The translations under genes and the position numbers were made by a program. This document shows, piece by piece, positions 1-45,241 of a stretch of DNA of 45,241 bases. Position 1 is the first letter of the stretch. The number at the start of each line of letters is the position of its first letter. This stretch comes from Hyphomicrobiaceae bacterium (GTDB taxonomy: Bacteria; Pseudomonadota; Alphaproteobacteria; Rhizobiales; HXMU1428-3): assembly GCA_021775775.1 (NCBI GenBank), contig JAJFHF010000161.1:1-45241 (forward strand), given 5' to 3'. The notes under the pieces are model-generated. The model had not been told where the DNA came from. It did not search any database and saw only the letters and a list, made by a program, of their open reading frames with translations.

Positions 1-99
1 CCAAAGGAGTTGAGCGATCGTAAAAAATCTTACCAACAAGCGGACGAGCGACGCGCAGACATTGCGGCGCGCCTTGAAAAACTCATCAAAGGGTTGTGA
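1..99 (+). CDS. C-terminal fragment of a GTA gp1 / small-terminase-like protein (5' truncated by window)
   Basis: Frame 1 is open from base 1 to TGA at 97-99 (PKELSDRKKSYQQADERRADIAARLEKLIKGL*), directly upstream of and overlapping TerL, the position of gp1/TerS in RcGTA-like clusters. Confidence 0.5.
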   Translation, partial: PKELSDRKKSYQQADERRADIAARLEKLIKGL

Positions 100-1393
100 T
101 TTTCAAAAATGTTTTCATGATTTATCTCTCGATAGCCTTGAAGCCCTTGCTTTTGATTGGCAAATTTGGGCACGTGATGATCAGTTGCCGCCCCCTTTTT
201 CTGCCCCTAATAAACCTTGGCACATTTGGTTGTTATTGGGGGGGCGCGGGGCGGGCAAAACAAGAGCTGGCGCCGAATGGGTGCGCGCTATGGCATTGGG
301 AAAGACCCCAATTGCACAAGAGCCTGCAAATCGTATTGCTTTGGTTGGAGAAACTTTGGGTGATGTGCGCCGGACAATGGTTGAGGGGGTCTCTGGCTTG
401 CTTGCCATTCACCCTGAGAATGAGCGTCCGTTGTTTGAGCCCTCTAAACGGCGTTTGACCTGGCCCAATGGTTCTATTGCTGAGTTGTTTTCAGCGGAAG
501 ACCCAGATGCGTTGCGCGGCCCGCAATTTATGGCGGCTTGGTGTGATGAGTTGTGCAAATGGTCAAAGGATCAAGAAACTTGGGATATGTTGCAATTTGC
601 TTTGCGCTTGGGTGAGTGCCCACGCCAAGTGGTCACGACCACACCGCGCCCGAGTGCTTTGTTAAAAGGAATAATGGCCGACAGCCAAACCATCATTGGT
701 CGCTCGCGCACCCTTGATAACGCAGCTCACTTATCTGGTAATTTTTTAAAGAGCGTTCAGGCTCGTTATGGTGGGACCCGGCTTGGGCGCCAAGAGCTTG
801 ATGGTGAGCTCATCACTGACCGGGCTGATGGGTTGTGGACCCGTGATCAGCTTGACAAATGCCGGGTTCAAAGTGCGCCGGAATTAGAGCGCATTGTGGT
901 TGCCCTTGATCCGCCAGTGTCGACTGGGAAAAAGGCAGATATGTGTGGTTTGATCGCCGCTGGATTGGGCGTTGATGGACGCGGCTATGTTTTGAGTGAT
1001 AAGAGCACGAAAGGCTTGGCGCCGCTTAAATGGGCCGAATGTGCTATTGCCTTATATCATAGAATTGAAGCTGACCGGATCGTAGCAGAGGTGAACCAAG
1101 GCGGGGATTTGGTGGAGACGGTTTTGCGCCAAGTTGACCCTAGTGTGCCGATTAAAAAGGTTCATGCCAGGCGCGGTAAATGGCTGCGCGCAGAACCGAT
1201 AGCGGCGCTTTATGAACAAGGGCGGATTAGCCATGTTGGGAGCTTTCCTGAGCTTGAGGATCAGATGTGTGATTTTGGGCCTGGTGGGCTCTCGAACGGG
1301 CGCAGCCCCGATAGGCTGGATGGTTTGGTTTGGGCGCTTACAGACTTGATGTTAAGTGGGCAAGTAAATCCGCGTTTGCGCCGTTTATTCTAA
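62..1393 (+). CDS. GTA/phage terminase large subunit (TerL, gp2-like)
   Basis: Walker A LLLGGRGAGKTRAGAEW, followed by terminase ATPase/nuclease-like sequence (ALDPPVSTGKKADMCGLIAAG); start is TTG and uncertain. Confidence 0.93.
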   Translation: MRRALKNSSKGCDFQKCFHDLSLDSLEALAFDWQIWARDDQLPPPFSAPNKPWHIWLLLGGRGAGKTRAGAEWVRAMALGKTPIAQEPANRIALVGETLGDVRRTMVEGVSGLLAIHPENERPLFEPSKRRLTWPNGSIAELFSAEDPDALRGPQFMAAWCDELCKWSKDQETWDMLQFALRLGECPRQVVTTTPRPSALLKGIMADSQTIIGRSRTLDNAAHLSGNFLKSVQARYGGTRLGRQELDGELITDRADGLWTRDQLDKCRVQSAPELERIVVALDPPVSTGKKADMCGLIAAGLGVDGRGYVLSDKSTKGLAPLKWAECAIALYHRIEADRIVAEVNQGGDLVETVLRQVDPSVPIKKVHARRGKWLRAEPIAALYEQGRISHVGSFPELEDQMCDFGPGGLSNGRSPDRLDGLVWALTDLMLSGQVNPRLRRLF

Positions 1394-1455
1394 AACCTGA
1401 ATTGGTTTTAGTCTTTTAAATTTTTGTCCCTTTTTAGTTTTTATTTTATTTAAAA

Positions 1456-2742
1456 ATGAACCGAACGAACAAGGAATTTTCCATGGTGCAAGAGCAGAAG
1501 AAAACATGGATGCAAAGTTTTACTGGCCTGTTTGAACCCTCATCAAATCATAAACAAGCTATGCAAGAGACGAGTTCTTATGAAAAAAAGGACAGCTTGG
1601 CTAAGCCTTTAATTAGTCTTCATAATCTTGGGCAGGCTCAATGGGCACCGCGTAATTATGCAAGTTTTGCAAATGAAGGGTTTGCCCAAAATGCCATTTG
1701 TTTTCGCTGTGTTCGTATGATTGCAGAAGCGATTGCCTCTATCCCTTTAAGCGTTATTGAAGAGGGAGAAGAGTTTACGCAGCACAGCGCTCTTGATCTC
1801 TTAAACCGGCCTAATTCTGCCCAATGTGGGCCTGATTTGCTGGAAGAATGGTATGGCTATCTTCTGGTGGCTGGCAATAGCTATATGGAAGTCGTCACGC
1901 TTGATCAGACACCGCGCGAGCTATATGTGCTTCGCCCGGATCGTATGAAAATAATTGCTGGTGATGATGGCTGGCCGCAGGGGTATGAGTATGCGCTGGG
2001 TGGGCAAAAGGTGCGCTTTGGTGTTGCCTCTAGCGATCAGCAATCACCTATTTTGCATCAAGCTTTGTTTCACCCGACCAATGATCATTATGGTATGAGC
2101 CCGATTGAGGCGGCTGCTACGGCAATTGATATTCACAATGCGGCCTCTAAATGGAACAAGGCTCTGTTGGATAATTCGGCGCGCCCGTCTGGAGCCCTGG
2201 TTTATACCAACAAAGAGGGGCAGTTGAATGGTGAGCAATATGAGCGATTGCGCCAAGAGTTAAGCGATAATTTTGAAGGGGCTGGCAATGCTGGCAAACC
2301 CTTATTGTTGGAAGGGGGCTTAGATTGGAAGAATATGGGGTTGAGCCCGCGCGACATGGATTTTATTGAAGCTAAATATGTGGCGGCGCGCGAGATTGCT
2401 TTGGCCTTAGGGGTCCCGCCGATGTTGCTCGGCATACCTGGTGATAACACCTACTCAAATTACGCAGAAGCGAACCGGTCATTTTGGCGCCAAACGGTGT
2501 TGCCCTTAGCTGAAAAAGGCGCCAAGGCATTGAGCCATTGGTTGGCTCCAACTTACGGATCATCATTTTCTCTTAAGCTGAAAATTGATGATGTTGTGGC
2601 GCTTAGTGATGAGCGCGAAGTGATTTGGAGCCGTGTTGCCACGGCTGATTTTCTAACCACTAACGAAAAACGCGCCTTGATTGGTTATCCACCGCTTGAG
2701 GGAGATGATTTTGATCGTGTGGACGTACAAGACAGCCTTTAA
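1456..2742 (+). CDS. Phage/GTA portal protein (HK97 family, gp3-like)
   Basis: NAICFRCVRMIAEAIASIPL, HPTNDHYGMSPIEAAATAIDIHN and ALGVPPMLLGIPGDNTYSNYAEANRSFWRQT portal signatures. Confidence 0.95.
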   Translation: MNRTNKEFSMVQEQKKTWMQSFTGLFEPSSNHKQAMQETSSYEKKDSLAKPLISLHNLGQAQWAPRNYASFANEGFAQNAICFRCVRMIAEAIASIPLSVIEEGEEFTQHSALDLLNRPNSAQCGPDLLEEWYGYLLVAGNSYMEVVTLDQTPRELYVLRPDRMKIIAGDDGWPQGYEYALGGQKVRFGVASSDQQSPILHQALFHPTNDHYGMSPIEAAATAIDIHNAASKWNKALLDNSARPSGALVYTNKEGQLNGEQYERLRQELSDNFEGAGNAGKPLLLEGGLDWKNMGLSPRDMDFIEAKYVAAREIALALGVPPMLLGIPGDNTYSNYAEANRSFWRQTVLPLAEKGAKALSHWLAPTYGSSFSLKLKIDDVVALSDEREVIWSRVATADFLTTNEKRALIGYPPLEGDDFDRVDVQDSL

Positions 2743-2776
2743 TCAAAACTGAAGACCAACAAGGTGATTTAAACGC

Positions 2777-3499
2777 ATGATTTCTCACAAAGATTTTTCT
2801 GATCGCGAATTAAAATACGCGCCTGTGGCACTTGAGACTGTCAGTGATGAGGGGGTGTTTTCTGGTTATGCAAGTATTTTTAACACTGTTGATCTTGGGC
2901 GTGATGTGGTGGCGCAAGGTGCTTTTTCTAAATGTTTAAAGCGGGTTAAGCCGTTGTCGGTCAAGATGCTTTATCAACATAACCCTGCCGAGCCGATTGG
3001 GATTTGGGAACGTATTTATGAAGACCATAAAGGGCTTTATGTGCAAGGGCGGCTGTTAAGCGATATTCGCCGGGGCGGTGAGGTGTTGAGCTTGATACGA
3101 AAAGGGGCGCTTGATGGTTTGTCGATTGGGTTTAAAACCTTGCGCTCGCGGCCGATGAACAAAGGGGCGGTGCGCCTTATTCTCGAGCTTGACCTATATG
3201 AGATTTCAATTGTTACGTTTCCTATGCACCGCGATGCCCGGGTGCAAATGGTAAAGTCATTGCCACTGGTCAATGGCTTGCCGACCATCAGAGATTTCGA
3301 GCGATGGCTCATGCGAGATGCTGGGTTCACACGCCGCCAAGCCCAAACGGCAATTGCCAAAGGGTTTAAATCGTTGCTCCTCAAACGAGATGTTGAGGGC
3401 GTGCGAAATAGCACAAATAAAAAGGTGCCCACTTCCATGACTGCATTGGCACAAAAGTTTCGCCATGCGGCCTTAACCCTTACTCAAAATAGAGGATAA
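2777..3499 (+). CDS. HK97-family prohead protease (gp4-like)
   Basis: SGYASIFNTVDLGRDVVAQGAF, MLYQHNPAEPIGIWERIYED, LDGLSIGFKT, YEISIVTFPMHRDARV. Confidence 0.93.
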   Translation: MISHKDFSDRELKYAPVALETVSDEGVFSGYASIFNTVDLGRDVVAQGAFSKCLKRVKPLSVKMLYQHNPAEPIGIWERIYEDHKGLYVQGRLLSDIRRGGEVLSLIRKGALDGLSIGFKTLRSRPMNKGAVRLILELDLYEISIVTFPMHRDARVQMVKSLPLVNGLPTIRDFERWLMRDAGFTRRQAQTAIAKGFKSLLLKRDVEGVRNSTNKKVPTSMTALAQKFRHAALTLTQNRG

Positions 3500-3500
3500 T

Positions 3501-4775
3501 ATGACCAAATCGACCCCTCCTAATATATATGAAACGAAGGCTGACTTGTCAGGGTATACACCTGAGATCGACAGCGCATTTGATGAGTTCATGCGCGCCT
3601 TTGAAGAATTTAAAGATACCAATGATAGCCGCCTTCATCAGCTTGAACATAAAATGAGCGCTGATGTTGTCAGTGAAGAAAAACTTACCCGCTTGAATGA
3701 AGCGATTGAATCTAACAAGCAAAAGATGGACGAGCTGGTGTTAAAATCGCGCCGCCCTGTCTATGGTAACAATGCTCAGACACAGGGATCTTCACAAGGT
3801 TGCTTGCAGCATAAATCTGCTTTTGAGAGTTACATTCGCTCTGGTGAAAGTCATAATTTGCGGGAGATTGAGCAAAAGGCACTTTCTGTCAGCTCGGACC
3901 CTGATGGTGGCTATTTGGTGCCAGATGAGACCGAGGGGACGGTGATGAGTTCTCTTAAATCGCTCTCACCGATCCGCGCGATAGCTGGTAATCGGCAAGT
4001 TTCCTCAACGGTTTATAAAAAACCATTTTCAATCAATGGGCCTGGTTCTGGTTGGGTTGGCGAGAGTGCCGCCCGGCCTGAGACGACCTCTTCAACATTA
4101 GCTGAGTTGACGTTTCCTACTATGGAACTTTATGCAATGCCTGCGGCGACCAGCACATTGTTGGATGATAGCGCTGTTAATATTGATGAGTGGATTGCTC
4201 AAGAAGTGCAAAGCGTTTTTGCTCAGCAAGAAACAGCTGCTTTTGTAAACGGTGATGGTGTTAATAAACCCAAGGGTTTCCTTGATTATACGCCGGTTGC
4301 TGAGAGCTCTTGGAGCTGGGGCAATGTGGGCTATATTGCCACTGGTGTTGATGGTGATTTTGCCGCCAGTGATCCAAGTGATAATTTGATCGACCTGATC
4401 TATTCAGTGAAATCCGCTTACCGGGGTAATTCTCGTTGGGTGTTGAACCGCTCGACCCAAGCTGAAATTAGGAAGATTAAAGATGCCGATGGCAACTATA
4501 TTTGGCAACCTGGTGCGCGCGCTGGTGAGGCTCCCTCTTTGCTTGGTTTTCCTGTGAGTGAGGTTGAGGATATGCCTTCGATTGGATCTGACAGTCTTTC
4601 AGTTGCTTTTGGTGACTTTAATCGTGGCTATCTGATTGTTGATCGTTTGGGGCTGCGTATTTTGCGCGATCCATATAGCTCTAAACCTTATGTCTTGTTT
4701 TATACGACAAAACGTGTTGGTGGCGGTATTCAAGATTTTGATGCGATCAAGTTCTTGAAATTTGGTGCCTCTTAA
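3501..4775 (+). CDS. HK97-family major capsid protein (gp5-like)
   Basis: Coiled-coil N-terminal scaffold segment followed by GGYLVPDETEGTVMSSL, FVNGDGVNKPKGFLDY, VLNRSTQAEIRKIKD, LGFPVSEVEDMPS. Confidence 0.95.
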   Translation: MTKSTPPNIYETKADLSGYTPEIDSAFDEFMRAFEEFKDTNDSRLHQLEHKMSADVVSEEKLTRLNEAIESNKQKMDELVLKSRRPVYGNNAQTQGSSQGCLQHKSAFESYIRSGESHNLREIEQKALSVSSDPDGGYLVPDETEGTVMSSLKSLSPIRAIAGNRQVSSTVYKKPFSINGPGSGWVGESAARPETTSSTLAELTFPTMELYAMPAATSTLLDDSAVNIDEWIAQEVQSVFAQQETAAFVNGDGVNKPKGFLDYTPVAESSWSWGNVGYIATGVDGDFAASDPSDNLIDLIYSVKSAYRGNSRWVLNRSTQAEIRKIKDADGNYIWQPGARAGEAPSLLGFPVSEVEDMPSIGSDSLSVAFGDFNRGYLIVDRLGLRILRDPYSSKPYVLFYTTKRVGGGIQDFDAIKFLKFGAS

Positions 4776-4943
4776 GACCGTTTTTTAGCTGAGCTTTTTT
4801 AAAGCTTGGTTGATAGATTTGTGCCCCTCTTAGCTCCCTCAAAGAGGCCACAAAGGCCTGGCCTTTATTTTTCCCTCCCCCTCAGAAGATGAGGGCCAGG
4901 CCGCTTTATTCATAAATAATATGACCCTTTAGGAGATAGATCA

Positions 4944-5525
4944 ATGGCTCTTCAACTGCGCTCTGGCCCTGCCATTGAGCCCCTTAGCCTTGTTGACACC
5001 AAAAATTTTTTGCGTGTGGATGGCAGTGATGATGACATTCTTGTTGCAAGTTTAATCGCCGCAGCGCGGGTTTATATTGAAACCACGATTGGTAAAATAT
5101 TGATCAATGAAAATTGGTCTTATTTCATTGATAAATGGCCCACATCAGGGACGCTCTATTTGCCGCTATCACCGGTGCAATCAATTGAAGAGATAAGACT
5201 TCATGAAAACGGTGAGGCCTATGAGGTTTTTGACCCGACCAATTATGTCGTAGACCTCATTTCTCATCAACCGCGCATTAAGCTCATAAATTTAACAGCA
5301 CCGCCAGTGACGGGTGCTGGGCTTAACCAGATTGAAGTTCGCTTTGCGGCTGGTTTTGGTGATTTAGAGAGCGATGTGCCAGAAGATTTGCGGCAAGCCA
5401 TGTTGATGCTTTGTGCGCATTGGTATGAGCAGCGCGAGCCAGTTGGCTTTGGGGGCTCTTTTAATGAAATCCCAACAACGATTACAGCTTTAATGAATAA
5501 TTATAAATCATATCGGGTGCAATGA
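4944..5525 (+). CDS. Head-tail connector / adaptor (phiE125 gp8-like, gp6-like)
   Basis: VDTKNFLRVDGSDDDILVASLIAAARVYIETTIGK motif, position after capsid. Confidence 0.88.
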   Translation: MALQLRSGPAIEPLSLVDTKNFLRVDGSDDDILVASLIAAARVYIETTIGKILINENWSYFIDKWPTSGTLYLPLSPVQSIEEIRLHENGEAYEVFDPTNYVVDLISHQPRIKLINLTAPPVTGAGLNQIEVRFAAGFGDLESDVPEDLRQAMLMLCAHWYEQREPVGFGGSFNEIPTTITALMNNYKSYRVQ

Positions 5526-5854
5526 TGAAAAAAATTTCAGTTAGTGACTTGCGTCACCGTGTTGCTCTTGAGCGCCCTGAATTAACAACGGATAGCGGAG
5601 GTGGCGCGGATATTACATGGATCAAGGTTGTTGACCTTTGGGCCTCAATTGAACCGCTTTCAGGGCTTGAGCGGTTTTTGGATCATCAAACGCAATCAGT
5701 TCTAACGCATAAGATTATCATACGTTTTAGGGAGGATGTTTTGCCCGAGATGCGTTTGCGTAAGGGGGCGCGGGTTTTTGAGATACTTAGCGTGATGAAC
5801 GAGCAAGAGCGCAATCATTGGTTGGCGTTGGACTGTAAGGAAGCGTGTTTATGA
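5522..5854 (+). CDS. Head-tail adaptor / head closure protein (SPP1 gp16-like, gp7-like)
   Basis: LRHRVALERPELTTDSGGGADITWIKVVDLWASIEPLSG motif. Confidence 0.85.
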   Translation: MMKKISVSDLRHRVALERPELTTDSGGGADITWIKVVDLWASIEPLSGLERFLDHQTQSVLTHKIIIRFREDVLPEMRLRKGARVFEILSVMNEQERNHWLALDCKEACL

Positions 5855-6210
5855 AGGTCTCAGTTCAGTCTAAAAATTCTTCAAGACCCTCTTTTGCCTT
5901 GAGTGATGTTTTGCCCGTGAAAGAGGTTGATTTTTTTGTGCAACAAGGGGCAAAGACGTTGCGCGATGCTTTGTTGTTTGAGCTTGATCAAACAACATTA
6001 GATGGTTCGCAAAAAGCAGAGATTGCGCGTTCGATTAAAATATCAACATTGGATGACGGGGAAATGAGTGTTTCTATTCATAGCTCCCTGGCGGCTGATA
6101 TTGAATTTGGAACACATCAGTTGGATGAGCAGCCCTGGATATTGCGTGCCACACAAACAGCGCTGGCTAAGATTAAATCTATGCAAGGGCGCGGAGAGAG
6201 ACAAGCATGA
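5851..6210 (+). CDS. HK97 gp10-like tail-completion/minor tail protein
   Basis: Start taken at ATG 5851 (ATGA overlap with previous stop); short connector-region ORF with SSLAADIEFGTHQLDEQPWILRATQTALAKI, typical of HK97-gp10-like proteins. Confidence 0.65.
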   Translation: MKVSVQSKNSSRPSFALSDVLPVKEVDFFVQQGAKTLRDALLFELDQTTLDGSQKAEIARSIKISTLDDGEMSVSIHSSLAADIEFGTHQLDEQPWILRATQTALAKIKSMQGRGERQA

Positions 6211-6620
6211 CACAAAGTGCAAATTGGCAGTTGCAAGAAGCCCTTTATTCAGTGCTTGCAACCAACACTTCATTGATAAGTTTGTTGGGTGGTCCTAAAA
6301 TTTATGATTTTACGCCGCAAAGAACGAAACCGCCTTACATTACGATTGGTATGAGCCAAGAACGCGATTGGAGCACCAGTACGGAAGAGGGACGTGAACA
6401 TATTGTGACGTTGCATAGCTGGAGCGATAATCGTGGCCGCGTTAAGGCTGATTTGATTCTAGAAACGATCAAAGACATTATGAATATGGCGACTTTGTCA
6501 CTAGCGAACCACAGTCTTATCAATTTGGTTTATGAATTTAGTGAGATTCGACGAGAGCGTGATGGAGACCGGCTTCATGGGTTGGTTCGTTATCGTATCA
6601 CTACAGAGCCAAGCTCTTAA
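6207..6620 (+). CDS. DUF3168-like tail terminator (gp8-like)
   Basis: LQEALYSVLATNTSLISLLGGPKIYDFTPQRTKPPYITIG; ATGA overlap with upstream ORF. Confidence 0.85.
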   Translation: MTQSANWQLQEALYSVLATNTSLISLLGGPKIYDFTPQRTKPPYITIGMSQERDWSTSTEEGREHIVTLHSWSDNRGRVKADLILETIKDIMNMATLSLANHSLINLVYEFSEIRRERDGDRLHGLVRYRITTEPSS

Positions 6621-6736
6621 TATTTAATCATTTTATACAGTGTTCTGCTGCTTGCCTAATCTGTGCAAATCAATTTGAGTTGCGTGGGTGATGGTGAGTT
6701 GCGGGCTTTTTAAACCTTAAGCTTAAGGAGCAAAAG

Positions 6737-7147
6737 ATGAGTGCCCAAAAGGGAAAAGATATGTTGTTGAAGCTGGATGGTGACGGGCTTGGTAGCTTTG
6801 TAACCGTGGCTGGCCTTCGTGCTAAAACGTTAGCTTTTAACACTGAGAGTGTTGATATTACTGATGCAGAAAGCCAAGGGCAATGGCGTGAATTGCTTGC
6901 ATGCGGTGTAAAGACGGCGCGGGTTTCTGGTAGCGGCATTTTTAAAGATCAAAGTTCAGACAGCACGGTTCGGGATTATTTTTTCAACGGAACCATTCGT
7001 AACTGGCAAATTATCATTCCTGATTTTGGTAGCGTGGAGGGTTTGTTTCAAATCTTAGGATTTGAATATGCCGGCGGGCACAATAATGAGCTTTCATTTG
7101 AACTGACACTTGAGTCTGCGGGCTCTTTAACATTTAGCGCTCTGTAA
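6737..7147 (+). CDS. Major tail protein (gp9-like)
   Basis: MSAQKGKDMLLKLDGDGLGSFVTVAGLRAKTLAFNTESVDITDAES motif of GTA/phage major tail proteins. Confidence 0.93.
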   Translation: MSAQKGKDMLLKLDGDGLGSFVTVAGLRAKTLAFNTESVDITDAESQGQWRELLACGVKTARVSGSGIFKDQSSDSTVRDYFFNGTIRNWQIIIPDFGSVEGLFQILGFEYAGGHNNELSFELTLESAGSLTFSAL

Positions 7148-7164
7148 AGTTTAAAGGATCAATA

Positions 7165-7485
7165 ATGGCAAATGAGCTTCGCGGTGAAATTGATGTTGTT
7201 TTGGATGGTTGCCCTTATACCGCGTGTTTAACATTGGGGGCTTTGGCTGAACTTGAATCCGCGTTTGGATCTGAGACTTTAATTGGTGTGATTGAGCGGT
7301 TTCAATCAGGCCAGGTTAAGGCGGATGATATTATCATAATTATAGCTGCCGGGTTGCGGGCGGGTGGTCATGATGTGAGCGAACAAGAGGTTGCCAATAT
7401 GCAAGTGGAGGGCGGTGTTCAAGGTTACGTTGATATTGTTGCTCAGCTATTGAAGGCGACGTTTCATTTTAATGATGCGTCGTAG
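7165..7485 (+). CDS. GTA tail-chaperone family protein (gp10-like)
   Basis: MANELRGEIDVVLDGCPYTACLTLGALAELESAFG motif; cluster position. Confidence 0.85.
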   Translation: MANELRGEIDVVLDGCPYTACLTLGALAELESAFGSETLIGVIERFQSGQVKADDIIIIIAAGLRAGGHDVSEQEVANMQVEGGVQGYVDIVAQLLKATFHFNDAS

Positions 7486-7512
7486 CGCTTGGGAAGGTTC
7501 TTAAATAAATTT

Positions 7513-7770
7513 ATGACAAGAAAACAGACACAAAAATCTTCTGGCCCATGTTTGCCGTGGAAAGATTTAATGGCGCTAGCGTTTGGGCAGTTAAAAATAT
7601 CTCCAGAGCAGTTTTGGGCCAGCACACCGTTAGAGCTTAAAGCAACGTTTGAGGGGGTGTTTGGTTCTGTTGGTTTTGAACCGCTTTCTAAAGATAATTT
7701 AGAGGGATTGATGGGGCAATTTCCAGATAGCTACAGCCACGATCAATCTGTGAAGCATAAGAAAGAGTAG
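7513..7770 (+). CDS. Tail assembly chaperone (gp10.1-like)
   Basis: PWKDLMALAFGQLKISPEQFWASTPLELKATFEG motif; ATG 7513 chosen over track TTG 7489; same frame as gp10. Confidence 0.78.
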   Translation: MTRKQTQKSSGPCLPWKDLMALAFGQLKISPEQFWASTPLELKATFEGVFGSVGFEPLSKDNLEGLMGQFPDSYSHDQSVKHKKE

Positions 7771-7774
7771 GCAC

Positions 7775-8356
7775 ATGGAAGAACAAAAAACGATATTTTC
7801 CTATTTGTTTCAAGCGGATACAAAAAAAGCGCAAGAGCAGGTTAAGGCTTTGAATGAAGAGGCTAATATCTTGTCCAAATCTATGTCTTCTGCCTTTGAT
7901 CAGATTGTGGTGAAAGGACGAGATGTTGAGAGTGTGTTTAAATCTCTTGCCCTTGGTATTTCTAAACAATCTTTTCAAAAGGCTATAATGCCGGCTGAAG
8001 CGGGGTTGGGAAGCACTTTGGGATTTGATGTTGGCGGGATTTTCAAATCAATCTTTGGGTTTGCTAAGGGGGGGGCTTTTCCCGGCGGTGTCGGTGGTGG
8101 TGGGATTGGTTCTGCGATTGGCTTTCCCTTGGGCGGTGGGAATTTTGGCGTGGCTGGAGAGGCTGGTCCTGAGGCTATATTACCATTATCGCGCGGGGCC
8201 AATGGTGAACTGGGAGTGCGGTCTTCTGGTGGGGGAGGGCCGGTAAATGTGACCATCAATATTGCAACGCCTGATGTTGAGGGGTTTCGTCGTTCAGAAG
8301 GTGAACTTGCGGCTAGTTTGCAGCGCATTGTTAATCGCGGCAATCGCAATCTATAA
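7775..8356 (+). CDS. Short tail tape-measure protein (gp11-like)
   Basis: Coiled N-terminus, Gly-rich centre (FAKGGAFPGGVGGGGIGSAIGFPLGGGNFGVAGEAGPEAILPLSRG) typical of tape-measure C-termini; cluster position. Confidence 0.85.
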   Translation: MEEQKTIFSYLFQADTKKAQEQVKALNEEANILSKSMSSAFDQIVVKGRDVESVFKSLALGISKQSFQKAIMPAEAGLGSTLGFDVGGIFKSIFGFAKGGAFPGGVGGGGIGSAIGFPLGGGNFGVAGEAGPEAILPLSRGANGELGVRSSGGGGPVNVTINIATPDVEGFRRSEGELAASLQRIVNRGNRNL

Positions 8357-8380
8357 CTTAACATTGAGATTGATGATTAG

Positions 8381-9019
8381 ATGACATTTCATGACGTCAG
8401 ATTTCCGACAGATATTTCGCTTGGATCAAGCGGCGGGCCCGAGCGGCGAACAGAAATTGTTGTGCTCGGCTCTGGCCATGAAGAGCGCAACACCAGGTGG
8501 GCTCATTCACGCCGTAAATATAATGCCGGCTATGGGGTGAAAACCTTAAATGACCTGCATGCGGTCATTTCATTTTTTGAAGAGCGCCGGGGACGGCTCT
8601 ATGGCTTTCGTTGGAAAGATCATTTGGATTTTCGATCCTCTGGTCCGCAAACGCCTATATCACCCAATGATCAGACCATAGGTGTTGGGGATGGTGTGAA
8701 AGCAACTTTTCAATTGATAAAACAATATGGTTTGGATCATGCGCCTTATAACCGGCTTATCAATAAGCCCGTTGAAAGCAGTATTTTATTGAGTGTGGAT
8801 GGGGTGCTTAAAGCCAATGGTGTGGAATTCACCCTTAATGGGGCTACGGGGGAGGTTACCTTTTTCCCTAGCGATATTCCTGCCAATGGCGAAGTTATTC
8901 ATGCTGGATTTGAATTTGATGTCGCTGTGCGTTTTGATAGTGACAATTTGAAAATTAATATGTCTCGTTTTCATGCCGGTGAAATTCCAGATATTCCAAT
9001 TGTTGAGGTGCGCTCATGA
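8381..9019 (+). CDS. DUF2460 distal tail protein (gp12-like)
   Basis: FHDVRFPTDISLGSSGGPERRTEIVVLGSGHEERNTRWAHSRRKYNAGYG. Confidence 0.93.
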   Translation: MTFHDVRFPTDISLGSSGGPERRTEIVVLGSGHEERNTRWAHSRRKYNAGYGVKTLNDLHAVISFFEERRGRLYGFRWKDHLDFRSSGPQTPISPNDQTIGVGDGVKATFQLIKQYGLDHAPYNRLINKPVESSILLSVDGVLKANGVEFTLNGATGEVTFFPSDIPANGEVIHAGFEFDVAVRFDSDNLKINMSRFHAGEIPDIPIVEVRS

Positions 9020-9876
9020 GAACATTACCAAGTGAGTTGGAAGACCATTTGTTAAGTGGCACGACAACGGTATGTAATTGTTGGAAGATTACGAGACGTG
9101 ACGGTACGTCGCAAGGTTTTACGGACCATGATGAGGCTTTGAGTTTTGGCGGTGTTTCTTATGAAGCTGAGACGGGATTTGTTGGGAGTGAAAGTTTATC
9201 TCGTATTGGCTTGTCGGTTGATAATATGGAAGTTCACTCAGCACTCTCATCTGGTCGTTTAGAAGAAAAAGATCTCAGCAATGGTTTGTATGACAATGCA
9301 CGGGTTGAGCTTTATTTGGTCAACTGGCAATCTCCTGAACAACATATTATCATTCGGAGTGGAAACATTGGTCAGGTCAAACGGGGGGCTTTGTCGTTTA
9401 TGGCTGAGGTGCGCGGGTTAGCCCACCATCTTCAACAACCGCAAGGGCGTTTGTTTCAATCTACTTGTGATGCGCAATTGGGGGATGAGCGGTGTACTAT
9501 CAATTTGGATAACGCTAGCTTTCATGGGACGGCGAGTGTGACAAGTGTTGATGAAGATCAGTCTATTGAAACGGATGGGCTTGGTGCTTTTGAGAGCAAT
9601 TGGTTTGTCGGCGGGCATGTTGAATGGCTTACAGGGGGAAATGTGGGCGCGGTATCAGAGGTCAAATCTCAGCTCAATATAGTAAATGCCGATATTACCA
9701 CGATTGCTCTTTGGCAACAGCTTAGCATTGCCCCTGCAATTGGTGATGGATTTAAGATTATTGCTGGTTGTGATAAACGGTTTTCAACGTGTCGCTCTAA
9801 GTTTAATAATCAGAAAAATTTTCGAGGATTTCCGCATATTCCTGGCAATGATTTTGTTATTTCTACGCCTAAATAG
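9016..9876 (+). CDS. DUF2163 tail hub protein (gp13-like)
   Basis: TVCNCWKITRRDGTSQGFTDHDEALSFGGVSYEAETGF, CDKRFSTCRSKFNNQKNFRGFPHIPGNDF. Confidence 0.94.
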   Translation: MRTLPSELEDHLLSGTTTVCNCWKITRRDGTSQGFTDHDEALSFGGVSYEAETGFVGSESLSRIGLSVDNMEVHSALSSGRLEEKDLSNGLYDNARVELYLVNWQSPEQHIIIRSGNIGQVKRGALSFMAEVRGLAHHLQQPQGRLFQSTCDAQLGDERCTINLDNASFHGTASVTSVDEDQSIETDGLGAFESNWFVGGHVEWLTGGNVGAVSEVKSQLNIVNADITTIALWQQLSIAPAIGDGFKIIAGCDKRFSTCRSKFNNQKNFRGFPHIPGNDFVISTPK

Positions 9877-9911
9877 GCGTTGAATTTTTGTTTTAACGCC
9901 TGTGATTTTGC

Positions 9912-10397
9912 ATGTTAGGACGTCAAATGGTATCGCGTAATTTTACCAATTTCCCCTTATCAGACCAACAAGAACAAATAATTAGCCTGGCAAGGGGGTG
10001 GATTGGGACCCCTTATCATCATCAGCAAAGTCTCAAACATGTGGGGTGTGATTGTTTGGGGTTGGTGCGCGGCGTCTATGAAGAATATACCCAGCAAAAG
10101 ACAGCTTCTCTTTTTCCATATAGCCGTGATTGGGCTGATGTGAGCGGGCAAGAAACCCTCATCAATGCGGCGCTGGATCATCTTATTGAGCGCCCGCTTG
10201 CAACACGGGCTGTGGGTGATGTTTTGATTTTTAGGTTTCGCAAGTGGATGGTAGCTAAGCACACTGGGATTTTGGTGAGCGAGGATACAATGGTGCACGC
10301 CATTGAGGGGTCTGACGTTTGCGAGGTTCATCTCGGGTCCTGGTGGCGGCGTCATATTGCTGCTGTTTTTTCATTTCCAAACAATCATCAAGAATAG
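9912..10397 (+). CDS. NlpC/P60-family tail peptidase (gp14-like)
   Basis: ARGWIGTPYHHQQSLKHVGCDCLGLVRGVYEEY (catalytic Cys) and HTGILV (His); cluster position. Confidence 0.92.
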   Translation: MLGRQMVSRNFTNFPLSDQQEQIISLARGWIGTPYHHQQSLKHVGCDCLGLVRGVYEEYTQQKTASLFPYSRDWADVSGQETLINAALDHLIERPLATRAVGDVLIFRFRKWMVAKHTGILVSEDTMVHAIEGSDVCEVHLGSWWRRHIAAVFSFPNNHQE

Positions 10398-10406
10398 GAG
10401 CGCATC

Positions 10407-13400
10407 TTGGCAACACTTGCTTTTGGCGCGATAGGAAGCTCTCTGGGGGCTAGTTTTTTGCCTTCAATTGGGGGCCTAACTGGGGCAGCAATTGGACAAG
10501 CAGCTGGCGCGATCGCTGGGCAATTTGTTGACCAGTCTTTGTTTGCTTCATCTGGTCAACACCGGGTCCTTGAGGGGCCTCGTTTATCAGAACTGGATGT
10601 GACGACTTCTAGTGAAGGTAAGCCTATTCCTCGTGTTTATGGCCGCTCACGCGTGTCTGGAGAGATGATTTGGGCCACTGATTTTGAAGAAGAGATAGTG
10701 AAACGTACGCAAACCTCTACTCAATCTTCAGGCGGGAAAGGGGGGGGCAGCTCTAGCTCTAGTACCACCACCACTACCGAGTATCGTTATTATGGAAATT
10801 TTGCCATTGCTTTGGCTGAAGGCACTATTAATAGGTTAGGGCGAGTTTGGGCCAATGGGTCAGATGTGAATTTATCGAATTTTACCTATCGTTTTTATAA
10901 TGGAACTGAGAGCCAACAGCCTGATAGTCTTATAGAAGCGAAGGAAGGTTCTGGGCACGTTCCCACTTATCGCGGGGTTTCCTATATTGTTTTTGAGCGG
11001 ATGCCGTTAGCGGAATTTGGCAATCGTATTCCGCAATTGAATTTTGAGATTTACCGCCGGTTGGATGATTTTGAACAATCAATTGAAGCGATCAATCTCA
11101 TTCCAAGCGCTGGTGAATATGTTTATGAACAAGCTGAGCTGACTAAAGATTTGTTTAATGGCTCATCCCAGCCTGAGAATACCCATACCCACCAAGGGGG
11201 TTCTGATTGGGATGTCTCTATAGATCAATTGGAAGAAGAGGTGCCCAATGTTAAAAACATCTCTCTTTTTGCCAGTTGGTTTGGTACTGATTTGCGGTGC
11301 GGGGAATGCCTTGTGCGCCCGGGTGTTGATAATCGGGATAAAAAAATAATTGGCCGAAATTGGTTGGTCTCAAACCAGAACCGCTCTAATGCACATCTTG
11401 TTAGTCTGAATGAGGGGCGTCCGGCTTATGGGGGGACCCCTTCTGATGAGACGGTTATTGGCGCGATTCAGGATTTAAAAGCGCGTGGGTTTAAGGTTAC
11501 CTTTAATCCGTTTATCTTGATGGATGTTGAGGCGAATAATTTATTGCCCGATCCTTACACAACAAATTTGTTTCAACCGCAATATCCCTGGCGCGGGCGC
11601 ATCACGATTGATCCAGCTAGCGATCAAGTTGGGAGCCCTGATAAATCGGCGGCCGCTGCTAGTCAACTACAAGCGTTTATTGGTACGGCTAGCCGTACTC
11701 AGTTTGTGGCGAGCGGAGAAACGATTACTTATACAGGCCCGCCAGAGTGGTCAATGCGGCGTATGGTTTTGCATTATGCGCATTTGTGTGCGCTGGCAGG
11801 GGGGGTTGATACATTTTTATTAGGTTCTGAGATGCGCGGGCTATCAAGGGTGCGCGGGGCGAACAATAGCTACCCCTTCGTTGATGCTCTTGTGGTATTG
11901 GCAGGAGATGTCAAAGCTATTTTGGGTTCCTCATCAAAAGTTACTTATGGGGCCGATTGGACTGAATATTTTGGACATCAACCGACGGATGGCACGGGGG
12001 ATGTCTATTTTCATCTAGATCCTTTGTGGAGTTCGCCAAACATTGATGGGGTGGGGATTTATTGTTATTGGCCGTTATCAGATTGGCGTTCTGGTCGCCA
12101 GCATTTGGATGCTCAAAATTATAGTAGTCTTTATGAGTTGGACTATTTGCAAAGTAACATTGATGGAGGGGAGGGCTATGATTGGTATTATGCCAGCGAA
12201 CCTGATAGATCTGCCCAAATTAGAACACCGATCACAGATGGTCAGGGGAAACCGTGGGTGTTTCGTTATAAGGACACAAAATCTTGGTGGGGTAATTTGC
12301 ACTATAATCGCCCTGGCGGTGTGGAACAAGCAACGGCGACGGGGTGGGTGCCGGAATCTAAACCTATATGGTTGATGGAGGTTGGGTGCCCGGCGGTTCA
12401 TCTTGGTAGTAACCAGCCTAATTTATTCATTGATCCGAAAAGTTCTGAGTCTAACTTCCCTTATTTCTCTGATGGGAGCCGGGATGATTATATTCAACGG
12501 CGCTACATCACCGCACTGAAAGAGTATTTTACGCCGGGTGGTGAGGGCTATAGCTCTCAAAATAATCCTTCATCAAGCCAGTATAGTGGCCGGATGATCG
12601 ATCATGAACGGCTGTATGTTTATACATGGGATGCCCGGCCATATCCGGCTTTTCCGGCTAATTTAGATATATGGGGAGATGGTGAAAACTGGCTAAGAGG
12701 GCATTGGTTGAACGGGCGTACTGGGAGCATTTCACTGGCAGCTCTTGTTAGCCAATTGATGATTGATTATGGGTTTGAAGATTTTGAACCCCCGGCTCTT
12801 AATGGTGTTGTGGAGGGGTATATGGTTGATCATATCATGTCGGCGCGCGATGCTTTGCAGTCTTTGGAATTGGCCTTTTTCTTTGATAGTTTTGAAAGTG
12901 AGGGACGCATTAAATTTCGCCATCGAGGCGCTGGGCATACGGGGATTACTCTTGCTCCAGATGATTTGGTTGAACACAAAGCGCAAGACCCGCTCTATGA
13001 GCTCACCCGATCCCAGGAAACTGAGCTGCCTCGATCGGCCAAAATTAATTTCATTGATGGTGATCATAGTTATCGCACGCGCTCTTTAGAGGGGCAGCAA
13101 ACTCTTGGGCAATCCCAGCGTGTGGCAACGGCCCAGCTACCGATTGTGATGGATGTAGGCCAGGTGCAATCATTGGCTAATAAGTGGGTGCAAGAAAGTT
13201 GGGCTTCTCGAGAAGAGGGATCTTTTTCTGTCCCCTTGAGTCTTACTAAATTAGAACCAACTGATATTGTAAATTTAGATGTAGATGGTTTGTCTAAACA
13301 ATTGCGGATTACTCAGGTGAATGATCAATTGTCGCGTTCTGTGCAGGCGCGCTCGATTGATCCTTTGTTATATGAAGACACTGTCTCGACCACAGCTTTG

Positions 13401-14366
13401 CCGACAAGTTCTTTGCCTGAAATTTATGGACCGACCAAAGCGCGGTTTTTTGATTTTCCGCTTTTGACCGGCAATGAAATTGCCCATGCCGGCTATGTTG
13501 GGGCCTATCAATCCCCTTGGCCGGGGAAGGTGGCGTTTTTTCGCTCGTCAGAAGATGCTGGTTATACGCTCAATCAAATTGTTAATGCTCCGGCTAAAAT
13601 GGGACGGTTGTTAAATTCTGTATCTTCTGGTCCTGAGGGGCGCTGGGATTATGGAACTAAAATCATCGTCCAGATGGATAGCGGAGACCTCAGCGCCTTG
13701 AGTGATATTCATGTGTTGGGGGGGAAGAATATTGGCGCCCTTCGTCATGACAATGGCCTTTGGGAAATCATACAATTTAAAACAGCTATTTTGGTTGGAG
13801 AGAGGCAATATGAGCTGAGTACTTTGTTGCGTGCGCAAGGGGGAACCAATGATGCGTTGTTGGCACCAGCCAGCGTTGATGCTGATTTTGTCTTTATTGA
13901 TGAGGGGTTGGTTCAGGTCAATATGAGTTTGGATGAGGTTGGTCTTGAACATTATTGGCGCTATGGGCCGGCCCCTTATGCCATTGGCCATAGTGCGTTT
14001 CAAACACAACAAACGACATTCAAGGGGCGCGCTTTGCGTCCTTTGCATCCGGTTCATTTAAAGGGGGTAAATCAAAGTGGGGATTTCCTTATTAGCTGGA
14101 TCCGTCGGGGCCGTATTGGGGCTGATAGCTGGGAGATTGCTGATATCCCGATTGGGGAAGCGGATGAGCGATATGAGTTAGAAATTTTAGACAATGGCAG
14201 TCCCATACGTCTCGTTAGTCTTGATGTTCCTCATTATACTTATAGTGAGGCCGATCAAGTTGTCGATTGGGGGGCGCCTCAATCGACATATGAAATCAAT
14301 GTGTATCAGCTCTCGCAAATTTATGGGCGCGGAGGGCGCGCGGGCGCCATTCTTATCAATCAATAA
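10407..14366 (+). CDS. GTA host-specificity / megatron tail protein (gp15-like)
   Basis: 1319 aa ORF with TTG start and upstream AGGAG; GTA_TIM-like middle (WMEVGCPAVHLGSNQPNLFIDPKSSES), C-terminal phage-tail domain. Confidence 0.93.
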   Translation: MATLAFGAIGSSLGASFLPSIGGLTGAAIGQAAGAIAGQFVDQSLFASSGQHRVLEGPRLSELDVTTSSEGKPIPRVYGRSRVSGEMIWATDFEEEIVKRTQTSTQSSGGKGGGSSSSSTTTTTEYRYYGNFAIALAEGTINRLGRVWANGSDVNLSNFTYRFYNGTESQQPDSLIEAKEGSGHVPTYRGVSYIVFERMPLAEFGNRIPQLNFEIYRRLDDFEQSIEAINLIPSAGEYVYEQAELTKDLFNGSSQPENTHTHQGGSDWDVSIDQLEEEVPNVKNISLFASWFGTDLRCGECLVRPGVDNRDKKIIGRNWLVSNQNRSNAHLVSLNEGRPAYGGTPSDETVIGAIQDLKARGFKVTFNPFILMDVEANNLLPDPYTTNLFQPQYPWRGRITIDPASDQVGSPDKSAAAASQLQAFIGTASRTQFVASGETITYTGPPEWSMRRMVLHYAHLCALAGGVDTFLLGSEMRGLSRVRGANNSYPFVDALVVLAGDVKAILGSSSKVTYGADWTEYFGHQPTDGTGDVYFHLDPLWSSPNIDGVGIYCYWPLSDWRSGRQHLDAQNYSSLYELDYLQSNIDGGEGYDWYYASEPDRSAQIRTPITDGQGKPWVFRYKDTKSWWGNLHYNRPGGVEQATATGWVPESKPIWLMEVGCPAVHLGSNQPNLFIDPKSSESNFPYFSDGSRDDYIQRRYITALKEYFTPGGEGYSSQNNPSSSQYSGRMIDHERLYVYTWDARPYPAFPANLDIWGDGENWLRGHWLNGRTGSISLAALVSQLMIDYGFEDFEPPALNGVVEGYMVDHIMSARDALQSLELAFFFDSFESEGRIKFRHRGAGHTGITLAPDDLVEHKAQDPLYELTRSQETELPRSAKINFIDGDHSYRTRSLEGQQTLGQSQRVATAQLPIVMDVGQVQSLANKWVQESWASREEGSFSVPLSLTKLEPTDIVNLDVDGLSKQLRITQVNDQLSRSVQARSIDPLLYEDTVSTTALPTSSLPEIYGPTKARFFDFPLLTGNEIAHAGYVGAYQSPWPGKVAFFRSSEDAGYTLNQIVNAPAKMGRLLNSVSSGPEGRWDYGTKIIVQMDSGDLSALSDIHVLGGKNIGALRHDNGLWEIIQFKTAILVGERQYELSTLLRAQGGTNDALLAPASVDADFVFIDEGLVQVNMSLDEVGLEHYWRYGPAPYAIGHSAFQTQQTTFKGRALRPLHPVHLKGVNQSGDFLISWIRRGRIGADSWEIADIPIGEADERYELEILDNGSPIRLVSLDVPHYTYSEADQVVDWGAPQSTYEINVYQLSQIYGRGGRAGAILINQ

Positions 14367-14390
14367 TGCAAATTTAGTTGAGGTTCATTT

Positions 14391-14660
14391 ATGCCTTTTA
14401 ATGATGTGCCTTCTGGCACTCAAACTGCTGTTTATGGTTCCAAAGTCATTGAAGATGGCGTGATCGCAAGTGGCTTAATTACGGCTCCCGCTTGGGGGCC
14501 TTGGATTGGCCAGTTGAATCATATCTTGACCACTTTCTCTTTGCTTATCGGTTTGGCGATTGGGGTTCATCGTTTGTGGCGTATTTATACCATTAGACGC
14601 AGCAATATTCGTGGGAAGGCAGCGCCTTCTCAACCACCCACGCAGACATTAGATAAATAA
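14391..14660 (+). CDS. Small membrane protein, holin-like
   Basis: 89 aa with one hydrophobic helix (LNHILTTFSLLIGLAIGVHRLWRIY) and charged C-tail, immediately upstream of a lysin gene. Confidence 0.6.
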   Translation: MPFNDVPSGTQTAVYGSKVIEDGVIASGLITAPAWGPWIGQLNHILTTFSLLIGLAIGVHRLWRIYTIRRSNIRGKAAPSQPPTQTLDK

Positions 14661-14673
14661 GGGAAAACAGCCC

Positions 14674-15978
14674 ATGGATTTTGATAAAACCCCTCCTGTG
14701 TGGATTAATAAGGCCCTTCGTTTTCTTTACATAAAAGAGGCTGCAGGTTTGGTCAATAATCCGGTTATCATGTCTTTTTATAAAGATGTGAAACATGCTG
14801 GTATTAAGGGGGATGAGACGCCTTGGTGCGCGGCGTTTGTTGGTGCCCTTTTGGAGCGCTCTGGATTGATCAGTACGAGGAGTCTTTTGGCGCGCTCTTA
14901 TTTGGAATGGGGGGCCCCGCTTGAGACTGCGCGTATCGGGGCGATTGCGATCTTTAAGAGAGGGGCGGATCAAACCAAAGGTCACGTTGGGTTTGTGATG
15001 GGGCAGGATGATACACAGGTTTATATTTTGGGTGGGAATCAAAGTGATGAAGTTAACATTCAGCCTTTTAAAATAAAGGATTTGTTGGGGTTTCGTTGGC
15101 CAACAGTTTTTTTAGAAGTGGGACAAAAGGCTAAACCTTATTCTGATGTCTTTAAACTGGCTTTAAGAGAGGTTTTAAAAATGGAAGGGGGATGGAGTGA
15201 CCATCCTAAAGATCCGGGCGGTGCGACCAACCAGGGTATAACCCTTAAGACATATCAACACGCAATTGAAGTCAATGTGATCGCGCCACCAAATAAAAAA
15301 TTAATCGAGGCGTTAAAAACGATTAGCAAAGCAGACCTTGAGGCCATTTACTTCACGCTATATTGGCAAAAATCTGGATGTTCGCAATTGCCAGAGCCGC
15401 TTGCCGTGATGCACTTTGATGCCAGTGTGAACCATGGGGTTCGGCGTGCCATTCAATTCTTGCAGCAATCTGTTGGCGCCGATGTTGATGGGGAATGGGG
15501 GCCTTTGACGAAAGCGAAGGCAGAGGCAGAAAACATCCAAGATGCTCTTTCTTCATATGAAGAGATTAGACGGCGTTATTATCTTAGTCGCCCCCATTTT
15601 AATAGTTTTGGCAAGGGTTGGCTTAAACGCTTATCGCATATTTATCAAATTGCCACATCGCTTAATAAATCCACAAAATCATCAGATATCACTAAGGAGA
15701 CCAGACCTATGACCACTCAATCCACCCGCTCACAAAAATGGTGGGGCGAATCTTTAACCATTTGGGGGACCATTGTTACAGCGCTTTCTACCGTTTTGCC
15801 GCTGGTGGCCCCCCTGTTCGGGTTTGATATTACCACCGATATGGTGCAGCAATTTGGTGCCACTGTTACTCAGCTTATTCAAATTATTGGTGGCTTAACC
15901 GGCACGAGTATGGCTCTTTATGGACGGGCACGGGCTGGTACGCACTTAACGCGGCGCACCATGAATGTGAAACTTTAA
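14674..15978 (+). CDS. Multidomain lysin: TIGR02594/CHAP-like N-domain + GH108 muramidase + PG_binding_3-like + C-terminal TM holin-like domain
   Basis: TPWCAAFVGALLERSG (Cys) ... GHVGFVMG (His); REVLKMEGGWSDHPKDPGGATNQGIT GH108 motif; MHFDASVNHGVRRAIQFLQQSVGADVDGEWGPLT; hydrophobic C-terminal segment. Confidence 0.87.
   Translation: MDFDKTPPVWINKALRFLYIKEAAGLVNNPVIMSFYKDVKHAGIKGDETPWCAAFVGALLERSGLISTRSLLARSYLEWGAPLETARIGAIAIFKRGADQTKGHVGFVMGQDDTQVYILGGNQSDEVNIQPFKIKDLLGFRWPTVFLEVGQKAKPYSDVFKLALREVLKMEGGWSDHPKDPGGATNQGITLKTYQHAIEVNVIAPPNKKLIEALKTISKADLEAIYFTLYWQKSGCSQLPEPLAVMHFDASVNHGVRRAIQFLQQSVGADVDGEWGPLTKAKAEAENIQDALSSYEEIRRRYYLSRPHFNSFGKGWLKRLSHIYQIATSLNKSTKSSDITKETRPMTTQSTRSQKWWGESLTIWGTIVTALSTVLPLVAPLFGFDITTDMVQQFGATVTQLIQIIGGLTGTSMALYGRARAGTHLTRRTMNVKL
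15709..15978 (+). CDS. Putative nested in-frame holin-like protein (89 aa) from internal start inside the lysin ORF
   Basis: ATG at 15709 in frame with 14674 ORF, preceded by AAGGAG at 15694-15699 (9-nt spacing); MTTQSTRSQKWWGESLTIWGTIVTALSTVLPLVAPLFG... two hydrophobic segments. Confidence 0.5.
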   Translation: MTTQSTRSQKWWGESLTIWGTIVTALSTVLPLVAPLFGFDITTDMVQQFGATVTQLIQIIGGLTGTSMALYGRARAGTHLTRRTMNVKL

Positions 15979-15990
15979 ACGGAGCATGTC

Positions 15991-16137
15991 ATGACAATTA
16001 AATTATGGTTGCTATCACTCATTATTTCAACGCTTGCGCCTTTTGTTGTTCCCAAATGCTCTGTTCAGAAACCAACTAAAAAACCAGATGATAATCGTAG
16101 CTATACGCCTGGTGACTATCTTGGCCATAAATTTTGA
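15991..16137 (+). CDS. Small membrane-anchored peptide ORF (48 aa)
   Basis: GGAG then ATG at 15991; MTIKLWLLSLIISTLAPFVVPKCSVQKPTKKPDDNRSYTPGDYLGHKF*; below ORF-track length cutoff. Confidence 0.5.
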   Translation: MTIKLWLLSLIISTLAPFVVPKCSVQKPTKKPDDNRSYTPGDYLGHKF

Positions 16138-16304
16138 TCACGGTTTTGATCTTTACTGGAATGGTCTTTGTTTTTTAGATGTTTATGTCTGGACCAGATA
16201 AATAAAGCGCTATAATATCCCCACAATTATCTGTATGCTTGAGATTGCAGCAAAGACCTTTAGTAAAGGTGCTGCAATTGATTTTGAATGATTAAGGAAT
16301 AATT

Positions 16305-16976
16305 GTGCGCCTGCTTGTTGTTGAAGATGATGTTGACCTAAACCGGCAAATTTGTGCGGCTCTTGAAGAGGCGGGCTATGTTATTGACAAAGCCTTTGAT
16401 GGAGAAGAAGGGCATTTTTTGGGTGAGAGTGAACCTTATGATGCCATTGTTCTTGATATAGGCTTGCCGTCTATGGATGGTATTAGTGTGTTAGAGAAAT
16501 GGCGGCGCGAGAATATCACCATCCCTGTTCTTATACTTACAGCTAGAGATCGCTGGAGTGATAAGGTGGCGGGTATGGATGCTGGCGCTGATGACTATGT
16601 CTCTAAACCGTTTCATATGGAAGAAGTTCTAGCGCGTGTGCGTGCATTGCTACGACGCTCGGCTGGTTTGGCTTCTAATGAAATTGAAATTGGCTCTTTG
16701 CGTCTTGATACAAAGTCAACGCGGGTCACTGTTGATGGATCGCCCATCAAACTTACCTCTCATGAATATCGATTGCTGGCTTATCTTGTTCATCATAGGG
16801 ATAAGGTCATTTCGCGGACCGAATTGGTTGAGCATCTTTATGATCAAGATTTTGACCGAGATTCAAACACTATCGAAGTTTTTGTTGGTCGCTTGCGCAA
16901 GAAAATTCCACCAGACCTGATTCAAACGGTTAGAGGTCTTGGATATTGTTTATCTTTGAACGAAAATGAAGCTTAA
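16305..16976 (+). CDS. feuP: OmpR-family response regulator, FeuP-like
   Basis: Receiver MRLLVVEDDVDLNRQ, LDIGLPSMDG, K in DDYVSKPF; winged-helix LVEHLYDQDFDRDSNTIEVFVGRLRKK. Confidence 0.85.
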   Translation: MRLLVVEDDVDLNRQICAALEEAGYVIDKAFDGEEGHFLGESEPYDAIVLDIGLPSMDGISVLEKWRRENITIPVLILTARDRWSDKVAGMDAGADDYVSKPFHMEEVLARVRALLRRSAGLASNEIEIGSLRLDTKSTRVTVDGSPIKLTSHEYRLLAYLVHHRDKVISRTELVEHLYDQDFDRDSNTIEVFVGRLRKKIPPDLIQTVRGLGYCLSLNENEA

Positions 16977-18366
16977 TTCCTTAGCCGTTCGTCTTTTTCT
17001 GACCTCTAGTGCGATTGCATTGATTGTTTTGTTCGCCAGTGCTCTTTTGCTTATTTCCCAATATCAAAGCACAATTGAAAGCAATTTTGATGAACGGCTA
17101 AAAGCCAATCTTTCATTGCTCATCGAAAGCTCTTTGCTGGATAATTATGAAACACCTAAAAACCCAAAACAATTTGGGGGTTTTGCTTTTACCTTGTTAA
17201 ATTCTGGTTGGTATTGGCAAATCCAACCACTAGATGGCAGACTTCCTACCTTTACCTCCATTTCTCTTGGAGATACCTCCCTTAAATTTACCACCAAAGA
17301 TGCCTTAATCGAAGAGCCAGATGGGACGACCAAATTTTATGTCCTTCATCAGGCTGATCGTCGTTTGCGGGTTATTGAGCGTGTATTAACGCTTGGTAGT
17401 AATGACGCGCCGCAAATTTACGCTTTTACTGTTACTGGTGATAGCGGTGAGATTGATGAAGATGTTATCGATTTTGCGTCGATGCTTAGCCTGTCTTTTT
17501 TAATATTGGGCACGGGCCTTATCTTAGCTACCCTCATTCAAGTTAAAGTTGGTTTGCAGCCATTACGGGTTGTGGAGCGTGATTTGACAGCTGTACGAGC
17601 GGGTAAAACAGATAGGTTAGAGGGGAAATATCCATCGGAGATTGAACCTTTGCAAATTGAGATTAATAATCTGATCAAAAGTAATATGACCATTATTGAA
17701 CGAGCGCGTACGCATGTGGGGAATTTAGCTCATGCGCTTAAAACACCGCTTAGTGTGATTAATAATGAGGTTGAAGGCGGGGGGGATGTGTTATCTAAAA
17801 AAATAGCTGAACAGACGAACGTTATGCAAAATCAAATCAGTCATCATCTTGATCGTGCCCGTATGGCGGCACGTGTTGGCGTTGTTGGTAATATTACTGA
17901 AATCTATAAGCCTTTGACGAGTTTGGAGCGGGCTTTGACCCGAATCTATCAAGATAAAGATATTCAATTTGAATTGGTGTGTCCTAAAACAGCGAAGTTT
18001 GCCGGTGAACAACAAGATTTTGAGGAAATTATCGGCAACCTACTTGATAATGCTTTTAAGTGGGCAAACAGTCAGGTGACTTGCTCTGTTGATGAAATAT
18101 TAGCAGAGAAGAGGGGGAGTAAGTCTAGAGAGGCGGCTGTTTCTATGTTGTCGATCATGATCGATGATGATGGGCCAGGGCTTAGTAAAACTGAACAAAA
18201 AGAAGTGCGTAAGCGCGGTAAACGATTGGATGAAACCAAACCGGGTTCTGGACTTGGGTTGTCAATAGTTACAGATTTGGTTGATTTGTATGGTGGTAGC
18301 GTTGAGACGAGCACCGCACCGATCGGTGGTTTAAGGGTAAAAATACAACTACCTTCTGGAAGTTGA
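16966..18366 (+). CDS. feuQ: Sensor histidine kinase, FeuQ-like
   Basis: HAMP-like linker, HALKTPLSVI H-box, N-box GNLLDNAFKWA, DDGPGLS, GSGLGLSIV. Confidence 0.85.
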   Translation: MKLNSLAVRLFLTSSAIALIVLFASALLLISQYQSTIESNFDERLKANLSLLIESSLLDNYETPKNPKQFGGFAFTLLNSGWYWQIQPLDGRLPTFTSISLGDTSLKFTTKDALIEEPDGTTKFYVLHQADRRLRVIERVLTLGSNDAPQIYAFTVTGDSGEIDEDVIDFASMLSLSFLILGTGLILATLIQVKVGLQPLRVVERDLTAVRAGKTDRLEGKYPSEIEPLQIEINNLIKSNMTIIERARTHVGNLAHALKTPLSVINNEVEGGGDVLSKKIAEQTNVMQNQISHHLDRARMAARVGVVGNITEIYKPLTSLERALTRIYQDKDIQFELVCPKTAKFAGEQQDFEEIIGNLLDNAFKWANSQVTCSVDEILAEKRGSKSREAAVSMLSIMIDDDGPGLSKTEQKEVRKRGKRLDETKPGSGLGLSIVTDLVDLYGGSVETSTAPIGGLRVKIQLPSGS

Positions 18367-18733
18367 TTTCATGCCTAAGTTTAGCCTGAATTCCATCGTT
18401 GAAATAGTCTTAAGTTCTTGTGATTCAGTTTGTAGGGTCTGTTAGATTGGTTTTTCAGGCTTATTCCCTACAAATTTAATCTGTGTGCAGATTTGTAATG
18501 GCTATAGATCTGTTAAAAACCCGATGCAAATGCTTGCAAAGGGTTATATTACTATTGAATACCATTTATAATTTCGTCAGGTCGTTTAGCTTGGACTGGG
18601 AGATCATTTTCACAGTTATTTTGCTTAGGTTGATGAATGAAAAGTTTTAAATGTGTTTTGTTTTAAGAACACTGTTCAAACCCCTGGGGCTTGTTATCTC
18701 AAAGTCATAGGTGGTCAGATTGGAAAATGAATA

Positions 18734-19207
18734 ATGAACATTAAATTGAAAATAGCAGCGTTGATATTTGTTCTGCCGATGTTGCTATCAGCTTGTTCAG
18801 AAGGCTTTAATAAACAAGGTGCTGGCACTTTGTTAGGTGGTCTTGCTGGTGGTATTTTGGGTAATCAAGTTGGTAAGGGCAAAGGCAAGGTTTTAGCTAC
18901 CGTTGCCGGTGTTGTTGTTGGCGGTATTGTTGGTAGTGAACTTGGTAAGTCTCTTGATGCGAATGATCGTAGAGCTGCAGCTGAGGCTGAATATTATGCT
19001 CTTGAAAAAGGACCTTCAGGCGATGGTACCCCATGGCGAAACCCTGATTCAGGGCATCGCGGTGTGATCGTGCCTTCAGCGCCTTATAAATTAAGAGATC
19101 AAAACTGCCGTAACTACACCCATACCATCTATATCGATGGAGAACCTCAAATTTTGAAGGGCACAGCCTGTCGCTCAGATGATGGTACATGGAAAAAAGT
19201 GAGCTAA
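18734..19207 (+). CDS. Glycine-zipper 2TM-domain lipoprotein (SlyB/17 kDa surface-antigen-like)
   Basis: LPMLLSACSE lipobox; AGTLLGGLAGGILGNQVGKGKGKVLATVAGVVVGGIVGSELGKSLD. Confidence 0.9.
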   Translation: MNIKLKIAALIFVLPMLLSACSEGFNKQGAGTLLGGLAGGILGNQVGKGKGKVLATVAGVVVGGIVGSELGKSLDANDRRAAAEAEYYALEKGPSGDGTPWRNPDSGHRGVIVPSAPYKLRDQNCRNYTHTIYIDGEPQILKGTACRSDDGTWKKVS

Positions 19208-19255
19208 AATTCTTATAGCCACTTAAATAATTATAAATAATGTTAATGCGCAATC

Positions 19256-19279
19256 GAGGCCCCTTATGGGGCCTCTTTT
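19256..19279 (+). terminator. Rho-independent terminator after glycine-zipper gene
   Basis: GAGGCCCC-TTAT-GGGGCCTC followed by TTTT. Confidence 0.85.
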
Positions 19280-19542
19280 GTTGTTTCTAGGCCCTGCAAC
19301 AGTAAAAAAGAGGCTGAATCTATGCTGAAAAATGATTTAGAGCCTATTACAGCTTGTTTGAGGAATTGAAAAAACTCCCTATACTCATTCCCAATCGTTA
19401 TAATGCGCCAAACATTACATATATTTAATTTTCATGACGGTGTTTGCCATGATTTAACACCTATATATGTGGCAAGAGAAATGAAATGCTAAAAAAGGGA
19501 TCTACCTTTTTGTATTACTCATTCAATAAATGGAGAACAATT

Positions 19543-21114
19543 TTGACAAAACAAATCGGTTTTCGCCAAAAAATAACATGCCGCAAAGTAAGTAGCCGCA
19601 AAATAAGTAGCCGTAAATTGATGGCTCTTGCAGCCCTTGGCTTGACAGGTACCCTTGCTCTTGCTGGTACCATGACTTTGAAACAACGAAGTGCCTTGGC
19701 TGAAATTAGCCAAACGGCCATAAACCCGGTTAAACCTTTTGCCAATGCGCCGTCTAGTTTTGCTGACCTGGTGCAGAAAGTTCGCCCGTCTGTGGTGAGT
19801 ATTTTTGTAAAAGGTAAAAAAACGACAGTTGCTAAAAAAAGAGGACGTGGTTTTGATCAGCATAATCAAAGACCTCCGCTTGATCGTCGGGGTAACCCAG
19901 ATTTAGATAAATTTGGTGAGTTGTTTAAACGTTTTGGTGCCAAGCCACCTCAACCTAAACCGCAAAATGCGCAAGGGTCCGGTTTTATCATTTCTCAAGA
20001 TGGTTATGTGGTTACCAATCATCATGTGATTAAAGATGGCTCAGAATTTAAAGTCACTTTAGAAGGTGGTGAAGAATTAGACGCGCGCCTTATTGGCTCT
20101 GATGAGAGAACAGATCTTGCTTTGCTTAAAATCAAAGCGAAGAGAACATTCCCCTTTGTGCCTTTGGCCGATCATATGGCCCGGGTTGGTGATTGGGTGT
20201 TGGCTGTGGGTAATCCATTTGGCCTTGGCGGGACTGTAACTGCTGGGATTGTCTCTGCCCATGGACGCTCTGTTGGTGCTAGCCCTTATGATTATTTGCA
20301 GATTGATGCCGCTGTTAACAGAGGTAATTCTGGTGGACCAGCGTTCAACCTTAAGGGTGAAGTTGTTGGTGTGAACACTGCGATTTTTAGCCCCTCTGGT
20401 GGTAATGTTGGGATTGCTTTTGCTATTCCCTCACTTGTGGTGAATAAAATTGTTAGCGATCTTCGTAAAGGTGGGTCTGTTAAGCGTGGTTGGCTTGGTA
20501 TTAACATTCAAAATGTTAGTGAAGATATTGCTGAAGGCTTGTCATTAGAAAAACCTCAAGGTGCTCTGATTACGCGCTTAATTGATGGCGGCCCTGCTAC
20601 CAAATCAGACCTGAAGTTGAGAGATGTTATTTTGTCTGTCAATGGTCATGAGGTGAAAGATGTTCGTGATCTTATGCGCCGGATTGGTGAAATCATCCCG
20701 GATGAGGTGATTGATATGGTTGTTATGCGCAATGGATCAAAAAAGAATGTTTCTGTGAAATTGGGAACATTTCCGTCGAACAAAGAACTTGCTGCGTTGC
20801 AAAAAAACGAACCTACTTTGGATCCGAATAACCAAGCGCTTGGTGAAATTGGTCTATCTTTAGCACCTGCACGCGAGATGGGTAAGGGTGACGCTGGTGT
20901 TGTTATCACTGAAGTTGATCCTGATAGTGACGCTGCTCGTAAGGGGATTAAGGTTGGTGATGTGATTTTAGAGATTAATGGCAAAGTTGTTAATTTTCCT
21001 AATGAAGTTAGTTCTGAAATTACAACAGCCAAGAAACGCAACCTCAAAGTTGTTTTGGTTCGTGTAAAAGATGGCCCTTACTTTGGGCTTAAGCTACAAA
21101 ACAAAAATAAATAA
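19543..21114 (+). CDS. degP: DegP/HtrA-family periplasmic serine protease with two PDZ domains
   Basis: TNHHVIKD, DERTDLALLKI, NRGNSGGPAFN catalytic triad; two PDZ segments; TTG start at 19543 with GGAG preferred over track start 19486. Confidence 0.92.
   Translation: MTKQIGFRQKITCRKVSSRKISSRKLMALAALGLTGTLALAGTMTLKQRSALAEISQTAINPVKPFANAPSSFADLVQKVRPSVVSIFVKGKKTTVAKKRGRGFDQHNQRPPLDRRGNPDLDKFGELFKRFGAKPPQPKPQNAQGSGFIISQDGYVVTNHHVIKDGSEFKVTLEGGEELDARLIGSDERTDLALLKIKAKRTFPFVPLADHMARVGDWVLAVGNPFGLGGTVTAGIVSAHGRSVGASPYDYLQIDAAVNRGNSGGPAFNLKGEVVGVNTAIFSPSGGNVGIAFAIPSLVVNKIVSDLRKGGSVKRGWLGINIQNVSEDIAEGLSLEKPQGALITRLIDGGPATKSDLKLRDVILSVNGHEVKDVRDLMRRIGEIIPDEVIDMVVMRNGSKKNVSVKLGTFPSNKELAALQKNEPTLDPNNQALGEIGLSLAPAREMGKGDAGVVITEVDPDSDAARKGIKVGDVILEINGKVVNFPNEVSSEITTAKKRNLKVVLVRVKDGPYFGLKLQNKNK
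19570..19614 (+). repeat. Three 15-bp tandem repeats in degP 5' coding region
   Basis: AAAATAACATGCCGC / AAAGTAAGTAGCCGC / AAAATAAGTAGCCGT, in frame as KITCR-KVSSR-KISSR. Confidence 0.75.
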
Positions 21115-21122
21115 AGACAAAT

Positions 21123-21150
21123 AAAAGGGGTGGCTCGCCACCCCTTTTTA
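21123..21150 (+). terminator. Rho-independent terminator after degP
   Basis: AAAAGGGGTGG-CTCG-CCACCCCTTTT + TT; the track start of the next ORF (GTG 21130) lies inside it. Confidence 0.88.
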
Positions 21151-21168
21151 AATGATAGGAAGCTAAAA

Positions 21169-21846
21169 ATGCGTGTGCTAATTATTGAAGATGATTTAGA
21201 AACCGCGCGCTTTTTAAGTAAAGCCTTGAGCGATAGTGGTCATGAAAGCGACCATTGTGAAGATGGTGACCTTGGTTTGTCTTATGGTCGCTCTAATGAT
21301 TATGATGTTTTGATTGTTGACCGGATGTTGCCAAAAAGAGATGGCCTTTCAATTATTGAAACGTTGCGCCAAGAGAATGTGACAACACCGGTCTTGATTT
21401 TAAGTGCACTTGATAAAGTTGATGAACGGGTTAAGGGCTTGCGTTCTGGCGGGGATGATTATCTAACGAAACCTTTTGCTTTTTCTGAACTTTTGGCGCG
21501 TATTGAGATATTGATGCGTCGCACTACGCCTGATGGAGAAGAGACAGATTTGAAAGTGGCTGATCTTGTTATTGAGCGCCTTTCTCAACAAGTTTCTCGG
21601 GCTGGGAAGAACATCCAATTGGTTCCTAGAGAATACCGTTTGCTTGAATATTTGATGCGTCATAAAGGCAAAGTGGTCACCCGTACCATGTTATTAGAAA
21701 ATGTATGGGATTATCATTTTGACCCGGGCACAAATATTATTGATGTTCACATCTCACGGTTGCGCTCCAAAATTGATAAAGATTTTGACTGCTCTTTGTT
21801 ACAAACCATTCGCGGTGCAGGATATATGATCTCTGATGGTGCTTAA
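21169..21846 (+). CDS. OmpR-family response regulator
   Basis: MRVLIIEDDLETARF, VDRMLPKRDG, DDYLTKPF, winged-helix ENVWDYHFDPGTNIIDVHISRLRSKID; start corrected to ATG 21169. Confidence 0.92.
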   Translation: MRVLIIEDDLETARFLSKALSDSGHESDHCEDGDLGLSYGRSNDYDVLIVDRMLPKRDGLSIIETLRQENVTTPVLILSALDKVDERVKGLRSGGDDYLTKPFAFSELLARIEILMRRTTPDGEETDLKVADLVIERLSQQVSRAGKNIQLVPREYRLLEYLMRHKGKVVTRTMLLENVWDYHFDPGTNIIDVHISRLRSKIDKDFDCSLLQTIRGAGYMISDGA

Positions 21847-23245
21847 TCGTATTCTCAAAACGACAGCGTTTCGCCTTATGGCCATTTATTTGCTGGTGAT
21901 TATTGTTGCCAGTATTGGCGTTGCCTCTTACATGGCTTGGAAAACCAATACTTTAATGACCCAGCAATTGGTGGAGACAATTTCTGCCGAAGTGAAAGGG
22001 TTGGCAGAACAATATCGCATTGGTGGCTCATCTGCTCTTGCGAGTGCTATTGGTGCCCGCTCGCGGCGCCCTGGGAGTAGTCTTTATTTTTTTGGGGCTC
22101 ATAAGGGGCAAAAGATTGCTGGAAATATAAACCGAATTCCTAACTCGCTCATAAAAAGCACAGGCGGTGCGCAATTTAAATATGTGTGGCAAGATGACCA
22201 GTTAAAGGAAACAAGACATGCGGTTGGTATTCCTTTTCATGTGTCGGGAAATCTCGTTTTGGTTGTTGGGCGTGATATTGAAGCGCAATTGGAATTTACC
22301 AATGCGACCCGTAAAATCTTCTTTTTGGGACTGGGTGCTTTGGCGGTGTTTGGGCTTGGAGCGGGGCTTTTGGTCAGCCGTAATCTATTAAATCGTATCA
22401 ACACCATTAGCGATACAAGCAAATCGATTATGGCTGGGGATTTGTCGGAGCGGATCCCTGTAACCGGGTCTGATGATGAGTTGGATCGCTTGTCTGCGAA
22501 TTTAAACTCTATGTTAGCGCGCATTGAGACTTTGATGATCGGAATGCGCCAGGTTACTGACAATATTGCTCATGATTTAAAAACCCCTATTAATCGTATT
22601 CGTATTGGCGCCGAAGAGGCGCTGATTGCGCCTGAGGGAAAAGAGGCACAGCGTAATGCATTACAGGCGACGATTGAAGAAGCTGATAATCTGATTAAAA
22701 CTTTCAATGCATTGCTCAAGATTGCTCGGTTGGAAGCCGGCGCTGATAGTGAGCAAAAAGATAGTGTTGATGTGAGCCAAGTCTTAGAAGAGATTGCCGA
22801 GCTTTATGAGCCGGTTATTGATGAGGCTAATATGAAGCTTGTTGTGTCAAATACCGAACCGCTTCGAATTTTAGCTGATCGCCAGCTTATTTCTCAAGCC
22901 ATTGCAAATTTGGTTGATAATGCCATTAAATATTCTAGTGGTTCTGATCAAGATCAAGTTGATGGAAATAAAACCATTGAATTGGCTGCTGTGTCCTTTG
23001 GAGACAGAGTCCGGCTCATCATTGCTGATCAAGGCGAGGGAATTTCTAGCGAGGATCATCGACGGGTGTTTGGGCGTTTTGTTCGCTTAGAAGACAGCCG
23101 TTCAAAACCTGGGAGTGGTTTGGGGCTTTCTATGGTTCGCGCCATTGTGAAAGCCTATGGGGGGACGATAGATTTAAAGGATAATGATCCTGGTCTACGG
23201 GTTGTTCTTTCTTTTCCTATGTGCAGCCGCGCTGTTGCTGCTTAA
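21836..23245 (+). CDS. HAMP-domain sensor histidine kinase
   Basis: Two TMs, HAMP (LLNRINTISDTSKSIMAGDLSERIPVTGSDDELDRL), HDLKTPINRIR, GSGLGLSMVRAIV. Confidence 0.92.
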   Translation: MVLNRILKTTAFRLMAIYLLVIIVASIGVASYMAWKTNTLMTQQLVETISAEVKGLAEQYRIGGSSALASAIGARSRRPGSSLYFFGAHKGQKIAGNINRIPNSLIKSTGGAQFKYVWQDDQLKETRHAVGIPFHVSGNLVLVVGRDIEAQLEFTNATRKIFFLGLGALAVFGLGAGLLVSRNLLNRINTISDTSKSIMAGDLSERIPVTGSDDELDRLSANLNSMLARIETLMIGMRQVTDNIAHDLKTPINRIRIGAEEALIAPEGKEAQRNALQATIEEADNLIKTFNALLKIARLEAGADSEQKDSVDVSQVLEEIAELYEPVIDEANMKLVVSNTEPLRILADRQLISQAIANLVDNAIKYSSGSDQDQVDGNKTIELAAVSFGDRVRLIIADQGEGISSEDHRRVFGRFVRLEDSRSKPGSGLGLSMVRAIVKAYGGTIDLKDNDPGLRVVLSFPMCSRAVAA

Positions 23246-23319
23246 AATTTCTCCTCGACAAATGAGTGAAGCTTTGAGACTTTAACAAGTGAAATTAAAG
23301 TGAAGGATCGAGGGTTTTT

Positions 23320-26286
23320 ATGAGCCATGTGTTGGATGGTCAGGAAGTTATGGTGAGTTCTTTAATTGAACGGCTGAAAACGGCACCTCACCCTAGTGAT
23401 GTGGATCATGGGGAACTGATCTTAAAGGAATTTTTGGAAACCAATTCGTCGGTTCCTGCTCATAGTGATTTGGTTCATTTGATTGAAACAAATTCTCTAT
23501 TGAGGGATCTGACATTGGGGATTTTTGGTAATTCTTCATATCTCACAGCTTTGATTACACGCCAGCCTTTGCATTATTATGATGCGCTAGAAGCAAATCC
23601 TGAGACATATATGGACGTGCTTGGTAGCCAATTAAAACAAGATATGCAGGCGGCTGTTGATTTTAACCAGACGATGCAAATCTTGAGGGTTTTTAAACAA
23701 AGGGCTGCGTTGTTTATTGCTTTAACGGACATATCTGGCTGTTGGGATGTGCCTAAGGTGATATATGGGGTTACTCAAATTGCCGATATATCCTTGGCTG
23801 AAGCCGTTAACTTTTTGCTGCAAGAGGCTGCCAAAAAAGGAGATTATTTTCCCTCAACCTTAGATAATTTGAGCGAGCGTAGCGGCTATATTGTTTTGGC
23901 AATGGGCAAGCAAGGTGGCTTTGAGTTGAATTACTCTAGCGATGTTGATCTGATTATATTTTTTGATAAGGAACGATTAAGATTAAAAGAGGGGCTTGAT
24001 CCGAGTACTTTCTTTGTACGCTTCACCCGTAAGCTTGTTAAATTAATGCAAGAAATGACGGCTGATGGGTATGTGTTTCGTATGGATTTGCGTTTGCGCC
24101 CTGATCCTGGTGCCACGCAAATTGCGCTGTCAACGGATGCAGCCTTTGCTTATTATGAAAGCTTTGGTCAAAATTGGGAACGTGCTGCCATGATTAAAGC
24201 GCGCCCGGTTGCGGGGGATATTGAGGCGGGTTTGAAATTTTTAAAGGGGCTTTCTCCATTTATTTGGCGTAAATATCTTGATTTTGCGGCTATTGATGAC
24301 ATCCACGCCATGAAGCGACAAATCCATTCTTTTAAAGGGCATGGCACCATTGCTATTGAGGGGCATAATTTAAAACTTGGCCGTGGCGGCATTCGTGAAA
24401 TTGAATTTTTTGCACAAACCCAACAGTTGATAGCTGGGGGGCGCCAGCCTGAATTGCGCACCACTGGAACCTTAGAGACCTTAAAGGTGTTGACTGAGAA
24501 CAAATGGATAAAAGCTAAGGCCAGGGATAATTTAACAAAGGCTTATGTTTTTTTGCGCCGAATTGAACACCGGGTTCAAATGATTGCTGATGAGCAAACG
24601 CATAGTTTGCCAACAGATGAGATTGGGATGAACAGGGTTGCTAAATTTTCAGGGTTTGCAACAGTTGAGGATTTTTCCAATAAATTAAGGGCACAGTTAG
24701 AGACAGTCAAAACGCATTATGAAGACTTGTTTGAAGATGATGCCTCTCTTTCAAATGAGTGCGGAAACTTGGTGTTTGTGGGAGATAGCCCTGATCCTGA
24801 TACGGTAGAAACATTAAACTTATTGGGATTTCATGAACCAGTTCGGGTTATTGAGACTGTTAAAAGTTGGCATTTTGGTCGTTATGCGGCGACGCGAAGT
24901 GGACGTGCCCGTGAACGGTTGACAGATTTTCAGCCTTTGTTAATTGAGGCTCTTTCTAAAACCTCACAACCCGATTTTGCTTTGGCTAGTTTTGATCGGT
25001 TTTTAAAATCCTTACCTGCTGGCATTCAGCTGTTCTCGCTTTTATCTTCCAATCCAAATCTTTTGCGACTGCTTGCCGAAATTATGGGTACAGCGCCTTC
25101 TTTGGCGCGGGTTCTTGGCCGGCGGCCCCGTATTCTTGATGCGGTTTTGGATCCTGGTTTTTTTGGTGACCTGCCTAATGATAGTGAATTGCGCTGTATC
25201 ATTAAGGACGAATTTTCCCAATGTTTGGATTATCAAGATACTTTGGACCGGGCGCGCATTGTGGGCCAAGATCAATCCTTTCTTATTGGGGTGCGTTTTC
25301 TCTCAGGGGTTATTGATGCAGAACAGGCTGCTAGTGGTTATACGCGTTTGGCTGAAAATATTATTGAACAATTACAAGAAAAGGTTGCGTTAGAGATAGA
25401 AGAGCAGCATGGAACATTTGAGGGTGCTGGTGTCAGTGTGCTGGCTATGGGGAAATTGGGCGGGCGAGAAATGACAGCCACCTCTGACCTTGATCTCATA
25501 TTGCTGTATGACTTTGAAGAAGGACAAATCCAATCAAATGGTAAAAAACCATTGTCACCCACACAATATTATTCACGCTTTACTCAAAGATTGATATCAG
25601 CTCTTTCAGCACCAACTGGTGAAGGGGAGCTTTATGAAGTTGATATGAGATTGCGCCCCTCTGGGCGCTCTGGGCCTGTGGCGACCCATATAAATAGTTT
25701 TTTGGAATATCAACAAAAACAAGCTTGGGTTTGGGAACATATGGCCTTAACGCGTGCGCGCCCTATTACGGGATCAGCTGATTTCCAAAAGAAGATTTGC
25801 CACATTATTGGAGATGTTCTTTCAACCCCTAATGACCCGCTTACATTGGCCCGTGATGTTTGTGCAATGCGCCAAAAAATTGAGCAGGAGAAGGGAACTG
25901 ATAATATTTGGGATATTAAGCAAAGTGCGGGTGGACAAGTGGATTTAGAATTCATTTGTCAATATTTGCAATTGTTGCATGGGCATGAACATAAAGAGAT
26001 ATTTAAGGGCAATAGCTATGAATGTTTAGAGGCTATATCCAAAGCGAATATTATACCCCCCGATATGAGCACGAAACTTTTACGCGCGTCGAAGGTCTAT
26101 AACAGTCTTATTCAAATGTTTCGTCTATGCACGAACCAAGATTTTGACCCTAATGACGCCAGTGAAGGGTTAAAGCTGAAATTGGCTAACTCTATTAATG
26201 AACCCTCTTTTTCAGCCCTAAAGGGGGTTGTTTTGGAGGTTCAAAGCGATGTAAGGGCTATTTATCAGGACCTTTTGGTTACTTAA
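23320..26286 (+). CDS. glnE: Bifunctional glutamine synthetase adenylyltransferase / deadenylase
   Basis: 988 aa; two nucleotidyltransferase modules (YSSDVDLIIFFD and TSDLDLILLYDF), RMDLRLRPDP, YEVDMRLRPSGRSGPVATH. Confidence 0.96.
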   Translation: MSHVLDGQEVMVSSLIERLKTAPHPSDVDHGELILKEFLETNSSVPAHSDLVHLIETNSLLRDLTLGIFGNSSYLTALITRQPLHYYDALEANPETYMDVLGSQLKQDMQAAVDFNQTMQILRVFKQRAALFIALTDISGCWDVPKVIYGVTQIADISLAEAVNFLLQEAAKKGDYFPSTLDNLSERSGYIVLAMGKQGGFELNYSSDVDLIIFFDKERLRLKEGLDPSTFFVRFTRKLVKLMQEMTADGYVFRMDLRLRPDPGATQIALSTDAAFAYYESFGQNWERAAMIKARPVAGDIEAGLKFLKGLSPFIWRKYLDFAAIDDIHAMKRQIHSFKGHGTIAIEGHNLKLGRGGIREIEFFAQTQQLIAGGRQPELRTTGTLETLKVLTENKWIKAKARDNLTKAYVFLRRIEHRVQMIADEQTHSLPTDEIGMNRVAKFSGFATVEDFSNKLRAQLETVKTHYEDLFEDDASLSNECGNLVFVGDSPDPDTVETLNLLGFHEPVRVIETVKSWHFGRYAATRSGRARERLTDFQPLLIEALSKTSQPDFALASFDRFLKSLPAGIQLFSLLSSNPNLLRLLAEIMGTAPSLARVLGRRPRILDAVLDPGFFGDLPNDSELRCIIKDEFSQCLDYQDTLDRARIVGQDQSFLIGVRFLSGVIDAEQAASGYTRLAENIIEQLQEKVALEIEEQHGTFEGAGVSVLAMGKLGGREMTATSDLDLILLYDFEEGQIQSNGKKPLSPTQYYSRFTQRLISALSAPTGEGELYEVDMRLRPSGRSGPVATHINSFLEYQQKQAWVWEHMALTRARPITGSADFQKKICHIIGDVLSTPNDPLTLARDVCAMRQKIEQEKGTDNIWDIKQSAGGQVDLEFICQYLQLLHGHEHKEIFKGNSYECLEAISKANIIPPDMSTKLLRASKVYNSLIQMFRLCTNQDFDPNDASEGLKLKLANSINEPSFSALKGVVLEVQSDVRAIYQDLLVT

Positions 26287-26379
26287 ATCATCAAAAAAAT
26301 TAAAACAAGACTGCTTCGACGGAAAATGGATAAGCCATGCGTATCATTCTTATACATAAAGAGACATGAGGAGTGTTAA

Positions 26380-26961
26380 ATGTCGAAGAAACTGATTATA
26401 GGTCTTTGTTCTGTTATTTTGGTTAGTGGGGTTTCTGGTTTGGCTATTGCCAAGCATAAAGGACACCATGGTCACCATAAGATGGGACATCATGGCGGTG
26501 GAATGAGCTTAAAAAAAGCTGATACTGATAATAATGGCATTGTCACCAAAGAAGAAATGCAAGCTGCTCAAGAAAAGAGATTTAAGAGTTTTGATGCAAA
26601 TGGTGACGGTGAGATTACGGCTCAGGAAGTTCAATTGAAACTATCTAAACGATTTGAAAAAATGGCCAAACGCATGACGCGGCGTTTTGATCTCAATCGT
26701 GATGGTAAGGTGACCGCTGATGAATTTAAAACGCGCGCTGAGAATAAACTTTATATGTTGGACTTGAATGATGATGGTCAGATCAGTAAAGATGAATTTC
26801 CTCGTCGCAGAGGTCATAAACGTGCTGGGTATCACAAGGGTGGTCATCATGATAAACCGTGCCACAATCGTCACGGAAAACATCATAGAGGTCACGACAA
26901 GAATGAACACCGTGGGTCTCATGGTGAAAAAGAAGGTGCCACTGACGCTTCTCCAGAGTGA
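26380..26961 (+). CDS. Secreted EF-hand, His-rich protein
   Basis: Signal peptide; EF loops DTDNNGIVTKEE, DANGDGEITAQE, DLNRDGKVTADE, DLNDDGQISKDE; His-rich ends. Confidence 0.9.
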   Translation: MSKKLIIGLCSVILVSGVSGLAIAKHKGHHGHHKMGHHGGGMSLKKADTDNNGIVTKEEMQAAQEKRFKSFDANGDGEITAQEVQLKLSKRFEKMAKRMTRRFDLNRDGKVTADEFKTRAENKLYMLDLNDDGQISKDEFPRRRGHKRAGYHKGGHHDKPCHNRHGKHHRGHDKNEHRGSHGEKEGATDASPE

Positions 26962-26995
26962 GTGACTGGCTTGATCAAACAGATGATTAAACCAA

Positions 26996-27030
26996 ATATA
27001 TCGGCGCGGTGCAAACCTGCGCCGATATAT
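26996..27030. repeat. 12-bp perfect inverted repeat between EF-hand gene and ECF sigma gene
   Basis: ATATATCGGCGC-GGTGCAAACCT-GCGCCGATATAT. Confidence 0.8.
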
Positions 27031-27087
27031 AAAAAAGTCCACCACTTTGAGGGGAAATGTGAAGTGAGAGCTGGGACGCAAAAGAGT

Positions 27088-27636
27088 ATGGATCAGCAAT
27101 TAATTGTGAGAGCGCAAAATGGCGATAAGCTGGCCTTTCAACTCTTGGTTAAAGAGTTTTTGCCTATGATTTCTGGTTTGGCTTACCGCATGCTCAATGA
27201 TAAAGCTGAAGCTGAGGACCTTGCTCAAGAGGTAATGTTGAAGCTTTGGCAAAATTTAAAATCATATGATTCTAGCCGGGCGCAGCTTTCAACGTGGATT
27301 TATAAAATTGCTTCCAATCGTTGTTTGGACCAATTGCGCCGCAAAAAACCAGACCAGTTGGCTGATGACTATGATGAGATTGTTCCGCCAAGCCAAGATA
27401 ATGAACTGTATGAAAAACAGATCAATAAAAAAGTTGAGAGCGCTTTACAAGATCTACCAGAGCGACAGAGGCTGGCGCTTGTTCTGTTCCATTATCAAGG
27501 TAATAGCTTAACGGAGACGGGACAGATTATGGAGTGCTCTTCTGAAGCGATTGAAAGTTTATTAGCGCGCGCTAGACGAAGTTTAAAAGTTAGCTTGAAG
27601 CCGATTTGGCAGCAGATGGAACAAGAGAAATTATAA
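27088..27636 (+). CDS. ECF-type RNA polymerase sigma factor
   Basis: DKAEAEDLAQEVMLKLWQ (region 2) and LPERQRLALVLFHYQGNSLTETGQIMECSSEAIESLLARARRSLK (region 4); start taken at ATG 27088 (MDQQLIVRAQNGDKLAF). Confidence 0.9.
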   Translation: MDQQLIVRAQNGDKLAFQLLVKEFLPMISGLAYRMLNDKAEAEDLAQEVMLKLWQNLKSYDSSRAQLSTWIYKIASNRCLDQLRRKKPDQLADDYDEIVPPSQDNELYEKQINKKVESALQDLPERQRLALVLFHYQGNSLTETGQIMECSSEAIESLLARARRSLKVSLKPIWQQMEQEKL

Positions 27637-27644
27637 AGGTTGAG

Positions 27645-28133
27645 ATGATGACAGACTTTGCTTCTCAAGAAATGACGATGACGGTTTTGGAACAAGTGCT
27701 GGAGGTTTATGGCGCTGACCTTAATCGGATGCCTGACGCGTTAGCGCATAAGGTTTCGGCTTTCATTGAGACAGATGATTGTGGTAGGAAGCTTTTTAAT
27801 GAGGCCGCCTCAATGGATGAGGTTTTAAACATACATACAGATTTGCCTCACTTTGATTTTAATGCGCTTGAGATCAGCATTGCCTCTTCTTTGCAGGATG
27901 ATATTGAAATTAACCCGCGTGCAGCTGCGAATGATAATGGTTGGATTGTTACCTCTGGCTTGTTAGCTGCGAGTTTATTATTGGGCCTGTTTTTTGGCTC
28001 CCTTGGTGCTGGTACTTATTTGTTTGATGGTAGCGGCGCTTTGTCAGTCGCGAGCGCTTCAATGACAGATGATATTTTTTATATTAATGAAGATTTTAAT
28101 TTGGTTGGCAATTTGATTGCTGGCATAGAGTGA
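27645..28133 (+). CDS. Single-TM membrane protein, putative anti-sigma factor
   Basis: Downstream of ECF sigma; soluble N-terminus, single TM WIVTSGLLAASLLLGLFFGSLGAGTYLF. Confidence 0.6.
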   Translation: MMTDFASQEMTMTVLEQVLEVYGADLNRMPDALAHKVSAFIETDDCGRKLFNEAASMDEVLNIHTDLPHFDFNALEISIASSLQDDIEINPRAAANDNGWIVTSGLLAASLLLGLFFGSLGAGTYLFDGSGALSVASASMTDDIFYINEDFNLVGNLIAGIE

Positions 28134-28636
28134 AAACGGAGAAAATAATCATGTTTTCTGGACTATCTGGTTGGACGAAAATTATCTTTATAGCTTCTTT
28201 GGTTGTTAACTTTATCATTCTGGGCACATTTGCGAGCCACTATTTGGGATGGTGGAGGGGAGGGCACGGGCATGGTCTACATTCTTATATTTTAAAAGAA
28301 ATCCCTGAAGGTAAACGTGAGCAGGTTAGTGAAATATTGTCAGCTTATAAAGAAAAACACCCGTTTAAAAAACGCCGGTTTTATAAAAATTGGCCTAAAT
28401 TTGAGGAATTCTTGCGGAAAGAAAGTTTTGACAGACTTAAGTTTATAGAGGCCTACAACCAAGCTATTGAACTGCATAATGAGCGTTGGATAGATGGTGG
28501 CAATGCGATTGCTGATATTGCTGAATTGTTATCACCTGAAGAGCGGATTAAACTTTTGGATCAGCTTAAGAAAAAATGGAAACATCGCCGGGGCCGTAGG
28601 CATCGTCGCGGTTCTTATAAATCTAATCAGGAATAG
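28130..28636 (+). CDS. Membrane-anchored periplasmic heavy-metal-sensor / Spy-like protein
   Basis: N-terminal TM, His-rich GRGHGHGLHSY, helical domain with LSPEERIKLLDQLKKKW; GTGA overlap with upstream ORF (ATG 28151 possible). Confidence 0.75.
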   Translation: MKTEKIIMFSGLSGWTKIIFIASLVVNFIILGTFASHYLGWWRGGHGHGLHSYILKEIPEGKREQVSEILSAYKEKHPFKKRRFYKNWPKFEEFLRKESFDRLKFIEAYNQAIELHNERWIDGGNAIADIAELLSPEERIKLLDQLKKKWKHRRGRRHRRGSYKSNQE

Positions 28637-28665
28637 AGTTTTTTTAACATAATAGGAAATTGTAT

Positions 28666-30309
28666 TTAAGCAGCTATTGAATCCAATTGGGGTTTTCTTT
28701 TATCATCTTCAAATGTGGGATGTAGGGGCAATGATACCTGGACGGTGGTGCCAATGCCGACTTCACTGTCTATGGTTAAATTCCCACCATGAAGATTGAC
28801 AAGACTATGTGAAATAGCCAGGCCTAGACCAGTACCGGAATGAGACTTTGTCATTTGGTTTTCAATTTGTACAAAGGGCAAGCCAAGGCGAGATAGTTGT
28901 GATTGTTCAATGCCAATGCCAGTATCTTTGACATAAATATTGATGGTACCTTTATGTTTTTGAGCAAAGATTTCAACTTTGCCATTTGCTGGAGTAAATT
29001 TTATGGCATTGGAGAGCAAATTTAACATCACTTGTTTCATTGCTCTTTGATCTAAGTCGCAAACAATTTCATCTTTAATTATATTGGTTATTTCAATGCT
29101 TTGTTTTTGTGCTTGTGGGCTGATTATATTGATGCTTTCGAGAAGGAGCTGGTTAAGGGTGCAAGGTTTGGTATCAATCTGTAAGCGGCCCGCTTCGATC
29201 CTGGACATATCTAGAATGTCGTTGATCAATTCAAGTAAATAGCCCCCACTCATGTGAATATCTTTGATGTAGTTTTGGTATTTTGGGTTTTCAATGGTGC
29301 CTAGCACTTCTCTTTGCATCATATCGGAAAACCCAATAATGGCGTTTAGCGGTGTGCGTAGTTCGTGGCTCATGTTGGCTAGGAATTCAGACTTTACCTG
29401 GTTTGCTTCTTCAGCACGCAGTTTTTCTTGCATATATTTATCAGCTAGTTCTGCAAGTTTTTGCGTCTTGCGCTCCAGTTCTCTTCGTGACGTTCTTAAG
29501 TCTTCGACTGTGGTGCGCATCTGTTGTTCTCTTATTATGAGATTTTGTTGCACAGTTTTAAAGTTTGTCACATCAAATGAGATGCAAAGCAACCCACCTT
29601 CCATTGTAGGTTTTTCTTGAATGTTGAGCCAGCGACCATCACTGGTTTGGGTTTGGTAATTTGCTGCTTGATAGCCTTTGCGCGGGCGTTTGGAGCGCAT
29701 CATCAATTTATTAATTCGGGTGCTAAATTGATGATAGTTGGGCTCTTGTTTGGAGGGGAATTCTTTATTGAGATGATAAATTTCTTTAAATTTGGCGTTA
29801 GAGAGGATCATCTTTTTATTTTTATCCCAAATGGCAAACGCTTCTGGGGCGCTTTCAATGGCCCCTCTTAGGGAAAGGAGCTGGCAAAAATCATCGCCAA
29901 ATTTCAAAACATCCTTGTTTTCATGTCGCTCCATACAAATAAGCGGACGTATGATTGCACCGAGTAAATAGATCAAGGATATGACTAGTGCTACAAAGGT
30001 TGCATCAAGGCTGCGCTCTAAAAGTTGAGGAATAGAGATAATTTGAAATATTGATGTTGTTAAGATGATGAATTTTAAAGTCAGTGTCATAAACAAAGAA
30101 TAAATGACTATGGTTAGCCGACGGGTCTTTATCCAATGCGTCAGTTGAAATGTTTTTTTGTAAACACGTCTTTTGGCACGGCTAGTTGCCGCTGATATGA
30201 CTTTAAACTGCTCTTGTAAAATATGTACAAGTGCTAAATTTAAAGATTTTAATGTTCGTAGCTTTGCCAAGAAAAATAAAATTCTTTGCAAATAAGTGCG
30301 CCTTTGCAA
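28666..30309 (-). CDS. PAS-domain sensor histidine kinase (DivJ/PleC-like architecture)
   Basis: TMs, PAS, coiled coil, [45 protein letters not shown]. Confidence 0.88.
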
Positions 30310-30562
30310 AAGTTGCCTCGCTAGAAAAATCAGGCCCCCACATGACTAATCGGGCTTTTTTTGAAATACATTCTGGCCACGTCAAAAGAATGAAGTGATT
30401 TCAAGCTCTTTTCTTTCTGAATTCTAAGAAATTGAGCGAATCACTTCTCTTTATTTGATGAAAAATCACACCTTATTGCAAGATGTTTTCCTCGTTGATT
30501 GACAAATATTTGTGCGACAATTTCTATGAATTGTGTTTTTGTCTTCTAGATTTTTGATCTGT

Positions 30563-33211
30563 TTATCCCAGGATCTTTTTCACAATCTCAAAACTATCTT
30601 TGGAGAGTTTTTTGTCATCTGAAATGAATTCTAATTGTTGCTTCATTAAAGATTGACGATTTTGTTCAAGTTTTTGCCAACTGCGGAAGGTCCCAATGAG
30701 ACGAGCGGCAATCTGAGGATTGAACCGATCAATGCGAACAATTTGCTTCGCAACCAATTCATAGCCTTTACCATCAGGACGATGAAACTGAACTGGGTTC
30801 CCACCAGCGAAGGTTCCTATGACTGCGCGGACTTTATTGGGATTTTGTAGGTTAAACTTTTCGTGCCGAAGTAATTGGCGGACGGTTTTTAGCGCTGAGG
30901 GTAGGGAGCACATGGCTTGTAGACCAAACCATTTGTCGATGACCAAGTGATCATCAAGCCATTTGTCATGAAAATCTTGGTAGACCGCATCGCGCTCTGC
31001 GCATTTGTGATTGTTGAGGGCTTTTAGAGCTGTGATTGCTGCAGTCATATTGGTTGCTTTGTTATAGTGTATGCACGCGCGTTCATATTCTTGGGGTGAT
31101 TGGGTTGCGGTTAAGAAACTAAGACATGAAAAGCCTAGAGATCGCTTGCCTTCACTAACCGCATCTGGAACATATTTTCCTTTGTCTTGGTGGGTTTCAT
31201 AGAGGGCGATTAATTCAGGGTGTAGGGTTTTACCGATTGACTTTGCCAGTGCTTTTTTGGCGCGTCCGTTGGCGGTTGGGTCAATGTTATTTCCCAGAGC
31301 GCGCACTAAATCTGCTTCAGTAGGTAAGGAGAGAAACGCTGCGCGGTAAGCTGGCTCTAGATCTTCGTTAAAAACAGTTTTTCCTATTAAGCGGGCGAGA
31401 CGTGCGTTACCACCTGGTGCTTTCCCTTGTGATATTTGATCGATCATGGATAGGAGCTGGCGGGTTAATAATGTTTGTGCTGCTTGCCAGCGATTAAATA
31501 AATTAGCATCGTTCTGCATCAGATACATGAGATCTTTGTCTGTGTAATCGATGGTTAAATTTACTGGCGCTGAAAAGTCTCGTAATAGGGAGGGCACATT
31601 GCGTGCGGTTACAGATTTGAATTCAAAGCTTTGAGAGTGTTGCTTGATATGGATGACATTGTCTTTAATGCGCTCGCCGCTCGATAGTTTCGGTGCTTTG
31701 TCTTTACCGCCAGCTGCGACAAAGCCCAGACGAACTGGAATGTGCATTGGGTCTTTTTTGGGTTGATCTGGGGTGGGCGGAGTGACTTGTTCTACATCAA
31801 GATGTCCGGTTTTTGTTGCTGGTTCAAAACGATATTTGCAGATAAGTTCAGGTGTGCCTGATTGGCTATACCAGCGTGCGAAATGGGATAGATCAACTTT
31901 GTTAGCATCGCTCATAGAGGCAATGAAATCTTCAATTGTGGCCGCGTCTCCGTCGTGGCGTTTGAAGTAAAGGTCCATACCTTTTGAAAAGCCTTTGACA
32001 CCGACTATGGTTTCTATCATTCGGCATAACTCTGCCCCTTTTTGATAAACAGTAGCTGTGTAGAAATTATTGATTTCAATATATTGTTCGGGTCTGACGG
32101 GGTGGGCGAGGGGCCCGCCATCTTCTGGGAACTGGGTGGCTTTTAGGCGGCGAACATCCATAATGCGTTGGACTGTTCGAGAGCGTTCATCACAAGAAAA
32201 TTCTTGATCTCGGTAGACTGTTAGTCCTTCTTTTAAACAAAGCTGAAACCAATCGCGACAGGTGATGCGGTTGCCAGTCCAATTGTGGAAATATTCATGG
32301 GCAATGACTGATTCAATGGCCATGTAATCATTGTCGGTGGCTGTATCTGGGCGCGCTAGGATGAGCTTGTCATTGAAAATATTGAGGCCTTTATTCTCCA
32401 TAGCTCCCATGTTGAAATCAGAAACCGCGACGATATTGAAAACATCTAAATCATATTCACGACCAAATCTTTTTTCATCCCATCTCATTGATCGTTTGAG
32501 GCTATCCATTGCCCATTCGCATCTATCTTCTTTGCCAGGCTCTACATAAATGCCTAGTTCTATTTGTTTGCCAGAGGCTGTGGTAAAACTGTCTTTTACC
32601 ACACCAAGATCGCCCCCTACCAAAGCAAATAAATAGGCCGGTTTTGGATGAGGGTCATGCCAAATGGTGTAATGTGTACCTGGTTTTGTGGTTCCACTTT
32701 CTATTAAGTTGCCATTTGAGAGCAATACAGGATTTTCTTCTATTGAGCCTTCAACACGTACAGTAAAGATCGCCATCACATCTGGTCGGTCAAGATAATA
32801 GGTAATACGGCGAAAGCCTTGTGCCTCACATTGGGTGCAATAATTCCCGCTAGAGCGGTAAAGTCCAGAGAGTGCTTTGTTTGCTTGTGGGTTGCAGAGG
32901 GTGTTAATTTCAAGTGAAAATGCTTTGTTGGGTACATTGTGTAAGGTTAGAGTTTCTTCGTTAAGATCGTAATCATCACCTTCATTCAGGGGCTTTCCCT
33001 CAAGTTTGATGGATTTTAGTTTGATCATCTCCCCATTTAAAATTAGTTGATTTGGATTGTTTTTAGCTAGAGGGTTTGGCCTTACTTTTAGGATCGAGGA
33101 TACTTTTGTCGATTTTGGATTTAATATGAAATCTAAATGGATCTCATCAATGAGGTGAGATGAGGGCGTATAGTCTTTCAGATGGATGATCGGGGGCGTA
33201 TCTGTGCGCAT
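30563..33211 (-). CDS. pepN: Aminopeptidase N
   Basis: GAMENKGLNIF and HEYFHNWTGNRITCRDWFQLCLKEGLTVYRDQEF M1 motifs; 882 aa. Confidence 0.97.
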   Translation of the reverse strand: MRTDTPPIIHLKDYTPSSHLIDEIHLDFILNPKSTKVSSILKVRPNPLAKNNPNQLILNGEMIKLKSIKLEGKPLNEGDDYDLNEETLTLHNVPNKAFSLEINTLCNPQANKALSGLYRSSGNYCTQCEAQGFRRITYYLDRPDVMAIFTVRVEGSIEENPVLLSNGNLIESGTTKPGTHYTIWHDPHPKPAYLFALVGGDLGVVKDSFTTASGKQIELGIYVEPGKEDRCEWAMDSLKRSMRWDEKRFGREYDLDVFNIVAVSDFNMGAMENKGLNIFNDKLILARPDTATDNDYMAIESVIAHEYFHNWTGNRITCRDWFQLCLKEGLTVYRDQEFSCDERSRTVQRIMDVRRLKATQFPEDGGPLAHPVRPEQYIEINNFYTATVYQKGAELCRMIETIVGVKGFSKGMDLYFKRHDGDAATIEDFIASMSDANKVDLSHFARWYSQSGTPELICKYRFEPATKTGHLDVEQVTPPTPDQPKKDPMHIPVRLGFVAAGGKDKAPKLSSGERIKDNVIHIKQHSQSFEFKSVTARNVPSLLRDFSAPVNLTIDYTDKDLMYLMQNDANLFNRWQAAQTLLTRQLLSMIDQISQGKAPGGNARLARLIGKTVFNEDLEPAYRAAFLSLPTEADLVRALGNNIDPTANGRAKKALAKSIGKTLHPELIALYETHQDKGKYVPDAVSEGKRSLGFSCLSFLTATQSPQEYERACIHYNKATNMTAAITALKALNNHKCAERDAVYQDFHDKWLDDHLVIDKWFGLQAMCSLPSALKTVRQLLRHEKFNLQNPNKVRAVIGTFAGGNPVQFHRPDGKGYELVAKQIVRIDRFNPQIAARLIGTFRSWQKLEQNRQSLMKQQLEFISDDKKLSKDSFEIVKKILG

Positions 33212-33621
33212 GTGAAGGGGTATCCTAAATCGTAAGCAATATTGCTAAATGGGAAAAATTTTGCCCCATAGTGGCGAATTTTTAGACTTAGAACAAGCCA
33301 GTAGACGCTATATATTCAAATTTTTAGGATTCTTACTAGAAATATGAAAATATGTCTCATTCGGATGGTCTAACGGCTTTCTCCCTTTTGATACATCTGC
33401 AAAACCAGATCATTTATAATATGGATATTATTGATGATTTTTGCTTGGGCAGGTACGACAAAGCGGTTGACCTTGACCTTTAATTGATTGAGCTTGTTGC
33501 TAATCTAGGACGGCTGTTACTTGAAGACCTCAATAAGCAATTGTCCTGGTAAGCTTCGTGGTTTGATTTGAAAACTTGATAGTCACCCTTTGTTAGGGGG
33601 GCCGAATTGTATCGTAAATAT

Positions 33622-34632
33622 ATGACGAATAAACAAAAAATATTTTCTGTAGCGCCCATGATGGATTGGACTGACAGGCATTGTCGTTATTTTCATCGCC
33701 TGATGACGAAGCACGCGCTTTTATATACGGAAATGATTACAGCGGATGCTATCTTGCATGGGGATCATGATTATCTTTTAGCCCATCATGCACATGAACA
33801 TCCGTTAGCGTTACAGTTGGGGGGGAGTGACCCTGAAAAACTTCGAGGGGCGGTGCAAATTGCCTCTCCATATGGTTTTGATGAATTTAATTTGAATGTT
33901 GGTTGTCCCTCTGACCGGGTAAAGACGGGTAAGTTTGGGGCTTGCTTGATGAGAGAACCAAATCTTGTAAGAGATTGTATGCTTGCAATTAAAGAAACCA
34001 CTCAGCGTGATGTGAGTGTGAAGTGCCGCATTGGTATTGATGATATGGACGATGATGAAGGTTTAACAAACTTTGTCGAGATTGTGCAATCAGTTGGTAT
34101 TGAGACTTTTATTATCCATGCACGAAAGGCATGGCTTGATGGTTTAAGTCCAAAGCAAAACCGTGAAGTGCCGCCTTTAAATTATCAGCGGGTTTATGAT
34201 CTGAAAGTGGCTATGCCTCATTTGACGATAATCATCAATGGTGGTGTGGATACCATTGAGCAGGCCCAGATGCATTTGGAAAAAATTGATGGGGTGATGA
34301 TGGGGCGCGCCGCTTATAACACGCCTTATGTTTTGTCTGATGTGGATGAGAAATTGTTTGGCCTTGATGCTGAGTTTAAAAGTAGAGATATGATTGCCCA
34401 TGAGATGATTGGGTATATTGAAGATGAGCTTAGTCAAGGGACACGCTTGCATCAAATTACACGACATATGTTGGGTTTGTTTCATGGGCAACGCGGGGCC
34501 AGATTGTTTAGGCGGGTGCTTTCGAGCGAAGGAACACGAGACGGCGCTGGCATTGATGTTTATAAATTGGCGCTTGAGCGGATGAAAGAGGTGGGTGTCT
34601 TTCAATCTGATCGTGGGGAAAATGTGTTTTAA
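33622..34632 (+). CDS. dusA: tRNA-dihydrouridine synthase A
   Basis: FSVAPMMDWTDRHCRYFHRL, NLNVGCPSDRVKTGKFGACLM, RKAWLDGLSPKQNREVPPLNY; ATG 33622 preferred. Confidence 0.95.
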   Translation: MTNKQKIFSVAPMMDWTDRHCRYFHRLMTKHALLYTEMITADAILHGDHDYLLAHHAHEHPLALQLGGSDPEKLRGAVQIASPYGFDEFNLNVGCPSDRVKTGKFGACLMREPNLVRDCMLAIKETTQRDVSVKCRIGIDDMDDDEGLTNFVEIVQSVGIETFIIHARKAWLDGLSPKQNREVPPLNYQRVYDLKVAMPHLTIIINGGVDTIEQAQMHLEKIDGVMMGRAAYNTPYVLSDVDEKLFGLDAEFKSRDMIAHEMIGYIEDELSQGTRLHQITRHMLGLFHGQRGARLFRRVLSSEGTRDGAGIDVYKLALERMKEVGVFQSDRGENVF

Positions 34633-34729
34633 GCCAGCCCGGTTGCTGGTGGGCAAGCTGAAGCGCCAAGTGAAACCAGGTTGCTGGTGTGAAGGCTCAA
34701 AAGTAAAAATGGTTTTGTTTGGAGGATTT

Positions 34730-34790
34730 AAAAAAAAAGCACAGCAGCTTGGTCCAAGGAGGGGGGGGGATGAGGACCTTACTGCTGTGC
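34730..34790 (-). terminator. Intrinsic terminator (minus strand), distal hairpin of the putative sRNA, also downstream of motB
   Basis: Stem 34782-34790 / 34739-34747 (9 bp) plus inner GGTCC/GGACC stem, then nine T on the minus strand. Confidence 0.8.
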
Positions 34791-34840
34791 CAAAAAGGGC
34801 GCTTATGAAGTTTTGGGGGGAGGGCTTCATAAGTGCACCA
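34730..34840 (-). ncRNA. Putative sRNA with two hairpins bearing C-rich anti-SD loops and an intrinsic terminator (cuckoo / alpha-r14-like)
   Basis: Minus strand: GCACTTATGAAG-CCCTCCCCCCAAAA-CTTCATAAGCGC, then GCACAGCAG-...GGTCC-TCATCCCCCCCCCTCCTT-GGACC...-CTGCTGTGC-TTTTTTTTT; 5' end not determined. Confidence 0.7.
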
Positions 34841-34848
34841 AAGTAAAC

Positions 34849-35721
34849 TTATTTCTTATTCCTTTTGTTTTTTAAGGAATGTTCGACTGGAAACGCTGGT
34901 TTTTCCGACATAATCAATATTGAAATACGTCTGTTTGCGGCTAAGAAGGGATCTTCTGGGAACAAAGGTTCAATATCTGCTTTTCCGCCTACTTCATAGA
35001 ATCGGTCATGTGGGATGCCATTTTCTGATAGAATTGTCCGTGCCATTTGAGCGCGATCTGCCGATAGATCCCAAAGGGAGAACCCTGGAGTAGAATAAAG
35101 CCTTTGTGCATCGGTATGTCCCATGACTTTAATTCTATTTGGTAGCCGTTTGATAATTGGCGCCATTGTGGCTAGTAATTTGCGGGTGTGCTCATAAGGG
35201 CGGCTAGATTCTTTTGGGAACATAGAACGCGCTTCTTGATCTATGAGCTGGATGTGCAACCCTTCGGGGGTTTCTTCAACCATTATATGACTGGATAAAT
35301 GTGTAATTTCAGGCATTTCTTGCCAGGCCTGTCTCAATGAGGCTGAGGCAAGTGCAAATTGTTTGGGGCGCTCAATATCATTTTTTTCTATATCGTGCGT
35401 ATTGGCTTCTGGGCCTTGTTTGCTGCGTTGGTCATGACGGATGTCTGCAAAATCAGTGTCATTTGTTTGGGCAACAGGTCCTATTTTTTTAATGTATTGG
35501 CGCACAGGTGCCCCTTCAATTTCAATCATACCGGCTTTGCGGTTGACAAATTGAATACCAAAGGCATCCTTCATTGAGCCTGCAACAACTTGTAATTTTT
35601 GTTTGTCTTGAATTGAGAATGAGATGAGGAGAACAAAGAAACAAACGAGGATTGACATAAGGTCAGCGAAAGTGACCATATAATCCGGGACGCCCCCACC
35701 ATCTCCTTTTTTCTTAGCCAT
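34849..35721 (-). CDS. MotB/PomB-like flagellar stator protein with OmpA domain
   Basis: GGGVPDYMVTFADLMSILVCFFVLLISFS plug/TM; OmpA-like IKVMGHTDAQRLYSTPGFSLWDLSADRAQMARTILSENGI. Confidence 0.9.
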   Translation of the reverse strand: MAKKKGDGGGVPDYMVTFADLMSILVCFFVLLISFSIQDKQKLQVVAGSMKDAFGIQFVNRKAGMIEIEGAPVRQYIKKIGPVAQTNDTDFADIRHDQRSKQGPEANTHDIEKNDIERPKQFALASASLRQAWQEMPEITHLSSHIMVEETPEGLHIQLIDQEARSMFPKESSRPYEHTRKLLATMAPIIKRLPNRIKVMGHTDAQRLYSTPGFSLWDLSADRAQMARTILSENGIPHDRFYEVGGKADIEPLFPEDPFLAANRRISILIMSEKPAFPVEHSLKNKRNKK

Positions 35722-35790
35722 CGTTCTAACCCCAATAAATTTCTTTTAACTTTTGTCTTCGTTTTTTAAGCTGCGGGCTCACTATTTTTC

Positions 35791-36564
35791 CTATGCTGCA
35801 GCTTCAGCTTCAGGCGTGGCTTTTTGTTTTGCTGTCATATAAGCTTCTAACATTTCACGTATTAATGCTGGCGCTTTGTTATCTCTTAACTGCATGACAC
35901 CATCTATCACCAATGTTTGCTTAACTTCTTCAATTGCAATTTTATTTGAAAGTTTGTCTGCAAGAGGAAGGGCGACAAGGTTTGCCAACAAGGCACCATA
36001 GAGTGTTGTCAAAAGAGCAACGGCCATAGCAGGGCCAATTGCAGCTGGGTCATCCATGTTTGATAACATTTGCACCAGGCCAACAATTGTACCAATCATA
36101 CCAAAGGCAGGGCCTGCATCACCAAGCATTTTATAAACCCGTTGAGCCTCATCAAGACGCTCTAAATATAGATCACGCTCTTTTTCCATCGTTTCGCGCA
36201 TGAAAACTTCGTCATAACCATCAGCTACATATTGAGTGCCTTTTTTCAGAAAATCATCACTGATATCGACACCTTCTAGACCAAGAGGGCCTTCTTTGCG
36301 GATGATGTCTGCCAGATTGCAAATTTCATTTGTAACGTCGACAGGGCTGACACTTTTGTGGGTAAAGGCGATCTTGCCGCCAAAGGCGAGTGAAGAAAAT
36401 ACATTGCTAAGAGGGAAGCGCATTATCGTTGCTGCAAAGCCCCCACCAAAAACAATTAATATAGAAGGAACGTTTACAAAGGTATCAAGTGAGCCACCTG
36501 ATAGAATGGCATACATAACAATGCCAATACCTGCCACTAAACCGCCTATTGTAGCTATATCCAT
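35791..36564 (-). CDS. MotA/PomA-like flagellar stator protein
   Basis: MDIATIGGLVAGIGIVMYAILSGG..., PAFGMIGTIVGLVQMLSNMDDPAAIGPAMAVALLTTLYGALLANLVALPLADKL; start M18 of the track ORF preferred. Confidence 0.9.
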   Translation of the reverse strand: MDIATIGGLVAGIGIVMYAILSGGSLDTFVNVPSILIVFGGGFAATIMRFPLSNVFSSLAFGGKIAFTHKSVSPVDVTNEICNLADIIRKEGPLGLEGVDISDDFLKKGTQYVADGYDEVFMRETMEKERDLYLERLDEAQRVYKMLGDAGPAFGMIGTIVGLVQMLSNMDDPAAIGPAMAVALLTTLYGALLANLVALPLADKLSNKIAIEEVKQTLVIDGVMQLRDNKAPALIREMLEAYMTAKQKATPEAEAAA

Positions 36565-36781
36565 AATTTGAAACCCCAACCCTAAGTCACATGTAAAAAG
36601 AAACATGTTTGTCAATTGAGATTTATATTACGCATTTAATATAAATTATCGCTAAAGCAACGTGGTTAAAACTTGTGAAATTATATGGTCATTTTGATAC
36701 AATTTTTCCAGTCACTTAGCACATACCATCAGCTTGATTTTACGGACGCATAGTTTTTGCGCATTCGCTATCTTTAAAAAG

Positions 36782-36800
36782 CTAACGCTCTTTTAACCAT
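36782..36800 (+). promoter_or_regulatory. Candidate CtrA-binding site
   Basis: CTAA-N7-TTAACCAT, near the alphaproteobacterial CtrA consensus TTAA-N7-TTAAC(CAT), in the divergent motA / outer-membrane protein intergenic region. Confidence 0.5.
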
Positions 36801-36855
36801 AATTCGTCATTTTGAAGATAGTAAAGTCTCAAATGAGTGGGCTTTTTGTGTTGTT

Positions 36856-38835
36856 GTGATTATGGAGTGTGGCGTGAGCGTTTCAAGTGTGTCTATTTTT
36901 ACACTGTTTTGGAGTGCCTTTTTTGGCATTTTATGTACAAGCTTGTCTTTTGCTGATGCTCAAGATAGCGGCCCTTTTTCTGATAATGCTGAGCGCACTT
37001 TACGCTCTGGTGTTGAGCAGTTCTCCCAATCTCAAAGACAAGACGATCTTAATGGTGCTTTGTATGGTGATCGTATCAACCCACCGATCCAAATTCTTCC
37101 AAATAGAAGGCTTGATGCGGGTTTGGCGCGCAATGTTCTGCGTCGCGAGGGTGGGTTTTCTGATAATCTCCAAGAGACAAATCAAAATGGAGATGGTCGT
37201 TTTGAAATACGCGGTGGTGAAAGACCCTCCTTTGATCTTGATGTAGAGCGCGCGGCGAGACGACGGCAACAACAATTAGATGAAAAAATGACTGTTCGCG
37301 GAGGTGATGATTTTGATGCTGCAAATCAAAGACGCCGTGGGGGGAATGCTCAAGACCAAGAAATTGACATTAATGATAATGATATAGCCGAATTAGAAGG
37401 GCGCGATGGTAGGCAAGAGGCTGGTCGTGCTGATGATCAAGCTCCTGAAACTCAGGATGAAAATCGCGACAATCAATTTGAAGAAGATTTTTTAAGAGCT
37501 GAGCGGGATCTGGAACAAAATGAAGGAAATAATCAACAAAGAAGGGCTGGTCGTCTTGACCGTGCTAATGATAGAAGAGGGCGCCGGGCAGGTCAACTGG
37601 CCGCTGGTCGCCAGAATGCTACTCAAAGAAGACAAAATGCTGATAATTTAGACCCTGACCCTAATGATATCACAGGGTCTATTCGCCCCAATGCGGATGA
37701 GGACATTTATGCTCAAGAAGGGAAGCGCTTAGGTTCATTTTTGTTCTTCCCAGAAATTACCATCTCGGGACTTTATAGTGATAATCCGACGGCGGCACCT
37801 GCCAACAGACCGGGTGATACAGCTCTTGAATTTGTTCCTCGTTTTTTGCTTCGTTCTGATTGGGCCCGTCATCAACTGGAATTTGAAGGTCAACTTACCA
37901 AAAGTTATTTTTCGGACCTTACATCTGAAAATGTGGAAGAATGGTTTTTGAGTTCGAGAACCCGTCTTGATATTCAGAACAATCACTTCTTAGAGTTGGA
38001 AGGGCGGATTGAAAATCTGCAAGACGACCGAGGGGAAATTGATAACCTCAACACTGATGCCGAATTGGCCACGTTTCAAACATTGAATTTAAATGGCCTT
38101 TATAATTATGGATGGAACCGCTCGAGCTTACAATTGAGGGGAGGGTTGACTGATTATGATTATGATGATGTTACCAACAGCCAAGGTGTGGTCACTAACA
38201 ATGATGACCGTGATTATCTAGAATCTAGTGCCTCTGCCCGCTTAAATCATACATTTAATCCTGGTTTTTCTGTTTTTAGCCAGGCTGATTATGTGGTGCG
38301 AGATTTTGATAGCCGTTTGGATGATCAGGGTTTTCAAAGGGGGGCGAATGGCTATAGCTTTGAGGTGGGTGGCATTTATGACATGAGTGCATTGTGGCGC
38401 TTTGAGGCAAGTGTTGGTCATGAGTGGCTGGACGCTGATGAAGCTCGCTATGTTGATATCAAGGAGGTTGTGTATAACGCGGCTCTGACCTATCGGCCAA
38501 CTGAGACGACAACCTTGGTGCTACGCACTGAGCGTGATGTTGAAAGCACTGACCTTGATGGTACGATTGGGGTTGTGGAAACCGACTATAGCGTTATTTT
38601 AACCCATTATTTTCGTCCTCATATTCGTTTTGTTGGATCGCTTGTGTATGAAGAAGAAGAGTTTGAAGGGGTGGATGTTGAACAAGATACTTTAACTGCT
38701 GGCATAGCTATGCAGTATATTTTGAATAATCGTGCCCGGGTGCTAGCTAGTTATGAATTTTCAGATGTCGACACAAATGATGGGGCTGGGTATCAAGAAA
38801 ATGTTTTTAGAATTGGGCTCAATCTTAGACCATAA
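36856..38835 (+). CDS. Outer-membrane beta-barrel protein with long charged disordered N-terminal region
   Basis: Signal peptide, low-complexity R/D/E/N/Q-rich segment (about aa 80-280), then alternating beta-barrel strands ending in LNLRP. Confidence 0.8.
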   Translation: MIMECGVSVSSVSIFTLFWSAFFGILCTSLSFADAQDSGPFSDNAERTLRSGVEQFSQSQRQDDLNGALYGDRINPPIQILPNRRLDAGLARNVLRREGGFSDNLQETNQNGDGRFEIRGGERPSFDLDVERAARRRQQQLDEKMTVRGGDDFDAANQRRRGGNAQDQEIDINDNDIAELEGRDGRQEAGRADDQAPETQDENRDNQFEEDFLRAERDLEQNEGNNQQRRAGRLDRANDRRGRRAGQLAAGRQNATQRRQNADNLDPDPNDITGSIRPNADEDIYAQEGKRLGSFLFFPEITISGLYSDNPTAAPANRPGDTALEFVPRFLLRSDWARHQLEFEGQLTKSYFSDLTSENVEEWFLSSRTRLDIQNNHFLELEGRIENLQDDRGEIDNLNTDAELATFQTLNLNGLYNYGWNRSSLQLRGGLTDYDYDDVTNSQGVVTNNDDRDYLESSASARLNHTFNPGFSVFSQADYVVRDFDSRLDDQGFQRGANGYSFEVGGIYDMSALWRFEASVGHEWLDADEARYVDIKEVVYNAALTYRPTETTTLVLRTERDVESTDLDGTIGVVETDYSVILTHYFRPHIRFVGSLVYEEEEFEGVDVEQDTLTAGIAMQYILNNRARVLASYEFSDVDTNDGAGYQENVFRIGLNLRP

Positions 38836-38881
38836 GATTTACTCATAGCTTATTGATTAAACTAATTCGAAAATCAGACCA

Positions 38882-39760
38882 TCAGATCAGTTTGCGCAAG
38901 GCGTCTCGAAATGCGGGGCCTATATCATCTCGTGAGAGAGCAAAGGCAACGTTAGCTGCCAAAAATCCAATCTTAGAGCCACAATCAAAGCTTCTCCCCT
39001 CATAAGGACAGGCATAAAACTCTTGGTCATTCATTAGTGTTTTCATGGCATCAGTTATTTGAATTTCGTTACCAGCACCTTCAGTTTGTGTCGCTAATAT
39101 ATCAAATATCTCAGGTTGTAAGATGTAACGGCCCATAATAATTAGATTTGAAGGGGCTGTGCGCGGGGCTGGTTTTTCAACCATGCCATTGATTTTCATT
39201 GTTCCGCATTCATTTTTTAAGACATCAACCACGCCATAATTAGAGGTTTGGTCTGGTTCGACTTCTTCAACGGCCAAAATATTCCCACCGGTTTTGTTGT
39301 AAATATCCATCATTTGAGCCATACACCCTTTATCTGGTGCTTGGACCAATACATCGGGCAGCAATAATGCAAATGGTTCATTGCCGACCAAGTCACGTGC
39401 GCACCATACTGCATGGCCGAGACCTTTGGGGGACTGTTGTCTTGTGTAACTTGTCTGGCCAGCTTTAGGTAACAAGTCATTGAGCATATTTAATTCTTCA
39501 AGCTTGCCCCTCTCACTCAGGGTGGTCTCTAACTCAACTTGTTTGTCAAAATGATCTTCAATAACCGTTTTGTTGCGCCCCGTTACAAAAATAAAATGTT
39601 CAATACCTGCTGCTCTTGCTTCATCAACCACATGTTGAATGATCGGCCGGTCAACGATGGTTAGCATTTCTTTTGGCATGGCTTTGGTCGCTGGTAGAAA
39701 CCGTGTTCCTAAACCGGCAACCGGCAAGATTGCTTTTCTAATGCGTTGTGTTGGCGCCAT
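38882..39760 (-). CDS. galU: UTP-glucose-1-phosphate uridylyltransferase
   Basis: RKAILPVAGLGTRFLPATKAMPKEMLTIVDRPIIQHVVDEA; VEKPAP; start corrected to MAPTQ at 39760. Confidence 0.95.
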   Translation of the reverse strand: MAPTQRIRKAILPVAGLGTRFLPATKAMPKEMLTIVDRPIIQHVVDEARAAGIEHFIFVTGRNKTVIEDHFDKQVELETTLSERGKLEELNMLNDLLPKAGQTSYTRQQSPKGLGHAVWCARDLVGNEPFALLLPDVLVQAPDKGCMAQMMDIYNKTGGNILAVEEVEPDQTSNYGVVDVLKNECGTMKINGMVEKPAPRTAPSNLIIMGRYILQPEIFDILATQTEGAGNEIQITDAMKTLMNDQEFYACPYEGRSFDCGSKIGFLAANVAFALSRDDIGPAFRDALRKLI

Positions 39761-39964
39761 TGTTTTTCCCCTTAAACACAATTTCAAACAATGTGTCCCT
39801 TAAGCGTTTGCTCGCTTCGCTGTTGTTTAAAAGTTGTCTTATCATTTTGCGAATTGAAGTGTAATTAATAAGAAAATTGCGATATATTTCAATAGAAATT
39901 AAATATCGACCATTTATTGCATAAATACTATTAAATTGCCTTTGCTGTGGGGGCTTCAAGTTTT

Positions 39965-39996
39965 ATTCATATAAACCTTATATGGTTTATATGAAT
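39965..39996. repeat. 13-bp perfect inverted repeat (possible operator) between divergent galU and galE
   Basis: ATTCATATAAACC-TTATAT-GGTTTATATGAAT. Confidence 0.75.
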
Positions 39997-40118
39997 GCTT
40001 CGTATAAGAGTTTGCTTGTAATTAAAAATGAATACTTACTAGTACATATGTTTTTTAGTTGCTAGCCTTGTGTATGAGATTATGAACATTATATTCTAGG
40101 TTAAAAGAGGATTGTGGT

Positions 40119-41111
40119 ATGGCAGTTTTGGTGACAGGTGGTGCAGGGTTTATTGGGAGCCATACAGCGTGGGCTTTACAAGATCGCGGTGAAACCGTGG
40201 TCGTTCTGGATAACCTTACCACAGGTTTTGAATGGGCCGTTCCAGATGGTGCCACTTTGGTTGTCGGTGATATTGCGGATCAAAAATTAGTTGAAACCAT
40301 CATTCTAAAACATGGAATAACTGGCATTATTCATTTTGCAGGCTCGATTGTGGTGCCTGAGTCTATCCAAGACCCCCTTGGTTATTATCTTAACAATACT
40401 TCCAAAACACGTGATTTGCTTGCTGTGGCGGTTGCTCAAAATATTAAGAATTTTATCTTTTCCTCAACGGCCGCAGTTTATGGCATGCCAGACATTAACC
40501 CGGTTACTGAAGAGGCGCCATTTGCGCCAATTTCACCGTATGGTGCCTCAAAAATGATGACGGAAATGATGCTTCGAGATATTGCTGCTGCGACTGATTT
40601 GAATTATGTTGCTCTTCGTTATTTTAATGTTGCTGGTGCTGATCCTGTTGGTCGCACGGGGCAGTCAACACCCAAAGCGACACATTTGATTAAGGTTGCA
40701 GCTGAAATAATCCATGGTCCTCGCAGCCAGATGAATGTCTTTGGGCAAGATTACCCGACCAAAGATGGCTCGTGTGTGCGCGATTATATCCATGTTTCTG
40801 ATTTGGCTGAGGCTCATTGTGTGGCTTTAGATTATTTGCGCGATCAAGGGACAAGCCGGGTTTTTAATTGTGGCTATGGTCAAGGTTTTAGTGTTTTGGA
40901 TGTGATAGAAACCGTTAAAAAAGTCTCTGGAGTTAATTTCCCTGTCATTATTGGTGATCGGCGTGAAGGGGACCCAGCTGAGTTAATTGCTGCCTCGGAT
41001 CGCATCCGCGCTGAACTTGGTTGGCAACCTCATTATCAAGACCTTGAGACAATTGTGACCCATGCTCTTGCCTGGGAAGAAAAGCTGAATGATTTGAAAA
41101 AGGTTTCTTGA
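40119..41111 (+). CDS. galE: UDP-glucose 4-epimerase
   Basis: VLVTGGAGFIGSHTAWAL, SSTAAVYG, YGASKMMTEMML, LRYFNVAGADP. Confidence 0.95.
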   Translation: MAVLVTGGAGFIGSHTAWALQDRGETVVVLDNLTTGFEWAVPDGATLVVGDIADQKLVETIILKHGITGIIHFAGSIVVPESIQDPLGYYLNNTSKTRDLLAVAVAQNIKNFIFSSTAAVYGMPDINPVTEEAPFAPISPYGASKMMTEMMLRDIAAATDLNYVALRYFNVAGADPVGRTGQSTPKATHLIKVAAEIIHGPRSQMNVFGQDYPTKDGSCVRDYIHVSDLAEAHCVALDYLRDQGTSRVFNCGYGQGFSVLDVIETVKKVSGVNFPVIIGDRREGDPAELIAASDRIRAELGWQPHYQDLETIVTHALAWEEKLNDLKKVS

Positions 41112-41257
41112 ATTTTTTATAAATAAGAGACTTTTATATGATCGAGTTTGCGTTTAATTTTCTTGACCTGCCAAAATCTGCCTTCATTATAAATCATACT
41201 TCCCCACAGTATCAGTATAGTTAAATGAAACGTGAGCAATGTGCTAGAGGAGAGCAG

Positions 41258-42649
41258 ATGGCCGTTATTCAATTATGGTTTCCTAAACGAGCAAATTTGA
41301 TTTCTCTCTTTGTGATTATATGTTCATGTTTTTTTATATCTTCTGGGGTGTTTGCCCGAGAGCGACACATAAAAACTGACCCTGCTTTGGAAAAGTGGAA
41401 AACGGTGCTGTGGCAAACAGCGAAAGAACAAGGCATAAGCCGTAAAACCTTTAAAGCTGCCGTGAGCAATGTTCGCCCTAATTATAAATTGCCGCGTGTG
41501 CGCACACATGCCAGGTGGGATAAAATAATACGCCAACAAAAAAAATCTGGAACGGCTCAAAAAAGAAAAGCTGTGAGCAAAAATTCTTTTCCTGCTTCTT
41601 GCTCTCGGCCTCGCCAAAAAGAATTTTTGTTTCCAACGGGGTATTTTCAAGAGCGCTATGTTCGTAATTTGGTAAGTCAAGGCAAAGAGATTAGAAATAA
41701 ATATAAAAACATTTTACCACTGATTGAAAAACGCTATGGCGTTGATATGCGCGCGGTGTTGGGGATTTGGGGAAAAGAGACGGCCTATGGGCGGGCTAAA
41801 AATAAATTTGATGGCATCCGTACATTGCTATCACTTGCCTATGCCGGTGCGCCTGATGCACGGCCTAAGTATAGACAAAACTTACTGCATGCTTTGAAGT
41901 TTATTGATGAAGGCCATATTAGCTTAGCTGCGTATAAAACTACCTATGCAGGGGCGACCGGTTACCCTCAGTTTTCACCTGACATTGTTGCTGCTTACGC
42001 GGTTGATTTTGATGGCGATGGTCGTAAAAATATTTGGAGTAGTGTGCCCGACGCTTTGGCATCTGCTGCGAATTACTTAAAAGCCATTGGCTGGAAATCT
42101 GGCCAAGGGTGGGGCTATGAAGTTGATGTGCCTAAAGGCTTTAATTGTGCCGTGGAGGGGCCTTTGGGACGAAGAACGATTGCGGAATGGCGCGCCCTTG
42201 GGGTCCGGCGGGTTAAGGGTGCTAATGGTAAGGTTTTGAAGTTTCCTGACCTTGCGCAAAAAGTTCAATTTATGGCACCTGCTGGTATGAATGGTCCTAA
42301 GTTTTTGGTCACGGAGAACTTTGAGGTTTTTCGGCGTTATAACAAAGCTGATCTTTATGCTTTGTTTGTTGGCCATTTAGGGGACCTTATTTGGTGTAAT
42401 GGCGGCCGTAAAAAATGTGATTTTCAAACAGCTTGGCCGTCTAAAGATAATTTTGGTTTTACCCGCAAACGTATTTGTGAAGTTCAAATACATTTAAAGC
42501 ATCTTGGCGCTTCTGAAGAGAACCCTGATGGGTTGTTTGGTGGGAAAACTCGCAATGGGATTGGCACATATGAGCGACAAATTGGGCGGCTGCCGAGTTG
42601 TTTTCCAAATAAGGCCTTGTTAAAGTCTTTGAGAGAAGATGACAAATAA
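41258..42649 (+). CDS. Lytic murein transglycosylase (MltB/SLT_2 family), divergent paralogue
   Basis: RYGVDMRAVLGIWGKETAYG, GATGYPQFSPDIVAAYAVDFDGDGRKNIW, DALASAANYL; C-terminal PG_binding_1-like; ATG 41258 after GAGGAG. Confidence 0.88.
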   Translation: MAVIQLWFPKRANLISLFVIICSCFFISSGVFARERHIKTDPALEKWKTVLWQTAKEQGISRKTFKAAVSNVRPNYKLPRVRTHARWDKIIRQQKKSGTAQKRKAVSKNSFPASCSRPRQKEFLFPTGYFQERYVRNLVSQGKEIRNKYKNILPLIEKRYGVDMRAVLGIWGKETAYGRAKNKFDGIRTLLSLAYAGAPDARPKYRQNLLHALKFIDEGHISLAAYKTTYAGATGYPQFSPDIVAAYAVDFDGDGRKNIWSSVPDALASAANYLKAIGWKSGQGWGYEVDVPKGFNCAVEGPLGRRTIAEWRALGVRRVKGANGKVLKFPDLAQKVQFMAPAGMNGPKFLVTENFEVFRRYNKADLYALFVGHLGDLIWCNGGRKKCDFQTAWPSKDNFGFTRKRICEVQIHLKHLGASEENPDGLFGGKTRNGIGTYERQIGRLPSCFPNKALLKSLREDDK

Positions 42650-42777
42650 AGCTGTATATTTTGGGATTTTGTCAAGAAATTGCCAATCTCTTTTTTTATT
42701 GAGACCTGTTGTACGCGTTAGACCTTAACCTTCTTGATGAGTGTGCACTCTCTTGAGATTTTGAATAGGATGATTGT

Positions 42778-44037
42778 GTGAGACAATATTGTTCCTTTAA
42801 ACAAAAGCATTGTTATTTTAAATTGCTTGCGCAAAGAGCGCGCAAAATGGTTTCGTTTTGTTTGCTGTTGCTTGGATTGATTGTGGTTGGGCATGGGCCT
42901 TCAGATGTACAGGCAAGCCCCCAATTTCGTGTGTTTTTAGAGAAATTTTGGCCCACTGCTAAGCGAGCAGGTATTCGTAAATCGGTTTATTGGAAAGCCG
43001 TTGGGGGGTTGACCCCTGATCCTTCTATTGGGCTGGCTCAGTCCTCTCAGCCTGAATTTGTAAGCCCAGTATGGCGCTATATTGATCGAGGGGTTTCTGA
43101 TAGACGCATTGAACTTGGCCAGCAAGCGTTGAATGAACGGGCTGATATTTTAGCAAAGATAAGTCAAAGGTATGGGGTCGAAAAACAAATTCTTTTGGCC
43201 ATATGGGGCATGGAAAGTACCTATGGACAAAATAAGGGTGATAAAGACGTTGTCCGCTCTTTGGCGACGATGGCGTACAGAGGAAAACGTCGTTCTTATG
43301 GGCGTAAACAACTCATAGGAGCGCTTAAAATTTTACAGCGCGGCGATATTTCTTTGCGTGACTTTAAAGGCTCTTGGGCGGGGGCTATGGGGCATACTCA
43401 GTTTATTCCTACAACTTATAATCATTATGCTGTTGATTATACGGGAGATGGGAAAAGAGATATTTGGGGATCGGTAACAGATGCGCTGGCCTCTAGTGCT
43501 AATTATTTAAAGAAGTCAGGTTGGCAAACGGGCAAAACATGGGGCTATGAGGTTGTGGTGCCTAAGGGGTATAATTATGCCGTGTCTGGATGGCGAGTTA
43601 AGAAAACCCTTGGGCAATGGCAGAAATTAGGGATCAAACGGGTGAATGGCTTTAATTTTCCTCGCCCAAATGATCGCGCTCAATTGCTATTACCTGCTGG
43701 GGCGCATGGGCCTGCCTTTTTGGTGCTTAAAAACTTTAAAGTGCTGATGCGCTATAATGCGTCTGTTTCTTATGTTCTAGCCGTTGGGCATTTAGGTGAT
43801 CGTATTTTGGGATATGACGCTTTTATCCAAGACTGGCCAAAACAAGATCGTTTGCTTAAATATGTGGAGCAAAAAGAAATACAAAGCCGATTGAAACAAA
43901 AGGGCTATAAAATAAGCAAAATTGACGGTAAAATGGGGCCACAAACGAAACGGGCCTTAAGGTCGTATCAAAGAAGAATAGGTTGGCCAGCCGATGGCTA
44001 TCCGACTCATGCCTTATTAGAGAGATTGCGACGTTAG
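42778..44037 (+). CDS. Lytic murein transglycosylase (MltB/SLT_2 family) with PG_binding_1 domain
   Basis: RYGVEKQILLAIWGMESTYG, GAMGHTQFIPTTYNHYAVDYTGDGKRDIWGS, KIDGKMGPQTKRALRSYQRRIGWPADGYPT. Confidence 0.94.
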   Translation: MRQYCSFKQKHCYFKLLAQRARKMVSFCLLLLGLIVVGHGPSDVQASPQFRVFLEKFWPTAKRAGIRKSVYWKAVGGLTPDPSIGLAQSSQPEFVSPVWRYIDRGVSDRRIELGQQALNERADILAKISQRYGVEKQILLAIWGMESTYGQNKGDKDVVRSLATMAYRGKRRSYGRKQLIGALKILQRGDISLRDFKGSWAGAMGHTQFIPTTYNHYAVDYTGDGKRDIWGSVTDALASSANYLKKSGWQTGKTWGYEVVVPKGYNYAVSGWRVKKTLGQWQKLGIKRVNGFNFPRPNDRAQLLLPAGAHGPAFLVLKNFKVLMRYNASVSYVLAVGHLGDRILGYDAFIQDWPKQDRLLKYVEQKEIQSRLKQKGYKISKIDGKMGPQTKRALRSYQRRIGWPADGYPTHALLERLRR

Positions 44038-44084
44038 GGAAAAGGTCCCGTTATGTTGCAAGAGCAAAGCTTAGAACAATGTTG

Positions 44085-45241
44085 ATGTTAAGTTTTTCAC
44101 AAATTCAAACAAAATGGTCATCTTTCATAAGAGCGCCATTTTTATCAAGTGTGCCGTTTCTATCAAGTGTGTCAGATCTATCAAGTGCGCCAGTTCTATT
44201 AAGTTTGCGGGGCCGTGCCAGTGTTGTTTGTTTGTGGGCATTTGTGTGTTTACTGTTTTTCCCTGCCCTTTCACATGGAGCGAATGACAATGCTTCATAT
44301 GTGACGCCGTTTCCATCTGGTGGTACTTATAAAGTTTTGGTGTTAGGTGATGGCTATGCTGATGGAGCTTGGGTTGGCTTGAGCCGCGTTTTGAAAACCA
44401 ATAAAAAAATCGAACTTTTTAAAGAGGTTGGGTATAGCGCTAGTTTGATGACAAGAGGGCGCAAAGATTGGGTTAAAAAATTAGATGGTATGCTTGCCAA
44501 ACGAGCTTATGATATTGCCATTGTTATGATTGGCATAAATGACCGGCGCCCATTTAAAATCAAGAAAAAACGCTTTTATATGGACAGTGAAGAATGGCGC
44601 TCGCGTTATCGGCAACGTATTTTGCAAGTTTTGCGCAAATTAGCTGCTAAGAAAATTTCTGTTTATTGGGTGGGGATGCCTATTGTTCGGCAATCTAAGG
44701 TGCGCGCGGAATTAGAGACCATTAATGAGATGGTGAAATTGCAAGCCGCCAGCGCCCAGGTGCGTTATATTGATCACTGGATTCACTTTGCTAATGATGA
44801 TGGGCAATATTCGCCTTATGGTCCTGATGTGAATGGTAAAATACGGTTGTTACGTTCTAAGGATGGGTTTTATTTTACCAGGGCCGGCTATGAAAAGTTG
44901 GGGTATTTTATTGATAACTTCATTCAACGAGATTTACGTGAAGCGCGCGCTGAACGTAATGTTCCTCTGTTAGGGGATAAATCTGATCAAACCTATTTAT
45001 TGACCCGTCATGATCTTGATAATCCTAGAAACCGTCGCTTAAGCAATAAAGTTTCAGATAAAAAGGGGGCGCCTGGTCAATTATCGCGCTTGTTACCTAA
45101 ACGATCGAAATATGAAACCGTTCAACATAGCTCGGTTACACTTGCAGCTGATAAATCACAAACGGGTAAAGAGGTGGTGTTTAAGATCATCCGTCCGGCC
45201 ATTCCAGCGGCGGCGTTTACGATTTCAAAACGGGTTTCTGC
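44085..45241 (+). CDS. DUF459 / SGNH-hydrolase-like exported protein (3' truncated by window)
   Basis: Open frame from ATG 44085 to window end, absent from the ORF track; TM/signal segment ASVVCLWAFVCLLFFPALSHG; YKVLVLGDGYADG, IVMIGINDRRP, YWVGMPIVR, YFTRAGYEKLGYFI. Confidence 0.85.
   Translation, partial: MLSFSQIQTKWSSFIRAPFLSSVPFLSSVSDLSSAPVLLSLRGRASVVCLWAFVCLLFFPALSHGANDNASYVTPFPSGGTYKVLVLGDGYADGAWVGLSRVLKTNKKIELFKEVGYSASLMTRGRKDWVKKLDGMLAKRAYDIAIVMIGINDRRPFKIKKKRFYMDSEEWRSRYRQRILQVLRKLAAKKISVYWVGMPIVRQSKVRAELETINEMVKLQAASAQVRYIDHWIHFANDDGQYSPYGPDVNGKIRLLRSKDGFYFTRAGYEKLGYFIDNFIQRDLREARAERNVPLLGDKSDQTYLLTRHDLDNPRNRRLSNKVSDKKGAPGQLSRLLPKRSKYETVQHSSVTLAADKSQTGKEVVFKIIRPAIPAAAFTISKRVS
44136..44207 (+). 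repeat. Four 18-bp imperfect tandem repeats in the 5' coding region of the DUF459 gene
   Basis: CCATTTTTATCAAGTGTG / CCGTTTCTATCAAGTGTG / TCAGATCTATCAAGTGCG / CCAGTTCTATTAAGTTTG, encoding PFLSSV-PFLSSV-SDLSSA-PVLLSL. Confidence 0.85.

Follow-up and report, generated by a model that had tools for sequence, protein, structure and literature searches.

A pair of tandem hairpins with C-rich loops, the second of them an intrinsic terminator, was found directly 3' of motB on the minus strand of the window (the whole 45,241-nt stretch of DNA analysed here), and elements of the same design were found just 3' of Peptidase_C93 genes across the order Hyphomicrobiales. This order-wide element probably represents a small regulatory RNA of an uncatalogued kind, similar to the 6C RNA of actinobacteria. 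We call the class C-loop 3'-UTR RNAs, meaning two tandem hairpins with C-tracts in large loops, the second hairpin being a terminator. Its interest lies in an anatomy that is kept across an alphaproteobacterial order, beside one protease gene, and that is not in Rfam. The genome of the window is referred to as G000, and its genus relatives as G001 to G007.

Anatomy of the element downstream of motB

The element and its surroundings comprise the following features.

34730..34848, minus strand: putative 3'-UTR-derived C-loop RNA of about 110-120 nt that runs from the motB stop as far as the U tail (fold z -7.85)
about 34797..34839, minus strand: hairpin 1 (RNAfold and RNAalifold), with two-sided changes in 3 of the 13 pairs of helix 1
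34811..34824, minus strand: loop 1, CCCUCCCCCCAAAA, with a C-tract kept across the genus
34738..34791, minus strand: hairpin 2, the intrinsic terminator stem, with 8 of the 20 pairs of helix 2 two-sided and 98.3% of cells paired
34756..34773, minus strand: loop 2, UCAUCCCCCCCCCUCCUU, with CAUCCCCCC at 34772-34764
34730..34738, minus strand: U9 tail of the terminator, nine T in the sequence
34849..35721, minus strand: motB, host gene of the 3' UTR (Pfam MotB_plug and OmpA; stop codon 34851-34849)
35791..36615, minus strand: motA, upstream of motB on the same strand (Pfam MotA_ExbB)
33607..34632, plus strand: dus, tRNA-dihydrouridine synthase, the convergent neighbour (Pfam Dus)

As minus-strand DNA, loop 1 reads CCCTCCCCCCAAAA (34824-34811) and loop 2 reads TCATCCCCCCCCCTCCTT (34773-34756); loop 1 contains nine C with a longest run of six, and loop 2 contains twelve with a longest run of nine. 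RNAfold gave a minimum free energy of -43.6 kcal/mol for 121 nt compared to -20.8 +/- 2.9 for 200 dinucleotide shuffles, none of which folded as well (0/200). Sequence and fold thus confirmed two strong hairpins with C-rich loops after motB, as well as the intrinsic terminator formed by hairpin 2 and nine U, both of which had been recognised in an earlier sequence-only reading. The stems that it had described had to be corrected: its 12-bp stem 1 folded as nine contiguous pairs, an A.C mismatch and then 2+2 pairs, and stem 2, given as 9 bp, a 3x3 loop and 5 bp, folded as 11 bp, a 2x2 loop and 5 bp. Positions 34600-35100 showed no sigma-70-like promoter, and the RNA would start about 10 nt past the motB stop codon, where hairpin 1 begins; the motAB 3' UTR is its most likely origin.

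A terminator hairpin with a C-rich 7-mer in its loop was found twice among 173 in 428 kb of G000, the motB site being one of the two, and twice among 124 in 400 kb of G004. Some of the sampled G000 contigs had been picked for containing CATCCCCCC, so that the G000 count could only go up. Placed directly after a stop codon and ending in a strong terminator, the pair could be a double-hairpin terminator and exonuclease barrier that serves motAB purely in cis, with loops that are C-rich because C cannot disturb the stems, or that bind protein or the decay machinery. We consider a purely cis role without trans function unlikely, if still worth weighing; ordinary terminators in G000 and G004 have loops that are short (5-6 nt at the median) and hardly ever C-rich, which speaks against it.

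The motB copy is limited to the genus

Each of the five other genus genomes in which the region is intact (G001, G003, G004, G006 and G007) had the tandem hairpins after motB; in G005, the contig end falls within hairpin 1, past a run of eight C. No comparable hairpins were seen after motB in the other families of the order that were compared, or in additional named species, Roseibium and Stappia among them; the motB copy is limited to the genus, whose named records are metagenome-assembled Hyphomicrobiales. A covariance model (R1) matched the motB elements of six genus genomes (in the window at 34726-34849, E 1e-17, the window element having been in the training set) and, more weakly, one further G004 locus.

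The RNAalifold consensus of the six-sequence alignment comprised 33 predicted pairs with 93.4% of cells paired and two-sided changes in 11 pairs, a count that stems from six related genomes and hence from few independent events. None of 500 shuffles did as well, and slid controls reached 35-52% paired and at most five two-sided pairs. The tandem C-loop pair after motB is not due to chance. Stems diverge between genus members, the loops remain C-rich, and loop 2 carries an unchanged CAUCCCCCC in every one of the six; covariation downstream of motB and conservation of the loop C-tracts, which the sequence-only reading had named as checks, were therefore both found. Its emphasis on CCUCCUU as an anti-Shine-Dalgarno core held only in part. 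The heptamer is present in loop 2 of G000, but CCUCC is confined to the G000 loops and lacking in the other five genus motB-3' RNAs, so that the anti-Shine-Dalgarno identity is species-specific variation inside a C-tract. The window contains three CCTCCTT against 4.7 expected, and the heptamer, not being rare, is by itself no evidence.

An order-wide element 3' of Peptidase_C93 genes

A second C-loop element of G000 came to light via a pattern search for tandem C-tracts followed by a T-run, the other sites being mostly unstructured. It lies directly 3' of a Peptidase_C93 (BTLCP) gene identified by Pfam (G000:C119:29865-29966; L181:3365-3470, plus strand). We take Peptidase_C93 to be the family of LapG, and the gene just upstream of it in G000 is a PilZ gene (Pfam), that is, a cyclic-di-GMP gene. 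Each of the eight genus genomes has the element after its Peptidase_C93 gene, and model R2 was built from these eight elements. Beyond the genus, seven of the eight best R2 matches were just 3' of Peptidase_C93, the eighth (L294) being at a contig edge. Model R3, made from sixteen sequences (Peptidase_C93 elements and look-alikes only) and applied to 298 genomes from the order, added fifteen loci (L312-L326, L315 being the same locus as L298), with a Peptidase_C93 ORF upstream in 14 of 15; the distance between ORF and element was at most about 60 nt in thirteen and 312 nt in one, and L326 was not assessable. Taken together, the top R2 and R3 matches outside the genus lie 5-60 nt 3' of a Peptidase_C93 ORF with one exception, and since neither model carries protein information, this adjacency is independent support. 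Counting R2 and R3 matches, the Peptidase_C93-3' element occurs in at least 13 families besides the window's own. Several of the weak R2 matches inspected were plain terminators, and the low-scoring R3 matches, which include generic terminators, were for this reason left uncounted. Two-sided changes affected 20 of 21 pairs of the R3 training alignment, with 98.5% paired, in an alignment fitted to, and therefore leaning towards, its model. Five plasmid-borne Peptidase_C93 paralogues were without the element. A search of plasmid DNA yielded nothing. No Rfam family matched the order-wide element at its cutoff, and none was acceptable at gathering or relaxed thresholds.

Across the order, loop 1 measures 22-33 nt, is 42-69% C, often reads UCCCCNCCYCCCCRUCCCC and is kept as the stems change, which a purely cis terminator does not readily account for. 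Loop 2 is usually C-rich; the terminator loop is C-poor in the Peptidase_C93 members G005, L322 and L324, so that the second loop can do without C, a point in favour of the cis role. Some Peptidase_C93-element loops carry three or four C-tracts and, like the loops after motB, are C-rich and G-poor, as would suit a Rho-loading site, or a DNA i-motif or opposite-strand G-quadruplex, that aids termination between the convergent motB and dus. We regard such a role as very improbable: the stable hairpins confine the C-tracts to short loops and U9 follows, so that Rho is unneeded, and loop 1 of G000, G004 and G007 has a single C-tract each, so that quadruplex capacity is not conserved.

The window RNA shares the order-wide design in its tandem hairpins, C-rich loop 1, terminator and position just 3' of a stop codon. 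R3 also matched two motB-3' RNAs, that of G006 at E 7e-6 and that of G001 at E 4e-4, which suggests, at the level of sequence models, that the motB and Peptidase_C93 elements share a common descent; the window's own copy was unmatched at E <= 0.01, and the matches thus fall short of demonstrating it.

Comparison with known small RNAs

The actinobacterial 6C RNA (B11) is the closest known kind. It was described from actinomycetes and is defined by a pair of stem-loops that typically have six C each (PMC4046766). In mycobacteria it goes by the name B11. The terminator loop of B11 has nine C and its other loop six, and its loop seeds repress targets via G-tracts near the ribosome-binding site (PMC12395582, PMC10470900). 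The motB-3' RNA likewise has two adjacent stem-loops with at least six C each within about 100 nt, and in both the last C-loop forms an intrinsic terminator, here the stem followed by U9. The two differ in that 6C is an actinomycete RNA, whereas the hosts here are the 3' UTRs of Peptidase_C93 or motB. The 6C model (RF01066) had no match in the window at E <= 10 and no sequence of the order that was searched reached its gathering cutoff of 47 bits, the best relative (L293) scoring 37.5; the motB-3' RNA is therefore 6C-like in anatomy and falls outside the family under the curated test.

Small RNAs of the MotR/FliX class are not known to have a C-loop architecture. They resemble the motB-3' RNA in its probable origin, MotR, FliX and others being Escherichia coli flagellar small RNAs derived from the UTRs of motility genes (PMC10578931). 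RepG of Helicobacter pylori has a C/U-rich terminator loop that acts as a seed on a homopolymeric G-repeat in the mRNA leader of a chemotaxis receptor (PMC8295292). The motB-3' RNA shares the C-rich terminator loop, but RepG is intergenic and pairs through that loop, whereas the motB-3' RNA has two C-loops and a probable 3'-UTR origin. 6C/B11 and RepG, neither of which was named in the sequence-only reading, are closer analogues than cuckoo and alpha-r14, which it had proposed.

That the RNA is a true alpha-r14/cuckoo anti-Shine-Dalgarno RNA is the least probable of the identities considered, and we rejected it given CCUCC in a single genome, the negative RF02344 search and the core CAUCCCCCC. 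The resemblance is one of layout: alpha-r14/NfeR1 and cuckoo/CcsR are alphaproteobacterial RNAs with hairpins in tandem, whose stems vary and whose C-rich loops repeat a pyrimidine motif, and CCUCCUU sits in loop 2 of G000. Rhizobial alpha-r14 models have three or four hairpins, however, against two in the motB-3' RNA. The Rfam ar14 model (RF02344) had no match at its cutoff in the window, in G000 or in the genus, its one sub-threshold match in the genus being an ordinary terminator, and a search with ar35 returned terminators only. The cuckoo/CcsR host ccaF1 is presumably a DUF1127 gene, whereas the host here is motB; no DUF1127 gene was detected in G000, and the DUF1127 loci of the genus were without such hairpins. 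CcsR1-4 are processed from the ccaF1 3' UTR and so are likewise 3'-UTR-derived (PMC8625941), which is the other point in favour of membership. The loops differ as well: the alpha-r14/cuckoo family carries an identical CCUCCUCCC motif in every loop (PMC10746234, PMC3927594) that is absent from the window, its counterpart in the motB-3' RNA being CAUCCCCCC, and the loop alignment of the genus, in which CCUCC is not kept, already contradicts membership.

Proposed mode of action

On balance, we lean towards reading the motB-3' element as a 3'-UTR C-loop small RNA of motAB that pairs with G-tracts in trans. It would be made as the 3' end of the motAB transcript and end at its own intrinsic terminator, and would probably be freed by an endonuclease or accumulate after mRNA decay. 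Kept single-stranded in the loops, the C-tracts would serve as seeds: by pairing with G-tracts located at the translation start of a target mRNA, or close to it, they would block its translation, as B11 and RepG do. Predicted pairing of the window's loop 2 was -21.7 kcal/mol with a G-tract start vs -10.7 kcal/mol with a consensus Shine-Dalgarno sequence and, together with the conserved core CAUCCCCCC, this points to G-tracts and not GGAGG as suited partners, contrary to the general Shine-Dalgarno competitor that had been suggested. The start region of psd (phosphatidylserine decarboxylase; AGAGGGGGGATGAATT, L108, G000:C9) is complementary to loop 2 of the motB RNA, and the psd start AGAGGGGGGATGAA was the only convincing start-codon match in G000, with strong predicted pairing to that loop. 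The match was not recovered in other genomes, no conserved target was found, and a candidate target in one genome only is not counted as evidence.

The sequence comparisons strengthen the basic proposal, a regulatory RNA with C-loops, and extend it to a putative order-wide class that is not in Rfam. More tentatively, and with rather less confidence than for the motB copy, we propose that 6C-like 3'-UTR small RNAs occur throughout the Hyphomicrobiales, that the ancestral copy followed the LapG-family protease gene beside a PilZ gene, that the genus gained the motB copy, and that pairing with G-tract starts links motility and attachment. If so, the class would be a Gram-negative counterpart of the actinobacterial 6C RNA tying motility to surface attachment; the placement after motB and after a LapG-type protease gene with a PilZ neighbour suggests that a role in motility and adhesion is worth testing. 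For work on the order-wide element, the host gene is defined, a covariance model is at hand, and mutation offers a sharp test.

Further copies and minor observations

A third C-loop locus of G000 was matched by R2 at G000:C129:1977-2076, 3' of a gene for a Lys-rich secreted-type protein, copy numbers for a single genome being lower bounds. It occurs in two genus members in all.

L303:1478-1577, minus strand: third element, on G000:C129 (R2)
L309:1440-1530, plus strand: its counterpart, on G005:C324

A scan of 828 kb for two-hairpin C-loop pairs recovered only the elements 3' of motB (G000 and G004) and 3' of Peptidase_C93 (G000). The same scan over 1.2 Mb of G004 gave three further pairs without a U tail, taken as background, and single C-loop terminators too, one of them between chemoreceptor genes. 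Genome-wide, CATCCCCCC had 37 sites in G000 vs six for the reversed pattern; the motB site was the only hairpin loop among 30 inspected and the rest look coding, so that the motif alone fails to find members.

Tandem hairpins with loops CCCUCCCUCCUUCCC and CCUCCCCCC were seen at G004:C2:145212-145336 (L141/L185, minus strand; R1 E 7e-4), an intergenic site with chemoreceptor genes near on both sides. Two C-loop hairpins lie amid phage-head-like genes, probably of a prophage, on G005:C385 (L184, about 700-820, plus strand). A terminator hairpin on G004:C2 (L265, about 6780-6990, plus strand), lying between genes and upstream of one for a MoxR-like ATPase, has the loop CCCCUCCCCCCGAUCGGGC and is a possible further C-loop RNA. 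Four genus members (L158, L162, L166 and G003:C14:191-282) have three CTCCCTCCCC-type repeats near the parS-like palindrome TGTTTCACGTGAAACA; the repeats are possibly origin-proximal.
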